Below the pieces are notes generated by a model. That model made no database searches, was not told the DNA's origin, and saw only the letters and a program-made list of their open reading frames with translations. Below are positions 1 to 64,000 of a DNA stretch of 64,000 nt, piece after piece. The stretch spans positions 1,585,586 through 1,649,585 of the forward strand of contig JAHBVS010000001.1 in the NCBI GenBank assembly GCA_019637445.1, read 5' to 3'. Position 1 is the stretch's first letter. Each line of letters opens with the position of its first letter. The translations under genes were made by a program, and so were the position numbers. The DNA comes from Gemmatimonadaceae bacterium. GTDB taxonomy: Bacteria; Gemmatimonadota; Gemmatimonadetes; Gemmatimonadales; Gemmatimonadaceae.

Positions 1-2
1 TC

Positions 3-80
3 GCCCTGATCTTTGGAATCCTCTTGGGCGGCGGGCTCGCCAGCTGGCTGGCGGATCGTCGCGCCGCGGCCCGCGCCTAG
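3..80 (+). CDS. C-terminal fragment of a membrane protein (5' end outside window)
   Basis: An open frame enters from the left edge and stops at a TAG at 78-80. The 25 visible residues form a Gly/Leu/Ala-rich hydrophobic helix (ALIFGILLGGGLASWLA) followed by a basic tail (DRRAAARA). That looks like a last transmembrane helix with a cytoplasmic end. The family cannot be identified from this fragment. Confidence 0.45.
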   Translation, partial: ALIFGILLGGGLASWLADRRAAARA

Positions 81-91
81 TGCTTGCGCCC

Positions 92-130
92 AACGCTCGC
101 GTCTAACGCTCGCGTCAAACGCTCGCTCGG
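92..130. repeat. 13-bp tandem repeat between two genes
   Basis: Two near-identical 13-base units (AACGCTCGCGTCT, then AACGCTCGCGTCA) are followed by a diverged third unit starting AACGCTCGCT. The array fills the gap between the left-edge gene and the 3' end of tag. No function is evident. Confidence 0.6.
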
Positions 131-137
131 CGGCGCC

Positions 138-782
138 TCAGCCTTGGGGGCGCGGCATTGCCGCCACGATGCCCCGCCTGTGGCAACCCTCGAGATGGTC
201 GTTGACCAAGCCCATCGCCTGGAAGAAGGCGTAGACCGTCGTCGGCCCGACAAAACGCCATCCGCGCGCCTTCAGCGCCTTCGACAGCGCGGCGGACTCC
301 GCACTCGTGCTCACGATATCCTGCTTGCGGCGCGGTGCGGGCGCCGATTGAGGCGCAAACCCCCAGACGAAATCGCGCAGCGAGCCTTCGCGCTCGCAGA
401 GCTCGAGATACGCGCGCGCGTTCTGGATGGTCGCTTCGATCTTGCCGCGGTGGCGCACGATGCCGGCGTCGGCCAAGAGTCGCGCGACATCGCGCGCGCC
501 GAAGCGTGCCACGCGCGCGGGATCGAAGCCGGCGAAGGCGGCGCGGAAGTTGTCCCGCTTGCGGAGGATGGTCAGCCAACTGAGTCCGGCCTGGAATCCC
601 TCCAGCGCCAGCTTCTCGAAGAGCCGGTGCTCATCCACCACCGGCACGCCCCATTCCTGGTCGTGGTAGCGCACGTAGTCCTCGAGGTCGCCGCACCACC
701 AGCAGCGCACGATGCCGTCCGCCGCGCGCTGTAGTCCGTCCGCAAGCGGCGCCTGTCGGCGCGCGTCGGCGCGAGCGCTCAC
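138..782 (-). CDS. tag: DNA-3-methyladenine glycosylase I
   Basis: This cytoplasmic base-excision repair enzyme removes 3-methyladenine from alkylated DNA. The 214-residue protein has the Tag hallmarks. CWWCG near residue 27 and HDQEWGVP near 40 supply the first Cys and His zinc ligands, and VNDHLEGCHR near the C-terminus supplies the second His/Cys pair. The substrate-pocket motif FEKLALEGFQAGLSW is intact. The start is GTG at 782-780, overlapping the TGA of the upstream gene (GTGA), so translation is probably coupled. The family is normally 180-200 residues; about 25 extra residues lie before the first zinc ligand. The identification is secure. Confidence 0.95.
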   Translation of the reverse strand: MSARADARRQAPLADGLQRAADGIVRCWWCGDLEDYVRYHDQEWGVPVVDEHRLFEKLALEGFQAGLSWLTILRKRDNFRAAFAGFDPARVARFGARDVARLLADAGIVRHRGKIEATIQNARAYLELCEREGSLRDFVWGFAPQSAPAPRRKQDIVSTSAESAALSKALKARGWRFVGPTTVYAFFQAMGLVNDHLEGCHRRGIVAAMPRPQG

Positions 783-1300
783 GTGTAGCCGCGTAGCGAG
801 AGGAACTTGGCCACTTCCTCGGCGTCCTCAACGACCTCGAGCCAGCCCGGCCGAAGTGCGAGGCGAACCGCGATCGATCCTCCCTCGGCGACAATCGCGA
901 CGGCGTCGGTAAAGTCGCACTTGGCCACGGCGGTGTCCGGCAGCTCGATGCCCGGGATGGTGCTGTACTGGATGGTGTGCGTCGGGCCGAGATCCGGACG
1001 CGGCTCCAGCCAGGTGACGCCGCGAAACACGGCCACCTCGTTGCCGTGTGACGAGAACGCGGAGTCGCGGGCGGGGAGCGTGGCTTGCTCCGGCAGGAAA
1101 TCGGCCACGAGGCAGGAGACCTCAAAGCCCTCTTCGATCTCGGCGCGGTCCACGTGCGCGCGCACCGTGCCGCCCTCGCGCAGGCGCACGCGGAACTCGC
1201 CTTCGGCCATCTCCCAGCCGGCCCAGCCGCGCCGAAGCCGCCGCAGCGCCTCCAAGGAGTCGGTGTCGGCGATGAACGAGTAGGTCCGCAGCGCGCTCAC
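779..1300 (-). CDS. conserved-looking hypothetical protein, 173 aa
   Basis: I do not recognise this protein. It has 173 residues, no signal peptide, no membrane helix and mixed alpha/beta character. The start MSALRTYSF is followed by repeated short charged strands and a C-terminal helix (EVVEDAEEVAKFLSL). It lies 31 bases downstream of the permease gene and overlaps tag by 4 bases, so the three genes probably form one transcription unit. Codon use is like its neighbours and the opposite-strand frames look like shadows. A link to DNA repair is suggested only by its coupling to tag. Confidence 0.75.
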   Translation of the reverse strand: MSALRTYSFIADTDSLEALRRLRRGWAGWEMAEGEFRVRLREGGTVRAHVDRAEIEEGFEVSCLVADFLPEQATLPARDSAFSSHGNEVAVFRGVTWLEPRPDLGPTHTIQYSTIPGIELPDTAVAKCDFTDAVAIVAEGGSIAVRLALRPGWLEVVEDAEEVAKFLSLRGYT

Positions 1301-1331
1301 GCCGGAAATCTAGCGGACCGCCGCCGGCCGC

Positions 1332-2798
1332 CTAGAAGAAGAGCCGCAGCACGGTGATGACGACAGCAATACCGACCACGTCCAGCGCGAGGCCGGCGCG
1401 CGCCATCTCCTTGACCGTCAGTTCGCCAGAGCCGAAGACGATCGCATTCGGCGGGGTGGCCATCGGCAGCGCGAAGCCCACCGAGGCGCTGAGTCCGATG
1501 ACGAGCATCATCAGCATTGGCGGTTGGTCCAGCGCCGCGGCAAGCGAGACGGCGATGGGCATTCCCATCGAGGCCGTGGCGGCATTGCTCGCCAGCTCAG
1601 AGATGATGACCGTCACGACCGCCACGCCAACGAGCACGGCGGGCAGCGGCAGGCCATTCAGGCCACCCATCCACTCGCCGATCCGCGCCGCGAGTCCGCT
1701 GGATTCCATCGCTGCCGCGAGGGAGAGTCCACCGCCGAACAGCAGCAGCACGTCCCAGGGGATCTCGCGGGCCTCACGCCAGGTGATCAGTGGACGTCGG
1801 CCACGCGCGGAGTCCGCCGGCAGCAGGAACAAGAGGATGCCCCCCATCACGGCGATGCTGGCGTCGGTCAGCGCCGGTACCACGCTGGTCAGGCCGAAGA
1901 CGGTGAGGTTGCCGATGACCTTTGGCTCCCGAAAGAGCCAGCCGAGCGCAACCAACGAGAAGACGAGGAGCACACGCCGTTCGCCCTGCGTGATCTTGCC
2001 GAGGGCCGCGCGGCGGTCGGCGAGGGCCTGCAGTCCAGCGGCGTCGAGCGTGAGGCGCTCACGATGAAACCCAAACACGAGGATGGCCCAGCAGGCCGGG
2101 AGCATGATCAGCGCAATCGGCAACCCGAACTTCAGGAAGTAGAAGAAGTCGAGGTTGACCCCGAGCATCTCCCGCGCGGCGCCGGCGAGAATCAGGTTCG
2201 GCGGTGTCCCGATCAGCGTCGCCATGCCACCGATGCTGGCGGCGAAGGCCACACCGAGGAGCATCGCCACGCGCTGGCTGCGCGCGGCCGGCCCCGAGCC
2301 GAACAGCGAACCGATGGCGAGTGCGATGGGATACATCATCGCGGCGGTGGCCGTGTTGGAGATCCACATCGAGACCAGCGCCGTGGCCAGCATCACGCCG
2401 AAGACCAGGCGGCGCGAGTCCGTGCCGACCTTCCCGATGACGGCGAGCGCAATGCGCTGGTGCGCGTGCCAGTGCTGCAGTGCGGCCGCAAGCAGAAATC
2501 CACCGAGGTAGAGAAACACCACCTCATTCGCGAAGGCGGCTGCGGCCTCCCGCGTGCTCGACACCCCGAGAAGCGGGAAGAGCACGAGCGGTAGCAGCGC
2601 CGTCACGGCAAGCGGGAGACACTCGCTGATCCACCAGATGGCCATCCACACACCGACCGCGAGTACCGAGGCCGCTGCGGGCTCCAAGCCCGCCGGCGCG
2701 AGCGTTCGGAGCACAAGAAACGCGATCGGGCCGAGCAGCAGCGGCATGGGACGCTGGCGCGGTTCGCCCGCTGTTGCGGAGTTCGGCTCGGACAGCAT
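1332..2798 (-). CDS. SLC13/DASS-family anion:sodium symporter
   Basis: This is an inner-membrane permease of the divalent anion:Na+ symporter family, which transports dicarboxylates, sulfate or phosphate. The 488-residue protein has about 11-12 hydrophobic segments. It carries two family signature regions: SNTATAAMMYPIALAI with IGGMATLIGTPPNLILAG in the first half, and ELASNAATASMGMPIAVSLA with FALPMATPPNAIVFGSG in the second. The paired SNT/SNA and TPPN motifs are the sodium- and substrate-binding hairpins. I chose ATG at 2798, with GGTGGA 10 bases upstream; an in-frame ATG at 2840 would leave only 20 bases to the divergent gene. Substrate cannot be read from the sequence. Confidence 0.88.
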   Translation of the reverse strand: MLSEPNSATAGEPRQRPMPLLLGPIAFLVLRTLAPAGLEPAAASVLAVGVWMAIWWISECLPLAVTALLPLVLFPLLGVSSTREAAAAFANEVVFLYLGGFLLAAALQHWHAHQRIALAVIGKVGTDSRRLVFGVMLATALVSMWISNTATAAMMYPIALAIGSLFGSGPAARSQRVAMLLGVAFAASIGGMATLIGTPPNLILAGAAREMLGVNLDFFYFLKFGLPIALIMLPACWAILVFGFHRERLTLDAAGLQALADRRAALGKITQGERRVLLVFSLVALGWLFREPKVIGNLTVFGLTSVVPALTDASIAVMGGILLFLLPADSARGRRPLITWREAREIPWDVLLLFGGGLSLAAAMESSGLAARIGEWMGGLNGLPLPAVLVGVAVVTVIISELASNAATASMGMPIAVSLAAALDQPPMLMMLVIGLSASVGFALPMATPPNAIVFGSGELTVKEMARAGLALDVVGIAVVITVLRLFF

Positions 2799-2859
2799 CG
2801 CGGCAAGATCCACCGACCGCCGCTGCGGAGCAAGGCGCATCAGAATCCAGAATGCCTGT

Positions 2860-5103
2860 TTGGTCGTTAGGGTACGACACGCCCCGACACACACTCTCCA
2901 CGCCTTTCGACGATTCGCCTTGGTCTTTCGCGCCCTCCTGCTCGCCAGCTGTCTCGCCCGTTCGTCGGCGTCCGCCCAGGGCATCGCCGCGCCGCGCGCC
3001 GATACGCTGCAGTACGAGACCGCGGCGTTGCGTGCGCTGATTGAGGAGGCCGCGGCAATCAACCGCCGCGTGCCGGAGCAGCTGGGTGGATACCGCGCCC
3101 AGCTCGAGTCCGAGGTGTCCATCGGCAATCGCCGCTCGGAAGGCATGGAGATGGCCGTCCAGCTGGAGCAAATAGCCAGCGAACTGACCTGGGATCGCAG
3201 TGGCGCCTACACGCAGGTCGTGACGGGATATCGCTCACAATCGATCGGCGCGAGCTTCGCGACGCTTGGGTTCTTCCGCGTCGGATGGGCGATCCCCTCG
3301 CTCTACGGCAACCGGCTCGCCCTGCTCTTCGGGCGGGACACGTCCGAGGCGGTCAGGAGGCGGCGCGATCGCCGCGGTGGCGATCCGATGTATGCGGTGC
3401 ATCCGCTGGCGGATGATCGCGATGGCTTCTACCGCTACTCTGGCGGCGACACGGTCGTGACAATGCACGTGGACGGTCGCCAGATCCCCATCGTTCGCGT
3501 CGGGGTGACGCTGCGCGACGACGTGCCCGACCGCACCGTCGTTTTCGTGGGCGAGCTGGATCTCGACGCCTCGCGGCGTCAGCTAGTGCGCCTGCGTGGA
3601 CACTTTGCCGTGGTCGGTGGACCAAAGCCGAAGTTCGACCTGCTACGCGAGGCGCGACTGCAGGGCGTGGCCTACGTCGAGGCCGTGAACGCCGAGATCG
3701 ACGGCAGCTTCTGGCTACCGGCCTACCAGCGTTTCGAAGCGCACGCCACCTCCAACCTCGTGGGTGAAGGCCGCGCGATCTTCCGCATCATCACGCGGTA
3801 TCGCGATCGCGAGTTCCTGCCACCGCCGGAAGGCGTGCTGGTGGGATCGGCATCGGACACGTTGGCCGTGAAGCCCTTCAGGCTGCGCGTGCTGCCGGCC
3901 GACACCGTGTCCGCCTATCGCGATTGGCAGAGCGAACTGGGCGCCGCCACCGCCGATGTCAGCGCCGAGGACTTCAACGACATCGCACCTCGCGCTTGGC
4001 GTGCCGATGGGCCGCCGCGATTCTCGGTTGAGACCGAGCGACTCCTGGACGTGATGCGCGCGGACCGCATTCAAGGCGTGTTCACGGGCGTTGGTACCGT
4101 CTATCGATTTCGTGATGCGGCGCCGGGGTGGACCTTCCGGACGGCCGCGGGCTACGCGTGGCACGAGCGAACGGCGCGCGGACGCGCCGTCATGGAGTAC
4201 CGCCGCGGGCGAACGACTACTGCGCTGCGCGCGGTGCGCTCGCTGGACCTCACGAACGACTTCAGGAACCCATACGACTCGGGATCCACCATCGCCGCGC
4301 TGCTCGGCAGTGACGACTACGACTACGTGGACCGTCGATCCCTGCAACTGCAGCTCGTGCGGCGGCTCGGGATGGCGAACGCGGGAAACCTGCGACTCGA
4401 GTCGGGCTTCGTGCAGGACGCCGCGCCGGCGCAGCATTGGGACGAAAGCCCGATCGGATGGGGCGGCCCGTTCCGCGCCAACCGCGCGTTACAGTCCGGT
4501 CGCTACTACCGGAACGCAGCGATCCTCGAATGGAGTCCCGACGTGACCCTGGAGTTCCTCCGCACGGGACTCGGCCTGCGCTTCAGCTATGAACGTGCGG
4601 ACGGTGCGCTTTCCTACCAACGCGCCGAAGGCCGATTCACCTGGCGCACGAATGCCGGCAAGTTCGCCTTTGGGTCGCGCCTCGACGTCGGAATCACGAA
4701 CCCCGACGCGCCTCCCCAGCAGCTGTTCGAGCTTGGGGCCAACCAGAATCTTCCCGGCTACGGCTACAAGGAGTTTGCGGGCGACCAGGCGGCTGTGCTT
4801 CGGGGACAGGCGTTCTACGGGTTCGGCGTCCTCGGCGCGCCGATTCGGCTCACGCCGCGGCTCTGGCTTCCGCCCGCAGCACCGGGTCTGGCCCTCGGTG
4901 TGCAGGCGGGATACACACGCGCGTCGACGGCCGATGCGCTGGCCACGGTGCAGGCACTGGGCTCCGAGTCCACGGGCCACGTGCGCTCCTCCGTCGCGCT
5001 GACCCTGCGCATCTTCGGGCAGTCGCTCGGGGTGGGCGTCGCCCGCCCGCTGGACTATCCTGAAGGATGGCGATGGGTCTTCGAGTTCGGGCAACGGTTC
5101 TAG
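2860..5103 (+). CDS. secreted outer-membrane beta-barrel protein (BamA/DUF5686-like C-terminus)
   Basis: This protein of about 747 residues has a signal peptide (FRALLLASCLARSSASAQG) and an N-terminal soluble domain of roughly 400 residues. A C-terminal half follows, made of alternating amphipathic strands and ending in Phe (WRWVFEFGQRF), the usual outer-membrane barrel ending. The segment LGANQNLPGYGYKEFAGDQAAVLRG resembles the late barrel motif of Omp85/surface-antigen proteins. No ATG or GTG lies in frame before the signal peptide. TTG at 2860 is assumed, with TTG at 2920 as the alternative. The gene is divergent from the permease gene, and the next gene starts inside its 3' end. The exact function is unknown. 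Confidence 0.72.
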   Translation: MVVRVRHAPTHTLHAFRRFALVFRALLLASCLARSSASAQGIAAPRADTLQYETAALRALIEEAAAINRRVPEQLGGYRAQLESEVSIGNRRSEGMEMAVQLEQIASELTWDRSGAYTQVVTGYRSQSIGASFATLGFFRVGWAIPSLYGNRLALLFGRDTSEAVRRRRDRRGGDPMYAVHPLADDRDGFYRYSGGDTVVTMHVDGRQIPIVRVGVTLRDDVPDRTVVFVGELDLDASRRQLVRLRGHFAVVGGPKPKFDLLREARLQGVAYVEAVNAEIDGSFWLPAYQRFEAHATSNLVGEGRAIFRIITRYRDREFLPPPEGVLVGSASDTLAVKPFRLRVLPADTVSAYRDWQSELGAATADVSAEDFNDIAPRAWRADGPPRFSVETERLLDVMRADRIQGVFTGVGTVYRFRDAAPGWTFRTAAGYAWHERTARGRAVMEYRRGRTTTALRAVRSLDLTNDFRNPYDSGSTIAALLGSDDYDYVDRRSLQLQLVRRLGMANAGNLRLESGFVQDAAPAQHWDESPIGWGGPFRANRALQSGRYYRNAAILEWSPDVTLEFLRTGLGLRFSYERADGALSYQRAEGRFTWRTNAGKFAFGSRLDVGITNPDAPPQQLFELGANQNLPGYGYKEFAGDQAAVLRGQAFYGFGVLGAPIRLTPRLWLPPAAPGLALGVQAGYTRASTADALATVQALGSESTGHVRSSVALTLRIFGQSLGVGVARPLDYPEGWRWVFEFGQRF

Positions 5104-5669
5104 CGCTCGCGGTGGCAATCGGCCTCGCCTGTGAGGGGCCTCGCCACGCGGAGGCAGCGCGCACCCCCTTTGAGCAGCTCGCGCTGGACTCGGCCGCGTC
5201 GGACTCGGCGGCCTTCGCCACCCTCCCCCCCGCGCTCGCCCCTTGGCTCGACGTGCGGCCGCTGCTGGCGCCCGAGGCGCGGGCCGAACTGCCATTCGCC
5301 GAGTGTCGAGAACTGGATTCTCCCGACGCCGGCCTCCAGCGACTGCGGCTGCAGCTGAGGCTGTCCGATGGCGCGGTGGTGGTGCTCTATGCCGTCGCGG
5401 ATCGCGGATCGGGTGCGCTGGACCGCGTGGAGTTCATTCGGCGCACAGTCGGGAGCGGACAGCGCGGCTTGGTGTGGGATGCGGAGCGCAACCGCACGTA
5501 TTCGAGCTGGTGGCGTGAGGGTTCGCGCGGGTTGTCGAGGCGCGCCGAGCGTGGGGAGATTCCGCGCGGGGGGCCCGTGCCGTTGGCGCTTCGCTCGCTC
5601 GGGCGCCAGTTGTTCACTGTGCCCTGCAACGACCCCCCAGCGGACCCCGACGAACTCAGGCGGCGCTGA
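5073..5669 (+). CDS. hypothetical lipoprotein, 198 aa
   Basis: I do not recognise the family. The N-terminus is a lipoprotein signal (VLALAVAIGLAC, lipobox Cys near residue 22). A mixed alpha/beta domain of about 175 residues follows, with two Cys (AECRE and VPCND) that could form a disulfide. ATG at 5073 is preferred because GAAGGA lies just upstream; ATG at 5067 is also possible. The gene starts 31 bases inside the end of the barrel-protein gene, so it is probably co-expressed and located in the cell envelope. Its 3' end overlaps the convergent murB by 14 bases. Confidence 0.7.
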   Translation: MGLRVRATVLALAVAIGLACEGPRHAEAARTPFEQLALDSAASDSAAFATLPPALAPWLDVRPLLAPEARAELPFAECRELDSPDAGLQRLRLQLRLSDGAVVVLYAVADRGSGALDRVEFIRRTVGSGQRGLVWDAERNRTYSSWWREGSRGLSRRAERGEIPRGGPVPLALRSLGRQLFTVPCNDPPADPDELRRR

Positions 5670-6621
5670 AGTCGCCGACGAATCCGATCTCCGGTTCGAG
5701 TTGCTGCCCGAAGCGATCGGCAACGGCCGCCTGCGCGTGGGCTATCAAGGCCCGCACATCAGCCGCGGTGGCATCACCGAGATTCACGATGATGTTCGCG
5801 TGCATGTGCGAGATTTGCGCGTTCCCGATGCGGTGTCCCTTGAGTCCGCATTGGTCAACCAGTCGCCCCGCACCGACACCTTCGATCTTCTTGAAGATCG
5901 AACCGGCGCTGGGGTGGTACTCCAGCCACGGGTGCCGCGCGCCGCGCCAGGCCAGGTTCTCCTGGAGAATGCGCTGCAGCGTCGATTGCTCCCCGCGCTC
6001 CAGCGCGAACTCGACCGTGAGCGCCACCTCGCCGCTGCCGTGTAGGCGCGAGGTGTCGTATCCGAACTGCATCGACGCCGCGTCAACGCGTTGCCGGCTT
6101 TCGTCGGGCAACAGCAACTCGACTTCGCGCACGACCTCCGCGATGAACATCGTGCGCTCGCGTTCCGGCGCCGGCGAGAGGAAGTGAAGGTTCTGCCACA
6201 CGGCGCCGCCCACCGTCGAGGGGATGCCAACGTAGTGCTCAAGCCCCGACCATCCCGCAGCGACCGCCTCTCGGATTAGTGCGGCAACCGTGGCACCGCT
6301 CTCCGCGGTCACGCGTCCGTCAGCCCGCACCGCGATGCGCTCCGCACGGTTGCGAATGACGAGTCCACGTACGCCCCCATCACCCACAAGGATGTTGGCC
6401 CCGAGTCCGAGGACGAAGTGCGGCACGCCGGCGTGTCGCGCCGCCGTCACGGCGCTGGCGAGTTCGTCCGCCGATGTGGCATCGTACAGGACGTCGGCCG
6501 GACCACCAATCTTGAAGGTGGTGTACGGAGCGAGCGGCACGCCCCGGCGCAGGCGGTCGGCGCCAAGCGCCGGCGCCAACGCTCCGACGATGTCTGACAC
6601 CCGTGAACTCGAATCAACCAT
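5656..6621 (-). CDS. murB: UDP-N-acetylenolpyruvoylglucosamine reductase
   Basis: MurB is the FAD enzyme that reduces UDP-GlcNAc-enolpyruvate to UDP-MurNAc with NADPH in peptidoglycan synthesis. The 321-residue protein has the FAD-binding start PLAPYTTFKIGGPAD, the GLGANILVGDGGVRGLVI loop and YVGIPSTVGGAVWQNLH. The C-terminal substrate domain has PSAGSIFKKIEG (catalytic Ser), CGLKGHRIGNAQISHMHANIIVN and a Glu near the C-terminus. The insertions indicate a type I enzyme. ATG at 6621 gives a usual N-terminus; GTG at 6600 is an alternative. The next gene diverges only 4 bases away. Confidence 0.96.
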   Translation of the reverse strand: MVDSSSRVSDIVGALAPALGADRLRRGVPLAPYTTFKIGGPADVLYDATSADELASAVTAARHAGVPHFVLGLGANILVGDGGVRGLVIRNRAERIAVRADGRVTAESGATVAALIREAVAAGWSGLEHYVGIPSTVGGAVWQNLHFLSPAPERERTMFIAEVVREVELLLPDESRQRVDAASMQFGYDTSRLHGSGEVALTVEFALERGEQSTLQRILQENLAWRGARHPWLEYHPSAGSIFKKIEGVGAGRLVDQCGLKGHRIGNAQISHMHANIIVNLGDATAADVRALIAHAQAAVADRFGQQLEPEIGFVGDFSAA

Positions 6622-6625
6622 AGGA

Positions 6626-8119
6626 ATGCGCGTAATCAATCCACGCTCTCGGTCCATCGCCAGCCGCGCGGACACCGGGACGACGGCGCACAGGGGCCGG
6701 CGGGTCCCTCAAGCCCTGTCGGGCCGCGCACTGTTCCGCGCAGGCGTGACACTCGCAATGGTCCTTGCGGGCCTGCTGCCCCGCCCTAGCGAGGCGCAGT
6801 TGCGCGCCGAGCTCGAGCGCACGATCCAACGGCGCGTGCTGCCGAACGGTCTCGAGGTGATCGTGGCGCCGAGCCACGGCGTGCCGATCGCGACGATCGA
6901 ACTCGTGGTGAAGAACGGCGCGTTCACCCAGACGCCGGAGTACGCGGGACTGGCGCACCTGTTCGAGCACATGTTCTTCAAGGCGAACGACAGCTATCCG
7001 CAGCCCGACGCGTTCATCGACCGCGCGGCGGACCTCGGGGCACTCTTCAACGCCACGACGCGCGAGGAGCTTGTGAGCTACTACCTCACGGTGCTCGCCG
7101 ACTCGGTCGAGGGTGGCCTGCGGTTCCTGGATGCCGCCCTGCGCGGTGCGCAGTTCCGCGCGGACGAGCTCGCCCGCGAGAAACAGGTAGTCCTCGGCGA
7201 GTACGACCGCGCGGAGTCGTCGCCGTGGTTCAGGCTCGACGAAGCCGTGGGCCGGAAACTGTGGGGGACATTCTGGAGCCGGAAGAACACCATCGGCGAC
7301 CGCGCAGTGCTCCAGTCGGTGACGCCCGAGCAGATGCGGCGCATCCGGGACCTCTACTACGTGCCCAACAACTCGGCCCTGATCATTGCCGGTGATGTCG
7401 AGGCGGCGCCGATGTTTGCGCTCGCGGAGCGGGTACTCGGAAGCTGGCCGCGCGGCGAGGATCCCTTCGTCCGCGCACCGATTCCGACGGTGCCGCCGCT
7501 TGATGGCAATCAGGGCATCATTGTCGAGGAAGACGTGAATGCGGTCACCGTGCAGATCCAGTGGCACGGGCCCAGCGCCTCGAAAGACGAGGCCGCCACG
7601 TTTGCGGCGGACGTCTACTCGGACGTGTTGAACCAGGCGAGCTCGCGCTTCCAGCAGCGCCTGGTGGAGTCCGGTCTCTGGCAGGGCGTCATCGTCAACT
7701 ATTACACGCTGAACCACGTGGGGCCCATCACGGTCAGTGGGCAGACGACGCCCGAGCAACTGCGCGAGGCGCTCGTGGCGCTGCACCGTGAACTGCGTGC
7801 CACGCTTGAGCCGGGCTACTTCACGGACGAGGAGCTCGAGGCGACCAAGGCGCACCGCGCGGTCAGCACCGCCTTCGGGATGGAGCGCGCCTCGGAAAAC
7901 TCCCACACCATCGGCTTCTGGTGGAGCGTCGTGGGCGTGGACTACTACTTCCGGTACATCGACGCCATGGCCGAGCAGACGCCGCCCGACCTGCAGCGCT
8001 ATGCGCGCACATACATCGTGGGCAAGCCGCACGTGACCGGCGTCATGCTGCCGCGAGGGACCATGCGCGCGCTGCAGCTCACTGAGTCGGAGCTGGCCGC
8101 GATCGGAGGGCCCCGTTGA
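6626..8119 (+). CDS. M16 family zinc peptidase, catalytic member (secreted)
   Basis: This is a pitrilysin/insulinase-family metallopeptidase of 497 residues. After an unusually long N-terminal region (signal core VTLAMVLAGLLPRPSEAQ near 41-58) comes the inverted zinc motif HLFEH at residues 111-115. A downstream Glu in EKQVVLGEYDRAE completes the zinc site. The second M16 domain (substrate binding) follows after about residue 250. The stop TGA shares a base with the ATG of the next gene, which encodes a partner lacking the zinc motif. The pair probably forms a periplasmic heterodimer like other bacterial two-subunit M16 peptidases. The start is uncertain: this ATG is the only ATG before the signal core. 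Confidence 0.9.
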   Translation: MRVINPRSRSIASRADTGTTAHRGRRVPQALSGRALFRAGVTLAMVLAGLLPRPSEAQLRAELERTIQRRVLPNGLEVIVAPSHGVPIATIELVVKNGAFTQTPEYAGLAHLFEHMFFKANDSYPQPDAFIDRAADLGALFNATTREELVSYYLTVLADSVEGGLRFLDAALRGAQFRADELAREKQVVLGEYDRAESSPWFRLDEAVGRKLWGTFWSRKNTIGDRAVLQSVTPEQMRRIRDLYYVPNNSALIIAGDVEAAPMFALAERVLGSWPRGEDPFVRAPIPTVPPLDGNQGIIVEEDVNAVTVQIQWHGPSASKDEAATFAADVYSDVLNQASSRFQQRLVESGLWQGVIVNYYTLNHVGPITVSGQTTPEQLREALVALHRELRATLEPGYFTDEELEATKAHRAVSTAFGMERASENSHTIGFWWSVVGVDYYFRYIDAMAEQTPPDLQRYARTYIVGKPHVTGVMLPRGTMRALQLTESELAAIGGPR

Positions 8120-9480
8120 TGCACACCTTCCGCGACTTGGCAGCGAAACACGTCTGCGTCGCTGCCCTTGCACTGTGTTCGCTGGCGCGTGTGGTGACAG
8201 GCCAAGCGGCGACGCCCGCCGCCAGTCGCGCGCCCGCGGCCGAGACGTCCGAGACCACGCGCTTTGACGTCGACGGCATCCGCGTCATCCATCGCCAGAC
8301 ATCCAATGCACTTGTGGTGGCGAACCTGTACCTACTCGGTGGCACGTCGCTGGCGACGCCGGCCACCGCTGGACTCGAACCCTTGCTGCTCGGCGTCACC
8401 GAGCGCGGGTCGGCGAAGTATCCGGGGGAGCAACTGCGGCGCGCACTCGCCCGCACCGGATCGGAAATCGGCGTGGTGCCGCACGAGGACTGGACGGTCT
8501 ACGCCCTCCGGACGACCAATACGCAGCTCGACTCGGCGTGGAGCGTGTACACGGACCGACTGCTGCGGCCGACCTTGGCGCAGGAGGATTTCACCTTCGT
8601 CCGCGACAACCTGCTGTCTGGCCTGAGCCAGCGCGTGGACAGTCCAGAGGCGCAACTCGAGTACCTCGCCGACAGCATCGCGTTCGTGGGCCAGCCGTAT
8701 GGCCTCTCGCCGGTCGGTACGGAGCAGTCCATCGCGGGCCTGTCGCTGGCCCATCTTGCGGCGTTCCACAAACAGCACCTGGTGAAGTCACGGCTGCTGC
8801 TCGTGGTCGTCGGCGACGTCAGCCGGGAAAGGCTGGAGCGGATGCTGCGCACGAGTCTCGCCACGCTGCCGGCTGGCGACTACACCTGGTCGTCACCGTC
8901 GACGGGAGCCGAGCGCCCGGGTTCCAATGTGGTCATCGAGCCGCGCCGGTTGCCGACCAACTACATCCTCGGATGGTGGGAGGGCCCACCGGCCAACCAC
9001 GCGGACGTGCCCGCGCTGCGGGTGGCCTCGGCAATCCTCTCGGGCAGGCTCTTTGGGGAGATCCGGTCGCGCCGCAATCTCACGTACGCCGTCGAGGCGA
9101 GGTTCCGCGACCGTGCCGTCACGTCTGGTGGCCTCTACGTCAGCACCACGCGGCCCGACACGACGCTGGCATTGATGCGAAACGAGATTCGCAACCTCTC
9201 CACCGTGACGCTGCCTACCGAGGCGCTGGCTCCGCTGATCTCGCAGTTCCTCACGGAATACTTTCTCGACAACGAGACATCGGGAGCGCAGGCCGACTTC
9301 CTCGCCCGTGCGGAGCTGTATCGCGGCGACTATCGCGCGGCGGAGCGGTTTGTCGCCGACCTGCGGGCCGTGACGGGCGATGACGTCCGGCGTGTGGTGG
9401 GCCAATACATGAAGGGCGTGCGCTTCGCGTACATCGGGGACCCGAGGGCGGTGAATCGCTTCCGGCTGATGGCGTTCTAG
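8119..9480 (+). CDS. M16 family peptidase-like protein, non-catalytic partner
   Basis: The 453-residue secreted protein has an N-terminal signal (VCVAALALCSLARVVTGQA) and the M16 two-domain fold. The segment corresponding to the catalytic HXXEH reads AGLEPLLLGV, so the zinc ligands are absent. The second-domain features are retained: LLLVVVGDVSRERLERML and the Arg/Tyr stretch RSRRNLTYAVEARF that closes over peptide substrates. ATG at 8119 overlaps the TGA of the catalytic gene by one base. It probably supplies the substrate-binding half of a heterodimeric peptidase. Catalysis by this subunit alone is unlikely. Confidence 0.88.
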   Translation: MHTFRDLAAKHVCVAALALCSLARVVTGQAATPAASRAPAAETSETTRFDVDGIRVIHRQTSNALVVANLYLLGGTSLATPATAGLEPLLLGVTERGSAKYPGEQLRRALARTGSEIGVVPHEDWTVYALRTTNTQLDSAWSVYTDRLLRPTLAQEDFTFVRDNLLSGLSQRVDSPEAQLEYLADSIAFVGQPYGLSPVGTEQSIAGLSLAHLAAFHKQHLVKSRLLLVVVGDVSRERLERMLRTSLATLPAGDYTWSSPSTGAERPGSNVVIEPRRLPTNYILGWWEGPPANHADVPALRVASAILSGRLFGEIRSRRNLTYAVEARFRDRAVTSGGLYVSTTRPDTTLALMRNEIRNLSTVTLPTEALAPLISQFLTEYFLDNETSGAQADFLARAELYRGDYRAAERFVADLRAVTGDDVRRVVGQYMKGVRFAYIGDPRAVNRFRLMAF

Positions 9481-9510
9481 GATCTCGCCCGCCGGCGGTC
9501 CGCGAGACCG

Positions 9511-10272
9511 TCAGCCCTCGAAGTACTCCCGCACCTGCTCGGCCAAACTCGCGTTGGTGGCGATGGCCGAGCCAGCGAACGCGGTGCGACGTCCCTTGAG
9601 GTCGGTGAACACCCCACCGGCCTCCTCGATGATGGGCTGGAAGCACGCAGTGTCCCAGGGATTCACCACCGGATCCACCATCACTTCGGCGCGACCGGTC
9701 GCGACGAGCAGGTAGCCGAAGCAGTCACCCCATCCGCGGACGAGGTTCGCCTCACCGGACAGCGTGCGCCAGCCCTCCCGCAAGGCGGCGCGCGTGAATC
9801 CACGTTCGTCGTTGATGAGCATCGTCGCGCCTGCCAGCGTGGAGCAGCGACTCACGGATGCGCGGTTGCCGTTCCACCAACAGCCTTCGCCCGGTGCTGC
9901 GGCCACCAGTTCGTCGACTGCCGGAAAGAACGCCGCCCCGGCCAGCACCTCCTCGCCTTCGACGAGCGCGACCAATGAACCCCAAAGCGGGACCCCGCGC
10001 ACGAAGCTCTTCGTCCCGTCGATGGGGTCGATGATCCAGCGGCGCCCACTGCGGCCTTCCTGCTCGCCACGCTCCTCGCCAAGCACTCCGTCCTCCGGAA
10101 AGTGCTGGGACAGCCAGGTGCGAGCGGCTGTCTCTGCCTCTCGGTCGGCAGCGGTCACGGGTGAGCCATCGCCCTTGGTCTCGACGGTCAAGATCGATCG
10201 ATAGTGGCGGAGCGCGACCGTGCCGATGTGGCGGGCCAGCGTCTCAGCGGAGCGTAGCAGAGTCGCACTCAT
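9511..10272 (-). CDS. hisN: inositol-monophosphatase-family phosphatase, probable histidinol-phosphatase
   Basis: This Mg-dependent phosphatase of the FIG/IMPase superfamily has 253 residues. Motif 1 is GSPVTAADREAE, the metal Glu is in GVLGEERG, motif 2 is WIIDPIDGTKSFVRGVPLWG, and the C-terminal metal Asp is in NPWDTACFQPIIEEAGG. The combination of DPIDGTKSFVRG, a substrate loop GWGDCFGY and a HisA-like gene upstream with a 4-base overlap (ATGA) matches histidinol-phosphatase HisN rather than SuhB or CysQ. HisN removes phosphate from histidinol phosphate in histidine synthesis. The specificity call rests partly on context. Confidence 0.8.
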   Translation of the reverse strand: MSATLLRSAETLARHIGTVALRHYRSILTVETKGDGSPVTAADREAETAARTWLSQHFPEDGVLGEERGEQEGRSGRRWIIDPIDGTKSFVRGVPLWGSLVALVEGEEVLAGAAFFPAVDELVAAAPGEGCWWNGNRASVSRCSTLAGATMLINDERGFTRAALREGWRTLSGEANLVRGWGDCFGYLLVATGRAEVMVDPVVNPWDTACFQPIIEEAGGVFTDLKGRRTAFAGSAIATNASLAEQVREYFEG

Positions 10273-11000
10273 GAACGAATCCCCATGGCATCGCCGAACT
10301 CCTCGGCCAGCGCCGAGAAATCGATTCCTTCCGTCGCGAAAGGCAAGGAGAAGACGGCGGCGGATAGGCCGCGGTCCTCAAGCACGCGCAGGTCGTTCGG
10401 GGTTGTGATCGAACCTGCGGCAATCACCGGCCACGGGGATTCGTCGACCACATCGGCCAGAAACGCAAGCTCGCTTCCCAGCACCCCGGACTCGCGCATT
10501 GGCGTCGCGACGAAAAGGCCAGCGAGCGGCAGGTCTCGCAACTCGTCGATGACTGAGAGCGCGGGTCGCGTGATCGCCCGTGCGCGAACGCGCGAGACAA
10601 CGTTGCGGTCCCGCACGTCGAGAGCCAACAGGATGCGGCCGGGTTGTCGGTCAACTTGATCTTCAAGCCTGCGTGGGTCGTCGAAGGCGCGCGAGTCCAG
10701 CACCACGGCGCTCGCACCGTCCGCGACGAGCTCGTCGATCAGCTCCTCGTCCCGCAAGCCGCCAGCGATCTGCACGGAAATGCCGGCACGCTGAATCAGG
10801 TCACGCGTGGCCTCGCGGCTACTCGGTCTCCCGGCGGCCGCGTCGACATCGTGCACGTGGAGTCGACGGAAGCCCGCGGCTGCCCATTGCATCGCCGTCT
10901 CGAGCGGGTCGTGCAGCCAGGTGGCATCTCGGCCGGCGTCGCCCTCGTCCAAAGGCACTGTGTGGCCGCCACGAAGGCGAATGCTAGGGATGGCGAGCAT
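10269..11000 (-). CDS. HisA/HisF-related TIM-barrel protein with altered active site
   Basis: The 243-residue protein aligns along its whole length with HisA (ProFAR isomerase): MLAIPSIRLRGG at the start, VQIAGGLRDEELIDELVADGA in the middle, ILLALDVRD, and AAGSITTPNDLRVLEDRG near the end. The first catalytic acid, normally Asp at position 7-8 (IPAIDL), is Arg8 here (IPSIRL). The second catalytic Asp is kept in LALDVRD. The phosphate-binding loops are also changed: AGSI replaces GGI, and FSLPF replaces the usual GRA. It is coupled to the hisN-like gene. It may be a HisA paralogue with another role or an unusual isomerase; I would not call it hisA on this evidence. Confidence 0.75.
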   Translation of the reverse strand: MLAIPSIRLRGGHTVPLDEGDAGRDATWLHDPLETAMQWAAAGFRRLHVHDVDAAAGRPSSREATRDLIQRAGISVQIAGGLRDEELIDELVADGASAVVLDSRAFDDPRRLEDQVDRQPGRILLALDVRDRNVVSRVRARAITRPALSVIDELRDLPLAGLFVATPMRESGVLGSELAFLADVVDESPWPVIAAGSITTPNDLRVLEDRGLSAAVFSLPFATEGIDFSALAEEFGDAMGIRS

Positions 11001-11156
11001 CGCGAGGGGGTTCGGGAGCGGGTGGGAACGAGGGAAACTGGCGAGCGGGCCGTCCTGAGGGCTAGGCACCCCCTTGGCCCGGGGGTCCAAGCGCTGCGGC
11101 ACTCAATGTGAGCGACAGGGCCAACAACGACCGCCGCCATTGGCAGCCGCGCCGCC

Positions 11157-11174
11157 TTGTGATACTTTTCACAA
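11157..11174. promoter_or_regulatory. Crp/Fnr-type operator palindrome
   Basis: TTGTGA, six bases, then TCACAA is a perfect inverted repeat containing TGTGA-N6-TCACA, the consensus for Crp-type regulators. It lies 66 bases upstream of the cupredoxin start codon, a typical activator or repressor distance. The regulator itself is not in this window. Confidence 0.6.
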
Positions 11175-11239
11175 CCTACGGATCAGCTGCCGTAGAGCTC
11201 ACATCACAAATCGTTTGCACGGCCTGGAGGCTACTCGCA

Positions 11240-11743
11240 ATGCAGTTCAATCGTCTGGCGCTGTTCGCTGCTGTCCTTTCGTTCGCCGCTTGCGGTGGCT
11301 CGGCTGATTCCGCGCCGGCTGCCGAGACCACGCCGGCCGCTGCTCCGGCCGCCGCCCCGGCCGCCGCGCCCGCGGGTGACATGATGGGTGCCGCGCCGAT
11401 CACTGGCACGACGCACGAGATCAAGATGCTTGGTGACGAGAAGGGCTTCCGCTTCGAGCCCGCGAACCTGACCATCAAGACGGGTGACGCCATCAAGTTC
11501 GTCGCCGTGTCCGGCTTCCCGCACAATGTCGCCTTCACCGCGACGGGCCTGTCGGCCGACGTGAAGAAGCAGCTCGACATGAACTTCGGCACCGCGCGCA
11601 TGGCCGAGCTGTCGTCGAACATGTACATGATGCCGAACGAGGGCTTCACGCTGTCCTTCGGCAACATCCCGGCTGGTAAGTACGAGTACAACTGCACGCC
11701 GCACCTCGCGATGGGGATGAAGGGCGTCATCACGGTCCAGTAA
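11240..11743 (+). CDS. cupredoxin (plastocyanin/azurin-like) lipoprotein
   Basis: This 167-residue envelope blue-copper protein has a lipobox (LSFAACGGS), an Ala/Pro linker (residues 28-50) and a cupredoxin domain. The type 1 copper ligands are visible: His in GFPHNVAF, and Cys, His and Met in YNCTPHLAMGMKG. A Met-rich insertion (MNFGTARMAELSSNMYMMP) lies between strands. It probably carries electrons at the outer face of the membrane, for example to or from respiratory complexes. GGAGG lies 9 bases before the ATG at 11240. A Crp/Fnr-type palindrome upstream suggests control by redox or carbon state. A hairpin terminator follows. Confidence 0.93.
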   Translation: MQFNRLALFAAVLSFAACGGSADSAPAAETTPAAAPAAAPAAAPAGDMMGAAPITGTTHEIKMLGDEKGFRFEPANLTIKTGDAIKFVAVSGFPHNVAFTATGLSADVKKQLDMNFGTARMAELSSNMYMMPNEGFTLSFGNIPAGKYEYNCTPHLAMGMKGVITVQ

Positions 11744-11777
11744 GTCGCCGCGCGCCACGGCGCGCCGCAGGATCACG

Positions 11778-11812
11778 ACGGGCGGCGGCGAGCGAGACTC
11801 GTCGCCGCCCGT
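11778..11812 (+). terminator. hairpin terminator after the cupredoxin gene
   Basis: A 15-base stem (ACGGGCGGCGGCGAG paired with CTCGTCGCCGCCCGT, one G-U pair) with a 5-base loop starts 35 bases after the cupredoxin stop and is followed by a short pyrimidine run. Confidence 0.65.
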
Positions 11813-11839
11813 TCGCCTCTTAGGCCTCGTCCATCCTCG

Positions 11840-13489
11840 ATGACAGCTCCCGCCGCCCCACGCCAACGTCCGCCACGACGGCCACTCACCGGAGCCGCGT
11901 GGTGGTACGCGCGCGCGTCGCTGGCAGTACGACGGACACGAGGGTTCCTCCGCTGGTGGCTGGCGGTCGGCGGCACGATTGCCGTCGCGGTACTGCTGAT
12001 TCCGGTCGCGACCGACGACCCCGGCGCGACGGCGCGTGCGGTGTTGGAACGCGCCGCGGCCGATTCCTTGCGCAGCTGGGCGCGATTGCAGGCGGCAGAA
12101 CGCGCGACCGAGGTGGCCGACTCGCTTCTGCGCGAGGCCGGGCGCGGGACGGACGCGTCGCGCATGGCGCCGGCGACGTCCTCGCGACCGCTAGACCCGG
12201 TGCTGGGAGCGTTGGTGGAGGCGCTGGCTACCGCACGCGCGCAGCGCAGCGCCGCCGCGTACCTCGCGTTGGCGGACGCCGAGGCGGTGCGCTACGGACC
12301 GCGGATGCTGGCGCTGGCCGACTCACTGCGCTCGACGGGCGAGGAGTCGGAGCGCCAACGCATCGGGCGCACCGTGATGGCGATCGCGGACTATCGGCGT
12401 GCCGAGCTCGAGTCCGCGGCGCCGCGTGAGCCGGCGCCGGAGCTGCGGGTGCCGGCCGCTGACACGGCGGCCCTTCGTGCGGAGCGGGACCGACTGGCCG
12501 ACTCCGTGCGCGCGGCGACGTCGCGGCACGAGCTGTCGCGAAGCGCCGTGGCACGTGCCGCGGCAGGCCTGGATCGAGCGCGCGAAGCCAGCACGCCGAT
12601 CTCCCCTGCCCCATTGGTGCTGCTGGTGTTGGTTCTCGGGGTGCTCGGACGGGTCGGCGCTGCACTGTTGCACGAAATGCGCGCGCCGACATTGGCCAGC
12701 GTGGAGGAGGCAGAGCGCTCGGTTGGCGCATCGGTGCTCTCGCTCGTGCGAGATCCCCTGCCGGAAGGCGCGCTACGCTTCCGGCCGCGAGGCGTGGATC
12801 CGTTCCGCGTTCTCTACCTTGCCCTCACGTCGACCGGCACGCGCTCGCGATCCGTGATTGTCGCCGGTCATGATCCGGTCGTGTCTGCGGCGGTGGCGGC
12901 GCGCCTGGCTGTGGCAGCCGCGGCGGACCACCGCAGCACCTTGGTGCTGGAACTCAACGCCGACGTGATTGCGCTGTCGCGCATTTTCCGCGACCACGCG
13001 GAACCCGGCTTCACCGACGCACTGGCCGGGCGATTTGCGTGGCGCGACGTCGCTCGCCCGGTGGGTTCGAGCGACGGGCTCAATATGCAGATGATTCCTG
13101 CAGGCTCTACGCCCGACGCCGAACTCCCCGAGGCAGCGCGTGCGACGGCACTGAAGGGCTTCGCAGACTTCCGCGAGCGTCACGAGCTCACGATCGTCAC
13201 CGTCGGGGTGGCAGACGCAGAGCGGGCGCGAGAACTCCTACCGTCGGCGCCGCAAGTGCTCTGCGGCGTCGTAGGGATCACACCCGTAGAGGTGTTCGCT
13301 CGCGACGGTGGCTCACTCGAGGCGACCGGCGACCGACTGCACAGCGTCGTGCTCTGGGACGCGCCGCTTCCGAACCTGCCGTCTCGGGCGGAGCTCGCCG
13401 CGCACCTGTCGAAGCGCAAAGGCCGCACGCCGGGCGGATCGTTCAAGGCTGTCGAAGCGGCCACGAAAAAGACATCAACAGGACACTGA
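11840..13489 (+). CDS. Wzz/BY-kinase-like membrane protein with degenerate nucleotide-binding domain
   Basis: The 549-residue inner-membrane protein has one helix near residues 40-58, a long Ala/Glu/Arg-rich extracytoplasmic coiled-coil-like region to about 260, and a second helix near 263-284. A cytoplasmic domain of about 250 residues follows. This is the layout of polysaccharide co-polymerase/tyrosine autokinases. The ATPase-like domain keeps the fold pattern (SVIVAGHDPVVSAAVAARLA then STLVLELNADV). The P-loop Gly-Lys-Ser/Thr is missing and there is no C-terminal Tyr cluster. No polysaccharide genes are nearby. It probably has a structural or regulatory role rather than kinase activity. 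Its stop overlaps the next start by one base. Confidence 0.6.
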   Translation: MTAPAAPRQRPPRRPLTGAAWWYARASLAVRRTRGFLRWWLAVGGTIAVAVLLIPVATDDPGATARAVLERAAADSLRSWARLQAAERATEVADSLLREAGRGTDASRMAPATSSRPLDPVLGALVEALATARAQRSAAAYLALADAEAVRYGPRMLALADSLRSTGEESERQRIGRTVMAIADYRRAELESAAPREPAPELRVPAADTAALRAERDRLADSVRAATSRHELSRSAVARAAAGLDRAREASTPISPAPLVLLVLVLGVLGRVGAALLHEMRAPTLASVEEAERSVGASVLSLVRDPLPEGALRFRPRGVDPFRVLYLALTSTGTRSRSVIVAGHDPVVSAAVAARLAVAAAADHRSTLVLELNADVIALSRIFRDHAEPGFTDALAGRFAWRDVARPVGSSDGLNMQMIPAGSTPDAELPEAARATALKGFADFRERHELTIVTVGVADAERARELLPSAPQVLCGVVGITPVEVFARDGGSLEATGDRLHSVVLWDAPLPNLPSRAELAAHLSKRKGRTPGGSFKAVEAATKKTSTGH

Positions 13490-13926
13490 TGGAGCATCAA
13501 TACGCTTCAGATCTGCTTGAGATCGAGCGGCTGCACCTGTTGAGACTGGGTGTCTGGGCGCTGCTCAACGTTGTCACCGGCACCGCGCTGCTCACACTGC
13601 TGCAGGTGAGGAGACTCAGGTCGGCAATGCTCCAGCACTTCGGGATACAGACGGCAGCGTGGGGGCTCCTTGTCCTCCTCATCGCGGGCTGGTCGTGGCA
13701 ACGACTCGCGCTCCGTGACCTCGCCGGCGCGACGCAGCTCGACCGCCTGCTGTGGTTGAACATCGGCCTCGATCTCGGATACCTGCTGGTCGGCCTGACC
13801 CTGGCTGCCTGCGGCTGGAAGCTGGGGCGACGCCTCGGGCTCGTCGGCGCGGGGCTCGGCATTGCAGTGCAAGGGATCGCGCTCGCCGTCCTAGACCTTC
13901 AACTTGCTGGCGCGCTGGTGCGTTAG
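13489..13926 (+). CDS. small four-helix membrane protein of unknown function
   Basis: The 145-residue integral membrane protein has four hydrophobic helices at about residues 18-36, 53-68, 85-104 and 113-135. After the polar start MEHQYASDLLEIERLHLLR the helices carry few charged residues. The layout resembles small membrane proteins of unknown function found in several gene families, but I cannot name one. ATG at 13489 shares its A with the TGA of the Wzz-like gene, so the two are translationally coupled and possibly interact. Confidence 0.7.
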   Translation: MEHQYASDLLEIERLHLLRLGVWALLNVVTGTALLTLLQVRRLRSAMLQHFGIQTAAWGLLVLLIAGWSWQRLALRDLAGATQLDRLLWLNIGLDLGYLLVGLTLAACGWKLGRRLGLVGAGLGIAVQGIALAVLDLQLAGALVR

Positions 13927-13958
13927 TGCGGGTCGATGCCCATATTCCGGCGGCCGCC

Positions 13959-14555
13959 ATGACTGGATACTCCGACCGCATCAACCACGCCTTCGCCTTC
14001 GCGGCGAAGCATCACGACCGGCAGGTGCGCAAGGGCACCCGCCTGCCCTACCTCACGCATCCCGCCAACGTGGCGCTCATCCTCACGCGCTACGGTCGCG
14101 ACGAGGACACCATCATCGCGGGCATCCTCCACGACGTCATCGAAGACTGCGTGCGCGAAGGCTGGACACAGGAGATGCTCGAGGACCGCATCGCAACGAA
14201 GTTCGGGGCCGAGGTGCTGGATACCGTCCTGGCCGTCACGAAGCGCCGTACCGATGACGACGGGGTCGAGCTCTCGCGCGACGAGGCCAAGGCGGACTAT
14301 CTCACACGGCTCTCCGAGGCGGGCGAGGCGGCGCGCTGGGTTTGTGCCGCCGACAAGGTCCACAACGCCGGAAGCTTGCTTGCCGATCTCCGGCGTACGA
14401 TCGACCCCGACAGTGTATGGGGCCGCTTCAACGGTGGTCGCGACGGCACGCTGCAGTGGTACGTCGGTGTGCGCGACCGGCTTCGCGAGCTCGGCTTCAC
14501 CGCCCCGATCCTCGCGGAGCTTTCGACACTTGTTGACGAGCTCGTGACGCGCTGA
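13959..14555 (+). CDS. HD-domain phosphohydrolase, small alarmone hydrolase-like
   Basis: The 198-residue cytoplasmic protein corresponds to the hydrolase half of RelA/SpoT enzymes without a synthetase or regulatory part. The metal site is complete. His is in YLTHPANVA near 34, the HD pair is in LHDVIEDC at 58-59 (typical of RSH hydrolases, HD-x-x-ED), and a later Asp is in CAADKVHNAGSLL, matching the RSH motif KLADRLHNMRTL. It probably hydrolyses (p)ppGpp or a related nucleotide, as Mesh1-type enzymes do. ATG at 13959 was chosen because the sequence upstream does not match the family. Confidence 0.82.
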   Translation: MTGYSDRINHAFAFAAKHHDRQVRKGTRLPYLTHPANVALILTRYGRDEDTIIAGILHDVIEDCVREGWTQEMLEDRIATKFGAEVLDTVLAVTKRRTDDDGVELSRDEAKADYLTRLSEAGEAARWVCAADKVHNAGSLLADLRRTIDPDSVWGRFNGGRDGTLQWYVGVRDRLRELGFTAPILAELSTLVDELVTR

Positions 14556-14570
14556 GCGACTCGCGCTGGA

Positions 14571-15800
<1,230 letters not shown>

Positions 15801-16111
15801 GGGCGTTGGGGCGCGGTTGGGGCAGGGGATGTGGCCGGGGGACGCGTCCCCCGACCGAGGGGAAACTAGCGGCCGCAGAACGATGACCCAACGCCCCGGA
15901 ACCGCTGACGGGTCCAGCAGGGGGCGGGGAAAGGCTTCCGGTGGCGGGGAGGGGACCATTGCGGCACTTCCCCGGTCCCCCTAGCTTTGTACATCCCTCG
16001 GAATGTCGAGGGGTGATCCAACGCGAGGGATCTCTATGGTCTCGCGAGTCCGATTGTGCAGGTGCGGCGCGTTCCGCTCCCAGCATAAATCAACATCATC
16101 AGGAGTAGGGA
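15801..16111. other. divergent ispG/cold-shock intergenic region with leader hairpin
   Basis: About 310 bases separate the divergent ispG and cold-shock genes. A 6-bp hairpin (CCCTCG, GAATGT, CGAGGG) lies at 15995-16012. The last 100 bases before the cold-shock ATG probably form its 5' leader, as is common in the family. I could not place promoter hexamers with confidence. Confidence 0.4.
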
Positions 16112-16321
16112 ATGCGTACGACCGGCAAGGTGAAGTGGTTCAACGATGCGAAGGGCTTCGGGTTCATCACGCCCGACAACGGCACCAAGGATTGCTTCGT
16201 GCACTACAGCGCGATCCAGGGCACCGGCTTCAAGTCGCTGGCCGAGGGTGACAGCGTCGAGTTTGACATCGTGCAGGGGGCCAAGGGTCCGGCTGCCGAG
16301 AACGTCTCCAAGGTTTCGTAA
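16112..16321 (+). CDS. cold-shock domain protein
   Basis: The 69-residue CspA-family OB-fold protein binds single-stranded RNA/DNA. RNP1 (KGFGFI, residues 14-19) and RNP2 (DCFVHYSAI, near 28-36) are intact, and the start [15 protein letters not shown] is canonical. AGGAG lies 6 bases upstream of the ATG. It has its own terminator and so is monocistronic. A second family member lies on the minus strand at 30521-30727; the two share most of the core but differ after the RNP motifs. Confidence 0.96.
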
Positions 16322-16342
16322 CCACAGAGCCGGCACAATCGG

Positions 16343-16378
16343 ACGGGCGCCCGGAGCAATGCTCTGGGCGCCCGTTTG
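16343..16378 (+). terminator. rho-independent terminator of the cold-shock gene
   Basis: A perfect 10-bp stem (ACGGGCGCCC with GGGCGCCCGT) is extended by an inner GAGC/GCTC pair around AAT. It starts 22 bases after the stop codon and ends in CGTTT. Confidence 0.8.
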
Positions 16379-16408
16379 ACGTTCAGGATGGTGTGAGTGC
16401 CACCGCGC

Positions 16409-16840
16409 TCAGGCATCGCCGAGGTCAGGCAAGGCCGGTCGCCGCGCGGCGGGCCGGCCGCGCGGGCGGCGAACGACACTTTCGATGGCGACGGCGCATC
16501 GCCGCTGCGTCTCCGCCCGAAGTGCCGCCAAGTCCGCCCCAAGTTGCACAAAGGGGCCGACCTCCAAACTTCCGGTGAAGCCTTCGGAGGCCGAAGCCTG
16601 AGAATGGCGCCCCATCAAGCGCTGAGCGATAGCGAGTGCGGCTCTGGCGGGGATCCCGAGGCCCGCTGACAGCTCGAGGCAGAGCATCAGCTCCTCAACT
16701 AGAGTCACCGGTACCCGCCGCTCCACGCCCTGACGGCCTGGCGGAAGCACATCTGGTCCGAGTCGAACGATGAGATTATCGAACGCCTTGCGTTCGAGTC
16801 CGAGAACGACCGCAGCAGTCGCGGTTGTGAGCGCCCGCAA
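16409..16840 (-). CDS. small HTH-like DNA-binding protein, hypothetical
   Basis: The 143-residue protein has a probable N-terminal helix-turn-helix (TTATAAVVLGLERKAFDNLIVRL, near residues 5-27), with the pattern of a domain that recognises DNA through its second helix. A helical middle follows (VTLVEELMLCLELSAGLGIPARAAL) and a basic C-terminus (RRPRGRPAARRP, AT-hook-like RGRP). The start is TTG at 16840 with GAGGA 5 bases upstream; no ATG is available. Overlapping inverted repeats lie directly upstream, which fits autoregulation. The upstream sequence is much richer in A/T than the rest of the window. The family name is not known to me. Confidence 0.55.
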   Translation of the reverse strand: MRALTTATAAVVLGLERKAFDNLIVRLGPDVLPPGRQGVERRVPVTLVEELMLCLELSAGLGIPARAALAIAQRLMGRHSQASASEGFTGSLEVGPFVQLGADLAALRAETQRRCAVAIESVVRRPRGRPAARRPALPDLGDA

Positions 16841-16872
16841 ATATCCTCTTTGTCAAGGATATCATAATATCG
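16841..16872. promoter_or_regulatory. overlapping inverted repeats in front of the HTH-like gene
   Basis: ATATCCT and AGGATAT form a 7-bp inverted repeat with an 8-base spacer (16841-16862). A second palindrome, GATAT-CATA-ATATC, overlaps its right arm (16859-16872). Both lie immediately upstream of the TTG start and cover the ribosome-binding site. Probable operator; inference. Confidence 0.45.
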
Positions 16873-17156
16873 TAGTCGAGGCGAAATAATTCCAGCTTTG
16901 CGGCCAGGTCTCCCAATATCCAGCGAATCCTCGCGCAACTGCCTCGGGTTTCGGATTGCGCTGAGCTTACGACCAGGCATCGTGAATCAAACGACTGGAT
17001 CGTTTCTGAGACTAGCGTGAGCGGACTCCCAGGGAATCGCTAGCAGCAACAGGATGAGTGGGAGACGAACAGCGCGGCGCGGCCGGTCGCCTCAACAAGA
17101 CCGCGGTAAATAACCTTAAACAAAAAAACAATCGTATCTATTTGAAAATATTGACT
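16873..17156. other. AT-rich intergenic island
   Basis: About 280 bases between the HTH-like gene and the argH stop contain no convincing gene. The part at 17105-17160 is strikingly AT-rich, with a run of seven A at 17121-17127, in a window otherwise near two-thirds G+C. A 73-codon plus-strand frame here runs into the antisense of argH and looks like chance. This may mark an old insertion. Confidence 0.5.
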
Positions 17157-18542
17157 TTAGCGAAGCGCAACTCGAGCTGCCTCCAGCTGAGCAACAACGG
17201 CGCTTGGACCGGTTCCTCCAGGGATGTTTCGGTGCGAAACAGACTGACCCGCACTCAGCTCGGCCATGACATCCTCTGAAAAGGACTCGTGCGCAGCAGA
17301 AAACGACTCGAACGGCAAGGCCGAAAGATCAACGCCGTGCTCTTCGGCTTCTCGCACAAGGCGACCAACTGCACCGTGGGCCTCGCGAAAACTCACCTGT
17401 TTGCGTACGAGGTAGTCTGCAAGATCCGTCGCCATCATTGCTCCACTTAGTGCACGGCGCATTGCCTCGGGCTCGAATCGCAGCGTCGCCAACGAGCCAG
17501 AAACTGCCGGGAGCAACAGCTCCATACCGTCCACCGCATCGAACAGCGCCCGCTTGTCCTCCTGCAGATCCTTGTTGTAGCCACTCGGGAGCGCCTTCAG
17601 GGTGGCCACAAGGCCGACCAAGTCGCCCAGCATCCGCGCGCCGGACCCGCGGGCCAGCTCGAGCGCGTCCGGGTTCCGTTTCTGGGGCATCATCGACGAG
17701 CCAGTCGAGAAGGCGTCGCCATAGCGGACAAACCCAAACTCGCTGGAGCCAAACAGAATGAGGTCCTCGGCGAGCCTGGAGAGATGCGTGCCGAGCATAG
17801 TGAGCGCAAAGAGCGAGTCGGCGACGAAGTCGCGGTCGCCAACGGCGTCGATCGAGTTCTGCGAGATCGCATCGAAGCCGAGGTCGGCCGCAATCTTCTC
17901 GCGCGGCACGGGGAAGGCAGACCCGGCGATGGCGCCAGATCCCAGCGGCATGACCGCCGTACGGCGCCGCGCCGCGTCCAAGCGCTCTCGGTCACGCACC
18001 AGGGGCCAGAAATGCGAGAGCATCCAGTGTGCAACGGATACGGGCTGGGCACGCTGCAGATGCGTGTAAGCCGGCATCAGCACGCCTTGGTGCGGCTCGG
18101 CCTGCTCGAGCATTGTGCGCTGCAGGTCGCGCACCATTCCCGCGATCCGATCAAGCGCGGACATCGTCCAGAGCCGCGTATCGGTTGCTACCTGGTCGTT
18201 CCGGCTGCGACCCGTGTGCAGGCGTCCCGCAGGCCCCGGCGCTTCCTCGTGAAGTAGTCGGTCCACAAACGTGTGCACGTCCTCGTCCGCGGCCTGCGGC
18301 TGCTCGCCAGCCGCGACGCGCGCAGCGACACGCTCCAGCCCAGCCACCACCTCATCAGCTTCCGCAGCGGAGTACACACCGGCCGAGACCAAGCCGCGTG
18401 CCCAAGCCTGCGACAGGCGTATGTCGAAGGGCCACAGACGGATATCGGTCCCGATCGAACGGTTCACCGCTTCGAGTTCCGGTGCTGGGCCACCACTAAA
18501 GCGCCCGCCCCAGAGCTTGTGGCCGCCAGTCTGGTCGCTCAT
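17157..18542 (-). CDS. argH: argininosuccinate lyase
   Basis: ArgH splits argininosuccinate to arginine and fumarate, the last step of arginine synthesis. The 461-residue protein starts KLWGGRFSGGPAPELEAVNRSI. It has TGRSRNDQVATDTRLW, YTHLQRAQPVSVAHW (catalytic His) and the superfamily signature GSSMMPQKRNPD (catalytic Ser on the flexible loop). The start is ATG at 18542 with GGAG 6 bases upstream. It lies downstream of argR on the same strand, with an ARG-box-like palindrome between them, so ArgR probably represses it directly. Confidence 0.97.
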   Translation of the reverse strand: MSDQTGGHKLWGGRFSGGPAPELEAVNRSIGTDIRLWPFDIRLSQAWARGLVSAGVYSAAEADEVVAGLERVAARVAAGEQPQAADEDVHTFVDRLLHEEAPGPAGRLHTGRSRNDQVATDTRLWTMSALDRIAGMVRDLQRTMLEQAEPHQGVLMPAYTHLQRAQPVSVAHWMLSHFWPLVRDRERLDAARRRTAVMPLGSGAIAGSAFPVPREKIAADLGFDAISQNSIDAVGDRDFVADSLFALTMLGTHLSRLAEDLILFGSSEFGFVRYGDAFSTGSSMMPQKRNPDALELARGSGARMLGDLVGLVATLKALPSGYNKDLQEDKRALFDAVDGMELLLPAVSGSLATLRFEPEAMRRALSGAMMATDLADYLVRKQVSFREAHGAVGRLVREAEEHGVDLSALPFESFSAAHESFSEDVMAELSAGQSVSHRNIPGGTGPSAVVAQLEAARVALR

Positions 18543-18606
18543 CGCAGCTCCAGGCGCAGGACGCGAGTCAGGCCGCCCGTGAAGGCGAGAGTCATCAAGG
18601 TCTCGG

Positions 18607-18626
18607 TATGCATATGTATGCGAATA
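18607..18626. promoter_or_regulatory. ARG-box-like palindrome upstream of argH
   Basis: TATGCATATGTATGCGAATA contains the inverted repeat GCATA-TG-TATGC and stands out from the GC-rich background. It lies 65-84 bases upstream of the argH ATG and resembles the other ARG-box-like site at argC (TATGCA-N7-TGCATA). Confidence 0.55.
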
Positions 18627-18653
18627 AAGCGGTCAGTCAGAGCGCGAAACGGC

Positions 18654-19115
18654 TCACCGTTTCGCGAGCCCTGCGAGGCGTCGAGCGACACGTTCGCGGG
18701 CCTGCTCGGAGCGGCAGATCATCAGGATGGTGTCGTCACCGGCGATGGTGCCCAGCACGTCAGGTGAGGACTCCGCGTCGATGGCCGACGCGACGGGCTG
18801 CGCGCCGCCGATGACGGTCCGTAGCACGAGCAGTGGGCCCACGCCGTCGAGGCGGCTGAACAGCTGCGGCAGGATCGCTGCAAGCGGGGCACGCGCGCTG
18901 TCGTCGCCAGCACTCTCGCCAACGACGTAGCGCAAGCCGTGGGGCGTCGGCACGCGGGCCACGCGGAGGTCGCGCAGGTCACGGGAGAGCGTCGACTGCG
19001 TGACGTCCATGCCGCGCTTCAACAACAACTGCCGAAGCTCCTCCTGGCTCCCGATCTCGCGGGTGCCGATGAGCTCCAGGATGGCGTGTTGGCGCTGCCG
19101 CTTGCTGATGGTCAC
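18654..19115 (-). CDS. argR: arginine repressor
   Basis: ArgR is the arginine-responsive repressor (hexamer) of the arginine genes. The 153-residue protein has the N-terminal winged helix (KRQRQHAILELIGTREIGSQEELRQLL, then VTQSTLSRDLRDLRVARV, the SR-DL recognition helix). The C-terminal oligomerisation/arginine domain ends GTIAGDDTILMICRSEQAR (GT-x-AGDDT contacts arginine). The start is GTG at 19115; no strong ribosome site is visible and TTG at 19163 is in frame. It is divergent from argCBD and upstream of argH, so it sits centrally in its own regulon. Confidence 0.95.
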   Translation of the reverse strand: MTISKRQRQHAILELIGTREIGSQEELRQLLLKRGMDVTQSTLSRDLRDLRVARVPTPHGLRYVVGESAGDDSARAPLAAILPQLFSRLDGVGPLLVLRTVIGGAQPVASAIDAESSPDVLGTIAGDDTILMICRSEQARERVARRLAGLAKR

Positions 19116-19175
19116 AAATGGAAGAGTCGAAGTCTCGGAGAGTAGCGCCGTCCGCACAGGCAAGGAAGCTGGCCG

Positions 19176-19217
19176 TTGACACTCCGCCTACGCATTAGTA
19201 TGCATTAAATGTGCATA
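19176..19217 (+). promoter_or_regulatory. argC promoter with overlapping ARG box; probable leaderless start
   Basis: A consensus -35 TTGACA (19176-19181) is followed after 17 bases by TATGCA (19199-19204). The argC GTG begins 6 bases later at 19211, exactly where transcription should start. The -10 is also the left arm of the palindrome TATGCA-N7-TGCATA (19199-19217), whose right arm covers the start codon. ArgR bound here would block both polymerase and start-site access. Confidence 0.6.
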
Positions 19218-20176
19218 AGATTCCAGTCGGCGTCCTCGGAGCCTCCGGCTACGCGGGACGCGAACTCTGCGCCCTCGTCGCGCAGCATCCCTCGTTGTCG
19301 CTCGCCTTTGCCTCGGCGAACGCGCAACGTGGTGAACGCCTTGAACTTCCGGGCGGAAGCTCGGTCACGTTCCAGGCGGCCGAGGACTGCGCGCTTGGCG
19401 ACGCCAAGCTGATTTTTTCCTCGCTGCCTCACGGCGCCAGCGCCGCGTGGGTCGCGCGCGCGCGCGAGGCCGGCGCGCGCGTGGTCGATCTCTCCACCGA
19501 CCTTCGCATCGGCAACGGGGCAAGCGACGGTGTGCCGTACGGCCTCACTGAGTGGAAGCGAAACGCGGTGCGAGACGCCGAGCTCGTCGCAAACCCTGGC
19601 TGCTATCCGACTGCTGCACTGCTGGGACTGCTGCCGCTGCTGGAGAATGGACTGATCGCCAGCGGCGCCACCGCGCACATCTCCGCCGCCAGCGGCGTCA
19701 CCGGAGCGGGCCTCACGCCACGCCTCGACCTGCTCTTTGGAGAAGTGACCGAAAACTTCCGCGCCTATGGCGTAGGCAACACGCACAGACATCTCAACGA
19801 GATGCGCGCTGCCGTCGCGCAAGCAGGCGCCGACGTGGACCTCCTGTTCACGCCGCACCTGCTACCGACGGCTCGCGGCATCCTGGCCACGATCACGGTG
19901 CCGCTGGCATCGGCACTGCCAGATCCGCTGGCGCTGTATCGCAAGCGTTACGCTGGCGAGCGCTTCATCGAAGTCGTTGAGGCGCTGCCAGAACTGCGAC
20001 AGGTCCAGCATCGCAACGTCGCACGTATTGCCGTGCGCGCGGTGCAGGATGTGCGCGTGCCAACCCTCCAGGTGTTCAGCGCCATCGACAACCTCGTAAA
20101 GGGCGCCGCAGGCCAGGCGCTGCAGAACGCAAACCTGATGCTCGGGCTCGAGGAGTCCGCCGGGCTGCCCGCATGA
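19211..20176 (+). CDS. argC: N-acetyl-gamma-glutamyl-phosphate reductase
   Basis: ArgC reduces N-acetylglutamyl phosphate with NADPH, the third step of arginine synthesis. The 321-residue protein has the Rossmann motif GVLGASGYAGREL, the active-site signature VANPGCYPTAALLGLLP (catalytic Cys) and the His/Glu region GVGNTHRHLNEM, with FTPHLLP after it. The start is GTG at 19211; an overlapping ATG at 19209 is out of frame. It is slightly shorter than the common 340 residues. It overlaps argB by 4 bases. The start codon lies inside an ARG-box-like palindrome. Confidence 0.96.
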   Translation: MHKIPVGVLGASGYAGRELCALVAQHPSLSLAFASANAQRGERLELPGGSSVTFQAAEDCALGDAKLIFSSLPHGASAAWVARAREAGARVVDLSTDLRIGNGASDGVPYGLTEWKRNAVRDAELVANPGCYPTAALLGLLPLLENGLIASGATAHISAASGVTGAGLTPRLDLLFGEVTENFRAYGVGNTHRHLNEMRAAVAQAGADVDLLFTPHLLPTARGILATITVPLASALPDPLALYRKRYAGERFIEVVEALPELRQVQHRNVARIAVRAVQDVRVPTLQVFSAIDNLVKGAAGQALQNANLMLGLEESAGLPA

Positions 20177-20943
20177 GGACGCGCGTCATCAAGCTCGGTG
20201 GCCGCGCGCAGGCGGATCCGAAGCTGCCGGCGGCGCTCACCGCAGCTTCGGCCGCAAGTGCGGTGGTTGTGGTGCACGGCGGCGGGGATGAGGTGAGCGC
20301 GATGCAGCGACGCCTCGGGCTCGAGCCGCAATTCGTCGGCGGTCGTCGTGTCACGAGCCCCGCAGACCTTGAGGTCGTGCGCATGCTGCTCTCCGGTACG
20401 GTCAACAAGCGTCTTGTCGCGCAGCTGCTCAGCGTCGGTGCCCGCGCGGTCGGCATCAGCGGTGAAGACGGTGGGCTCATTACCGCACGCGTTGTGGACC
20501 CAACCTTCGGTCGCGTCGGGCGCGAGGTGCTCGCCGACGCGTCGCTGTTGCGCACGCTGCTAGACGCCGGCTGGCTGCCAGTCGTCTCCCCTGTCGCGCG
20601 CGACCGCGAGCAGGCCGACGGCGTCGGTCTCAACGTGAATGGCGATGACGCCGCCACGGCGCTCGCCGTCGCTTTGCACGCCGACGAGCTGCTCTTCGTC
20701 TCCGACGTGGCAGGCGTACTGGAAGATGGTGCCGTGCTGCCCCGACTCGACCACGGTAGCATCAAGGTGCTCGGCGATCGCGGGGTGGTGCAGGGCGGTA
20801 TGCTCGCCAAGCTCGAGGCCGCTCTCGCCGCCCTCGACGCGGGCGTCGGTGCCGTGCGCATCGGCACGCTCGAGGCCATCGCCGACGCGAACGCAGGAAC
20901 AACCATCGTCCCCGCTGTCTCCGCCCAACAGGAAACCCCGTGA
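20173..20943 (+). CDS. argB: acetylglutamate kinase
   Basis: ArgB phosphorylates N-acetylglutamate, the controlled step of arginine synthesis. The 256-residue amino acid kinase has VIKLGGRA, the GGG loop VVVVHGGGDEV, GLEPQFVGGRRVTSPADLEVV (acetylglutamate site), GLNVNGDDAATALA and LLFVSDVAGVL. It lacks the N-terminal helix associated with hexameric, arginine-inhibited kinases, so allosteric inhibition is doubtful. It overlaps argC (ATGA) and argD (GTGA) by 4 bases each, a tightly coupled argCBD operon. A LysW-dependent kinase would look similar, but no lysW is visible. Confidence 0.93.
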   Translation: MRTRVIKLGGRAQADPKLPAALTAASAASAVVVVHGGGDEVSAMQRRLGLEPQFVGGRRVTSPADLEVVRMLLSGTVNKRLVAQLLSVGARAVGISGEDGGLITARVVDPTFGRVGREVLADASLLRTLLDAGWLPVVSPVARDREQADGVGLNVNGDDAATALAVALHADELLFVSDVAGVLEDGAVLPRLDHGSIKVLGDRGVVQGGMLAKLEAALAALDAGVGAVRIGTLEAIADANAGTTIVPAVSAQQETP

Positions 20944-22121
20944 CCACCGCGACGATTGCCATGACCGACGCCCTCTTCGCCACCTATCGCCGTGCCCCGA
21001 TGGAGCTGGTGCGTGCCGAGGGCGTGCGCCTCTACGACAGTGAAGGGAAGTCCTACCTCGACTTCGCGTCGGGCATTGCGGTCAACGCCCTGGGCTATGA
21101 CGACGCCGGCGTGCGACAGGCGATGCAGGAAGCCATGCAGTCGGGACTGGTCCACACGTCGAACCTCTTCCGCACATCGGCGGGCGAGCTGCTGGCGGAG
21201 AAGCTCGTGCGCGCGTCGTTCGCGGACCGGGTGTTCTTCTGCAACTCGGGCGCCGAAGCCAACGAAGGCGCCTTCAAGTTTGCCCGCAAGTGGGCGCGAC
21301 AGGTCGGTGGGCCGGCCAAGCACGAAATCATCGCACTGCGCGGTGCCTTCCACGGTCGGCTCTTCGGGACGGTAGCGGCGACGGATCGGCCGCAGTATCG
21401 GAATCCGTACCGCCCGCTGGCCGGTGGCATCCACATCCACGAGCGCGACATCGAGGAGCTCTCGCGCGTGATTGGCGAGGAGCAGACGGCGGCGGTGATT
21501 GCCGAGCCGGTGCAGGGAGAGGGAGGCATGCGCGTCCTGGATACCGGTTTCGTGCGCGAGCTGCGGGCGTTGACCCAGGAACGCGGCGTGCTGTTGATCC
21601 TCGACGAGATTCAGTGCGGCTATGGTCGCACGGGGACGTTCTTTGCGTACGAGCAGTTCGGCGTGGAGCCGGACCTGCTGACGGTGGCCAAGCCGATGGC
21701 GGCCGGGCTGCCGATGGGCGCCGTGCTCGCCACGCAGCGCGTGGCGGACGCGATCCAGCCTGGCGACCACGGCACGACCTTCGGTGGTGGCCCCTTCGTA
21801 GCCCATGTGGCCAACCACGTCTTCGACCGGCTGCACGACCCCGCGCTGCTGGAACACGTGCGGCGCGAAGGCCAGTGGCTGGGTGACCAGCTGGCCTCGA
21901 TGGAGGCGCGCCTGCCGAAGGTGCGTGCCGTGCGTGGACGCGGCCTCATGTGGGGCGTGGACGTGACCGTGCCAGCCAAGGACGTGGTCTCAATGGCGCT
22001 GGAGCAGGGGCTGATCGTGGTCGCCGCGGGCGACCACACGGTTCGCCTCCTGCCGCCGCTGGTGATGACCCGCGAGCAGCTCGCCGAAGGCCTCGCCAAG
22101 CTCGAGACGGCAATCGGATAG
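20940..22121 (+). CDS. argD: acetylornithine aminotransferase
   Basis: ArgD is a PLP class III aminotransferase converting N-acetylglutamate semialdehyde to N-acetylornithine. The 393-residue protein has the cofactor motifs VFFCNSGAEANEGAFKFAR, ALRGAFHGRLFGTVAATD, AVIAEPVQGEGG, LLILDEIQCGYGRTG and the Schiff-base Lys in LLTVAKPMAAGLPMGA. The start is GTG at 20940, overlapping the argB stop. The operon ends here. No argJ, argA, argF or argG lies in the window, so the rest of the pathway is elsewhere. Confidence 0.95.
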   Translation: MTTATIAMTDALFATYRRAPMELVRAEGVRLYDSEGKSYLDFASGIAVNALGYDDAGVRQAMQEAMQSGLVHTSNLFRTSAGELLAEKLVRASFADRVFFCNSGAEANEGAFKFARKWARQVGGPAKHEIIALRGAFHGRLFGTVAATDRPQYRNPYRPLAGGIHIHERDIEELSRVIGEEQTAAVIAEPVQGEGGMRVLDTGFVRELRALTQERGVLLILDEIQCGYGRTGTFFAYEQFGVEPDLLTVAKPMAAGLPMGAVLATQRVADAIQPGDHGTTFGGGPFVAHVANHVFDRLHDPALLEHVRREGQWLGDQLASMEARLPKVRAVRGRGLMWGVDVTVPAKDVVSMALEQGLIVVAAGDHTVRLLPPLVMTREQLAEGLAKLETAIG

Positions 22122-22168
22122 ATGGCCCCTCTGGTGGGATTCGGGTTCCCGGCGCAACGTAGGGCCCG

Positions 22169-23815
22169 ATGCCAGCACTCTCGATGATTCGACGCAGGCT
22201 CCACGCTTCGCCGCGGTCGCCACTGGTTTTGGCGATGCTCGTGGCGAGTGTGGTCGTGCAGGCCTGCGGCGGCGTTGCGGTGGGCGGCAGGCCGACGGCC
22301 GAGGGCAGCGGCACGGCGCTGCTGGTGGTGATCACCGTTGATCAGTTGAGCAGCGATTACCTCGAACGCTACGGCGGAACCTTCACGCACGGATTCCGCC
22401 GGCTCCTCGACGAGGGCGCCGTGTGGCCGCGAGGGGTGCACGACCACGCGATCACCGAGACGGCGCCGGGGCACGCAAGCATTCTCTCCGGCCGTTTCCC
22501 CGTGCACACGGGCATCTCCAGCAACTCGCAGGGCGTGAACACCACCGAGGCGCCGCTGCTGGGCGCGACAAGCCTGGGTGCATCCCCCTTCCGCTTTCGC
22601 GGCACGGCGTTCTACGACTGGATGCGAGCCGCCGACGCGTCATCCCGCGCGCTCAGCGTCTCGCGCAAGGACCGCGGGGCGATCCTCCCGATCGGGCGGG
22701 CGAAGACCGACGTCTATTGGTACGCGTCGAACGGGACGTTCACGACCAGCACGTACTATCGGGACGCCCTGCCTGGCTGGGTGAACGACTTCAACCAGCG
22801 CCGCGCGCCGCAGGCACTCGCCGGGCGCGAATGGCCGCTGCTGCTCGAGTCGCCGCTGCGTTATCCCGCGCCCGACTCGGTGCCGCGTGAAGCGGATGGT
22901 GCAGACGTTGTGTTCCCGCACCGCCTGTCCACCGATCCGGCGCGCGCGGCGGCGCAGCTGGTCGAGTACCCGTGGATGGATTCCCTCACGCTCGCCTTTG
23001 CCCTCGACGGCGTGCGCGAGCTGGCGCTCGGGACCTCGAATCGCCGCCTGGACCTCCTCGCGGTCTCGCTGTCGACCACGGATGCCGTCGGACACCGCTA
23101 CGGGCCGGATTCCCGCGAGATCCACGACCAATTGCTGCGCCTCGACGGCTACCTTGGCACCTTCCTCGACTCGTTGGCGTCGTTGCGCGGGTCGGAAAAG
23201 CTCTTGGTCGTGCTGACGGCAGACCACGGCATCGCGCCCTATCCAGACCTGCGCTCGTCGTACTACGACAACATGCTCGCACAGCGCGTGGACTTCAGTC
23301 GCGCGCTGTCGTGGGTGCGCCGGGCGATGCAGCGCGACGGCGTGGACTCGATGGCGGTCATCTACGACGACGGCTTCCGCGTCGTGGATCCTGATGCCTT
23401 CCAGCGCACGGGCCGCGACCCGGACACCTACGCGCAGATGTGGGTCGAGGAGATGCGCCGCTTCAACGGCGTCCAGCGCGCCGACATGGTGTCCAGCCTC
23501 GTCACGGCCGACACCGTGCAGGACCGTGTGGCCCGACGCTGGTTGCACATGTTCGGGCCCGATGACGCGGTGCGGGCGGTAGTGACGCTGACGCCGTTTT
23601 CGTACAACGCGTCGGTCACCTACGCGACGCACGGCTCCCCGCACGAGTACGATGCGCGGGTGCCCATCATCTTCTGGGGCGCCGGCATTCCCGCCGGCAT
23701 CCGGCCGGGCGAGGCGCGCGTCGTGGACATCGCGCCCACGCTGGCCGTGCACCTCGGCATCCGGGCCCGCGAGCGACTCGACGGGCGACCGCTTCCCCTC
23801 ATCCCCGAGGACTGA
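22169..23815 (+). CDS. alkaline phosphatase family lipoprotein (PafA type)
   Basis: This 548-residue exported phosphomonoesterase belongs to the PafA branch of the alkaline phosphatase superfamily. It has a lipobox (VVVQACGG), a first metal Asp in VITVDQLSSDYL, a Thr nucleophile in TETAPGHASILSGRFPVHTG (Thr near 98), Asp/His in VSLSTTDAVGHRYGPDS, and ADHG near 350. The last metal His lies in THGSPHEYDARVPIIFWGAGI. Thr rather than Ser is typical of the group. It probably releases phosphate from organic esters at the cell surface. Its stop is followed at once by the next ATG. Confidence 0.9.
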   Translation: MPALSMIRRRLHASPRSPLVLAMLVASVVVQACGGVAVGGRPTAEGSGTALLVVITVDQLSSDYLERYGGTFTHGFRRLLDEGAVWPRGVHDHAITETAPGHASILSGRFPVHTGISSNSQGVNTTEAPLLGATSLGASPFRFRGTAFYDWMRAADASSRALSVSRKDRGAILPIGRAKTDVYWYASNGTFTTSTYYRDALPGWVNDFNQRRAPQALAGREWPLLLESPLRYPAPDSVPREADGADVVFPHRLSTDPARAAAQLVEYPWMDSLTLAFALDGVRELALGTSNRRLDLLAVSLSTTDAVGHRYGPDSREIHDQLLRLDGYLGTFLDSLASLRGSEKLLVVLTADHGIAPYPDLRSSYYDNMLAQRVDFSRALSWVRRAMQRDGVDSMAVIYDDGFRVVDPDAFQRTGRDPDTYAQMWVEEMRRFNGVQRADMVSSLVTADTVQDRVARRWLHMFGPDDAVRAVVTLTPFSYNASVTYATHGSPHEYDARVPIIFWGAGIPAGIRPGEARVVDIAPTLAVHLGIRARERLDGRPLPLIPED

Positions 23816-24718
23816 ATGCGCGCCCCGCCTCCGCTGGAGCAGCGAGCCATCGATCGCCACGGTGGTGCCACGACCATCCTTGGCCTTGGTACGCGGCGGC
23901 TGGCGGACAAGGGCCAACAGGCAACGATCAAGGTAATTCGCGAGGCAATCGACCTGGGTGTGAATGTGTTGGAGCTCTCACCGGGCTTCGGCGACGGGCG
24001 TGCCGAGCGATGGGTCGCGATGGCGCTCAAGGACGGGTACCGCGAGCGCGTGCAGTTGGTATGGCAGTGTGCCGCGTACCAGCGCGACTACAAGACGTCG
24101 ATGGCGCAGCTGGAGTCGACGCTCGCGTTGCTGAAGACGGATCGGATTGACCTGTGGTCCTTCCACCAGGTCATCTACGACAACGATCCGGACTGGATGT
24201 ACGACCACGGCGGCCTCGATGCGGCACAGGAAGCGCGGGAACAGGGAAGGGCGCGCTGGATCGGTTTCCACGGAGAGAAGTCGCCGCACATCGCCCTCAA
24301 GCTGCTCAGCCGCGGATTCGCCTGGGACGTGGTGCTGATGCCGCTGAACCCCTTCGACGGCTCGTTCCGCTCGTTTGAGCGACAGGTGCTGCCCGAGGTG
24401 ATTCGCAATGGTGGTGCGGTGATCGGGACCAAGCCCTTGGCCGGAGGCGCGATACCTGGTTGTCGCGTGGTGAAGGTCGAGGATGCCTACCGCTACGTTT
24501 GGTCGTTGCCGGTGAGCACGGTGCTCGGTGGTATCGACGACCTCGCCACACTGAAGAAGACGGTGAAGCTCGCGGCGGGCTACACGCCCCTGCACGCCGG
24601 GACCATGGACGCCGTGCGCCAGAAGGCACGCGCGATGGCCGGCGACGGGCGATTCGAGCGCTATAAGACCACACAGGAATTCGACACGGCGGCGGGTCTC
24701 GCCGCGCACGGTTACTGA
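23816..24718 (+). CDS. aldo/keto reductase-family protein lacking the catalytic tetrad
   Basis: The 300-residue TIM-barrel protein has the AKR layout: TTILGLGTRRLAD at the start, a 'DGRAE' turn, DRIDLWSFHQV, and a late NADPH-site region (GTKPLAGG, then STVLGGIDDLATLKKTV). Of the tetrad Asp-Tyr-Lys-His only the His survives (His117). The others read Glu53, Phe58 (in SPGFGDGRAE) and Gln84 (in LVWQCAAY). Loss of the proton-donating Tyr argues against normal carbonyl reduction. It directly follows the PafA-type gene with no gap and precedes the M28 gene by 14 bases. The role is unknown. Confidence 0.78.
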   Translation: MRAPPPLEQRAIDRHGGATTILGLGTRRLADKGQQATIKVIREAIDLGVNVLELSPGFGDGRAERWVAMALKDGYRERVQLVWQCAAYQRDYKTSMAQLESTLALLKTDRIDLWSFHQVIYDNDPDWMYDHGGLDAAQEAREQGRARWIGFHGEKSPHIALKLLSRGFAWDVVLMPLNPFDGSFRSFERQVLPEVIRNGGAVIGTKPLAGGAIPGCRVVKVEDAYRYVWSLPVSTVLGGIDDLATLKKTVKLAAGYTPLHAGTMDAVRQKARAMAGDGRFERYKTTQEFDTAAGLAAHGY

Positions 24719-24732
24719 TCACTCCAGAGCAT

Positions 24733-26868
24733 ATGCCCTCGCAGACATCTTTGGCGTCGCGCCAGGCGCGTCGCCTGCTGGCGCTCGCGTGCGTGCTGTT
24801 TCTCGGCGCGACCCCATCGGCGGCGCAGGATCTCAATGGCTACGCGCGCGACCACGCCGCGCGGCAACGCGCCGCTGAGCGCGCCGCGATTGCCAGACCG
24901 GACACGGCACGGGCACAGGCCTTGGCGCGCGCGCTCGCCGACCGACCGCACATCGCCGGCACGGCGGCGCAGGCCCGCACGCGTGACCTGGTGATTGCCG
25001 CCCTGCGTGAGGCAGGACTGGAGACGGAAGTGCGCGAGTACGAGGTGTGGCTGCCGCACACGGTGCAGTACGGGGTGTGGCGCGTGCATCCGGATCCGCG
25101 CGAACTCGACCTACGCGAGGGATCGGTGCCGGAGGATCCGACGACAGTTGCGTATCCCGAGTATCCGACCGTGAACGGCTACAGCGGCACCGGCGACGTG
25201 ACGGGCGAGGTCGTGTATGTGAACTACGGGCTGATCGAGGACTACGCGCAGCTCGACTCGCTCGGCGTCAGCGTGCGCGGCAAGATTGCGATTGCGCGCT
25301 ATGGGCGGTCGTTCCGCGGCATCAAGGCGCGCGAGGCTGAACGGCGCGGCGCGCTGGCGCTCCTCATGTATTCGGATCCGGCGGACGACGGCTACGCGCG
25401 CGGCGATGTGTACCCCGAGGGCCCGTACCGCAACTCGCGCGGCGTGCAGCGCGGCAGCGTGATGAACGGTGCCGGGGACCCGACCACGCCGGGCTATGCC
25501 TCCGTGCGTGGCGCGTTGCGGCAGCCGCTGGAGTCGCTGCCGGTGCCGCGGATTCCCGTACTGCCGCTCTCGTACGGCAACGCGATCGAACTGCTGCGCG
25601 ACGTGCGCGGTGCCGACATCCCGCAGTCGTGGCAGGGCGGACTCCCGTTCCGCTACCACGCCGGCCCGGGCCCAGTGCGTGCACGTGTGCAGGTCTTCAG
25701 CGACTCGGCAACGGCTGCCTACAAGCCGATCTGGAACACCTACGGGATCATCCGGGGCAGCGAGTTCCCGGATGAGATGGTGATCATCGGCGCGCACCGC
25801 GATGCCTGGAGTCCCGGGGCGGTGGACAACGTCTCGGGCACCGTGAGCGTGGTGGAAGCCGCGCGCGCCGTCGCCGCGCAGATGCGCGCCGGCTGGCGGC
25901 CACGACGCACACTGGTCTTCGCGACCTGGGACGCCGAGGAGTGGGGGCTGGTCGGCAGCACGGAGTACGTGGAGGACGACTCGCTGCGCCTCCTGCGCGG
26001 AGCGGTGGCGTATCTCAACCAGGACGTGGCCGCGAGCGGCCCGTCATTCGGCGGCGGTGGTAGTCCGTCGCTGCGCGGCGTTCTGCGTGATGTGGCGCGC
26101 AGTGTCGCCGATCCGAGCGGTGATGGATCCGTCTATGAAGTGTGGCGGCGTCGTGCGCGCGTGGCGGACGGGGCCGAGCCGGCGATGGGCGACCCGGGCG
26201 GTGGCTCGGACTTCGCCGGCTTCTACAACCACCTCGGGATCCCGCACAGCGACTGGGGCTTTGGTGGCGGCAACGGCATCTACCACTCGAACTACGACTC
26301 CTGGACGTTCATGGAGCGCTTCGGCGATCCCGGGTATCGCTACCACGCGACGGCCGCGCGCATCGGCACAGCGATGATGATGCGGCTCGCCAACGCCGAC
26401 GTCCTGCCCTACGACTACGTGGAGTTCGCGCAGACGATGCGCCGCTACCTCGCGCCGCTCGAGCGTGGGCTCGCGGCGCGCGGATGGTCGGCCACGCCGG
26501 CGCCACTCGCGGCGGCGATCGATCGCATGGAAACGGCGGCGCGCGGCTTCGCGTCGGCACGTGATGCCGCGTTGCAGACCACGCTGCCGCGCGCGCAACA
26601 AGTGGCCACCAACGCCGCGCTGCGCGACGTCGAGCGCGCGCTCACGCGACCGGAGGGCTTGCGTTCGCGCGCGTGGTATAGGAATCTCATATACGCGTCA
26701 GATGTCGATAACGGCTACGGCACGATGGTTTTCCCTTCGCTGAACGAGGCGCTGCGGTATGGCAGCGCGGAAAGTTTTGCGGCGGAGTTGCAGGATCTCG
26801 TCACGCGTTTCGATGCGGCGACGGCGGCAGTCGAACGTGCCACGCGAGCGCTGCGCGGCGGGCGGTAG
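24733..26868 (+). CDS. M28 family metallopeptidase, glutamate carboxypeptidase II-like
   Basis: The 711-residue secreted aminopeptidase/carboxypeptidase resembles human PSMA. It has a signal peptide (ALACVLFLGATPSAAQ), a PA-type insert (YVNYGLIEDY... KIAIARYG near 160-200) and a two-zinc M28 core. The core reads IIGAHRDAWSPGAVDNVSG (His and bridging Asp), TWDAEEWGLVGS (catalytic Glu and zinc Glu), LNQDVA and IYHSNYDSW (last zinc His). A helical dimerisation domain ends the protein, as in transferrin-receptor-like enzymes. It probably digests short peptides in the periplasm. It is the third gene of a tight plus-strand run. Confidence 0.93.
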   Translation: MPSQTSLASRQARRLLALACVLFLGATPSAAQDLNGYARDHAARQRAAERAAIARPDTARAQALARALADRPHIAGTAAQARTRDLVIAALREAGLETEVREYEVWLPHTVQYGVWRVHPDPRELDLREGSVPEDPTTVAYPEYPTVNGYSGTGDVTGEVVYVNYGLIEDYAQLDSLGVSVRGKIAIARYGRSFRGIKAREAERRGALALLMYSDPADDGYARGDVYPEGPYRNSRGVQRGSVMNGAGDPTTPGYASVRGALRQPLESLPVPRIPVLPLSYGNAIELLRDVRGADIPQSWQGGLPFRYHAGPGPVRARVQVFSDSATAAYKPIWNTYGIIRGSEFPDEMVIIGAHRDAWSPGAVDNVSGTVSVVEAARAVAAQMRAGWRPRRTLVFATWDAEEWGLVGSTEYVEDDSLRLLRGAVAYLNQDVAASGPSFGGGGSPSLRGVLRDVARSVADPSGDGSVYEVWRRRARVADGAEPAMGDPGGGSDFAGFYNHLGIPHSDWGFGGGNGIYHSNYDSWTFMERFGDPGYRYHATAARIGTAMMMRLANADVLPYDYVEFAQTMRRYLAPLERGLAARGWSATPAPLAAAIDRMETAARGFASARDAALQTTLPRAQQVATNAALRDVERALTRPEGLRSRAWYRNLIYASDVDNGYGTMVFPSLNEALRYGSAESFAAELQDLVTRFDAATAAVERATRALRGGR

Positions 26869-26883
26869 CGGCACAGGCGGTTG

Positions 26884-26992
26884 TTCCCTTCGCGACGCTT
26901 GGCGCGTCCGAAGGGAAGATGCGGGGGTGGTTCCGGGACCACTCCCGCAGGAACGAAGGGGCAACGCGACGACAGGACCGCGTTGCCCCTTC
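26884..26992 (+). terminator. three consecutive hairpins between the M28 and moeB-like genes
   Basis: Hairpin 1: TTCCCTTCG (26884-26892) with CGAAGGGAA (26909-26917) plus an inner GACGC/GCGTC pair. Hairpin 2: GCGGGGGTGGT (26921-26931) with ACCACTCCCGC (26938-26948). Hairpin 3: a perfect 14-bp stem GAAGGGGCAACGCG (26955-26968) with CGCGTTGCCCCTTC (26979-26992). No U-tract is obvious. Arms of hairpins 1 and 3 share GAAGGG/CCCTTC, so alternative pairing is possible. Confidence 0.6.
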
Positions 26993-26995
26993 GCC

Positions 26996-27001
26996 TATAT
27001 T
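26996..27001 (+). promoter_or_regulatory. -10-like box of the moeB-like gene
   Basis: TATATT lies 8 bases before the ATG at 27010 and just after the third hairpin, implying a leader of only a few bases. No clear -35 was found. Confidence 0.35.
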
Positions 27002-27009
27002 CCGCGCGT

Positions 27010-28137
27010 ATGACCGAAGCCTTCGACCCAGGGCGCTACGCGCGCCACCTCTCGCTTCCGCAGGTCGGCGCGGATGGGCAGCGTCGGCTGCACGAGGCCT
27101 CGGTACTCATCATTGGGTTGGGCGGACTGGGGTCGCCGGCGGCGTTGTATCTCGCAGCCACCGGTGTCGGTCGCCTTGGACTGGTCGACCACGATCGCGT
27201 GGCCGTGCACAACCTCCAGCGCCAGATCCTGCACGGCACGCCCGAGATCGGCACGGCGAAGACCGCCTCGGCGCGCGCGCGGCTGGAGGCGCTCAACCCG
27301 GACGTGCGCCTCGACACCTGGGAGCTCGCGTTGACGCGCGACAACGCCCGTGGCATCGTCGCCGACTACGACGTCGTGATCGACGGCACGGATGTGTTCA
27401 GTACGCGCTACTTGGTGAACGACGCCTGCGTGCTGGAGGGCAAGCCGTTGGTGCACGCGAGCGTGCACCGGTTCGAGGGCCAGCTCTCCGTCTTCCACCA
27501 CGGCGACGGACCCTGCTACCGCTGTCTGCATCCGGAGCCGCCGCCGCCGGGCTCGGTGCCGAGCTGCGCGGAGGGCGGCGTGCTCGGTGTGGTGCCCGGC
27601 ATTCTGGGGACGCTGCAAGCCGCCGAGGCCATCAAGCTCATTCTCGGGATCGGCACGCCTGCGGGCGGACGTCTGATTGTGCTCGACGCGCTCTCGTTGC
27701 GTATGCGCGAGGTCGCCGTCGCACGCGATCCAAACTGTCCGTGGTGCGCGAGGCGCAGCCAGCGTGAGTTGCTGGCCGACTACGCCGCCTTCTGCGGGGA
27801 AACGCCGCCGCTACCGGCAGACGCACGCACGATCGCGCCACGAGACTTGGCGCCTCGCCTGCTGAGCGGCGAGATATTGGTGCTCGATGTCCGCGAGGAG
27901 TGGGAGCTTCAGGTGGTGTCGATAGTCGGCGCCCAACACCTGCCGATGGGGCTCGTGCCCGCACAGCAGGCGCTGCTGCCGCGCGACCGTCCCATCGCCG
28001 TGCTCTGCCATCACGGAACCCGCAGCGCGATGGTCGCCGACTACCTGCGCTCCGCCGGGCACAGGCAGGTGCTCAATGTGAGCGGCGGCATCGATCGCTG
28101 GAGTGTTGAGGTGGATCCGGCCCTGCCGCGGTACTAG
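27010..28137 (+). CDS. MoeB/ThiF-type adenylyltransferase with C-terminal rhodanese domain (MoeZ-like)
   Basis: This E1-like enzyme adenylates the C-terminal glycine of a ubiquitin-like sulfur carrier (MoaD/ThiS) and, through its rhodanese domain, can transfer sulfur to it. The 375-residue protein has the nucleotide loop IIGLGGLGSPAALYLA (36-51), LVDHDRVAVHNLQRQ, the zinc Cys pairs CYRC and CPWC, and a C-terminal rhodanese (from about 275, LVLDVREEWEL) with the active-site Cys in AVLCHHGTRSAM. ATG at 27010 begins the family-like sequence; an in-frame TTG far upstream crosses the hairpins. No sulfur-carrier gene is adjacent. Confidence 0.93.
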   Translation: MTEAFDPGRYARHLSLPQVGADGQRRLHEASVLIIGLGGLGSPAALYLAATGVGRLGLVDHDRVAVHNLQRQILHGTPEIGTAKTASARARLEALNPDVRLDTWELALTRDNARGIVADYDVVIDGTDVFSTRYLVNDACVLEGKPLVHASVHRFEGQLSVFHHGDGPCYRCLHPEPPPPGSVPSCAEGGVLGVVPGILGTLQAAEAIKLILGIGTPAGGRLIVLDALSLRMREVAVARDPNCPWCARRSQRELLADYAAFCGETPPLPADARTIAPRDLAPRLLSGEILVLDVREEWELQVVSIVGAQHLPMGLVPAQQALLPRDRPIAVLCHHGTRSAMVADYLRSAGHRQVLNVSGGIDRWSVEVDPALPRY

Positions 28138-28140
28138 GCC

Positions 28141-29025
28141 GTGTCCGCCGCGCTGCTCTGGACCGTGGCGGTGGTGGTGGGCATTTGGGCGCAGCGGACG
28201 TGGCGTGCCCGTCGGCGGGAGGCGCGCTTTCGGCGTCGATTCCCCGCCGGACCCGACGGCATCGTCCTGGGCGCCGAGCCGCGGACCTACGAGGCGGCAG
28301 GACGCGGCGCCCTTCTCCTTGTCCACGGCTACAACGACTCGCCGCGCTCGCTCGAGCGGATCGCGCAGGCACTGCATGCCGTCGGCTGGACGGTGCGCCT
28401 GCCGCTCCTGCCCGGACACGGCCGCTCGCTCGAGGCCTGGGACGATTGGACGGCGGACCAGGCCATCGCTTTGTTGCGCGAAGAGTACGAGGCGCTTCGG
28501 CGGAGCCACGGCGTGGTGGTGGTGGGCGGGCTCTCGATGGGTGGAGCCCTGGCTACGTGGTTGGCCGCCGAGGCGGAGCCGGATGCCGTACTGCTGTTTG
28601 CGCCGATGCTCTTTGTGCCGCGTCCGATGCAGCTTGCGGTGAGCACCGCGCGGATCTGGAGCCTCGTGACGAAATACCTCGCGGGCGGTGGCGGTCGCTC
28701 CATCCGCGACCCGGAGGCCAGAGACACCCAGATCTCCTACGGCTGCTCTACCCGTCGTTCGCTGGAGGCCGTCGAGCGGATTGCGCGAGGGACGGTGGTG
28801 CGGCTGGGATTCGTACACGCGCCCGTGTTGTTCCTGCAGTCCGAGGAGGACAATCGCCTGCCGGCCGACCAGAGTCGACACGCCTTGGCGCGCCTGGGAT
28901 CGGCGGACCGGACCGCCGTCTGGACAACGGGGGCGGGCCACGTGCTCACGGTGGACTACGGGTGGCAGGCGCTCGCCGAGCGCGTGGCGCAGTGGCTCAC
29001 GGCGCGGTTCCCTGCGCTCGATTAG
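28141..29025 (+). CDS. membrane-anchored alpha/beta hydrolase (carboxylesterase/lipase-like)
   Basis: The 294-residue alpha/beta hydrolase has an N-terminal hydrophobic anchor (ALLWTVAVVVGIWA). The oxyanion region is LLLVHGYNDSPRS, the nucleophile elbow is GGLSMGGALA, the acid is in LQSEEDNRLP and the catalytic His is in GAGHVLTVDYG. The pattern PLLPGHGRSLEAWDDWTADQA is typical of carboxylesterase/monoacylglycerol-lipase-like enzymes that act on short acyl esters. GTG at 28141 begins 3 bases after the MoeZ-like stop, so they are co-transcribed. The natural substrate is unknown. Confidence 0.85.
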   Translation: MSAALLWTVAVVVGIWAQRTWRARRREARFRRRFPAGPDGIVLGAEPRTYEAAGRGALLLVHGYNDSPRSLERIAQALHAVGWTVRLPLLPGHGRSLEAWDDWTADQAIALLREEYEALRRSHGVVVVGGLSMGGALATWLAAEAEPDAVLLFAPMLFVPRPMQLAVSTARIWSLVTKYLAGGGGRSIRDPEARDTQISYGCSTRRSLEAVERIARGTVVRLGFVHAPVLFLQSEEDNRLPADQSRHALARLGSADRTAVWTTGAGHVLTVDYGWQALAERVAQWLTARFPALD

Positions 29026-29059
29026 ACTTCGGCAGAATCACTTGCCGTCAGGACGGAGA

Positions 29060-29338
29060 ATGGCCGAGATCACCTGCAAGCGTTGTGGCGCCACCAAGCC
29101 TGGATTCGAGCGGGCCCCGTTCCCGGGCGCCATCGGCGCGCGCATCGTCGAGGGCAGCTGCCCGGACTGCTGGCAGCAATGGCTGAAGCAGCAGACGATG
29201 CTGATCAACCACTACGGGCTCAACGTGATGGATCCCCAGGCGCGGCAGTTCCTGACGCGCAATATGGAGGCCTTCCTGTTCCGTACCGGCGAGGCGGATG
29301 CCGTGGACACGTCCAAGCAGGGCACGATCTCGCACTGA
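29060..29338 (+). CDS. YggX-like Fe(II)-trafficking/oxidative damage protection protein with two CxxC pairs
   Basis: The 92-residue protein matches YggX over the core CPDCWQQWLKQQTMLINHYGLNVMDPQARQFL and ends in the family's NMEAFLF helix. Proteobacterial YggX has a single conserved Cys. This one has CKRC at the start and CPDC further in, giving a likely zinc- or iron-binding knuckle. YggX proteins protect iron-sulfur enzymes against oxidation. ATG at 29060 has GGAG just upstream. It follows the hydrolase gene by 34 bases. Confidence 0.82.
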   Translation: MAEITCKRCGATKPGFERAPFPGAIGARIVEGSCPDCWQQWLKQQTMLINHYGLNVMDPQARQFLTRNMEAFLFRTGEADAVDTSKQGTISH

Positions 29339-29362
29339 GGCCGTTCCGGCCCGCGCCGGCGA

Positions 29363-29392
29363 TTGACTATAGTAGCGATATGCTACTTATTT
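29363..29392 (+). promoter_or_regulatory. promoter with palindromic operator before the NrtR-like gene
   Basis: -35-like TTGACT (29363-29368) is followed by the perfect inverted repeat AGTAGC-GATAT-GCTACT (29371-29387) in the spacer and a weak -10 (TTATTT, 29387-29392). The ATG is only 6 bases further, at 29399. The position suits repression by the gene's own product. Confidence 0.5.
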
Positions 29393-29398
29393 GATGGG

Positions 29399-30004
29399 AT
29401 GTCTGCGCCGCGCCTAGCCCTCGTCTGCTGTTCCGTCGATGATGACGGCCTGTGCGTGTTGATGCGTGACGCGGGGTCCCAGCTGTCGTTTCCACAGTCG
29501 GCGCTGGCAACGAGTGGGGCGGTGGAGCCGCTCGCCGATGTACTGGCGAAGTCCAGCTGTGGACGCCGCCCCGCCTGGCGGGCCCAGGCCGGTGGGCTGC
29601 TGGCGCCCGCCGTGACCCTCGTCGTGGCGGCTGTAGTGCCGAGCGGGACGCCGGCGGCGGAGGGCTACCGCTGGATCCGCGCCGCGCGCGTGCCGGCGGC
29701 GGCCGGAGCGGCACTTCGGCTGGCGCTTGGCGTGCTGCGCGACCGACTCGACCAGGATCCCGTCGCGTTCCGCCTGCTCCCCGCGGCCTTCGCCCTCAGT
29801 GACCTGCAGCGCGTCTATGAGCTGCTGCTTGAGCGCCGGATCCACAAGGCGAGTTTCCGCCGCGCGCTGCTCGCGGCACATTTGGTGGAGCCGACGGACG
29901 AATGGCGCAGCGAGGGCCGCGGGCGTCCGGCCCAGCTGTTCCGGTATCATCCGCGGCGCCGTCGCCCCGGCCAGCGACCCGTTCGTTTCGAACTCCTGCA
30001 CTGA
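29399..30004 (+). CDS. NrtR-like transcription regulator with reduced Nudix domain
   Basis: The C-terminal 75 residues are a clear NrtR-type winged helix: RLLPAAFALSDLQRVYELLL, KASFRRALLAAHLVEPT, and GRGRPAQLFRYH. NrtR proteins join a Nudix-like effector domain to this DNA-binding domain and control NAD or sugar metabolism genes. Here the N-terminal 120 residues are short, Ala/Val-rich and have no Nudix box (no REUxEE), so the effector site is much altered. The 201-residue protein starts at ATG 29399. A palindrome in its promoter, and a related element before the next gene, suggest local regulation. Confidence 0.75.
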   Translation: MSAPRLALVCCSVDDDGLCVLMRDAGSQLSFPQSALATSGAVEPLADVLAKSSCGRRPAWRAQAGGLLAPAVTLVVAAVVPSGTPAAEGYRWIRAARVPAAAGAALRLALGVLRDRLDQDPVAFRLLPAAFALSDLQRVYELLLERRIHKASFRRALLAAHLVEPTDEWRSEGRGRPAQLFRYHPRRRRPGQRPVRFELLH

Positions 30005-30016
30005 TCGGGTAACGCC

Positions 30017-30069
30017 TGCAACAGAACAGTGACACGTCGCGGCCTTGCCACTGGAACTGTTTAGTTGCA
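30017..30069. promoter_or_regulatory. 14-base inverted repeat upstream of a small ORF
   Basis: TGCAACAGAACAGT (30017-30030) is the reverse complement of ACTGTTTAGTTGCA (30056-30069) at 12 of 14 positions. The same 13-mer GCAACAGAACAGT recurs exactly at 31134-31146. The right arm also overlaps TAGTTGC...TACTTA, which resembles the NrtR-like gene's own promoter element. Confidence 0.45.
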
Positions 30070-30098
30070 AAGTGTACTTAACGGCAAAAGGAGGTTCC

Positions 30099-30431
30099 AT
30101 GCTCGGCTACCTCGATGCCCTGATTGCGGCGCTGACGCTGCGGGACAGTACGGAGGCCGATCGCCTGCTTGGCCATCCGCTGGCTCGGCTGCTCCCGGAG
30201 GACGTGCGCGCCGAGGCGCAGGCGTTCGCGCTGGGCGCATCCGACGCCTTGGCGGCACCGCTGCGCACGATGCGGCTGCGGCACCAAACGTCCCAGTTGC
30301 TCAGGGACCAGTCGCTGGCGGACCAGCCACTGGCCGACCAGCCTGACGCCCGGCCGTCGGTTCACGCCGAACCGCCCAGCCTTCGTCGGGGCGCGCGGCC
30401 ACAGCAGATGGAGCTGCCGCTGTCCGCCTGA
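30099..30431 (+). CDS. hypothetical protein, 110 aa, strongly translated start
   Basis: I do not recognise this protein. It is 110 residues, helical in its first 65 residues (MLGYLDALIAALTLRDSTEADRL...). A disordered tail follows with a short repeat (SLADQPLADQP) and ends RRGARPQQMELPLSA. The ATG is preceded by AAAGGAGG, one of the best ribosome-binding sites in the window, so it is probably well expressed. The 95-base gap before it holds an inverted repeat. A strong bidirectional terminator follows. It may be controlled by the preceding NrtR-like regulator; that is inference. Confidence 0.6.
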   Translation: MLGYLDALIAALTLRDSTEADRLLGHPLARLLPEDVRAEAQAFALGASDALAAPLRTMRLRHQTSQLLRDQSLADQPLADQPDARPSVHAEPPSLRRGARPQQMELPLSA

Positions 30432-30465
30432 GACGGGCGGGTCCAGCCGCGTCTGCGGAGAAAAA

Positions 30466-30503
30466 GAAAGCGCCCCCGCTCACACTCGAGCGGGGGCGCT
30501 TTC
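30466..30503. terminator. bidirectional terminator between convergent genes
   Basis: A perfect 16-bp stem (GAAAGCGCCCCCGCTC with GAGCGGGGGCGCTTTC) has a 6-base loop. Read on the minus strand it is followed by a T-rich run (complement of AAAAAG), making it a strong terminator for the cold-shock operon. It also closes the plus-strand gene. Confidence 0.85.
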
Positions 30504-30520
30504 GCTTGGCCTTCCTCTGT

Positions 30521-30727
30521 TCAGACCTTGGTGACGTTCGCGGCCTGTGGACCCTTCTGGCCGTCGACAATCTCGAATTCGACCTTGTCGCCTTCCACCA
30601 GGGACTTGAATCCGGACGCCTGGATGGCGCTGAAGTGGACAAACACGTCCGGGCCACCCTCACGCTGGATAAAGCCGAAGCCTTTGGCGTCGTTGAACCA
30701 CTTTACGGTACCGCTGATGCGAGCCAT
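30521..30727 (-). CDS. cold-shock domain protein (second copy)
   Basis: The 68-residue CspA-family protein has intact RNP1 (KGFGFI) and RNP2 (DVFVHFSAI) and the typical start [22 protein letters not shown] lies about 9 bases upstream of the ATG at 30727. It follows a small zinc-ribbon gene by 33 bases and ends just before a strong terminator, so the two form a short operon. It probably acts as an RNA chaperone. Its middle (IQREGGPD) and C-terminus differ from the copy at 16112-16321. Confidence 0.96.
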
Positions 30728-30760
30728 GTGGTGCGAACTCCTTCAGGTGGGAGAGAGCCG

Positions 30761-30970
30761 TCAGGCGGCGCCGGCGATGTACCGGGCAAAGCGACCACAG
30801 GAGGCGCACTTTAGGGTGACGTGCGACCTTGGCGGAGGTGGCGCCATCCGCGGCTCGCGCGTAATGGAGCCCGAACAGGACGGGCAGCTGAGCGGATCGC
30901 CGTTCCGATCGCTCGCGATAAGGTGGAGGGCCTGCGCGGGGTTGTACGAGTTCGGTCGTGGCTTCCGCAT
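30761..30970 (-). CDS. small zinc-ribbon protein upstream of a cold-shock gene
   Basis: The 69-residue protein has two Cys pairs, CPSC near residue 30 and CASC near 58, separated by 24 residues: a treble-clef or zinc-ribbon fold. The start MRKPRPNSYNPAQAL is basic. ATG at 30970 has GGAG 8 bases upstream; an earlier in-frame start exists but lacks such a site. It is the first gene of the cold-shock operon, so a role in nucleic-acid binding is reasonable but unproven. Confidence 0.65.
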   Translation of the reverse strand: MRKPRPNSYNPAQALHLIASDRNGDPLSCPSCSGSITREPRMAPPPPRSHVTLKCASCGRFARYIAGAA

Positions 30971-31207
30971 TCGGTCTCCGGCTGAGTGCAGTGTGAGGGG
31001 TGGACTCCGCCACCCCATTCCATTAGCACTAAAACTAATGCACTGAGCCGTAAATCAAAGGCATTACACGAGTTGGACGTAACGCGACGGTCAAATTCCG
31101 CAAGACGTCAAGTACTCAGCCGTCTAAATCGTTGCAACAGAACAGTTTCGCGACAACTGGCCGAAGCCAATTGTCGCGAAACTAAGACCACGATTGAGTC
31201 AGGCGGA
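30971..31207. other. intergenic region with promoter of the cold-shock operon and a long hairpin
   Basis: About 237 bases without a gene and of lower G+C than its flanks. It holds the hairpin at 31144-31183, the 13-mer shared with 30018-30030, and a short inverted repeat CATTAG...CTAATG at 31020-31040. It should contain the promoter of the minus-strand zinc-ribbon/cold-shock operon. Confidence 0.5.
31144..31183 (-). terminator. 40-base hairpin after the NTF2-like gene
   Basis: A perfect 13-bp stem AGTTTCGCGACAA/TTGTCGCGAAACT, one mismatch, then TGGC/GCCA closes on the tetraloop CGAA. It begins 24 bases after the stop of the minus-strand NTF2-like gene. No U-tract follows on either strand, so termination is likely but not certain. 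Confidence 0.55.
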
Positions 31208-31711
31208 CTAGTCCTTCGCGGGCGCTTCCGGGCAGCCTTCCCGCTGCCTCGTGTCTGCGACACTAAGGATTCGCCAGCTGCCGGATTCGCGCGCGAGCAC
31301 GAAGGCGTCGACTCCGCAGTGCGAAAAGCGATCGCCGACGAAGAACCAGTACTTCACCCAAATGGTGGCAAGGCCACCATCCACGTGCACCACGGGATCG
31401 CCGAGGCGCTCATCGAGCAGCAGGCCAGGCTGCGCGCGCGCGACGCCGCCGATCCAGTTGTCGATGGCCGTGCGTTGCACGCCGTTGGGGCCGACGGACT
31501 GAAGGGCCGCGCCGTCCGCGAACGCCGCGCGCATGGCCGCGGTGTCACGGGCGCGCATGGCGTCGAAGAGCGTCGTGACGACGCGGTACGCATCGCTGTG
31601 CTCGGACGACTGCGCAGACAACGCGCGGGGCGAACCACCGACGGCCGCGTTAAGTGTGACGACGAGCGCGGCTGCGGCAATGCGGGCCCAACGGTTCGTG
31701 CGACGCTTCAT
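31208..31711 (-). CDS. secreted NTF2/SnoaL-like protein
   Basis: The 167-residue protein has a signal peptide (IAAAALVVTLNAAVGGSPRALSAQ) and a cone-shaped NTF2-like domain. The pattern AYRVVTTLFDAMRARDTAAMRAAFADGAAL is the classic N-terminal helix pair of the SnoaL/DUF4440 group, followed by the strands ATIWVKYWFFVGDRFSHCGVDAFVLAR. It has no catalytic signature, so it is probably a ligand-binding or accessory periplasmic protein. ATG at 31711 has GGAG upstream. It lies 23 bases after the fumarase gene on the same strand. Confidence 0.8.
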   Translation of the reverse strand: MKRRTNRWARIAAAALVVTLNAAVGGSPRALSAQSSEHSDAYRVVTTLFDAMRARDTAAMRAAFADGAALQSVGPNGVQRTAIDNWIGGVARAQPGLLLDERLGDPVVHVDGGLATIWVKYWFFVGDRFSHCGVDAFVLARESGSWRILSVADTRQREGCPEAPAKD

Positions 31712-31734
31712 TCGATCTCCGGCGGTTGATGGAT

Positions 31735-33258
31735 TCAGCCCGACACTACGGGCAACGCGCGAATTCGTTCCTGCCACTCCTTCGGCCCGCTCTCGTGGAC
31801 GTTATGGCCCGCGGCGTCGACGGCCACCGTCACCGGCATCTCCTCCACGTCGAACTCGTAGATGGCTTCCATTCCCAGGTCCTCAAACGCGACCACGCGC
31901 GAGGACCGGATGGCCTTCGACACGAGATACGCCGCGCCACCCACGGCCATCAGGTACGCCGCCTTGTGTTTGCGAATCGCCTCGAGCCCCGCGGGGCCGC
32001 GCTCCGCCTTGCCGACCATTGCGATCAGGCCCGTCTGGGCCAACATCATCTCCGTGAACTTGTCCATCCGGGTGGCCGTCGTCGGACCTGCGGGCCCGAC
32101 GGCCTCGTCGCGCACGGGGTCCACCGGCCCGACGTAGTAGATCACACGGTTCGTGAAGTCCACGCCTGGTGGCAGGGACTGGCCAGAGGCAAACAAGTCT
32201 GCGATCCGCTTGTGCGCGGCGTCGCGCCCCGTGAGCAGCTTTCCATTCAGGAGCAGGCGATCGCCAGCCTTCCAGGACGCCACGACCTCCGGCGTAAGCG
32301 AATCCAGGTCCACGCGCTTGGCGTTCACGTCCGGCATCCACGTGACATTGGGCCAGTCGGCGAGGCTCGGCACGGACAACTTCGCGGATCCGCTACCATC
32401 CAGATGGAAGTGCGCGTGGCGGGTTGCCGCGCAGTTGGGGATCATCGCGATGGGTTTCGACGCCGCGTGCGTCGGATAGTCGAAGATCTTCACGTCCAGC
32501 ACGGTGGAGAGCCCGCCGAGTCCCTGCGCACCGATGCCGAGGGCGTTCACCCTGTCGTGCAACTCGATGCGCATTTCCTCGAGCTTGTTCTGCGGGCCGC
32601 GCGCCTTGAGCTGCGCCATGTCGATCGGCTCCATCAACGATTCCTTGGCCATCAGCATGGCCTTCTCCGCCGAGCCGCCGATCCCGATGCCCAGCATGCC
32701 CGGCGGGCACCAGCCGGCGCCCATCGTCGGGACGGTCTTGAGCACCCAGTCCACGATGGAGTCGCTGGGATTGAGCATCGCGAACTTGCTCTTGTTCTCT
32801 GAGCCGCCGCCCTTCGCCGCGAGCTTCACCTCGACGTGGTCGCCCGGCACAAGCTCGTAATGCACGACGGCCGGCGTGTTGTCACGGGTGTTCTTCCGGC
32901 CGAACGCGGGATCGGCAACGATGCTGGCGCGCAGCGTGTTGTCCGGGTTCAGGTATGCGCGCCGCACGCCTTCGTTGACCATCTCCTGCACGGACATCGT
33001 GGCATCCCATCGCACGTTCATACCGACCTTGAGGAAGACGACGACAATGCCCGTGTCCTGGCAGATCGGTCGATGGCCCTCGGCGCACATCCGCGAGTTC
33101 GTGAGGATCTGCGCGATGGCGTCCTTGGCCGCCGGCCCTTGCTCGAGCTCGTAGGCGTCGGCCAACGCACGGATGTAATCCAGTGGGTGGTAGTACGAGA
33201 TGTGCTGGAGCGCGTCGGAAATCGACGTGATGAAGTCGTCTTGGCGGATGGTCGTCAT
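31735..33258 (-). CDS. fumA: class I fumarate hydratase ([4Fe-4S])
   Basis: This cytoplasmic TCA-cycle enzyme converts fumarate to malate. The 507-residue protein has the fused alpha and beta domains of class I fumarases. Cluster Cys lie in ICQDTGI (Cys66), GAGWCPPGMLGIGIGGS and NCAATRHAHF. The C-terminal beta domain has GRDAAHKRI, YYVGPVDP and GPTTATRMDKF. Iron-sulfur fumarase is oxygen-sensitive, which fits the YggX-like protein in this genome. A TAGATT box lies 6 bases upstream of the ATG, suggesting a leaderless mRNA. An NTF2-like gene follows. Confidence 0.95.
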   Translation of the reverse strand: MTTIRQDDFITSISDALQHISYYHPLDYIRALADAYELEQGPAAKDAIAQILTNSRMCAEGHRPICQDTGIVVVFLKVGMNVRWDATMSVQEMVNEGVRRAYLNPDNTLRASIVADPAFGRKNTRDNTPAVVHYELVPGDHVEVKLAAKGGGSENKSKFAMLNPSDSIVDWVLKTVPTMGAGWCPPGMLGIGIGGSAEKAMLMAKESLMEPIDMAQLKARGPQNKLEEMRIELHDRVNALGIGAQGLGGLSTVLDVKIFDYPTHAASKPIAMIPNCAATRHAHFHLDGSGSAKLSVPSLADWPNVTWMPDVNAKRVDLDSLTPEVVASWKAGDRLLLNGKLLTGRDAAHKRIADLFASGQSLPPGVDFTNRVIYYVGPVDPVRDEAVGPAGPTTATRMDKFTEMMLAQTGLIAMVGKAERGPAGLEAIRKHKAAYLMAVGGAAYLVSKAIRSSRVVAFEDLGMEAIYEFDVEEMPVTVAVDAAGHNVHESGPKEWQERIRALPVVSG

Positions 33259-33264
33259 ATGCGG

Positions 33265-33270
33265 AATCTA
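33265..33270 (-). promoter_or_regulatory. -10-like box of fumA
   Basis: Read on the minus strand, TAGATT is followed by six bases and then the ATG. No ribosome-binding site is present between them, which is the pattern expected for a leaderless transcript. Confidence 0.4.
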
Positions 33271-33343
33271 CAACCACCCTGCAGCCCTCTCCCGAATCCC
33301 TAGCGAACAAATCGGAATTGAGATAGAATGCCGGAACACTAGT

Positions 33344-33358
33344 TGAGACTCGTTCTCA
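33344..33358. promoter_or_regulatory. Fur box upstream of the PepSY gene
   Basis: TGAGACTCGTTCTCA matches the 7-1-7 Fur consensus TGAGAATnATTCTCA at all but two of the specified positions. A second partial half-site (TTGAGATAGAAT) lies about 25 bases upstream. It is 24 bases before the ATG at 33382, where Fur binding would occlude the promoter. Confidence 0.65.
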
Positions 33359-33381
33359 TTTTTGATGGACAGAGACTGTCA

Positions 33382-34620
33382 ATGATTCGTAAATCGTTGT
33401 TTTGGATGCACTTAGCTATCGGATTGGCGGCTGGAATCCTCATCCCGCTGATGAGCGCCACCGGTGTCCTTCTTGGATTCGAGCGCCAGATGATTGCCTG
33501 GATCGACGGGACGCCGTCCGTAGTTCCCACCGAGGCCGCGCCGATGTCGCTCGACGATCTCCTCGCTGCGGCTGGTCTTGAGCGAGCATCCGTCGCGTCG
33601 GTGGTGGTGCGCGCAAACGTGACGGCGCCATACACCATTCGCCTGCGCGAACGCGGTGCGGCGGCCGTACTTCTCGATCCGCATCGTGGCGGTCGTGTTG
33701 ACGCCAACGCCGATGAGCGCGGGCGCGCCTTCTTCGCCGCACTGCGTCGATGGCATCGATGGGTGGGTGCGGAAGCGCAGGGGCTTCGCGCGAAGATGAA
33801 GGTCGTGAACGGCAGCGCGAACCTAGTCTTCCTCGCCTTGGTGCTGTCGGGCCTCTACCTCTGGTGGCCTCGGCGCTGGACACGCGCGCGACTGCGTGCG
33901 ACTGCGCTCCCACAATGGCATCGCGCCGGCAAGGTGAGGGACTTCAACTGGCACAACAGCCTCGGGTTCTGGTTCGCCATCCCGCTCGCGCTCGTGATTG
34001 CCAGCGGCGTGTTCATCTCGTTCCGCTGGCCGGGCCAGGTGTTGGATCTGGCGTTGGGCTCTGCCCGCGAGCGCGCGGAGGCAGCTGCGGCGCTACGCGG
34101 CACGACGGTTGCGGCGCGAGGCGGGGCCGAGGCGAGTGTCGCGCAGGCGTCGCAGGAGCGCGGTTCAATCGCAGGCACGACCACGTCGCAGGCAGCGCCG
34201 GTCGGGGCACGAGCGCCGCTCGAGCGATACCTCGAGACGGCGCGCCACGCGCACCCGGCGTGGTCACAGCTCACCCTGACCCTGCCCGAGGGGAACGGCG
34301 CGGTTCGTGTCGCGGTTGCCGAAGGCAACACGTACCGGCCGGATCTGCGGTGGACGCTCGAGTTGGATCAAGCGTCGGCCACACTGCAGCGCAGCAGCGG
34401 CTACACCGATCTCAGTACAGCGCGGAAGATCCGCGCCTGGGTGCGCTTCGGCCACACGGGTGAGGTCTTCGGCATTTTCGGCCAGCTGCTCGCGACCATT
34501 GCGAGCGCGGTTGGTGTGCTGCTTGTGTGGACGGGCTATACGCTGGCTTGGCGGCGCTGGCGCTCGTGGCGCCAACGCCGCCGCCGCGGACCTGTGATGC
34601 ACGGGGCGGTCGCTGGGTAG
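33382..34620 (+). CDS. PepSY-associated TM helix protein (iron-regulated membrane protein)
   Basis: The 412-residue inner-membrane protein has four main helices: residues 8-32 (LAIGLAAGILIPLMSATGVLLGF), about 155-172 (LVFLALVLSGLYLWWP), about 195-215 (FWFAIPLALVIASGVFISF) and 370-392. Paired His residues (MHLAIG, RWHRWVG, FNWHNSLGFW, GHTGEVF) fit heme or metal coordination. Proteins of this family sit beside TonB receptors and act in siderophore or ferric iron reduction. A Fur box 24 bases before the start supports an iron-uptake role. The start ATG 33382 was chosen over one 13 codons upstream that lies within the Fur box. No receptor gene is adjacent. Confidence 0.85.
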   Translation: MIRKSLFWMHLAIGLAAGILIPLMSATGVLLGFERQMIAWIDGTPSVVPTEAAPMSLDDLLAAAGLERASVASVVVRANVTAPYTIRLRERGAAAVLLDPHRGGRVDANADERGRAFFAALRRWHRWVGAEAQGLRAKMKVVNGSANLVFLALVLSGLYLWWPRRWTRARLRATALPQWHRAGKVRDFNWHNSLGFWFAIPLALVIASGVFISFRWPGQVLDLALGSARERAEAAAALRGTTVAARGGAEASVAQASQERGSIAGTTTSQAAPVGARAPLERYLETARHAHPAWSQLTLTLPEGNGAVRVAVAEGNTYRPDLRWTLELDQASATLQRSSGYTDLSTARKIRAWVRFGHTGEVFGIFGQLLATIASAVGVLLVWTGYTLAWRRWRSWRQRRRRGPVMHGAVAG

Positions 34621-34662
34621 CACGGGGGTCCAGCAAGCCACTCCCTCGAATCACCAACGCGC

Positions 34663-35172
34663 ATGCCAGCTCCAACGATCAGCGACCGGACGCTCCGCCT
34701 CTGGTCGCCATTGCTTCGCGGCGGCCTGACGCTCGCGGTCGTGGACTTCCTCTGGGCAGAAGTACTTGGATGGGCGTACGGTGCGGCGCCGCTGTCGGCC
34801 TTTCGCGGCGTCGCCGCGGTGGTTACCGCCCCGACCTGGATGCCCGAGCTGCAGCCGACGCTCGCCCTCGGCCTGCTGGCGCACGTGGCCGTCGCATTCA
34901 CTTGGGCGGCGCTCTACCTCTTGCTGCAGCGCAACAGCCGTTGGCTGCACACTCTCAGCTCCACCCGCCGCGGACAGCTTGCCATTGCGGCCGTCTACGG
35001 CCCGCTGATCTGGGTGGTGATGTCGCGCGTGGTGATCCCGACCATGACGGGCCGCGCCGCAGCCCTGAGCATTCGCTGGGCTGTGCAGCTGGCGGGGCAC
35101 GTCTTCTTCGTGGGGCTACCCGTGGTACTCGGCGTGGGAAGACCACCGCTGTCCGACGCGACCAGGCGCTAG
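34663..35172 (+). CDS. hypothetical four-helix membrane protein
   Basis: The 169-residue protein has hydrophobic segments near residues 20-38, 45-58, 64-86, 104-120 and 136-156, and a basic/proline C-terminus. I do not recognise the family. It lies 42 bases after the PepSY gene on the same strand, so it may be co-transcribed. Its last bases overlap the convergent YhaM-like gene by 4. Confidence 0.65.
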   Translation: MPAPTISDRTLRLWSPLLRGGLTLAVVDFLWAEVLGWAYGAAPLSAFRGVAAVVTAPTWMPELQPTLALGLLAHVAVAFTWAALYLLLQRNSRWLHTLSSTRRGQLAIAAVYGPLIWVVMSRVVIPTMTGRAAALSIRWAVQLAGHVFFVGLPVVLGVGRPPLSDATRR

Positions 35173-36149
35173 TCCCAGCGGTGCGCGCGCCGCCACACGC
35201 GACGCTCAAGCCGCCAGCTGCGCTTGGCCGAGAACTCCTGCTCGGCGTTGGGGAACAGCTCGCCATCCACGACCGCTTCGGTGAAATCATTGCCCTTGGC
35301 CGAGGTGTTGTCGGCGAAGTGCAGGATTTCCGCCTCGAGCGTCATCGGCCGCACCGCGGCGCCGAACTCGGGGATGCCGTGGTGTGACTGGATGAAATGG
35401 TGGAGCTCGAGCCGTTGCTCCTCACTCAGGCGGTGATGCGCGGGCAGCGCCGCGAGTCGCTCGTCGAGCATCAGGGAGCCGAGCACGATGTGCCCGAGCA
35501 GCTGTCCGGCGCGTGTGAACTCGAAGCCGCTGAGCGCCACGTCGTAGGCCTGCACCTTGCCGATGTCGTGCAGCATCGCGCCGGCGGTGACGAGCGGAAC
35601 ATCGCCGCCCATCGTGCGCACGGACGCCCGCGCGATCTCAGCCACCTCGCAGGTGTGTTGTAGCAGGCCGCCGATGACGGCGTGGTGCCCGCGCGTCGCG
35701 CCGGGCGTTCTCGCGAAGGCCTCGCGAAACGTGTCATCAGCGAAGAAGCAGTCCACGGCGCGTCGCAGGCGCTCGGGCATTTCAGCGCGCCACGCGTCGA
35801 TGCGCGCCCACGACTCCAGTGCGGGTTGCGTGGCGCGTGGAAGGAACTGGTCAAGGTCAGCGCCGCCGGACGGCACGACGCGAGGCGGCGCCGAGAGCTT
35901 GAGCTGGCGGCGGCCCTGGTACTCCTCCACGATCCCGATGACCTGCACGACCTGCCCGGGCTGCACACCCTCGATCTGCGGCACCATCTCCTTCCACACG
36001 TTGGCGCCGAGCGTGCCTGTCGCGTTCCCCAACTTCAAGACGATGTATGGATCGCCGGCCTTGGTGGTGCGGTCATCGCGTTCGCGCACGAGCAGCTCGT
36101 GCTGCACGCGCTCACCGACGCCAAGCCGTGGAATGTCGAGTGCCGGCAC
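35169..36149 (-). CDS. YhaM-like 3'-5' exoribonuclease (OB fold plus HD domain)
   Basis: The 326-residue protein has an N-terminal OB fold (DPYIVLKLGNATGTLGANVW, then VVQVIGIVEEYQGRRQLKL) and a C-terminal HD domain. The HD domain has GGLLQHTCEVAEIA, MLHDIGKVQAY (HD pair near 206-207) and a later Asp in ILHFADNTSAK. The order and length fit YhaM, a 3'-5' exonuclease first known from Gram-positive bacteria, also called CBF1 type. It probably degrades RNA or single-stranded DNA. The start is GTG at 36149, 5 bases after a small zinc-ribbon gene, and it ends the SPFH operon. Confidence 0.85.
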   Translation of the reverse strand: MPALDIPRLGVGERVQHELLVRERDDRTTKAGDPYIVLKLGNATGTLGANVWKEMVPQIEGVQPGQVVQVIGIVEEYQGRRQLKLSAPPRVVPSGGADLDQFLPRATQPALESWARIDAWRAEMPERLRRAVDCFFADDTFREAFARTPGATRGHHAVIGGLLQHTCEVAEIARASVRTMGGDVPLVTAGAMLHDIGKVQAYDVALSGFEFTRAGQLLGHIVLGSLMLDERLAALPAHHRLSEEQRLELHHFIQSHHGIPEFGAAVRPMTLEAEILHFADNTSAKGNDFTEAVVDGELFPNAEQEFSAKRSWRLERRVWRRAHRWD

Positions 36150-36154
36150 CCTCG

Positions 36155-36382
36155 CTAACTCTCGAACACGATGTCGCCGTCATTGGCGATGCCAATCTCG
36201 CTCTCGTACTCGCAGACGCCACAGGTCTTCTTGGCAATCCACGTGGCGCCCAGTTCGTCGCGAATGCCGTCTGGAGCCGCCTTCACCGAGAGTTTGCGGT
36301 ACGAGTATTCCTTGCAGTGCGAGCAGGCGTGGCCCTTCGCAATCCGCTCCGCCCGGTCCTTTGAGAGTTCGGTCACGTTCAC
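36155..36382 (-). CDS. small zinc-ribbon protein
   Basis: The 75-residue protein has two Cys pairs, CSHC near 20 and CGVC near 54, and strand-rich sequence typical of a zinc ribbon. It contains no other motif. It lies 6 bases after the SPFH-protein gene and 5 bases before the YhaM-like gene, so it belongs to the same operon. The start is GTG at 36382. Function is unknown; binding of RNA or protein is possible. Confidence 0.65.
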   Translation of the reverse strand: MNVTELSKDRAERIAKGHACSHCKEYSYRKLSVKAAPDGIRDELGATWIAKKTCGVCEYESEIGIANDGDIVFES

Positions 36383-36388
36383 GCGAGA

Positions 36389-37381
36389 CTAGGGGGTCGA
36401 ACTGCCACCGGATCCGCCGGTGGCCTTGAGCAACTCACGGATGCCGCCAACCGCGCCAAGGATTCCCTTGGCTTCCGAGGGCAGGAAAATCGTCGAACCC
36501 TTGCCCTGCGCCAGGGAAGGCAGTGCCTCGAGATACTTGAGGCCGAGCAAATAGGTCGCGGCGTCGCCCTCGGGCAACGCGGCCGCGATACGCCGTACGG
36601 CTTCCGCCTCCGCGTCCGCCATGGCGAGCCGTGCTTCGGCCAGGCCCTGCGCGCGCAGGATCGCCGCCTCCTTCTCGCCCTCGGCCTTCCGCACCTGTGC
36701 CTCGCGTTGGCCTTCGGCCTCGAGCACCGCGGCACGCTTGGACGCCTCGGCGTTGGTGACGGCGGCGCGACGCTCGCGCTCCGCGCGCATCTGCAGTTCC
36801 ATCGACTGCTGGATGTCGCTGGGCGGCTCGATGCTTTGCAGCTCGACGCGCGTGACGTCCACGCCCCAGCCGATCGAGGCCTCCTCGATCACCTCGCGCA
36901 TCTTCTTGTTGATCATGTCGCGCGAGGCCAGCGTCTGGTCGAGTTCGATCTCGCCGACGATGTTGCGCAGCGTGGTGCGCGTCAGCGTCTCCAGCGCATA
37001 GGGCAGGTTCTGCACCGCGTAGGTCGCCTTCTGCGGGTCGGCGATGCGGTAGTAGAGCACGGCATCGATGTCGATCGTCACGTTGTCCTTCGTGATGACC
37101 GGCTGCGACGGGAAGTTGAGCACCTGCTCGCGGAGGTCGATGCGCGAGGTGGTGGCGGCCGTGATGCGCTTGAGGCCCGTGACGTCGCTCTCGAAGAAGC
37201 GGACGTCGATGGCCTTCGGGCGCTCGACGAATGGGATCAGGACGTTCAGGCCCGAGCGGGCGAGGCGGTTGAAGCGACCGAAGCGTTCGACGACCAACAC
37301 CTCGGCCTGGCCCACGATGCGGAGGGACTTCGCCAACACGCCGACGATACCGAGGACTACGACACCGATGACGACTTCCAT
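36389..37381 (-). CDS. SPFH/Band 7 (stomatin-like) membrane protein
   Basis: The 330-residue protein has an N-terminal membrane anchor (VVIGVVVLGIVGVLA) and the stomatin/QmcA signature core: IVGQAEVLVVERFGRF, GLNVLIPFVERP, LDQTLASRDMINKKMREVI and WGVDVTRVELQSIEPP. A long Ala/Glu coiled-coil region follows (residues 205-265). Such proteins form ring-shaped membrane assemblies and often work with membrane proteases. No NfeD gene is adjacent. GGAGG before the ATG at 37381 marks a good start. Confidence 0.93.
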   Translation of the reverse strand: MEVVIGVVVLGIVGVLAKSLRIVGQAEVLVVERFGRFNRLARSGLNVLIPFVERPKAIDVRFFESDVTGLKRITAATTSRIDLREQVLNFPSQPVITKDNVTIDIDAVLYYRIADPQKATYAVQNLPYALETLTRTTLRNIVGEIELDQTLASRDMINKKMREVIEEASIGWGVDVTRVELQSIEPPSDIQQSMELQMRAERERRAAVTNAEASKRAAVLEAEGQREAQVRKAEGEKEAAILRAQGLAEARLAMADAEAEAVRRIAAALPEGDAATYLLGLKYLEALPSLAQGKGSTIFLPSEAKGILGAVGGIRELLKATGGSGGSSTP

Positions 37382-37411
37382 TAGAGGCCTCCGGGGGATG
37401 TCGTGATACTA

Positions 37412-37449
37412 GCAGGGGGGTCCGGTGTGCGTCCACCGGACCCCCCTGC
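37412..37449 (-). terminator. hairpin after the TolB-like gene
   Basis: A perfect 16-bp stem GCAGGGGGGTCCGGTG/CACCGGACCCCCCTGC with loop TGCGTC lies between the stop of the beta-propeller gene and the SPFH gene. It probably separates the two minus-strand operons. There is no U-tract. Confidence 0.65.
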
Positions 37450-37469
37450 CGACCGCAGCGAATCGTTGC

Positions 37470-38528
37470 CTACCAGCGGAAGTCGGCGATGAAGAGGTTC
37501 GTCTCGCCTTCCGTGGAACCGTGGCGGTTGCTCGCCCACAGCAGTTGCCGGCCGTTGGGATGGAAGATCGGGAAGCCGTCGAACGAGGGATCGAACGTCA
37601 CCTGCTCGAGCTGGTCGGGACCAGCCATCGAAGCGGCGGCGTCCACGAGGTAGAGCTCGAAGTTGCCGCTGCGTGGCGCGACGTGGTTGGACGAGAAGAT
37701 GATCTTGCTGCCGTCCGGGCTCCACGAGGGGCCGAAGTTCGCACCGCCGAGCGCGGTGACCTGGCGCTGGTTGCTGCCGTCGGTGTCCATCACCCAGAGC
37801 TCGACCTTGCTGGGCCGGATGAGACCCTGGCCGAGCAGTTCGTGATACTGCGCCAGCTCGGTCGAGTCCTGCGGATGGTGGGCGCGGTAGACGATCTTCG
37901 TGCCGTCGGGCGACCACCAGGGGCCGCCGTCGTAGCCCACGGTGTTTGTCAGGCGACGCACGTCGCTGCCATCCACGTTCATCGTGTAGATGTCGAGGTC
38001 TCCGTCCTTGAGGGACGTGAACACGATGCGCTGTCCGTCAGGCGAGAGGATGGCCTCGGCCGTGTAGACGTCGTAGTTGGTGAGCCGCGTCATCCCCGAG
38101 CCGTCGCGGTTGACGGTGTAGAGGTCGTACTTGTCGAGCGGCCAGACGTAGCCCTTGGAGGGATCGGGGCGCGCGGGGCAGGAGGCGTCGTGCGCGGTGC
38201 TCGACGAGAAGAAGAGCTTGTCGGAGCCGGGCAGGAACCAGCCACAAGTCGTCTTGCCGCGGCCGTCGGAGACGCGTGTCAGGCCGGTGCCGTCAGGCTT
38301 GATGACGTACTGCTGGTCGCAAGTGCGGCCGTCGCGTGTGGACTGGAAGGTGATCCACTCGCCGCTGGCGTCCCAGTAGGCCTCGGCGTTCTCGCCGCCG
38401 AAGGTGATCTGCCGAAGGTTGGAGAGCCGCGCTTCCTGCGGGTGGGGTTCGCGGATGACGATGGGGGAGCGCTCGGCGCAGGCCGCCGCGCCCAGCAGCG
38501 CGACGGCGACAACGAAACGTGCGGACAT
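37470..38528 (-). CDS. TolB-like beta-propeller lipoprotein
   Basis: The 352-residue lipoprotein (ALLGAAACAER) is built of PD40/WD40-like propeller repeats. The recurring patterns are LSPDGQRIVFTS, WSPDGTKIVYRA, WSPDGSKIIFSS and HPNGRQLLWAS, each preceded by units like DIYTMNVDGSDVRRLTN and ELWVMDTDGSNQRQVT. It resembles the C-terminal domain of TolB but lacks the TolB N-terminal domain. It is probably a periplasmic scaffold or substrate-binding protein. It follows the S41 protease by 28 bases, so the two may act together. Confidence 0.87.
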   Translation of the reverse strand: MSARFVVAVALLGAAACAERSPIVIREPHPQEARLSNLRQITFGGENAEAYWDASGEWITFQSTRDGRTCDQQYVIKPDGTGLTRVSDGRGKTTCGWFLPGSDKLFFSSSTAHDASCPARPDPSKGYVWPLDKYDLYTVNRDGSGMTRLTNYDVYTAEAILSPDGQRIVFTSLKDGDLDIYTMNVDGSDVRRLTNTVGYDGGPWWSPDGTKIVYRAHHPQDSTELAQYHELLGQGLIRPSKVELWVMDTDGSNQRQVTALGGANFGPSWSPDGSKIIFSSNHVAPRSGNFELYLVDAAASMAGPDQLEQVTFDPSFDGFPIFHPNGRQLLWASNRHGSTEGETNLFIADFRW

Positions 38529-38556
38529 CTATCGGATCAGGGTTGGGAAGTCGGAA

Positions 38557-40161
38557 TCAATCGGGCCGTCGCGCGGCGGCGGACGGCGCGGCGGCGGGTG
38601 CCGCGAGGGCCAGCAGGTCGGCCGTGGTCTGGCCGCGGCGCAGGTAGTCCATCGCCACCTTGAGCTGCGTGTCCTCGGGGATCTCGCGGCGCTTGGCCGT
38701 GGAGTCGCCGAAGGCCCGGCGGGCGATGCGATTGAGCAGCAGCCGGTCCACATAGGCGCGGCCGGCGTCCCACTCGGCCTTCTCGACGACGACGCCCTTG
38801 GCCACGAGGCGCTGGCGGAAGCCGTCGCGCATCTCGGCCGTCACGGCGAAATCGGGCGTGACCTTGTCCTTCAGGCTGAAGGCGTAGTCGTCGAGCGCGA
38901 GGTACACGTCCTGCGAACGCGGCACCAGTGCGCGCGCGAGCTTCTGTTCGGCGGTCGTGATGGTGTCGTATGGCACGATCACGTCCGGCGTGACCGCGCC
39001 GCCACCGTAGACCGGGCGCCCGCCGGCGGAACGGAACACTGGGCGGTTCAGGCGTACGTCGTCCGTCTCCAGCGAGTCGGGCTGCACTTCCACGAGCCGG
39101 CCGTTGCTGTCGAGCACGCGCTCCTTCTGGATCGAGCGGCCGCTCGGCGTATACCACTTGCCCGTGGTGAGCTTGATGGCGTAGCCGCCGTCGAGGCGGT
39201 ACACCGACTGCACGAGGCCCTTGCCGAACGAGGTGGTGCCGACGATCAGGGCGCGGTCGTGATCCTGCAGCGCGCCGGCGACGATCTCGGAGGCGGAGGC
39301 CGAGTAGCCGTCGGTGAGGATGGCCATCGGGATGTCCGGGGCCAGCGGCGTGGCCTCGGCGACATAGCGCTCGATCTGGCCGGCGCGGCCGCGCACGCTG
39401 GCGAGTTCCTTGCCGCGCGCGATGAAGAAGTTCGTCATCTCCAGCGCCTGATCGAGATAGCCGCCGGAGTTGCCACGCAGGTCCATCACGATCGAGGTGG
39501 CACCTTCGGCGCGTAGCCGCTGGTACTGCTCGGCGAACTCGCGCGTGGTCGTCTCATTGAACTGCTGGACCGGGATGTAGCCGATCTTGTGGTCGAGCAT
39601 GATGGCGAAGGGAATCGCCGGGATGCGGATGGTGCGGCGCGTGAATTCGACCTCGAACGATTGCGTCACGCCCGGACGGGCAAAGCGCGCCTTCACCTTG
39701 CTGCCCGGCGCGCCGCGGAGTCCGCCGGAGACCTGGTCAATGCGCCAGCCGCGCGTGGAGTTGGTGTCCACGCCGATGATGCGGTCTCCCTCGCGGATGC
39801 CAGCCTCTTCGGCGGGCGTGTGCGGGTAGACACGGCTCACGATGATTGTGCCTTCCTGATCCTCGATGAGCATGCCGACGCCGCCGTAGAAGCCGCCGGT
39901 GGTGGTGTTGAACTCTTCGAGCTGCTTGGGCGTGTAGAGCTCGGAATACGGGTCGCGAAGTTCGTCCACGAGGCCGCGGGCGGCACGCTCGTACAGCTCG
40001 CGGACGCCGATGGAATCGACGTAGCGCTCACCCACGAGCTGGAGTACTTGGTCGAACAGGCGCGCGCTGTTGATGGCGCTGCGTTCCTGCACCACGAAGG
40101 CGCCCACGGCAAGCGGGGCGAGCACGAGGGCGGCGATGGCAAGCGTACGGCGACGGAACAT
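38557..40161 (-). CDS. S41 family C-terminal processing peptidase
   Basis: The 534-residue periplasmic or membrane-anchored serine protease has an N-terminal hydrophobic segment (TLAIAALVLAPLAVGAFV). A PDZ domain sits near 90-180 (GGFYGGVGMLIEDQEGTIIVSRV, GIREGDRIIGVD). In the protease core the nucleophile Ser is in DGYSASASEIVAGAL and the general base Lys is in TSFGKGLVQSV, about 26 residues later. A C-terminal domain follows. It resembles CtpA/Prc enzymes that trim C-termini of exported proteins. AAAAAGG precedes the ATG at 40161. It is first in an operon with the propeller lipoprotein. Confidence 0.94.
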   Translation of the reverse strand: MFRRRTLAIAALVLAPLAVGAFVVQERSAINSARLFDQVLQLVGERYVDSIGVRELYERAARGLVDELRDPYSELYTPKQLEEFNTTTGGFYGGVGMLIEDQEGTIIVSRVYPHTPAEEAGIREGDRIIGVDTNSTRGWRIDQVSGGLRGAPGSKVKARFARPGVTQSFEVEFTRRTIRIPAIPFAIMLDHKIGYIPVQQFNETTTREFAEQYQRLRAEGATSIVMDLRGNSGGYLDQALEMTNFFIARGKELASVRGRAGQIERYVAEATPLAPDIPMAILTDGYSASASEIVAGALQDHDRALIVGTTSFGKGLVQSVYRLDGGYAIKLTTGKWYTPSGRSIQKERVLDSNGRLVEVQPDSLETDDVRLNRPVFRSAGGRPVYGGGAVTPDVIVPYDTITTAEQKLARALVPRSQDVYLALDDYAFSLKDKVTPDFAVTAEMRDGFRQRLVAKGVVVEKAEWDAGRAYVDRLLLNRIARRAFGDSTAKRREIPEDTQLKVAMDYLRRGQTTADLLALAAPAAAPSAAARRPD

Positions 40162-40223
40162 GTGCGGCGACCTTTTTCGATGAGTCTACGGAACGTACTC
40201 AGCGAATACGCGAGGGGCCACCG

Positions 40224-41066
40224 CTAGTTCCAGTCGTACTCCACACTCCAGATCCGCCCTGCCTGGGTGAAACGGGCCCGCTTCACGCTGCCCGCGGCAA
40301 CCAGCATTTCGTGGGCGGGTTGGATCACCCGCTGGAGGTGCGACGGGTAGCGCTGGGTGAGGGGCAGCAGCTCGGCGAGGCGCTCGAGGGTTAGGCGCCA
40401 TTGCCCAGCGCCGGACTCGGCACGGTGCGCCTCGAGCAGCCGGTAGAGCCGGCGGGCCACCGGGGAGGACAGGGCCACATAGCGCGGGGCCAACAGGGCC
40501 ACCGCGTGACCGGCGGCGAGGTTGCCGCGGATCTGCGGTGCGAGCGTCACGCGCGCGTCGCCGGGCTCGTTGGAGGCGAGGGCAGGAAAGAGCGCGAGCT
40601 GGTCCCGGTCCGTGAAGCGTCGCCGGTCGATGGCGACCGCGGAAAGGATGGTGAAGCGCGCCGCGGGGTGTTCACGCCGTGCGGCGTCGTACCACGCGGC
40701 CTCGCTCTCGAGCACCGTGCGCTCGAGGCGTGCGAGCGCGCCGCGCAGCTGTTCGTAGGTGCGGCCGTCCACGCGTCGACCCATCGAGCGGAGGAAGGCG
40801 TGCAGCGTGAACGAGAGCGTGCCGTCGGCGGGCGCCTCGGCTTCCGCATAGCGCCGCATCAACTCGAAGTAGACATCCTGGTCGAAGGTGCCTGGCAGGC
40901 GTTCGCCGGGTGCGGGGAGGACTCGCCAGCGCCCTCCGTTGTCCGCTGTGAAAGCGACGACGGAATCGTCCGAAGAATCGGAGAGGCGAAAGAGCGGGAG
41001 GCCCTCAATGGCACGGTCGAGGAGCACCGTGCGCGCTTGGGGCTTTCGGCGCGCGGCGGGCGTCAT
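40224..41066 (-). CDS. plasmid-type replication initiator A-like protein
   Basis: The 280-residue protein resembles RepA initiators of the RPA family. An N-terminal region (GLPLFRLSDSS...) leads to a first winged-helix-like unit (GTFDQDVYFELMRRYAEA, SFTLHAFLRSMGRRVDGRTYEQLRGAL). The second unit reads SSPVARRLYRLLEAHRAES and LTLERLAELLPLTQRYPSHLQRV. No partition gene, iteron array or other plasmid function is visible, so it may be a domesticated or remnant initiator. ATG at 41066 is preferred, with TATACA 5 bases upstream; GTG at 41090 is an alternative. It follows a MerR-like gene. Confidence 0.6.
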   Translation of the reverse strand: MTPAARRKPQARTVLLDRAIEGLPLFRLSDSSDDSVVAFTADNGGRWRVLPAPGERLPGTFDQDVYFELMRRYAEAEAPADGTLSFTLHAFLRSMGRRVDGRTYEQLRGALARLERTVLESEAAWYDAARREHPAARFTILSAVAIDRRRFTDRDQLALFPALASNEPGDARVTLAPQIRGNLAAGHAVALLAPRYVALSSPVARRLYRLLEAHRAESGAGQWRLTLERLAELLPLTQRYPSHLQRVIQPAHEMLVAAGSVKRARFTQAGRIWSVEYDWN

Positions 41067-41071
41067 GCGAC

Positions 41072-41077
41072 TGTATA
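41072..41077 (-). promoter_or_regulatory. -10-like box before the RepA-like gene
   Basis: Read on the minus strand, TATACA lies 5 bases before the ATG at 41066, between the MerR-like and RepA-like genes. No -35 was found. Confidence 0.35.
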
Positions 41078-41112
41078 GTGTGGCCCGCACGTGAATGCGG
41101 GCAAGAGCTTCG

Positions 41113-41658
41113 CTATCTCAGCTCTTCGCGACCCAGTGCGGCACGCAGGGCCTCACGCATGGCCACGAAGCCTGATTCGTGCGCGGCCGGCGAGTCGCTG
41201 CGGACGTGGATTTCCACGCCGTCGGCAACGGCCACGCGCTGCCAGGTGGCCGGCGTGTCGTCGTCACTGCGGCTTGGCAGAGGGAGCCCGTTGCCGAGCG
41301 CGGGAGCGAGCGATGCCGCCACCCGCTTCTCGAGCTGGTCACCCTGCAGCCCCGCGAGTTCGCTCTTGATGGAGTCAAGCGTGTAGCCCTCGCGCTGCCT
41401 CACCTTGATGGCAAGCAACTGGAGCAGGTGCTTGTAGTGGTAAGTCGCAGCCGTACCCTTGCCTTCCGGATGATCGAGCAGGCCACTGGCGACGTAGAAC
41501 CGAATGGCCCGGGCACTTGGCGTCGCGCGGGCAGAGGTGTTGGTGGGGCGCATCCCCGCGGCATCCACCAAGGCCGTGGCGTGGGAGGCGAGTCCACGGG
41601 CATTCCAAGGCGCGTGTTTGGCGTGAACGCGCAAAAGGGCGACGGGCGAGTCCGACAT
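41113..41658 (-). CDS. MerR-like transcription regulator
   Basis: The 181-residue protein has a MerR-type DNA-binding unit in its middle: ATPSARAIRFYVASGLLDHPEGKG (RFY-GLL is the wing pattern) and HYKHLLQLLAIKVRQREGYTLDSIKSELAG. A 40-residue Ala/His-rich extension precedes it and a short C-terminal region (residues 130-181) follows, with no effector Cys. ATG at 41658 is used; upstream in-frame codons are TTG. The RepA-like gene starts 46 bases after its stop, so it may control that gene. Confidence 0.72.
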   Translation of the reverse strand: MSDSPVALLRVHAKHAPWNARGLASHATALVDAAGMRPTNTSARATPSARAIRFYVASGLLDHPEGKGTAATYHYKHLLQLLAIKVRQREGYTLDSIKSELAGLQGDQLEKRVAASLAPALGNGLPLPSRSDDDTPATWQRVAVADGVEIHVRSDSPAAHESGFVAMREALRAALGREELR

Positions 41659-41726
41659 CGTGCGCAAAGACTAACGCGGAACGGTCGGCGCGGATAGCTC
41701 GCCCGTCGCCCTTTTACAGGCGCGGC

Positions 41727-42371
41727 CTACTTCTTCTTGGCTGGCTTCTTCGCAGGCTTCTTGGCGGCCTTCTTCACCGCCTTCTTTGCGGGCTTCTTCG
41801 CCACCTTCTTCACGGGCTTCTTGGCCGCCTTCTTGGCGACCTTCTTCACCGCCTTCTTGGCCTTCGCGGGCTTCTTGGCGGCCTTCTTAGCCGCCGGCTT
41901 GGCGCTCGCCGTCTTCTTGGGCGCGTGCTTCACCGCTGCGGCTGGCTTGGCCGCTGGCTTCGCAGCGGCCTTGGCGTCCGGGGCAGGCTTGGCGGCCGGC
42001 GCCGGCTTCGCCTGTGCCGGGGCCGCGGCTGGAACGGGCATCTCTCCCGTCGTCTCGAACACGCTGCGCACGATGGGCTTCTCCGCCGGCTTCCGGCCAC
42101 GGCGACGGGGCGCCATCGATTCGCCGAAGATGTCGGACTCCTCGTCCTCCTCCTCGGCCATCGGGGCTACGCCGCCCTCCTCCTCGTCCTCGTCGGAATC
42201 CTCCGTCGAGTCCCAGAGCGAGTCGGAATGGTCCTTGTTGGCGGCCCAGCCGCCGTCCTCATCGTCCTCATCGTCGTACGACGACCTGCCTCCGCCGCCG
42301 CCCCCGTAACCGGACTCATCGTCATCGTCGCCGTCGGAGAACAGGCGGTCGAGAAGCTCCCTGCCAGGCAT
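41727..42371 (-). CDS. histone H1-like protein with acidic N-terminal half
   Basis: The 214-residue protein is strongly bipolar. Residues 1-85 are rich in Asp/Glu/Gly (DGDDDDESGYGGGGGG, EDSDEDEEEGG) and residues 115-214 are a Lys/Ala/Pro tail of repeats such as AAKKPAKKA and KKVAKK. A short segment RRRGRKPAEKPI joins them. The tail is like eukaryotic H1 C-termini and bacterial H1-like proteins that compact DNA. The acidic half could self-inhibit the tail or bind other proteins. The gene is likely genuine: bias in frame is strong and a clear ATG is present. Confidence 0.8.
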   Translation of the reverse strand: MPGRELLDRLFSDGDDDDESGYGGGGGGRSSYDDEDDEDGGWAANKDHSDSLWDSTEDSDEDEEEGGVAPMAEEEDEESDIFGESMAPRRRGRKPAEKPIVRSVFETTGEMPVPAAAPAQAKPAPAAKPAPDAKAAAKPAAKPAAAVKHAPKKTASAKPAAKKAAKKPAKAKKAVKKVAKKAAKKPVKKVAKKPAKKAVKKAAKKPAKKPAKKK

Positions 42372-42440
42372 CGTGGCCTCCTCTACTCGGTGAAAAGCCC
42401 TGCGCTTAGACCGCTGAATACTACGGCAACCTGCCGTTCG

Positions 42441-45400
42441 TCAAGCGGTGTTTTCGATCCTGTCGGCGGCGAGGATCGGGGCGTCGGCCGAGGGGTGGTC
42501 GGCGGCGGACTCTGGGAGCCCGCGACGCTGTCGGAACCAGACGCCCAGGTCGTCGAGCAACGTATAGACGGCCGGCACCACAAACAGGGTCAGCAGCGTG
42601 GAGGTGATGAGCCCGCCAATCACGGCGTGGGCCATTGGCGAGCGTTGCTCGGCGCCCTCGCCCAAGGCGAGCGCCAAGGGCAGCATCCCGAAGACCATCG
42701 CCGCCGTCGTCATCACGATGGGGCGCAGGCGGATGCGGCCCGCCTCGAGGATGGCGCTCATGCGGTCGTGCCCCTGCGCGCGCGAGTGGTTCACGAAGTC
42801 GATGAGCAGGATGCCGTTCTTGGTCACGAGGCCCATCAACATGATGATGCCGATCATCGACATCACGTTGATGGTCCCGCCGGTGACCCAGAGCGCGAGC
42901 GACACGCCGAGCAGCGAGAGCGGCAGCGAGAACATGATGGCCATCGGCTGCAGGAAGGAACCGAAGAGCGAGGCCAGGATCAGGTAGATGAACACGACCG
43001 CGAGCACGAGGGCCTCGAGCACGTAGCCCTTGGTCTCGTTGAGGTTCTGTACGTCGCCGGTGAACACGGTGCGGTATCCAGCGGGCAGCACGATCGAGTC
43101 CAGCGCCTGCTCGGTGGTGGCGGCGACGTCACCGACGGCCGCGCCTGGGAGGACGCCGGCCGAGATGGAAATCTGCCGCTCGAGCTGCCGCCGCTCGATC
43201 TGCTGCGGCCCCACGCCGGCGCGCACGTCGGCGACCTGCGCCAAGGGAATGGTGACCGGCACGCCACTGCGCGGATCGACGGCGCCAACCGCGACGGGGA
43301 TGTTGGCCACGTCCTCGGCGTTGGTGCGCATCGAGTCCGGGTACACGACGCGCACGTCGTGCGAGTAGCCCTGTTGGTCCTGCCAGCGGGTGGCGCGGGT
43401 GCCCGTGAACAGCGGCTGCAGCGTGCCGGCGATCGTGCCGACGCCGAGGCCGGCGGCCCAGGCCTGCTGGCGATCGACCTGCACGTCGAGCTGCGGGATG
43501 TCGCCTTCGTCGCTGGAAAGCGGCTCGGCCATGCCGGGCACGTCGCGCATCACTTCATTGACTTGGCCGGCGATGAGCTTGAGACGCTGGGGCTCGGGAC
43601 CCTGCACGTTCACGACGATAGGCTGGCGATAGCCGCCGAAGATCGAGCGCGTGCCATCGATGCTGGCGCGGGTGCCGGAGACGTTGCGTAGCAACGGCCG
43701 CAGTCCATTTTGGATCTCGGCCATCGAGCGCTCGCGGTCGTGCTTGGGCTTGAGCTTCACGAAGAGCTGGCCGGTGGTGACCGTGCCGCGGAAGCCGGAG
43801 CCGACCGTCAGGTAGGTGAACTCCACCTCGGGAATCGTCTTCACGATGGAGTCCACCGCGTGGCCCTTGCCCAGCGTGTACTCGACGCGCGCACCCGGCG
43901 GCACGCGATAGCTGACGTTGAACTCGCCGGCGTCGTAATCGGGCATCCAGGTGAAGCCCAGGCGCGCGGCAATGCCCACGGCAAGCACCACGGACACGAG
44001 CCCGATACCAAGCACCGACCAACGATGCCGGATGGCGCGTTCGAGCATCGGCGGGTAGCGGTCGGCCACACGTTCGAAGGCGCGGTCGAACCAAAGCGCG
44101 ATGCCGCGGATCGGGCCGACCTTTCCGTGCTTGCCGGCGGCGTGCTCCTCCGCTTCCGGGTCGTGCCAGATGCTCGAGAGCATCGGGTCCAGCGTGAAGC
44201 TGACGAACAGCGACACGCTCACCGCAAAGGCCACGGTCACGCCAAACTGGAAGAAGATGCGGCCAATCATCCCGCCCATGAACGCGACGGGGATGAACAC
44301 GGCGATCACCGCAAGCGTCGTGGCAAACACCGCGAGGCCGATCTCGCTGGTCCCCTCGCGGGCGGCGGTGAAGTGGTCTTTGCCCATGGCCACGTGGCGC
44401 ACGATGTTCTCCCGCACGACGATGGCATCGTCGATCAGCAGGCCGATGGACAGCGACAGCGCCAGCAGCGTCATCGTGTTCAGCGTGAAGCCGAAGGCCC
44501 ACATCGCGAAGAAGCTGGAGATGATCGCCACGGGCAGCGTGAGGCCCGTGATCACCGTCGAGCGCCAGCTCGCGAGGAACAGATAGATGATCATCACCGT
44601 GAGGATGGCGCCCAGCACCAGCGCCAGCTCCACGTCCCACAGCGCCTCGCGGATCTTGGACGAGTCGTCGCGGATGATCTGCAGGTTGATGTCGTTGGGC
44701 AGCTGGCGGATCAGGTCATCCACGACAACGCGGACCTGGTCGGCGACCTCAACGGTGTTGGAGCCGGAGATCTTGAGCACGTCGAGCGACAACGCGGGAT
44801 CGCTGCCCATGAAGGAGCCGCTGCGCTTCTCGGCGACGCCGTCGACAACCGTGGCGACATCGCGCACGCGGACGGGCGCGCCGTTGCGCACCACGATGGC
44901 CACGTCGCCGAAGGCCGCCGGGTCCGTGATGCGGCCCGTGATGCGCACGAGGCGCTCGCCGTTGCCGCGCTGGATGCGGCCGGCTGGCACCTCCTGGTTC
45001 TCGCGGTCGAGTGCGGCCGCCACCTGTGCCGGCGAAAGGCCATACGCGCGCAGGGCGACGGGATCGAGCTCCACGCGAATCTCGCGTGTGGCACCACCGA
45101 CCAACTGCACGCCGCCGACGCCGGGAATCGCCTCGAGCCGCGGCTTGATGACCTCGCGGCCCAAGTCCGTGAGCTCGCGCATCGGACGCGCGTCGCTGCG
45201 CATCGCGATGCTCATGATCGGTCGGTCGTTGGGGTCGAAGCGAATGACGACCGGCTCCTCGATGTCGCGCGGCAGGCTGCGGCGGATGCGGCCGATCTTG
45301 CCCTGCACCTCGGGCTGCATCTTCTGCACGTCTACGCCGAGGTTGAACTGCAGGCGCACCATCGACGCGCCTTCGGTGGAGGTCGAGGTGATCTCCTTCA

Positions 45401-45629
45401 GGCCCTCGGTCGTATTGAGTGCCTCCTCGAGCGGCTTGGACACCTCGCGCTCGACGACCTCGGGTGACGCGCCCGGGTAGAGCGTCTGCGCGACAATCAC
45501 CGGGTACGTGATGTCCGGATACTCGTCCACCGACAGCCGCACGAAGGACACGGCGCCGATGACGACCAGCGCGACCATCATCATGGTCGCGAACACCGGC
45601 CGCTTGATGGAGATGTCGGAGAGGAACAT
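42441..45629 (-). CDS. RND efflux transporter permease (HAE1/AcrB type)
   Basis: The 1062-residue inner-membrane pump is driven by the proton gradient. The start MFLSDISIKRPVFATMMMVALVVIGAVSF is typical of HAE1 permeases. The two large periplasmic loops, TM4 proton-relay Asp pair (GLLIDDAIVVREN) and TM10-11 region (LMGLVTKNGILLIDFVN) are intact. The C-terminus has the HAVIGGLITSTLLTLFVVPAVY motif. The start overlaps the MFP gene stop by one base (TGATG). With the MFP and TolC partners it forms a tripartite drug or solvent exporter. Local regulator genes are absent. Confidence 0.96.
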   Translation of the reverse strand: MFLSDISIKRPVFATMMMVALVVIGAVSFVRLSVDEYPDITYPVIVAQTLYPGASPEVVEREVSKPLEEALNTTEGLKEITSTSTEGASMVRLQFNLGVDVQKMQPEVQGKIGRIRRSLPRDIEEPVVIRFDPNDRPIMSIAMRSDARPMRELTDLGREVIKPRLEAIPGVGGVQLVGGATREIRVELDPVALRAYGLSPAQVAAALDRENQEVPAGRIQRGNGERLVRITGRITDPAAFGDVAIVVRNGAPVRVRDVATVVDGVAEKRSGSFMGSDPALSLDVLKISGSNTVEVADQVRVVVDDLIRQLPNDINLQIIRDDSSKIREALWDVELALVLGAILTVMIIYLFLASWRSTVITGLTLPVAIISSFFAMWAFGFTLNTMTLLALSLSIGLLIDDAIVVRENIVRHVAMGKDHFTAAREGTSEIGLAVFATTLAVIAVFIPVAFMGGMIGRIFFQFGVTVAFAVSVSLFVSFTLDPMLSSIWHDPEAEEHAAGKHGKVGPIRGIALWFDRAFERVADRYPPMLERAIRHRWSVLGIGLVSVVLAVGIAARLGFTWMPDYDAGEFNVSYRVPPGARVEYTLGKGHAVDSIVKTIPEVEFTYLTVGSGFRGTVTTGQLFVKLKPKHDRERSMAEIQNGLRPLLRNVSGTRASIDGTRSIFGGYRQPIVVNVQGPEPQRLKLIAGQVNEVMRDVPGMAEPLSSDEGDIPQLDVQVDRQQAWAAGLGVGTIAGTLQPLFTGTRATRWQDQQGYSHDVRVVYPDSMRTNAEDVANIPVAVGAVDPRSGVPVTIPLAQVADVRAGVGPQQIERRQLERQISISAGVLPGAAVGDVAATTEQALDSIVLPAGYRTVFTGDVQNLNETKGYVLEALVLAVVFIYLILASLFGSFLQPMAIMFSLPLSLLGVSLALWVTGGTINVMSMIGIIMLMGLVTKNGILLIDFVNHSRAQGHDRMSAILEAGRIRLRPIVMTTAAMVFGMLPLALALGEGAEQRSPMAHAVIGGLITSTLLTLFVVPAVYTLLDDLGVWFRQRRGLPESAADHPSADAPILAADRIENTA

Positions 45630-46810
45630 CAGCGCGCCCCTGCCGCGGCGTTGCCTTCGCCGCCGATGAGCTGCACCTGCATGCCGACGCCCATCATGCC
45701 GACGTTGCCGACCACCACACGGTCGCCGACGGCCAGTCCGTCGAGCACCTGTACGACGCCGCGGACTTCATCGACGATGCCGAGCTTCACGCCGACCCGC
45801 TCCAACGAGCCGCCGGCAAGGCGCCACACAAAGGGCTCGCCGCCGCCGGGCGCCTGGCGCACGGCAGGCTGCGGAATGGCGAGCTGGTCCGGCAGGCCGC
45901 GCTCGATGATCTGTCCGGTGGCGAAGGCGTTGCCCTTGAGTTCGCCATCGGCATTGGGGACCTGCACGTAGACCGTGATGGACTGCGAGGTCGGGTCGAT
46001 GGTCGGACTCACGCGCGCCACGCTGCCTTCGAAGGCGCGTCCATCGGACGTGAAGCGCACCGCCTGTCCGGGCGCGATGTTGCCGGCGCGCCGCGCGGGG
46101 ACGGCGGCGGTGAGCTCGAGGGTCTCGGTGCGCACCAGCGTGAACAGCTCCATGCCGCGCTGGGCGCGCACGCCGCGCTCGATGCTCCGGCGCTCGATGA
46201 TCCCATCGGCCGGTGCGACGATGCGCGTGTCGCGCTCCGCCAGCGTCGCGGTGCGGAGCCGCGCCTCGGCGGCAGCGAGGCGCGCGGCCGAGGCGGCTGC
46301 CGCCTGCTCGGCGACGCGGAACTCCCGCTCCGGAATCGCACCGGCGCGGAAGAGCTCCTGCGTCTGCTCGAAGTTCCAGCGCGCCGTGCTGGCGTCGAGC
46401 TCGGCGGCCAGCCGGTCAGCCTCGGCCGAGGCCCGCGCCGCGGTCTGCTCGGTGTCCTCGAACCGCGCGAGCAGCGTGCCGCGCCGGACCCGGTCACCCT
46501 CCCGCACGGCGACCTCGAGCACGTCGCCTTCGAGTCGAGCCCGCACGCTGATGGTCTCGATGGGGCGCAGCCCGCCGCTGATGGCCACGCCTTCCTCGAC
46601 GAGTTCGCGGGCGACGGTGTGCAGGTCGGCGCTGGAGAGCACGATGGAGCCGCCGCTGCGGGCGGCGCCCGCCGCGGATGGCGCGGCGCCCGTGGCCGGG
46701 CTCGGTGCCGCGCCGGCACCTGGCGCCGCGCCGGCGCTCGCCGCGGCGCTGTCACCACCACAGGAGGTGACGGCAAGGACGAAGAGCGAGAGGACTGCGA
46801 TACGCGACAT
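45629..46810 (-). CDS. RND efflux periplasmic adaptor (membrane fusion protein)
   Basis: The 393-residue lipoprotein (LFVLAVTSCGG) has an Ala/Gly/Pro linker (residues 22-50). The AcrA/HlyD plan follows: lipoyl half (ARLEGDVLEVAVREGDRVRRGTLLARF), an alpha-hairpin coiled coil (residues 105-185, very Ala/Glu-rich), the second lipoyl half (DTRIVAPADGIIERRSIERG), and the barrel and membrane-proximal domains. It bridges the RND pump and the TolC-like channel. It overlaps both neighbouring genes by one base, a coupled efflux operon. Confidence 0.94.
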   Translation of the reverse strand: MSRIAVLSLFVLAVTSCGGDSAAASAGAAPGAGAAPSPATGAAPSAAGAARSGGSIVLSSADLHTVARELVEEGVAISGGLRPIETISVRARLEGDVLEVAVREGDRVRRGTLLARFEDTEQTAARASAEADRLAAELDASTARWNFEQTQELFRAGAIPEREFRVAEQAAAASAARLAAAEARLRTATLAERDTRIVAPADGIIERRSIERGVRAQRGMELFTLVRTETLELTAAVPARRAGNIAPGQAVRFTSDGRAFEGSVARVSPTIDPTSQSITVYVQVPNADGELKGNAFATGQIIERGLPDQLAIPQPAVRQAPGGGEPFVWRLAGGSLERVGVKLGIVDEVRGVVQVLDGLAVGDRVVVGNVGMMGVGMQVQLIGGEGNAAAGAR

Positions 46811-48243
46811 CAGCGGGATTCCCGGAGCGTGATACTGGCGCCGTCAGGCAACGGAATCGGCTCGGCGCGAACGCGCGCGAGGTCGGCCACGGCAAGGAAG
46901 AGGTCGATCAAGGCGCGCGCGTCGGTGGAGCGCGCGGTCAGCAGGGCGAGCTGGGCATCGGAGACTTCGAGTTGCGTGCCGACGCCGCGCTCGGCGCGCA
47001 GGCGGGCGAGGGCAAAGGCCTCCTCTGCCTCCCGCACGGTGGTCTCGCGAGCGGCCGCAACCGAGCGGGCGCGCTCCAGTTCTGCGCGTGCGCGTGCCAC
47101 GTCGATTGCGGCGTTCTCACGGGCCTGCTTGAGCTGGGCCTCCGCCGTCTTGGTCTGGGCCTGGGCGAGGTCGATCTGTCCCTTGGCGCGCAGGCCGTCG
47201 AACAGCGGCCAGCTGAACTGGAAGCCGATGTTACGGTCGGGGAACCAGCCGTTGTTCTGGCAGATGCGTGTGGGGTCCGAACCGGCCGGGCAGTAGGACG
47301 AGGCGCGATCCCCGAAGACCGTGGGAAACCCGTTGGCCGATGGCAGCGCGAGGTAGCCGAAGGAGACCGAGGCGTTGAACGTCGGCAGCAAGTCGGCGCG
47401 TGCGGCGCGAATGCTCGCGCGACGTGCCGAGACTGTGTACTCGGCGGCGGCCACGGCGGGACGCGTGCCCGGTACGCGGTCGTTGGCGACGGCGGCTGCG
47501 GCCAAGCTGCGAACCGTTTCCGCGTCCAACTCGGTGGCCAACGCGATGGGTTGGTCCGCAGGCAGGTCGAGGAGGCGCCGCAACTCGAGGTCCGCCACCG
47601 CTCGGTCCGATTCAGCCTGGCGCAGCAAGGGTTCGAGGTTCGCCCGCTCGACGCGCGCGCGCAGGACGTCATAGCGCGACGCGCGGCCCGAACGTTCCAA
47701 CTGCTCGACCTGGGTGACCCGCTCGTCGGCGATGGTCAGGTTGCCGCGCTGGATGTCGACCAGCCGCGCCGAGAAGAGGGCATTCAGGTAGACGCGCTGG
47801 ACGAGCACGGCGAGCTGGGCCCGCGTCTCGTCGCGCGTGGCCAAGGCCGCGCGCTCCACGCGCGAGGCCGCCTGTGCGGCTGCCAGGATGCGGCCGCCCT
47901 GAAACAGCGACTGCTGCAGCTGCAGGTTGGAGTTGTAGACGTAGTTCTGCCCGAACAGCTGGCCGACGATCTCGGCGCGCGCGTTCTTGAGCACCTGCGT
48001 GTACGTGGAGTTGAGCCGCAGCTGGGGAAGGCCCGCGGCGCGCGCGGCCGTGACCTGCGCATCGGCCAGCTCGACCAAGGCATCGGCGATGCGGGTCTCG
48101 TCCGAGCTCCGCAGCACTTGGCGCACAACATCCGGCAAGGCCAGGCGCAGGCTGTCTTGGGCGGCCAGCGGACGCGCGGCGGCGCCGGCCGCGGGCAGGG
48201 CCAGCGCACAGGCCAGCAGGCGAAGAAGATGGCGAAGGGGCAT
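46810..48243 (-). CDS. TolC-family outer-membrane efflux protein
   Basis: The 477-residue protein has a signal peptide (LLRLLACALALPAAGAAARPLAAQ). Its two internally similar halves are rich in long amphipathic helices: DVVRQVLRSSDETRIADALVELA, then SRASRYDVLRARVERANLEPLLRQ, and in the second half QIDLAQAQTKTAEAQLKQA, then AEEAFALARLRAERGVGTQLEVSDAQ. This is the repeat plan of TolC trimers. It is the first gene of the efflux operon, ATG at 48243. The longer open frame upstream is not needed. It forms the exit channel for the RND pump. Confidence 0.93.
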   Translation of the reverse strand: MPLRHLLRLLACALALPAAGAAARPLAAQDSLRLALPDVVRQVLRSSDETRIADALVELADAQVTAARAAGLPQLRLNSTYTQVLKNARAEIVGQLFGQNYVYNSNLQLQQSLFQGGRILAAAQAASRVERAALATRDETRAQLAVLVQRVYLNALFSARLVDIQRGNLTIADERVTQVEQLERSGRASRYDVLRARVERANLEPLLRQAESDRAVADLELRRLLDLPADQPIALATELDAETVRSLAAAAVANDRVPGTRPAVAAAEYTVSARRASIRAARADLLPTFNASVSFGYLALPSANGFPTVFGDRASSYCPAGSDPTRICQNNGWFPDRNIGFQFSWPLFDGLRAKGQIDLAQAQTKTAEAQLKQARENAAIDVARARAELERARSVAAARETTVREAEEAFALARLRAERGVGTQLEVSDAQLALLTARSTDARALIDLFLAVADLARVRAEPIPLPDGASITLRESR

Positions 48244-48298
48244 CGCTGATAAACGTGCGGCGGCACGTGCGCGTTCAGGGCCGCCACGGCCCCGGCCG

Positions 48299-49414
48299 TC
48301 AGTCGGTGGCGGAGTCCAGGAACTGCAGGGTCTTCCGCCCCTGGACATTCGCCCGGAGCGCCTCAAAGACCTTGGGGTCGAGCATCGTTCCGGCGCGCTC
48401 CCCGAGGAACTTGACGGCCTCGGCGGGCTTCATGCCGGCGCGCCATGCGCGCGGCGAGACCAGCGCGTCAAAGGCGTCGGCGGCAGCGAGGATGCGGCCG
48501 CCCAGGGAGATGTCCTCGCCGGAGAGCTGTTCGGGGTAGCCGTTGCCGTCGAAGTGCTCGTGGTGATGGGCGACGGCCGGGAGAACGTGCGCCAGGGGCT
48601 TGATAGGCGAGAGAATCTCCAGGCTCAGCTCGACGTGCGTCTTCACGTGGTCGAACTCTTCCGGGGTGAGCGCCCCGGGCTTGTTCATCACCGACTCACG
48701 CAAGCCGATCTTGCCGACGTCCATCACACGGCCGGCGAGGCGAATGGCCTCAACCTCGTCATCGGAGAGGCCGAGGGTTGAGGCCATCGAGGCGGCGAGG
48801 TCGGCCACGCGGTCGGAGTGCCCCCGCAGGAAGGCGTCCTTCGTTTCCTGTGCGCGGACGAGGGCCGTGACGGTGTCGAGCACCATCGAGTTGAGCAACT
48901 CGCGCTCGACGCGGAGCTCCTCCGTCTGGGCGGCGACCTCCTCGCGGATGAGCCGTTCGACCTTGCGTTGCTCGATGGCGAGGGCGCGCTTGTGCAGCGC
49001 GCGCTCGAGCGCGGCAGCGAGATCGCCGAGCTCGACGGGCTTCATCAGGTAGTCCATCGCGCCAAGGCCGAGGGCCTCCGTCGCGGTGGGTGCATCGTTG
49101 ACGGCAGTGAGCATCACGATGGCGAGGTCCGGGTCGCCCTTCAGGGCCTGCGGCACAAGCTCGAGCCCAGTCATCTCGGGCATCCGGATGTCGGAGAGCA
49201 CCGCAACGAAGCTGTCCTGGCTCAGTGCGTCCAGCGCTGCGGCTCCCGAGTCGGCTGTGGTGACGTCGTATCCACGGGCGCGGAGGAATCGCGCCAAGGC
49301 GCTCCGAATCGACTCCTCGTCGTCCACGACGAGCAAGCGGCGCGTGACCGGCTCTGTCATGGCGCGCATCGCCGTGGTGAGCCGGCCGGGGGCCGAGGAT
49401 CGTGGAGCGGTCAT
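48299..49414 (-). CDS. response regulator with degenerate HD-GYP-like output domain
   Basis: The 371-residue protein has an N-terminal receiver (LLVVDDEESIRSAL; phospho-acceptor Asp75 in LSDIRMPEMTG; Lys125), a coiled linker (residues 138-175) and an HD-GYP-type domain. HD-GYP enzymes hydrolyse cyclic di-GMP. Here the first His (RGHSDRVA) and the HHHEHFDGNGYP motif are present. The HD pair reads MD (VMDVGKIGL, Met231 for His), so a metal ligand is lost and activity is doubtful. GGGAGG precedes the ATG at 49414. No cognate histidine kinase is adjacent. Confidence 0.88.
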   Translation of the reverse strand: MTAPRSSAPGRLTTAMRAMTEPVTRRLLVVDDEESIRSALARFLRARGYDVTTADSGAAALDALSQDSFVAVLSDIRMPEMTGLELVPQALKGDPDLAIVMLTAVNDAPTATEALGLGAMDYLMKPVELGDLAAALERALHKRALAIEQRKVERLIREEVAAQTEELRVERELLNSMVLDTVTALVRAQETKDAFLRGHSDRVADLAASMASTLGLSDDEVEAIRLAGRVMDVGKIGLRESVMNKPGALTPEEFDHVKTHVELSLEILSPIKPLAHVLPAVAHHHEHFDGNGYPEQLSGEDISLGGRILAAADAFDALVSPRAWRAGMKPAEAVKFLGERAGTMLDPKVFEALRANVQGRKTLQFLDSATD

Positions 49415-49632
49415 ACGGGGGAGCCTCCCATTCGGGAGAAGATACAACTCGGGGTGTGAAGCGCGAGCGTGGGACCGCGCGGTGCCGGTGGGGACCTACC
49501 GAGTATCGGCCGAGCGCGCTCGTTGGCGCAACGTCAGCGGAATATCGGAGCCAAGGATCTCAGGACCGCTGGCATGCGATCAAGGACGAACAATCGCGCG
49601 CACAAACAGGCTCATGCTAAAATGATGCGCCA

Positions 49633-50349
49633 TTACTGTCTTAATGGTGTCCTGCCATCAGCCTCTCGAACAGCTGCATCGATGTCAGGAGCGTGATCCT
49701 CGTACTCCGGGAGAGCCTTGGCGCGCTCACTGACGAGTGCCGCCGAGAGCCGCGCTGCAAAACGCGCGCGCGCATCGATGTTGCTCAGCAGCCCATTGGC
49801 CCGCATGCCGAGAATGAGTCCCAGCAAATGCGAGGGTTGCGTGGCGAGGATGGAGTCGGCCTGCGCGAGTGCAAGCTCCCCGTCGCCGCTCACCAATCCG
49901 AGCAGGCCGAGGTCGTAGCGCTGATGTGCATTGAGCGGAGCCAGCGCCTCGAAGCTCTGGATGGCCATCGGCGCGAAGAACGTGACCGAGTCGCTCTTTC
50001 CTTCGGATACGTAGGTCATCACGCGCTGGAAAAGGCGGTCCGCACGCTCCTGCGGACCCATCTGCGAGATGTCGGGCGCGCGTCCGGCCGTCGCTGCCAC
50101 GGGAGTTGCCGCGGTGGACGCTCGCCGCGCCCCGCCAAACTGCTGTCCCACCACAAAGGCGAGCAGCGCCAGCAGTGCGATACCCGCCACCGACCACGGG
50201 AGGATGGTGGCCAGGGCGTTGGCCGCCGGAGCGCTGGCTGGGGTACCTCGCGCGGCGCTTGCGGCGCCGTCGCGGGCGGCGCCGCAGCGGTGACAGAAAG
50301 CGCCACGCTCCCCGAGCGCGGCGCCACAGGACGCACAATGACGAGCCAT
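49633..50349 (-). CDS. zinc-ribbon membrane protein
   Basis: The 238-residue protein starts with a zinc ribbon (CASCGAALGERGAFCHRCGAA), followed by a disordered Ala-rich linker and one helix near 50-68 (ILPWSVAGIALLALLAFVVG). A C-terminal helical domain of about 140 residues resembles a TPR-like repeat (YDLGLLGLVSGDGELALAQADSILATQPSHLLGLILG). The zinc ribbon is cytoplasmic and the helical part probably extracytoplasmic. Its start is 68 bases from the divergent glnA. Function is unknown. Confidence 0.75.
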   Translation of the reverse strand: MARHCASCGAALGERGAFCHRCGAARDGAASAARGTPASAPAANALATILPWSVAGIALLALLAFVVGQQFGGARRASTAATPVAATAGRAPDISQMGPQERADRLFQRVMTYVSEGKSDSVTFFAPMAIQSFEALAPLNAHQRYDLGLLGLVSGDGELALAQADSILATQPSHLLGLILGMRANGLLSNIDARARFAARLSAALVSERAKALPEYEDHAPDIDAAVREADGRTPLRQ

Positions 50350-50405
50350 GGGCGAAAGCTAATCGCCGCCTGCGGCGGCAATGGCGAAGACCCTGCGGGA
50401 GCGGA

Positions 50406-50411
50406 GATATT
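50406..50411 (+). promoter_or_regulatory. -10-like box of glnA
   Basis: GATATT is followed by CCCCGT and then the ATG at 50418, a 6-base gap with no ribosome-binding site in it. GGAG lies further upstream (overlapping the box), so a normal leader cannot be excluded. Confidence 0.35.
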
Positions 50412-50417
50412 CCCCGT

Positions 50418-51782
50418 ATGGCTCAGAAGTCCCCAGCGGTTCCCAGCGACCTCAGCGGCGCCACGGCGAAGGACATCCTCGGCCTCGCCGAGTCGCAAGG
50501 CGTGCGCTTTCTCCGACTGCAGTTCACCGACATCCTCGGCATCAACAAGAACGTCGAAGTGCCGGCGTCGCAGTTCGCCAAGGCCCTGGCGGGCGACATC
50601 CTCTTCGATGGCTCGTCCATCGAGGGTTTCGTGCGCGTCGAGGAATCCGACCAGTTGCTGAAGCCGGACTTCTCGACCTTCCGCGTGTTTCCCTGGGGTG
50701 ATCCGGCGCAGCGCGTGGCGCGTGTGATCTGCGACGTGGCGAATCCGGAGGGCGAGGCCTTCGCCGGTGATCCCCGCCAGGTGCTCAAGCGGCAGGTCGC
50801 CCGCGCCGCCAAGCTCGGCTACGTGATGAACGCGGGGATGGAAGCCGAGTTCTTCCTGTTCCGTCCAGCCAGCGATGGAGGGGCGGCGACGCTGACGCAC
50901 GACGTGGGCGGTTATTTCGATTTGGCGCCGATGGATCGTGGCGAGGATGCGCGTCGCGCCATCGTTGGCGTGCTCGAGCAGCTCGGCTTTGAGGTGGAGG
51001 CCGCACACCACGAGGTGGCGCACGGCCAGCACGAGATCGACTTCCGGTACGCCGACGCGCTGACCACGGCCGACAACATCGCGACGTTCCGCTTCGTGGT
51101 GAAGCACGTGGCGCAGCAGTTCGGGCTGGTCGCGTCGTTCATGCCGAAGCCCGTCTTTGGGCAGAACGGCAGCGGCATGCACACGCACCAATCGCTGTTC
51201 GTGAAGGGCGAGAACTCGTTCTTCGATGCAAAGGGCGAGTTCGAGCTCTCGAGCGTGGCCCACCACTACATCGGTGGGTTGCTCAAGCACGCGCGCGGGA
51301 TGTGCGCCATCACGAACCCACTGGTGAATTCGTACAAGCGCCTCGTGCCCGGCTACGAAGCCCCGGTGAACGTGGCCTGGTCGATGCACAACCGCTCGCC
51401 GCTCATCCGTGTGCCGGCACGTCGCGGCACGGGCACGCGTGTGGAGTTGCGGTCGCCCGACCCGGCGGCCAATCCGTACCTCGCGCTCGCGGTGATGCTG
51501 GCGGCGGGTCTCGACGGCATTGCGACCGAAGCCACCAGTCGCGAGCCGGTGAACGAGAACATCTGGGAGATGAGCCACCGCGAACGGCGGCGGCTGCGCA
51601 TCGACGACCTCCCACGCGACCTCAACGAGGCCTGCGATGAGCTGGAGAAGGACGCGGAGATTTGCGAGGCGCTGGGTCCGCACGTGACGCAGCACTTCCT
51701 GGCCGCGAAGCGCGAAGAGTGGCGCGACTACATCTCGCAGGTCTCGGCCTGGGAGCTGGAGCGCTACCTCGCCAAGTATTGA
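50418..51782 (+). CDS. glnA: type I-alpha glutamine synthetase
   Basis: This enzyme makes glutamine from glutamate, ammonia and ATP. The 454-residue protein has the GSI motifs LFDGSSIEGFVRVEESD, GMEAEFFLF, GQNGSGMHTHQSLF, PLVNSYKRLVPGYEAP and RVPARRGTGTRVELRSPDPAANPYLA. The Arg in EGFVRVEESD and the absence of the adenylylation Tyr loop near the C-terminus place it in the GSI-alpha group, which is controlled by feedback rather than AMP attachment. A GSIII gene lies about 12 kb away. An FKBP gene follows after 4 bases. Confidence 0.96.
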   Translation: MAQKSPAVPSDLSGATAKDILGLAESQGVRFLRLQFTDILGINKNVEVPASQFAKALAGDILFDGSSIEGFVRVEESDQLLKPDFSTFRVFPWGDPAQRVARVICDVANPEGEAFAGDPRQVLKRQVARAAKLGYVMNAGMEAEFFLFRPASDGGAATLTHDVGGYFDLAPMDRGEDARRAIVGVLEQLGFEVEAAHHEVAHGQHEIDFRYADALTTADNIATFRFVVKHVAQQFGLVASFMPKPVFGQNGSGMHTHQSLFVKGENSFFDAKGEFELSSVAHHYIGGLLKHARGMCAITNPLVNSYKRLVPGYEAPVNVAWSMHNRSPLIRVPARRGTGTRVELRSPDPAANPYLALAVMLAAGLDGIATEATSREPVNENIWEMSHRERRRLRIDDLPRDLNEACDELEKDAEICEALGPHVTQHFLAAKREEWRDYISQVSAWELERYLAKY

Positions 51783-51786
51783 GGCG

Positions 51787-52272
51787 ATGATGCGTCCCGG
51801 TGTTCGATTGAGTCTCGCAGCGCTGGTGACCGCCCTGCTCGCTGCTGCCTGCAGCGCCGCCGGCAGCACGCCGGCCCCCGGCGAGGATCCGCTGCTCACG
51901 ACTACCTACGGGATTGAAGCCGAGGTGCTGCCGGACCAGCTGACGAGGCACCCGCGCGGCTTCTTGTATCGCGACATCCTCGCAGGGTCAGGCGCCGGCG
52001 GTACGGCGGGCCGCTGGGTGCAGGTTTCGTACGTGGTGCGCTTGGCTGACGGGCGCGAGGTCGATCGCGCCGAACCCGAGTCCCCGCTGCGGTTCCGTGT
52101 CGGGGACGGCTCGATGATTCCCGCGCTGGATATCGCCGTGCGTGAAATGCAGGTCGGTGGGGTGCGGCAGCTGGTGATCCCACCGCGCCTGGCCTACGGC
52201 GCACGCGGTCGGGGGCCAGTGCCGCCCAATGCGATTCTCGTGATGATCGCGCGTTTGGAACGCGTGGAGTGA
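51787..52272 (+). CDS. FKBP-type peptidyl-prolyl isomerase lipoprotein
   Basis: The 161-residue lipoprotein (LVTALLAAACSAAG) has a C-terminal FKBP domain. It reads VQVSYVVRLADGREVDRAEPESPLRFRVGDGSMIPALDIAVREMQVGG, then RQLVIPPRLAYGARGRGPVPPNAILVMIARLERVE. The domain is the minimal type and keeps most pocket residues (Tyr, Phe, Ile, Tyr of LAYG); the usual Trp in the GxxxGW loop position is Ile/Ala (IPALDIA). It probably helps fold exported proteins. It starts 4 bases after glnA and shares its transcript. Confidence 0.9.
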   Translation: MMRPGVRLSLAALVTALLAAACSAAGSTPAPGEDPLLTTTYGIEAEVLPDQLTRHPRGFLYRDILAGSGAGGTAGRWVQVSYVVRLADGREVDRAEPESPLRFRVGDGSMIPALDIAVREMQVGGVRQLVIPPRLAYGARGRGPVPPNAILVMIARLERVE

Positions 52273-52292
52273 TGGACCTGCGGCGGGCCGCG

Positions 52293-54215
52293 CTACCAGC
52301 CGCCGCCGCCACCCCCGCCTGAGCTTCCGCCGCCGCCTCCGCCTCCACCTCCGCTCGAGCCTGAGGAACTTGGGCTCGGCACCGATGCCGCCATTCCGCC
52401 GATAGCGGCCGCGAACGAAGCGCTGGATCCGGCACCCGCGAAGCCGCCGCCACCGCCAAAGCCGCTCCATCCTCCCGCGCCCGAGCGGCCGCCGCTGCCG
52501 AAGGAATCCGAGTGTGTGTGGTGCCCGAAGTTGTGTCCTGAGCCTGCAGCGCCAAAGGCCTTGAACCAGACATCCGCCTGGCGCCCGAGCCCGAAGGCGA
52601 GGACCCAGGGGAACCAGGAGTCGAGCAAGGCCGGCTGCGGCTTCCGCAGCTCGTCGGCGAACACACGCCGCGCCGCAGCGAGCCGCTTGCGCACGGCAAG
52701 CCGCCGGGGATCCTGGCGTGCGCGGGCGATGTTCGTGACGCTCAGCGCGAGTGCACAGGCGACGATGGAGAGCCCCAGAAGTCCGACGGCGCTCACGGGC
52801 GCGAACTCGCCGGCCAGGAACGCCGAGAACGCGAGGCCCGCAGCGAGCAACGGGCCCGCGACCCGCAGTGCGAGGTGTAGTGCGGGACGCTCGACACGCC
52901 GTTGCCAGAACGCGGCCTGGATCGCGATGAGCACATACACGCCGATACAGGCAGCGACGCCGGCCAAGGCGAGGACGTCCGTCACCTGTAGTACGACGCC
53001 CGCGACGATCACCGCCAGGCCGGCCACGAAGAGCAGGAAGGTGGGCAGCTTACGCGGCGCAGGCACCGTGCCGCCCAGCCCGACGGTGGCATCAAGCCGC
53101 TGCTTGATGCCCGGCGTGATCAATGCGGCGGGATCGAAGCCAGTGCTCTTGTAGCGCTCGCGAACCTTGGCCGTACTCGTCACACTGCTGCCCGACGAGA
53201 ACAGCGCATCGATGAGCACGCGGTCGTGCGCGGAGAGCTCCTTGCGTGGCACCAGCAGCTCCAACTGCAGGTCATCGCGCTTGAAGATCCACATCGTCTC
53301 CTGCTTGACCTCGCTGCGCATCTTGCCGTCGGCGATCAGCCGCGCGATAGTCGCCGCTACTTCGGGCGCCGACGTTGAGTCGTCCCAGGCCGTGCCAACG
53401 ACTTCAGGCGGATACGCGAAGACCTCGCGGTCGAGCCATTCGCGGGTGATCTCCCCTCGCGTCGGACTCGCGGCGAATCGCCCGTTCCGTCGTTCAAGCG
53501 CGACCAATCGCAGCAGCAAGAGCACGAAGATCGCGACGACCGCGCCGCCGAGTGCCTGTCGCGCAAGGGGCGAAGCACCGCGCACGACGGAGCGCGGTTG
53601 GTGACCGGCGCGCACCGTCAGCGGCACACGGACCACGTAGCCACGGCCCGGCGACAGCGGTCCCGCCTCATAGCGACCCGTGAAGTCCGCCGGCGTACTG
53701 AAGGCGGGATCGACCGTCAGCGCGACGGTGAAGTGCTCGATCGGCTCATTGCGGTCGGCGAAGGCAAAGTCGTGGGCAAGGACATATCCCCCGTCGTCAT
53801 CCAGCTGCAGCACGCGCTCGTAGAGCAACTCGATGGTGTAGATGAGCGTGTCGTCGCGGTGCGGCGGGTCCGACGGCAATCGACTGCGCCAGCGCAGCAC
53901 CGGGCCCTCCATCCACCGGTATTCATTGACGGCGTCGAGCTCGCCGAGCCGCATCGGCGTGCTGCTGCCCGTGCTGGGATCCGTGCGCGTGAAGCCGGTG
54001 AGCGTAAGCTTCTGCCCGAACGGCACGCTGAAGCGGCGCTCCGGACCGTTCCAATTGCCCGAGAGCCGGATGGTCTGCCGTTCCTCGACGCGCAGTCGCC
54101 CGTCGGCGTCCAGGTGGGCGGTGATGTCGATGGACGGCCAACGCAGCGCGCGCTGCTGCGCGTGGGCAGGCGCTGCGACCAAGAGGACGGCGAAGGCGAG
54201 CGGAAGAAGGCGCAC
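52293..54215 (-). CDS. DUF2207 membrane protein with Gly-rich C-terminus
   Basis: The 640-residue protein has a signal peptide (LAFAVLLVAAPAHAQ) and an extracytoplasmic beta domain (residues 20-200, WPSIDITAHLDADGRLRVEERQ). A helix near 225-243, a cytoplasmic stretch and three or four further helices (about 400-505) follow. It ends in a very Gly/Ser-rich tail with single aromatics. This is the layout of DUF2207 proteins, whose function is not known. GTG at 54215 begins the signal peptide; the longer open frame upstream is Arg/Pro-rich and lies antisense to the MATE gene. Confidence 0.88.
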   Translation of the reverse strand: MRLLPLAFAVLLVAAPAHAQQRALRWPSIDITAHLDADGRLRVEERQTIRLSGNWNGPERRFSVPFGQKLTLTGFTRTDPSTGSSTPMRLGELDAVNEYRWMEGPVLRWRSRLPSDPPHRDDTLIYTIELLYERVLQLDDDGGYVLAHDFAFADRNEPIEHFTVALTVDPAFSTPADFTGRYEAGPLSPGRGYVVRVPLTVRAGHQPRSVVRGASPLARQALGGAVVAIFVLLLLRLVALERRNGRFAASPTRGEITREWLDREVFAYPPEVVGTAWDDSTSAPEVAATIARLIADGKMRSEVKQETMWIFKRDDLQLELLVPRKELSAHDRVLIDALFSSGSSVTSTAKVRERYKSTGFDPAALITPGIKQRLDATVGLGGTVPAPRKLPTFLLFVAGLAVIVAGVVLQVTDVLALAGVAACIGVYVLIAIQAAFWQRRVERPALHLALRVAGPLLAAGLAFSAFLAGEFAPVSAVGLLGLSIVACALALSVTNIARARQDPRRLAVRKRLAAARRVFADELRKPQPALLDSWFPWVLAFGLGRQADVWFKAFGAAGSGHNFGHHTHSDSFGSGGRSGAGGWSGFGGGGGFAGAGSSASFAAAIGGMAASVPSPSSSGSSGGGGGGGGGSSGGGGGGGW

Positions 54216-54313
54216 CGGCGACTCGCGAAGGGGGAGTGGGGAAAGTGCGGCGCGGCGCCCGGGCCGGCCACCCCTTGTTGCCGCGTCGCCGGACAGGCAT
54301 CGTGCGGGACCCC

Positions 54314-55723
54314 ATGGCCGCCGGAAAATCCCCCAAGAGCTTCGATCGCTCGATCGTCGAAGGCCCGATTGCGGCTGCCGTCTGGAAGCTGGCGTGGCCG
54401 ACCGTGCTGGGGAACGTGATTGGCGGCCTGCAGGGCGTGGTGGACCACGCCATGGTCGGCCACTACGTGGGCTACACGGGCAACGCGGCCATCGGTGTGT
54501 CGCTGCAGATCTTTCTTGTGGTCGTGGTCTTCGTGATGTCGCTGTACACCGGTATGGGGGTGCTCGTGGCGCGCTTCGCCGGCGCCAACGACCCCGCGAA
54601 GGTGAACCACGTCGTGTACCAAGCGGTGGTCGCCACGGTCGTGCTGGCGGTGGCGATCCTCGCACCGGTGGGCTGGCTATTGGCGCCGTCGCTCCTCGCC
54701 CTGGTGCGGGCAGCGCCGGAGGTGCAACTCGAGGCGCTGCCCTACCTGCGCCTGATGTTCCTCGGCAACATCGGCATGATGTCGTTCTTCCTGTTGAGCG
54801 GCGCGCTGCGCGCGGCAGGTGACGCGCAGACGCCGTTGCGACTCGGTGCCGCGATGACGGCGCTCAACATCGTCTGCAACGTGATCCTCATCCGCGGGCT
54901 CGGACCGATTCCCGCCTACGGTACGATGGGCGCGGCGATGGGCACCTTGATTGCCGGCATCGTGGTGGGAGCTGTCGGATTCTGGTTGATGCTCAGCGGG
55001 CGCTTGGTGATTCACTGGCCACGCGAGATGTCGCGACGCGTGGACTGGCCGACGATCCGCGAGCTCTTCCGCTTCGGTCTGCCGGCGGGTCTGCAGGGGA
55101 TTGCGATGAACGTGGCGGGTGTGTTCCTGCTGCGCTTCATCGGGTCGCTGCGGCAGAGTGCCGAGGCGCAGGCGGCGTATGCCGTGGCATATACGGAGCT
55201 GTTCTCGCTGGTGACCTGGACCTCGGTGGGTCTGATGGGGGCCGCCGCCGCGGTGGCGGGCCAGAACCTCGGGGCCCAGAAGCCGGAACGTGTGGCGCAG
55301 GCGGTGCGCATCGCCTCCACCTACGGTGTGGGGATCGCCGTGGTGGTTGGCACGCTGTTCCTGCTCGTGCCCGAGGCGCTGCTGGCGGTGTTCGGCATGA
55401 CGGATGCTGTCAGCGTCGCCATCGCGACCGAACTGATGGGTTGGCTGGCTGTGTCTGGGCTGTTTGTCTCGACGGCGCTGACCTACACGGGTGGGCTGCA
55501 GGGCACGGGTGACACCAAGGGGCCGCTGTACATCTCGATCATCTCGCAGATTGTCGTGCCGCTCGGGCTGTTGTCCGTGTTGCAGATGCAGGGACCGTTG
55601 GAGCCGGTGGACATTTGGCGCGCGATCGTGCTGGGTCATCTCACGCGCGGTGCGCTGAGCGTGTTGCGGTTCCGGCGTGGGGCCTGGAAGGGCATCGAGA
55701 TCGGGAAGGGCGTCGCCGGATAG
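54314..55723 (+). CDS. MATE family efflux transporter
   Basis: The 469-residue inner-membrane exporter has 12 helices in two homologous halves. The family start (IAAAVWKLAWPTVLGNVIGGLQGVVDHAMVGHYVG) and the second-half equivalent (TIRELFRFGLPAGLQGIAMNVAGVFLLRFIGSL) are both clear, as are QNLGAQKPERV and LTYTGGLQGTGDTKGP. MATE pumps export organic cations and natural products by H+ or Na+ exchange. ATG at 54314 is used; GTG at 54302 is possible. It stands 150 bases before the ATP-grasp genes, so it could export their product; that is inference. Confidence 0.93.
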   Translation: MAAGKSPKSFDRSIVEGPIAAAVWKLAWPTVLGNVIGGLQGVVDHAMVGHYVGYTGNAAIGVSLQIFLVVVVFVMSLYTGMGVLVARFAGANDPAKVNHVVYQAVVATVVLAVAILAPVGWLLAPSLLALVRAAPEVQLEALPYLRLMFLGNIGMMSFFLLSGALRAAGDAQTPLRLGAAMTALNIVCNVILIRGLGPIPAYGTMGAAMGTLIAGIVVGAVGFWLMLSGRLVIHWPREMSRRVDWPTIRELFRFGLPAGLQGIAMNVAGVFLLRFIGSLRQSAEAQAAYAVAYTELFSLVTWTSVGLMGAAAAVAGQNLGAQKPERVAQAVRIASTYGVGIAVVVGTLFLLVPEALLAVFGMTDAVSVAIATELMGWLAVSGLFVSTALTYTGGLQGTGDTKGPLYISIISQIVVPLGLLSVLQMQGPLEPVDIWRAIVLGHLTRGALSVLRFRRGAWKGIEIGKGVAG

Positions 55724-55873
55724 CGCGTCGGCAGATCGCGCATCGGCCAGCCCTGCGCCGCCGGGCTCAGCTTCTCCCCTGTACTCTGAGACGCTCCCAA
55801 CTCGCGACGCAGTAGTAGGCGCGCGGAACTGGCTGCGCTATCATTAACGGCGAATGCTCCTCGTATTCCGGCG

Positions 55874-57028
55874 ATGAGTACCGTCCTGCGATCCGGGTCG
55901 CAGTCCGACGAGCCCACCGCACACGCGCAAGCGCTTGTGTGCGTGTTGGTGCCGCATCTCGAGACCGACGACCCGAACCTCGCCTGGTACTGCGACTTCT
56001 CGCAGAGTCGCGCGGAGTTTCGCCGCGCCTTTGCCTCGCTTGGTCTCGAGTGGCGTTGGCAGCGCATCACGCTTGATGATCGCGACGCCGTGATTGCGCG
56101 TCTTGCCCGCCTCGCGCGTCGTCGTCCCGTCACGGTCTTCAATCTCTGTGATGGCGACGAACGCAACGGTGTGCCGGGGCTCTCGGTCATTCACGCCCTG
56201 GAAGCCGCCGGCCTTCGCTATACCGGTGCGGATGCGCCCTACTTCGATGGCACGACCTCGAAGATCGACATGAAGCGCGCCTTCGATGCGGCGTCGGTGC
56301 CGACGGCCGTCTGGGGCGTCGTCGAGCCGGAGGGACGCAACGCGGCGTCGTTGTTCGAGCGCATCGGGGCGCCTCTGATTGTCAAACCCGCTGTGTCGGC
56401 GGGGTCGATGGGCGTCACCACGAAGTCGGTAGTGCACTCGACCGACGAACTGCGCGCGCAGATGAAGCGGCTGCAGCACGGCTATCACGGATGGGACCTC
56501 ACCACGGACGGCGTCCTGGCCGAGCGATTCGTGAGCGGCCGTGAGTACACGACGTTCGTCGTCGGGCACCACGACGCGCCTTCGCGTCGGCTCGTGTACG
56601 CGCCCGTCGAACGTCGCTTCAACGAGCGTCTGAGCGCGCAGGAGCGTTTCCTCTCGTTCGATCGCCTCTGGGGCATGTACGAGGTCGAGGAACCGGTCGG
56701 GGGCGAGAAGGACGAGGACCTGTGGCGGTACGCGCCAGTGGATCGGCGGGAGGCCGCCGAGCTACGTGAGGTGAGCTGGGCGGCGTACGCGGCAGTCGGC
56801 GGGCGTGGCTACGGTCGCGTGGACCTGCGACGCGACGCAACCACCGGCGCCTTGGCCGTGCTTGAGGTCAACGCGCAGTGCGGACTCTCGGAAGACGAGA
56901 ACTACACATCGATTGGCGCGATCCTCCGCTTCGCGCGGCGGCCGTTTGCCCACGCCGTCCAGGCCATCCTTTCGGCGGCGGGCCCACGCGCCCGGCGCGG
57001 ACAGCGGCGGCGCATCGAGGCCGCTTGA
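55874..57028 (+). CDS. ATP-grasp ligase, D-Ala-D-Ala ligase-like
   Basis: The 384-residue protein has the three ATP-grasp subdomains. Residues 1-100 include VTVFNLCDGDERNGVPGLSVIHALEAAGLRYTGAD. The ATP-binding part has LIVKPAVSAGSMGVTTKS and GVLAERFVSGREYTTFVVG. The metal site has GYGRVDLRRD followed by VLEVNAQCGLSEDENYT. In true Ddl enzymes the last motif is N-T-x-P-G; here it is NAQCGLS, so the acceptor is probably different. It overlaps the next gene by 4 bases. It most likely forms an amide bond between small amino compounds or onto a peptide. Confidence 0.85.
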   Translation: MSTVLRSGSQSDEPTAHAQALVCVLVPHLETDDPNLAWYCDFSQSRAEFRRAFASLGLEWRWQRITLDDRDAVIARLARLARRRPVTVFNLCDGDERNGVPGLSVIHALEAAGLRYTGADAPYFDGTTSKIDMKRAFDAASVPTAVWGVVEPEGRNAASLFERIGAPLIVKPAVSAGSMGVTTKSVVHSTDELRAQMKRLQHGYHGWDLTTDGVLAERFVSGREYTTFVVGHHDAPSRRLVYAPVERRFNERLSAQERFLSFDRLWGMYEVEEPVGGEKDEDLWRYAPVDRREAAELREVSWAAYAAVGGRGYGRVDLRRDATTGALAVLEVNAQCGLSEDENYTSIGAILRFARRPFAHAVQAILSAAGPRARRGQRRRIEAA

Positions 57029-58467
57029 AGATCTGCGTCCTGCAGCCGGACTACTCCACCTCGACGGTGGACTATCGCCACTACGACCCTCCACGTGACC
57101 TGCGCCCGCTCGCACCCGGCCACGAGGTGCACCACGAGTCGCTGCACAAGCTGAGCACCTACGCGCAGCTGCGCGCACTGGCCGGGCAGGGGTTCGACGT
57201 CTTCGTGAACCTCTGCGAGGGCTACCTCGAGTGGGACGTGCCGTCCATCGACGTCATCCACGCACTCGAGGCCCTGGACCTGCCGTACACGGGCGCATCG
57301 GCTCGGCTCTACGACCCACCGAAGCCGGTGATGAAGTACGTCGCGCACTCGGCGGGCATCGCGACGCCGCGACACGTCGTGCTGGGTGCCGGTGATGACG
57401 CGGCGCAGGCCACGCGGCGCGCCGGTCTCCGCTATCCGCTCTTCGTGAAGCCCGCGAAGGCCGGCGACAGCCTGGGCATCGACGAGCACTCCTGCGTGGC
57501 GGACGAACAGGGTCTACTGCTGCAGGTCGAGCGGGTCCGGCCCGAGCATCCGGAGTTGCTGATCGAGGAGTACATCGCGGGTCGCGAGTTCACGGTGCTG
57601 GTGGTCGGAGACCCCACCGAGTCCGGCAAGGGCACGGCGCTCGCGCCGATCGAGTATCGCTTCCCGGCGGACATCGGGTTCAAGAGCTACGCGCTGAAGA
57701 CAAGCGAGTTGCATCCCGACGCCAACGTCCGCGTGACCGAGCCCGCCGTCCGCGATGCGCTGCGTGCCGCGGCGGAGGCGGTGTTTCGCGGCTTCGACGG
57801 CACGGGATATGCGAGAATGGACTTTCGCATGGACGCCGCCGGCACGCTGTACTTCCTCGAGGTCAACTTCACCTGCTCGGTCTTCTATCCACGCGGATGG
57901 GAAGGCTCGGCGGACCACATCCTCGCGCTCGATGGGTTGGGCCAGGCCGGCTTCCTGATGCGCATCATCGCTGAGGGCCGGGCGCGGCACGCGCGCCGTC
58001 GGCGCGCGTACGTGCTGCGGGGCGACTCCATCGCGGGCTATGGGATCGTCGCTACGCGTGCGCTGGCGCCCGGCGACATCGTGTTTCGCGGCGAGGAGCG
58101 CGCGCAGCGCATCGTGACGCGGCGGCACGTGGACGAGCGCTGGAACGCCTCGGACCGCGCACTGTTCGATCGCTACGCGTATCCGCTAAGCGACGAGGTC
58201 TCCATCATCTGGGACCGTGAACCCGAGGAATGGGCCCCGCAGAACCATTCCTGCGAGCCCAACACGGCGTATGACGGGCTAAATGTCGTCGCGCGCCGCG
58301 CGATCCCGGTCGGTGAGGAGCTGACACTGGACTACGCGGACTTCCTCGACGATAGTGCGGAGCCATTCGACTGCGCCTGCGGCTCCGCGCGCTGTCGAGG
58401 GCGCATCGTCGGGACCGCTTCCAACTCGGTGACGGCGCGGGAGCACGCGCGCCGCCACGCCTCGTAG
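57025..58467 (+). CDS. ATP-grasp ligase fused to a C-terminal SET domain
   Basis: The 480-residue protein has two parts. Residues 1-315 are a D-Ala-D-Ala-ligase-like ATP-grasp enzyme: MKICVLQPDYSTSTVDYRHY, LFVKPAKAGDSLGIDEHS, LLIEEYIAGREFTVLVVG, RMDFRMDAAGTLYFLEVNFTC. Residues 325-465 are a SET methyltransferase domain: SIAGYGIVATRALAPGDIVF, the cofactor-binding NHSCEPN (407-413), ELTLDYADF with the catalytic Tyr437, and a post-SET CACGSARC (450-457). SET domains methylate lysine side chains. The start is TTG at 57025, overlapping the previous stop (TTGA). The domain pair suggests ligation and methylation of one target. Confidence 0.88.
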   Translation: MKICVLQPDYSTSTVDYRHYDPPRDLRPLAPGHEVHHESLHKLSTYAQLRALAGQGFDVFVNLCEGYLEWDVPSIDVIHALEALDLPYTGASARLYDPPKPVMKYVAHSAGIATPRHVVLGAGDDAAQATRRAGLRYPLFVKPAKAGDSLGIDEHSCVADEQGLLLQVERVRPEHPELLIEEYIAGREFTVLVVGDPTESGKGTALAPIEYRFPADIGFKSYALKTSELHPDANVRVTEPAVRDALRAAAEAVFRGFDGTGYARMDFRMDAAGTLYFLEVNFTCSVFYPRGWEGSADHILALDGLGQAGFLMRIIAEGRARHARRRRAYVLRGDSIAGYGIVATRALAPGDIVFRGEERAQRIVTRRHVDERWNASDRALFDRYAYPLSDEVSIIWDREPEEWAPQNHSCEPNTAYDGLNVVARRAIPVGEELTLDYADFLDDSAEPFDCACGSARCRGRIVGTASNSVTAREHARRHAS

Positions 58468-58504
58468 CAAGTTTCCCCCCACCCCCTCCCTGCCAGGAGC
58501 CCCC

Positions 58505-58945
58505 ATGCACCGCCGCATCGTATCGTCGCTTGCCGCCTTGGCCGCGCTCGCCGTCCTGCTCATCCCGCAGCAGGCGGGCGCCCAGAGCTACGCCGAGACC
58601 GTCTGGAACCAGCTCAACCGCGCCTACCAACAGGTGAACGGTGACGGCTACAACACGCGCAACTACATCATCGGGCGGATGAACAGCGGCGCGAGCGATA
58701 GCTGGACCTTCTCGCTGCCGGGCAACTCGACCTACCGGATCATCGGCGTCTGCGACAACGACTGCGATGACCTCGACATCGCGGTGATGGACGGTGATCG
58801 CAAGGTGGCCGAGGATGTCCTCGACGACGACGTGCCGATCGTGAACTTCTCGTCCAAGGGTGAGACGCGGTATACCATCAAGGTCACGATGGCGTCCTGC
58901 AAGTCGGAGCCCTGCTTCTTCGGCATTGGGGTGTTCTACAAGTAG
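58505..58945 (+). CDS. small secreted protein next to the ATP-grasp/SET genes
   Basis: The 146-residue protein has a clean signal peptide (LAALAALAVLLIPQQAGAQ). A short helical stretch and a beta-sandwich-like domain follow, resembling pre-peptidase C-terminal (PPC) domains: SDSWTFSLPGNSTYRIIGVCDNDCDDLDIAVMD. It has four Cys in two close pairs (CDNDC and CKSEPC), probably disulfides, and acidic clusters (DCDDLD, LDDD). The 37-base gap after the SET gene contains CAGGAGCCCCC just before the ATG. It could be a modified target of the upstream enzymes, but that is speculation. Confidence 0.72.
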   Translation: MHRRIVSSLAALAALAVLLIPQQAGAQSYAETVWNQLNRAYQQVNGDGYNTRNYIIGRMNSGASDSWTFSLPGNSTYRIIGVCDNDCDDLDIAVMDGDRKVAEDVLDDDVPIVNFSSKGETRYTIKVTMASCKSEPCFFGIGVFYK

Positions 58946-58963
58946 CGTCGATGTCGCGGGACA

Positions 58964-59007
58964 AACGAAGAAGGCGCCCGGGCAGGAGCCCGGGCGCCTT
59001 CTTCGTT
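58964..59007. terminator. 20-bp-stem bidirectional terminator
   Basis: A perfect 20-bp stem (58964-58983 with 58988-59007; core GAAGAAGGCGCCCGGGC) closes on the tetraloop AGGA. It lies between the convergent secreted-protein and M14 genes, 19 bases after one stop and 18 bases after the other. Pyrimidine-rich sequence follows on the plus strand. It is the strongest hairpin in the window. Confidence 0.88.
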
Positions 59008-59024
59008 CTTGCTGGCTACGCCGA

Positions 59025-61973
59025 TCAGCGACCGGCGTCGAGATCGTTCCAGTGCAGGATGGCGTTGAATCCAAGGAAGAACGTGCCGTGGGTCTGCCAG
59101 CGCCAGAACGGACGGATGGCGAACATCACGACGTGGCCGTCGCCGAGCGGAGCGTCGACGACCTGCGCGCGGTTGGCCAGGGCCTGGCCGTTGGCGAGCG
59201 TGCCCGAGAGCAACATCTCGTTGGGGTTCGACGGGAAGCTGAGGATCGCACGCGGGCGCGTGTCGCGCTGCGCGCTGCGGGCGTTCCCACCCGGACCCTC
59301 CTCGTCGTCATCGCCGCCACGGGCTGCCGGGCGACCCGCGCCTGCGGCACCGCGACCCGCACCACCGCGCGGCGTGGCCGCTGCACCTTCGGCGGCCGGC
59401 GCGTTCATTCCTTCGATCGCGTTCCAGTCCCAGGTCGAGACCGTCACGCGCGAGGCCATCGGCGTCGTGTTCTGCTGCTGCGAGTTGCCGCCACCGCCGA
59501 AGCCGCCAAAGCCACCGCCGCCGCCACCCACGTTGAGCACCGGCGCCTGGCTGAAGTACACGGGCACCTGCGCATTGAAGCCATAGGCGATCGGGCTGCG
59601 CTTGTCGGAGACCATGCCGCGGAACACCGAGCCGCGGGCGAACAGGTTCCCCGGCTCTTCGACCGTGATGCCAGACACGAGGTTGTACTCAGGGAAGATG
59701 GTCGACGTCGCGCCTTCGACGATCAGCGTGCCGCCGGCCTTCACGAAGTTGTAGAGCTCGAGCAGGCCTTCGTAGCTCATGCCGCCGCGGATGTCGTCGG
59801 CGGCGTCGTTGGCGCCAAGGTTCGGCGTCTCATCCGTCTTCCGGTAGGGCAGCGGCATCGTGCCGGTCATTGCGATGCCGTTCACCTGCGCCTGTGCGGA
59901 GCCGCCGACGTGCGGATAGATGATCACGTCGTACTTCGAACGCAGGTTGCCTTCGCGGAGCTTCGTGTCGGCGAAGTACTCGTAGGGCACGCCGTAGGTA
60001 TCGAGCGCGGCGCGGACCCAGCCTTCGTCCTGCGTGCGCTGCCAGGCGTGCACGTAGCCAATGCGCGGGATGTCGAGGTTGTGTGACTTCACTGTCGGCA
60101 GCGACGCCATCGCCACACCGGTGAGGCCGAGCTCGCCGAGGACCGGGCCGACCTTGGCGGCATCTGCGTCGGGGATGATGAAGGCGCCCGCGCGGAACTT
60201 GCGACCGCCGACCTCGAACTCCTCCTCGGCGGCCTGCATCGCCACGTCACGCAGGCGATAACGCATCGTGACCAGCGCGTTGTCCGTGGTATGGTCCACC
60301 ACGATGTGACGCCCGTTGCCGCTGATGCCACCCGTGGCCTTGGCCGGCTGCGTGAGGCGCGTCATTCGGCGCGTGAGCACGGCCGAGTCGGCGACCGGCT
60401 GCACGACGACATTGCGCATCAGCTGGAAGGTCCAGCCTGTGTCGTCGTAAGGACGCGGGTTGGCGGGCGAGAAGTTCTGGATGGAGAAGTACATGTCGGC
60501 CAGCGTACGGTACGGCTGGTCGGCGCGCACGATGTAGTCGCCGCGCTCAACGCGGAGGCTACCGGCCGTGAAGGCCTGGTCGGCCACGTGGATCTCAAGC
60601 CCTTGGCGCTGGAGTTCGTTGACGGCGTCCACCGCGTCCGCGCGCCGACGCTGGCCGGCGGGCACGACCCAGGCGTAGGTCGGGCCGCTGCGGCCCTTCT
60701 CGACCGAGCGCTTGTTCTTGAGCCAGTAGTTCTCGAGGTAGAGCTGGCGGTTCTTGGCGAAGTGGTCGAGCGAGAACAGCAGCGCCGACTGGCCGATGTT
60801 CACCGAGTTGCGCGGGCCCCACTTGATCTCGGGCAGCGGCGGGTTCGGGCGGAACCACTCGCGGCTCGTGGTATTCGAGGGCACGCGCAGGTTCTCGACG
60901 TTGTCCGGGCCGTAGCGCTGCACTTCATAGAAGCGGCCGACCGAGTTGTGCGCGTGGGCGGCGAAGAACAGGTAGTTCGGCGTCCAGCCATCGTAGAAGC
61001 CGTAGGTCCACACGCCGGGCACGCCGCGCTTGGTCATCTCCATCACGTCCACCTGCGCCATCGTCCACCACTCGGTCACGGTGATGGGATCCAGCCACTC
61101 GTTGTACGGGCCGGTGCCGGTGGAGGTGTAGAGGTAGGACACTGACTCGTGCAGGTCGTGCATCACCTGCGGCTTCCACTCGAGGAAGAAACGGTTGGTG
61201 TTGCGCGTGAGCGCGAGGAACTGGCCCATGCCGTCGCGGTTGTTGTCGTGCGCGACGTACTTGCCCCAGTACATCAGGGGCAGCCGGGCCTCGCCCTCGG
61301 GGCGCTTCTTGTTGAAGTAGTAGGTGTCCACCTGGCGCTCGCGCCCGTCCACCTCGAGCACGGGCGTGATGAACACGATGGCGTTCTCGCGGATGTTCTT
61401 GATGAGCGGCTGGTCGGACACGGCGAGGCGATACGCCATCTCCATCAGCATCTCGGGGCCACCGGTCTCGCCGGAGTGAAGGCCGCTGGTCACCCAGTAG
61501 ATCGGCTTGCCCATGGCGATGATCTCGCGCGCACGAGCTTCGGAGGTGCGACGCGGATCGGTGAGTTCGTTCAGGTAGCCCTTGTAGCGGTCGAGGTCGC
61601 GGATCGTGGCCTCGTCGGCGACGGCGAGCACGACCATGTCGCGCCCCTCCTCCGTCTGGCCGATCTTCCAGGTGCGCACGCGGTCGGAGGCAGCGTCCAG
61701 CGCCTCGTAGTAGCGGTGGATGTCCTTGGCATAGGTGAGCTCACCAGGCGTCCCGACGATGCGCCCGAAGAACTTGAGCGGCGTGGGCACCGTTGCCGAG
61801 GCCGGCAGGTGGTCGACGAGTTCGGTGCTGATGCGCGAGTCTTGGAGGTATTCACGGATCTTCGCCGTGTACTCGCGGTCGATGGGCTGCTGCTGAGTGG
61901 CAGCGAGCGACGGAAGGCCGAGCGCGACGGCGAGGAGCAGCGCGCGCACAGTCTTCGGGCGGAACGGGGACAT
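59025..61973 (-). CDS. M14 family zinc carboxypeptidase, secreted
   Basis: The 982-residue exported metallopeptidase has a signal peptide (ALLLAVALGLPSLAATQ) and an N-terminal M14 catalytic domain. The zinc motif HxxE is in VTSGLHSGETGGPEM (near 162-172), with a third-ligand-like His in QVMHDLHESVSYLY. A long C-terminal half includes a GATase1-like beta/alpha segment (YDVIIYPHVGG..., GGTLIVEGATS) and Gly-rich and acidic insertions near 840-900. Large M14 proteins of this type are common in organisms that feed on protein. The catalytic Glu is probably further on but I did not place it. Confidence 0.9.
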   Translation of the reverse strand: MSPFRPKTVRALLLAVALGLPSLAATQQQPIDREYTAKIREYLQDSRISTELVDHLPASATVPTPLKFFGRIVGTPGELTYAKDIHRYYEALDAASDRVRTWKIGQTEEGRDMVVLAVADEATIRDLDRYKGYLNELTDPRRTSEARAREIIAMGKPIYWVTSGLHSGETGGPEMLMEMAYRLAVSDQPLIKNIRENAIVFITPVLEVDGRERQVDTYYFNKKRPEGEARLPLMYWGKYVAHDNNRDGMGQFLALTRNTNRFFLEWKPQVMHDLHESVSYLYTSTGTGPYNEWLDPITVTEWWTMAQVDVMEMTKRGVPGVWTYGFYDGWTPNYLFFAAHAHNSVGRFYEVQRYGPDNVENLRVPSNTTSREWFRPNPPLPEIKWGPRNSVNIGQSALLFSLDHFAKNRQLYLENYWLKNKRSVEKGRSGPTYAWVVPAGQRRRADAVDAVNELQRQGLEIHVADQAFTAGSLRVERGDYIVRADQPYRTLADMYFSIQNFSPANPRPYDDTGWTFQLMRNVVVQPVADSAVLTRRMTRLTQPAKATGGISGNGRHIVVDHTTDNALVTMRYRLRDVAMQAAEEEFEVGGRKFRAGAFIIPDADAAKVGPVLGELGLTGVAMASLPTVKSHNLDIPRIGYVHAWQRTQDEGWVRAALDTYGVPYEYFADTKLREGNLRSKYDVIIYPHVGGSAQAQVNGIAMTGTMPLPYRKTDETPNLGANDAADDIRGGMSYEGLLELYNFVKAGGTLIVEGATSTIFPEYNLVSGITVEEPGNLFARGSVFRGMVSDKRSPIAYGFNAQVPVYFSQAPVLNVGGGGGGFGGFGGGGNSQQQNTTPMASRVTVSTWDWNAIEGMNAPAAEGAAATPRGGAGRGAAGAGRPAARGGDDDEEGPGGNARSAQRDTRPRAILSFPSNPNEMLLSGTLANGQALANRAQVVDAPLGDGHVVMFAIRPFWRWQTHGTFFLGFNAILHWNDLDAGR

Positions 61974-62060
61974 ACGGGCTCCGGCAGCGGGGTGGGAGAA
62001 ATCGTCCGCAGAAGCTACGCCGGAAGGGGCGGAATCGCTTGCGCCGGGCTAACGTAAGGC

Positions 62061-62507
62061 ATGGCCTCGGACCCCCTCGCACGCCTGCGTACCATCTGCC
62101 TCGCGCTGCCGGACAGTGCGGAGGTGCCGGCCTGGGATACGTTCACGTATCGGCGCAAGGGAAAGATCTTCGCGATCTATGGGATGCCCGACGACGTGAT
62201 CCATTCTGGCGGTCGGCCGAGTGTGTCGCTCAAGGCGGCCGCGGGAAACCAGCAGCTCATGGTCCGCGACAATCCCGACCGCTACTTCGTGCCGCCCTAC
62301 GTGGGAAAGGCGGGCTGGATCGGCGTGCGGCTCGACAAGCGGGCGCCGTGGAAGGAGATCGAACAGCTGGTGGCGGAGTCCTGGGAGCTGGTGCTTTTGA
62401 AGAAGACCAAGGACGGAGGACGAAGGACGAAGGCCGGTGCAAAGCCGCCACCGCAGCGAGAGCAGTCGGCCGCACGCAAGAAGCCCGCGACGAAGCGAAA
62501 GGGGTGA
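62061..62507 (+). CDS. MmcQ/YjbR family protein with basic C-terminal extension
   Basis: The 148-residue protein has the YjbR fold pattern: LRTICLALPDSAEVPAWDTFTYRRKGKIFAIYG, SLKAAAGNQQLMV and the C-terminal signature PPYVGKAGWIGVRLDKRAPWKEIEQLVAESWELV. The family binds DNA weakly or acts as a small-molecule-binding protein; its function is not settled. The last 35 residues (KKTKDGGRRTKAGAKPPP...KKPATKRKG) are an added Lys/Arg-rich tail. The first part of this tail is encoded by a GGACGAA-type repeat tract. Confidence 0.85.
   Translation: MASDPLARLRTICLALPDSAEVPAWDTFTYRRKGKIFAIYGMPDDVIHSGGRPSVSLKAAAGNQQLMVRDNPDRYFVPPYVGKAGWIGVRLDKRAPWKEIEQLVAESWELVLLKKTKDGGRRTKAGAKPPPQREQSAARKKPATKRKG
62411..62433. 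repeat. purine-rich GGACGAA repeat inside the yjbR-like gene
   Basis: GGACGGA, GGACGAA, GGACGAA, GG: three 7-base units in the 3' part of the gene. A complementary pyrimidine-rich tract with units like CCTTCATC lies 92 bases further, at 62525-62557. Confidence 0.55.
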
Positions 62508-62524
62508 GCCGATGCCGGCCCACC

Positions 62525-62557
62525 CCTTCCTTCATCCTTCCACCTTCATCCTTCGTC
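62525..62557. repeat. pyrimidine-rich tract between yjbR-like and GSIII genes
   Basis: A stretch almost free of purines is made of CCTTC and CATCCTTC units. It is largely complementary to 62411-62433 and sits just past the stop of the minus-strand GSIII gene, so a transcript from either side could fold across it. Confidence 0.5.
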
Positions 62558-62562
62558 AGCCG

Positions 62563-64000
62563 TTAGACCGGGAACAGCATCTCCCGATACCGTGGCAACG
62601 GCCAGTACTGGTCGCCGATGCTCAGCTCCAGCGCATCCGACGACTCGCGGCAGGCCGCCATCGCATCCGTGCCCGTCGTCGTGAGGAACATCGCGGCCTT
62701 CACAAGATCCTCGTGCATGCCCTCGGCCTTGGCGATCGCCTTCTTGAGCGCCTCGGACTGGCCCTGCAGCTTGGCCACCAACGCGCCGGTCTTCTCGGCG
62801 GCCGCCTTCTGCGGGATCGCCTTGATGCCCGCTTCCTTCGCCCGCGCCGCACCGTTGGCCAGTGCGCCGAGGTAGTCATAGGCGGCTGGGAGGATCATCG
62901 TGTCCACCAGCTCGGCCATCGTGTACATCTCGATGAGCACGTCCTTGATGTAGCGCTCCATCCGGATGTGGAAGCGGCTCTCCACCTCAGCCTTGGTCAG
63001 GATGCCGGTGGACGTGAACAACTTCTTCGCCGCCGGCGTGTCGAGCTGCGCGAGCGCCTCGGGTGCGCGGCGCAGGTTGAGCAGGCCGCGCTTCTTGGCC
63101 TCCTTCACCCACTCCTCGCTGTAACCGTTGCCCTCGAAGCGGATGGCCGAGGTCTCCTTGAAGGCGGCGCGCACGACCTTCAATGCGGCGTCGTCCACGG
63201 ACTTGGTCTTCTTGAGCTCGGCCTTGAGGTCCGCAGTGATCTCGCCGATCGCCTCGGCGACCACCGTGTTCAGCACCGTGGCAGGGAAGGCGATCGACTG
63301 CGAGGATCCCACCGCACGGAACTCGAACTTCGCGCCCGTGAATGCGAACGGCGACGTCCGGTTGCGGTCCGTGTTGTCCTGCTCGATCTCGGGCAGCTTG
63401 GCCACGCCGAGCTTCAGCATCGCCTGCGCGGCGGAGCTTCCGGCGCGGCCGGCGATGATGTCCTCGATCATGTTCGTGAGCGTCGCGCCCATGAAGACCG
63501 AGATGATGGCCGGCGGCGCCTCGTTGGCGCCGAGGCGATGCTCGTTGCCCGAGGTGCCGATGCTGGCGCGCAGCACGCCCTGGTGCTTGTAGACACCCTT
63601 GAGCACCGCGGCGAGGAAGAGCAGGAAGCGGATGTTCTGGTGCGGCGTCTTGCCCGGCTTGAGCAGGTTGATGCCGTTCAGTGCGTTGTCCGCGTGGATG
63701 GCCATCGACCAGTTGCAGTGCTTGCCCGAACCGTTGATGCCGGCGAAGGGCTTCTCGTGCAAGAGCGCCTGCAGGCCGTGGCGGAGCGCGACGTCCTTCA
63801 GCACCGACATCACCATCTGGTTGTGGTCCGTGGCGATGTCCGTCTCCTCGAACACCGGTGCCATCTCGAACTGGCAAGGCGCGACCTCGTTGTGCCGCGT
63901 GACGATCGGCACGCCGAGCTTGTAGAGCTCGAACTCCACCTCGGCGATGCAGGCCTGCACGCGCTCGGGGATGCCACCGAAGTAGTGGTCCTCGAGCTGC
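62563..64000 (-). CDS. glnN: type III glutamine synthetase (partial, 5' end outside window)
   Basis: The visible 478 residues belong to the large GSIII enzyme, normally about 700 residues. The right edge reads EDHYFGGIPERV, then TRHNEVAPCQFEMAPVFEETDIATDHNQMVM, KPFAGINGSGKHCNWS, GTSGNEHRLGANEAPPAIIS and DRNRTSPFAFTGAKFEFRAVGSSQS, all GSIII signatures around the active site. The C-terminal helical region (residues from about 360) is typical. It makes glutamine from glutamate and ammonia, in addition to the GSI-alpha at 50418. The gene runs off the right end, so its start and promoter are not visible. Confidence 0.95.
   Translation of the reverse strand, partial: QLEDHYFGGIPERVQACIAEVEFELYKLGVPIVTRHNEVAPCQFEMAPVFEETDIATDHNQMVMSVLKDVALRHGLQALLHEKPFAGINGSGKHCNWSMAIHADNALNGINLLKPGKTPHQNIRFLLFLAAVLKGVYKHQGVLRASIGTSGNEHRLGANEAPPAIISVFMGATLTNMIEDIIAGRAGSSAAQAMLKLGVAKLPEIEQDNTDRNRTSPFAFTGAKFEFRAVGSSQSIAFPATVLNTVVAEAIGEITADLKAELKKTKSVDDAALKVVRAAFKETSAIRFEGNGYSEEWVKEAKKRGLLNLRRAPEALAQLDTPAAKKLFTSTGILTKAEVESRFHIRMERYIKDVLIEMYTMAELVDTMILPAAYDYLGALANGAARAKEAGIKAIPQKAAAEKTGALVAKLQGQSEALKKAIAKAEGMHEDLVKAAMFLTTTGTDAMAACRESSDALELSIGDQYWPLPRYREMLFPV

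Follow-up and report, generated by a model that had tools for sequence, protein, structure and literature searches.

SET domains are textbook protein-lysine methyltransferases, and an active-site tyrosine is generally important in lysine methyltransferases. In KMT2A/MLL and other histone-lysine methyltransferases, the SET domain is followed by a post-SET cysteine cluster. A recent exception to the protein-lysine rule is BurB (MSMT), a single-domain enzyme with the SET fold and a small-molecule substrate, which acts on a free amino acid by S-methylation of methionine and keeps more than 60% of its activity as a Y124F variant (PMC12542666). BurB is not reported together with ATP-grasp ligases. 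The combination of a SET domain and an ATP-grasp-type ligase in one protein is represented in eukaryotes by TTLL12, in which the SET-like part is N-terminal and a ligase of the tubulin-tyrosine-ligase (TTL) type is C-terminal; critical residues are missing, and no histone methyltransferase activity was found in vitro (PMC3520985).

The locus described here lies in a 64,000-nucleotide stretch of DNA from a Gemmatimonadaceae bacterium (the window) and includes a gene, B, whose product joins the two kinds of domain in the other order, a Ddl-type ligase (of the D-alanine-D-alanine ligase fold) first and SET second. TTLL12 is a parallel to B and a different protein. The features of the locus are as follows.

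54236..55723, + strand: MATE-family exporter, 150 bp upstream of gene A on the same strand; the listed start may be too early
55874..57028, + strand: gene A, a second, separate Ddl-type ATP-grasp ligase of 384 aa, ending in a 4-bp overlap with the start of B
57025..58467, + strand: fusion gene B, with an ATP-grasp ligase domain (aa 1 to about 326) and then SET plus post-SET (aa about 330-465)
57025..58002, + strand: ligase domain of B, Ddl-type ATP-grasp by Pfam and by its residues, with an unusual N281-F-T-C-S-V-F-Y288 loop
58012..58419, + strand: SET domain of B, with GYG 338-340, NHSC 407-410, Tyr437 and post-SET C450/C452/C457

A two-domain protein and its partner ligase

The open reading frame of B runs without interruption from a TTG codon to the stop (480 aa). 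This start codon, within a TTGA at 57025 that overlaps the stop of gene A, is mostly ATG in the relatives. Pfam searches matched Dala_Dala_lig_C (PF07478) to residues 109-282 (E 1.5e-19, 70.8 bits against a cut-off of 24) and SET (PF00856) to residues 338-437 (E 6.6e-10, 39.8 bits against a cut-off of 22.4). An AlphaFold2 model of both domains together, with 36 relatives as input, had a mean pLDDT of 91 and a pTM of 0.86, and residues 1-331 superposed on D-Ala-D-Ala ligases with Z up to 29.0 and an rmsd of 2.6-3.0 Å over about 296 residues. The structural match lists (Foldseek, VIA) were filled by Ddl chains, and the SET half was assigned from sequence alone.

A first-pass annotation of the window had proposed an ATP-grasp ligase in frame with a SET domain, and the open frame, the Pfam matches, the model and the full-length relatives all bear this out. 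B is a genuine single protein of ligase plus SET; a sequencing artefact or a frame fusion joining two genes is ruled out by full-length relatives in many independent assemblies, in which the halves are likewise fused. The complete Ddl-type ligase that had been placed at residues 1-315 is present, with its end slightly further on, at about residue 326. The reported motifs were all found where they had been claimed, that is, NFTCSVF at 281-287, NHSCEPN at 407-413, Tyr at 437 and the post-SET CxC-x4-C at 450/452/457.

That annotation had overlooked gene A, which makes B the second gene of a pair. Gene A lies directly upstream of B in 42/42 compared loci (those from which both genes were extracted), and the 4-bp overlap between the two is kept in most Gemmatimonadota. 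Pairwise distances of A and of the B ligase were correlated (r 0.83), a correlation of which shared ancestry alone gives part. B stands without a neighboring A in Chlorobi-type loci, in a Balneola/Rhodothermia branch and in L107, whose B belongs to the main branch. Both A and B are ligases with the Ddl fold, and neither reaches the cut-off of any curated Ddl model among those listed. A search with the A1 profile at E 1e-20, a limit that was probably over-strict, returned zero matches.

Relationship to known ligases and SET enzymes

The ligase half of B shares its fold and the catalytic Lys, Glu, Arg, Asp and Asn residues with D-alanine-D-alanine and VanA-type ligases, but differs from them in the NF(T)CSVFY loop that follows the last catalytic Asn, in its low score and in the appended SET domain. 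All 36 aligned relatives of B carry the loop N-F-x-C-S-x-F-Y in place of NTxPG. Against TIGR01205 (D-alanine-D-alanine ligase) B scored 81.2 bits, with a cut-off of 245.65, and the other Ddl/Van models, among those listed, were also far under their cut-offs. Given the replaced loop and the score, the acceptor is probably not D-alanine, in agreement with what had been suggested from the loop of B. Distant relatives of A and B were observed in other Gemmatimonadota (L072, L073 and L074), where related ATP-grasp ligases form adjacent pairs as A and B do, but without SET.

The SET half of B has the features of the superfamily, namely the profile match, GxG, NHxC and the post-SET cysteines. Its similarity to KMT2A/MLL and other histone-lysine methyltransferases, with which it shares the post-SET cluster, is weak, as is its similarity to BurB. 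A profile comparison gave 54 bits to BurB versus 52 bits to KMT2A, a near tie by which the fused SET alone cannot be assigned to either type. Used as a single sequence, it found its best matches among KMT2-type histone methyltransferases (KMT2A at 35.9 bits, BurB at 32.4 bits).

A separate SET gene, S, encoding about 165-190 aa, precedes A in most Bacteroidota loci and is placed after the transporter in L108. When the S profile was searched against all solved structures, BurB was the top match at 90 bits, with the next chain at 49 bits, which makes BurB the nearest solved relative of S. S, BurB and a further small SET protein, S2, have in common a Y-x3-E motif, in which a Glu stands four residues after the active-site Tyr; this Glu is invariant in S. 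By its clear best similarity and this motif S is of the BurB type, whereas the fused SET of B lacks Y-x3-E and does not qualify. At the position of the Asn in NHxC, which is present in both S and B, BurB has a Leu. Two more SET proteins of the source genome (L079:5558-6122 and L080:5479-6394), used as a control for the S profile, matched SET1/KMT2 chains at 97-99 bits and are histone-methyltransferase-like, unlike the SET domains of the module.

In Gemmatimonadota the S-related gene is mostly unlinked to A-B, although in G187 it is directly beside B. Even so, S was found in 15/25 genomes with the cassette versus 7/174 without it (Fisher p 3e-11, with no correction for relatedness). In the source genome S has a nitrilase-like neighbor, which was considered as a pathway partner and rejected because it was not seen near S in five relatives. 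The Chlorobi-type loci (L103-L106) have the order S, B, a full ABC exporter and S2, without A. These loci place three SET domains around one ligase, and L106 adjoins bchI/bchD-like genes.

Gene neighborhood and a proposed pathway

The MATE gene (54236..55723) also adjoins A in the close relatives L037, L070 and L114, and it may export the product of the pathway. In Bacteroidota and in Gemmatimonadota (L045, L047, L048, L052-L055, L061, L108, L109) an ABC_membrane_3 protein (146 bits) is encoded directly after B. The type of transporter varies by lineage, and many loci have no adjacent transporter; different transporters at the same place would fit, without proving, the export of a made compound. 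Neighbor conservation, which had been put forward as a check on the fusion, was observed for A in the 42 loci compared, with S and transporters recurring. Among the compared loci no recurrent gene for a precursor peptide or a target protein was seen.

Other interpretations of the neighborhood were considered. A larger conserved biosynthetic cluster was rejected, the shared neighbors outside S, A, B and the transporter being local synteny, and so was a defence system, with no PADLOC match for A, B, S or the ABC_membrane_3 protein. Searches near the locus revealed no structured RNA at gathering score and no sigma-70-type promoters or terminators above chance. Another gene (58505-58945, + strand) lies 37 bp after B and encodes a small protein (146 aa) that looks secreted and matches no Pfam or NCBIfam model; similar proteins come after B in L040, L041, L043 and L044. 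Two different glutamine synthetases, type I-like and type III-like by eye, flank the region (50106-51782, + strand; 62563-64000, - strand). Also by eye, a B of the divergent branch in L101 (3043-11111) lies among genes for a gamma-glutamyltransferase, an N-formylglutamate amidohydrolase-like protein, a DUF1704-like protein and another ATP-grasp protein, and a probable gamma-glutamyl hydrolase is found near B in L102, so that gamma-glutamyl genes accompany a divergent B in two cases.

Two ligases that share the Ddl fold but fall outside the family, one of them fused to SET, are found with a SET enzyme of BurB-like type and with transporters that recur among the loci, a combination that points to a small-molecule pathway. 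On balance we favor a reading in which B is a bifunctional ligase/methyltransferase that, with A and a BurB-type SET enzyme where there is one, builds an exported, methylated di- or tripeptide-like metabolite; its activity, substrates, small-molecule nature and export are what we infer from the comparisons above. The ATP-grasp domain of B would activate a carboxylate with ATP to an acyl phosphate and join it to an amine, that of an amino-acid or dipeptide acceptor other than D-alanine. The SET domain would carry out a SAM-dependent methylation of the same small molecule or of its precursor, on N or S, although the two domains could work on different molecules; gene A would form a second, different amide bond. 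The BurB-type SET enzyme would take part from an adjacent gene in Bacteroidota and Chlorobi-type loci and from an unlinked one in Gemmatimonas, and the methylated product would leave the cell through the neighboring transporters of MATE or ABC type.

The first-pass annotation had also suggested that B ligates and methylates one target, for example a peptide or protein tail that contains lysine. The dual activity keeps its basis, as both halves are motif-complete, but the target is more probably a small molecule than a protein tail or a lysine. In its fuller form, that reading has the ligase adding an amino acid or peptide to the end or a side chain of a protein in which the SET domain also methylates a lysine, akin to tagging of the tubulin-tyrosine-ligase type, and we regard it as unlikely. 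That SET domains act mostly on protein lysines, that the best single-sequence matches of the fused SET are KMT2-type and that TTLL12 likewise joins SET-like and ATP-grasp-like domains would all agree with it; however, the KMT2A and BurB scores in that search are nearly equal, the partner S is clearly BurB-like, the ligases of A and B both belong to a fold family associated with small amino acids, and the loci have recurrent transporters rather than a recurrent target gene.

Distribution and conservation of the fusion

The same two-domain architecture was found in other genomes, as had been proposed for a check. Full-length relatives of B, mostly at 53-77% identity, occur in at least 45 genomes of several phyla, including Gemmatimonadota, Bacteroidota and some MAGs with other labels. 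Among the source genome and its relatives, 25/199 genomes carry B. A pattern scan with one genome per species yielded 34 loci, a set that overlaps the one from the 199 genomes, in Gemmatimonadota, Bacteroidota and a few differently labelled MAGs. In the phylum of L055, B was found in 17/395 genomes, with scores of about 770-840 bits in some, as in the main branch, and of about 455-490 bits in others. A divergent but full-length second branch comprises Chlorobi-like and Rhodothermia/Balneola-like genomes; some of these have bchI- and bchD-like genes near B (by eye) and are taken to be Chlorobi. B is, then, a real and old protein. No plasmid-borne copy was matched among 72,556 plasmid records. 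The module loci of two records titled Streptomyces griseus (L061) and Williamsia (L064) are Bacteroidota-like, and the gene order of L061 is common to the Chitinophagaceae loci L046, L049 and L054, so that both titles are probably wrong.

In Planctomycetota, 12/149 genomes carry the ligase part alone, related to that of B (match within 1-334) and without SET; no conserved neighbors of these ligases were found in the 12 genomes. The ligase hence exists without SET, which was either gained in a subset or lost elsewhere. This independence of ligation from SET, and the coexistence of free-standing SET genes with the fused one, would suit a fusion of mere convenience, with separate, uncoupled steps of one pathway in which a free amino acid is methylated by the SET domain, in the manner of BurB, and then used by a ligase. 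Nevertheless, no split into two genes was found among close relatives and the fusion persists in two strongly different branches (about 820 versus about 460 bits), and we give an uncoupled fusion a slightly smaller chance than the modification of a protein.

The bifunctional reading that we favor agrees with the residues retained in the 36 aligned relatives. In the ligase, K104, K142, E181, E188, R264, D266, N281, F282, C284, S285, F287 and Y288 showed no variation, and E279 is kept in 35/36, with Asp in the remaining one; the ATP/Mg residues of the ATP-grasp superfamily (Lys, Lys, Glu, Asp, Glu, Asn) are thus kept in B as K104, K142, E181, D266, E279 and N281. In the SET domain, G338, G340, N407, H408, C410, T434 and C450/C452/C457 are likewise without variation, and the retained SAM-binding motifs suggest that SAM binding has not been lost in the relatives. 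Tyr437, which had been called catalytic, is present in B and in 31/36 relatives but is not invariant, being Phe in 5/36 (L023, L026, L029, L050, L068). Since BurB Y124F is still active, a SET enzyme with a proximity mechanism could tolerate Phe at this position. A degenerate or regulatory SET domain beside a ligase that alone is active, for which these Phe residues and the lost activity of TTLL12 might speak, is very improbable, as the invariance of GxG, NHxC, Thr434 and the three post-SET Cys in 36/36 relatives is unexpected for a decaying enzyme.

The module apparently represents known kinds of enzyme in a new combination that is conserved and undescribed; no earlier description of a ligase-SET module was found in the literature searched, where ATP-grasp and SET domains are mentioned together only in work on TTLL12 and in one unrelated paper, a search outside which the 2009 amidoligase survey of Iyer and co-workers falls. 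More tentatively, and with somewhat less confidence than we place in the pathway itself, we propose that Gemmatimonadota, Bacteroidota and Chlorobi share an undescribed family of methylated compounds of non-ribosomal origin (small peptides or amino-acid conjugates with N-methyl or sulfonium groups), made by one or two ATP-grasp ligases and up to three SET methyltransferases that would be metabolite rather than chromatin enzymes, one of them fused to a ligase. With its two to four genes, the module is directly expressible and testable. In genome mining, its ligases could pass for D-Ala-D-Ala ligases and its SET genes for histone-type methyltransferases, and the class of methylated bacterial metabolites to which the module points could thus be overlooked. 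The conservation of SET enzymes, amide ligases and exporters as one module, in several phyla, suggests that SET domains have a broader role in metabolism.
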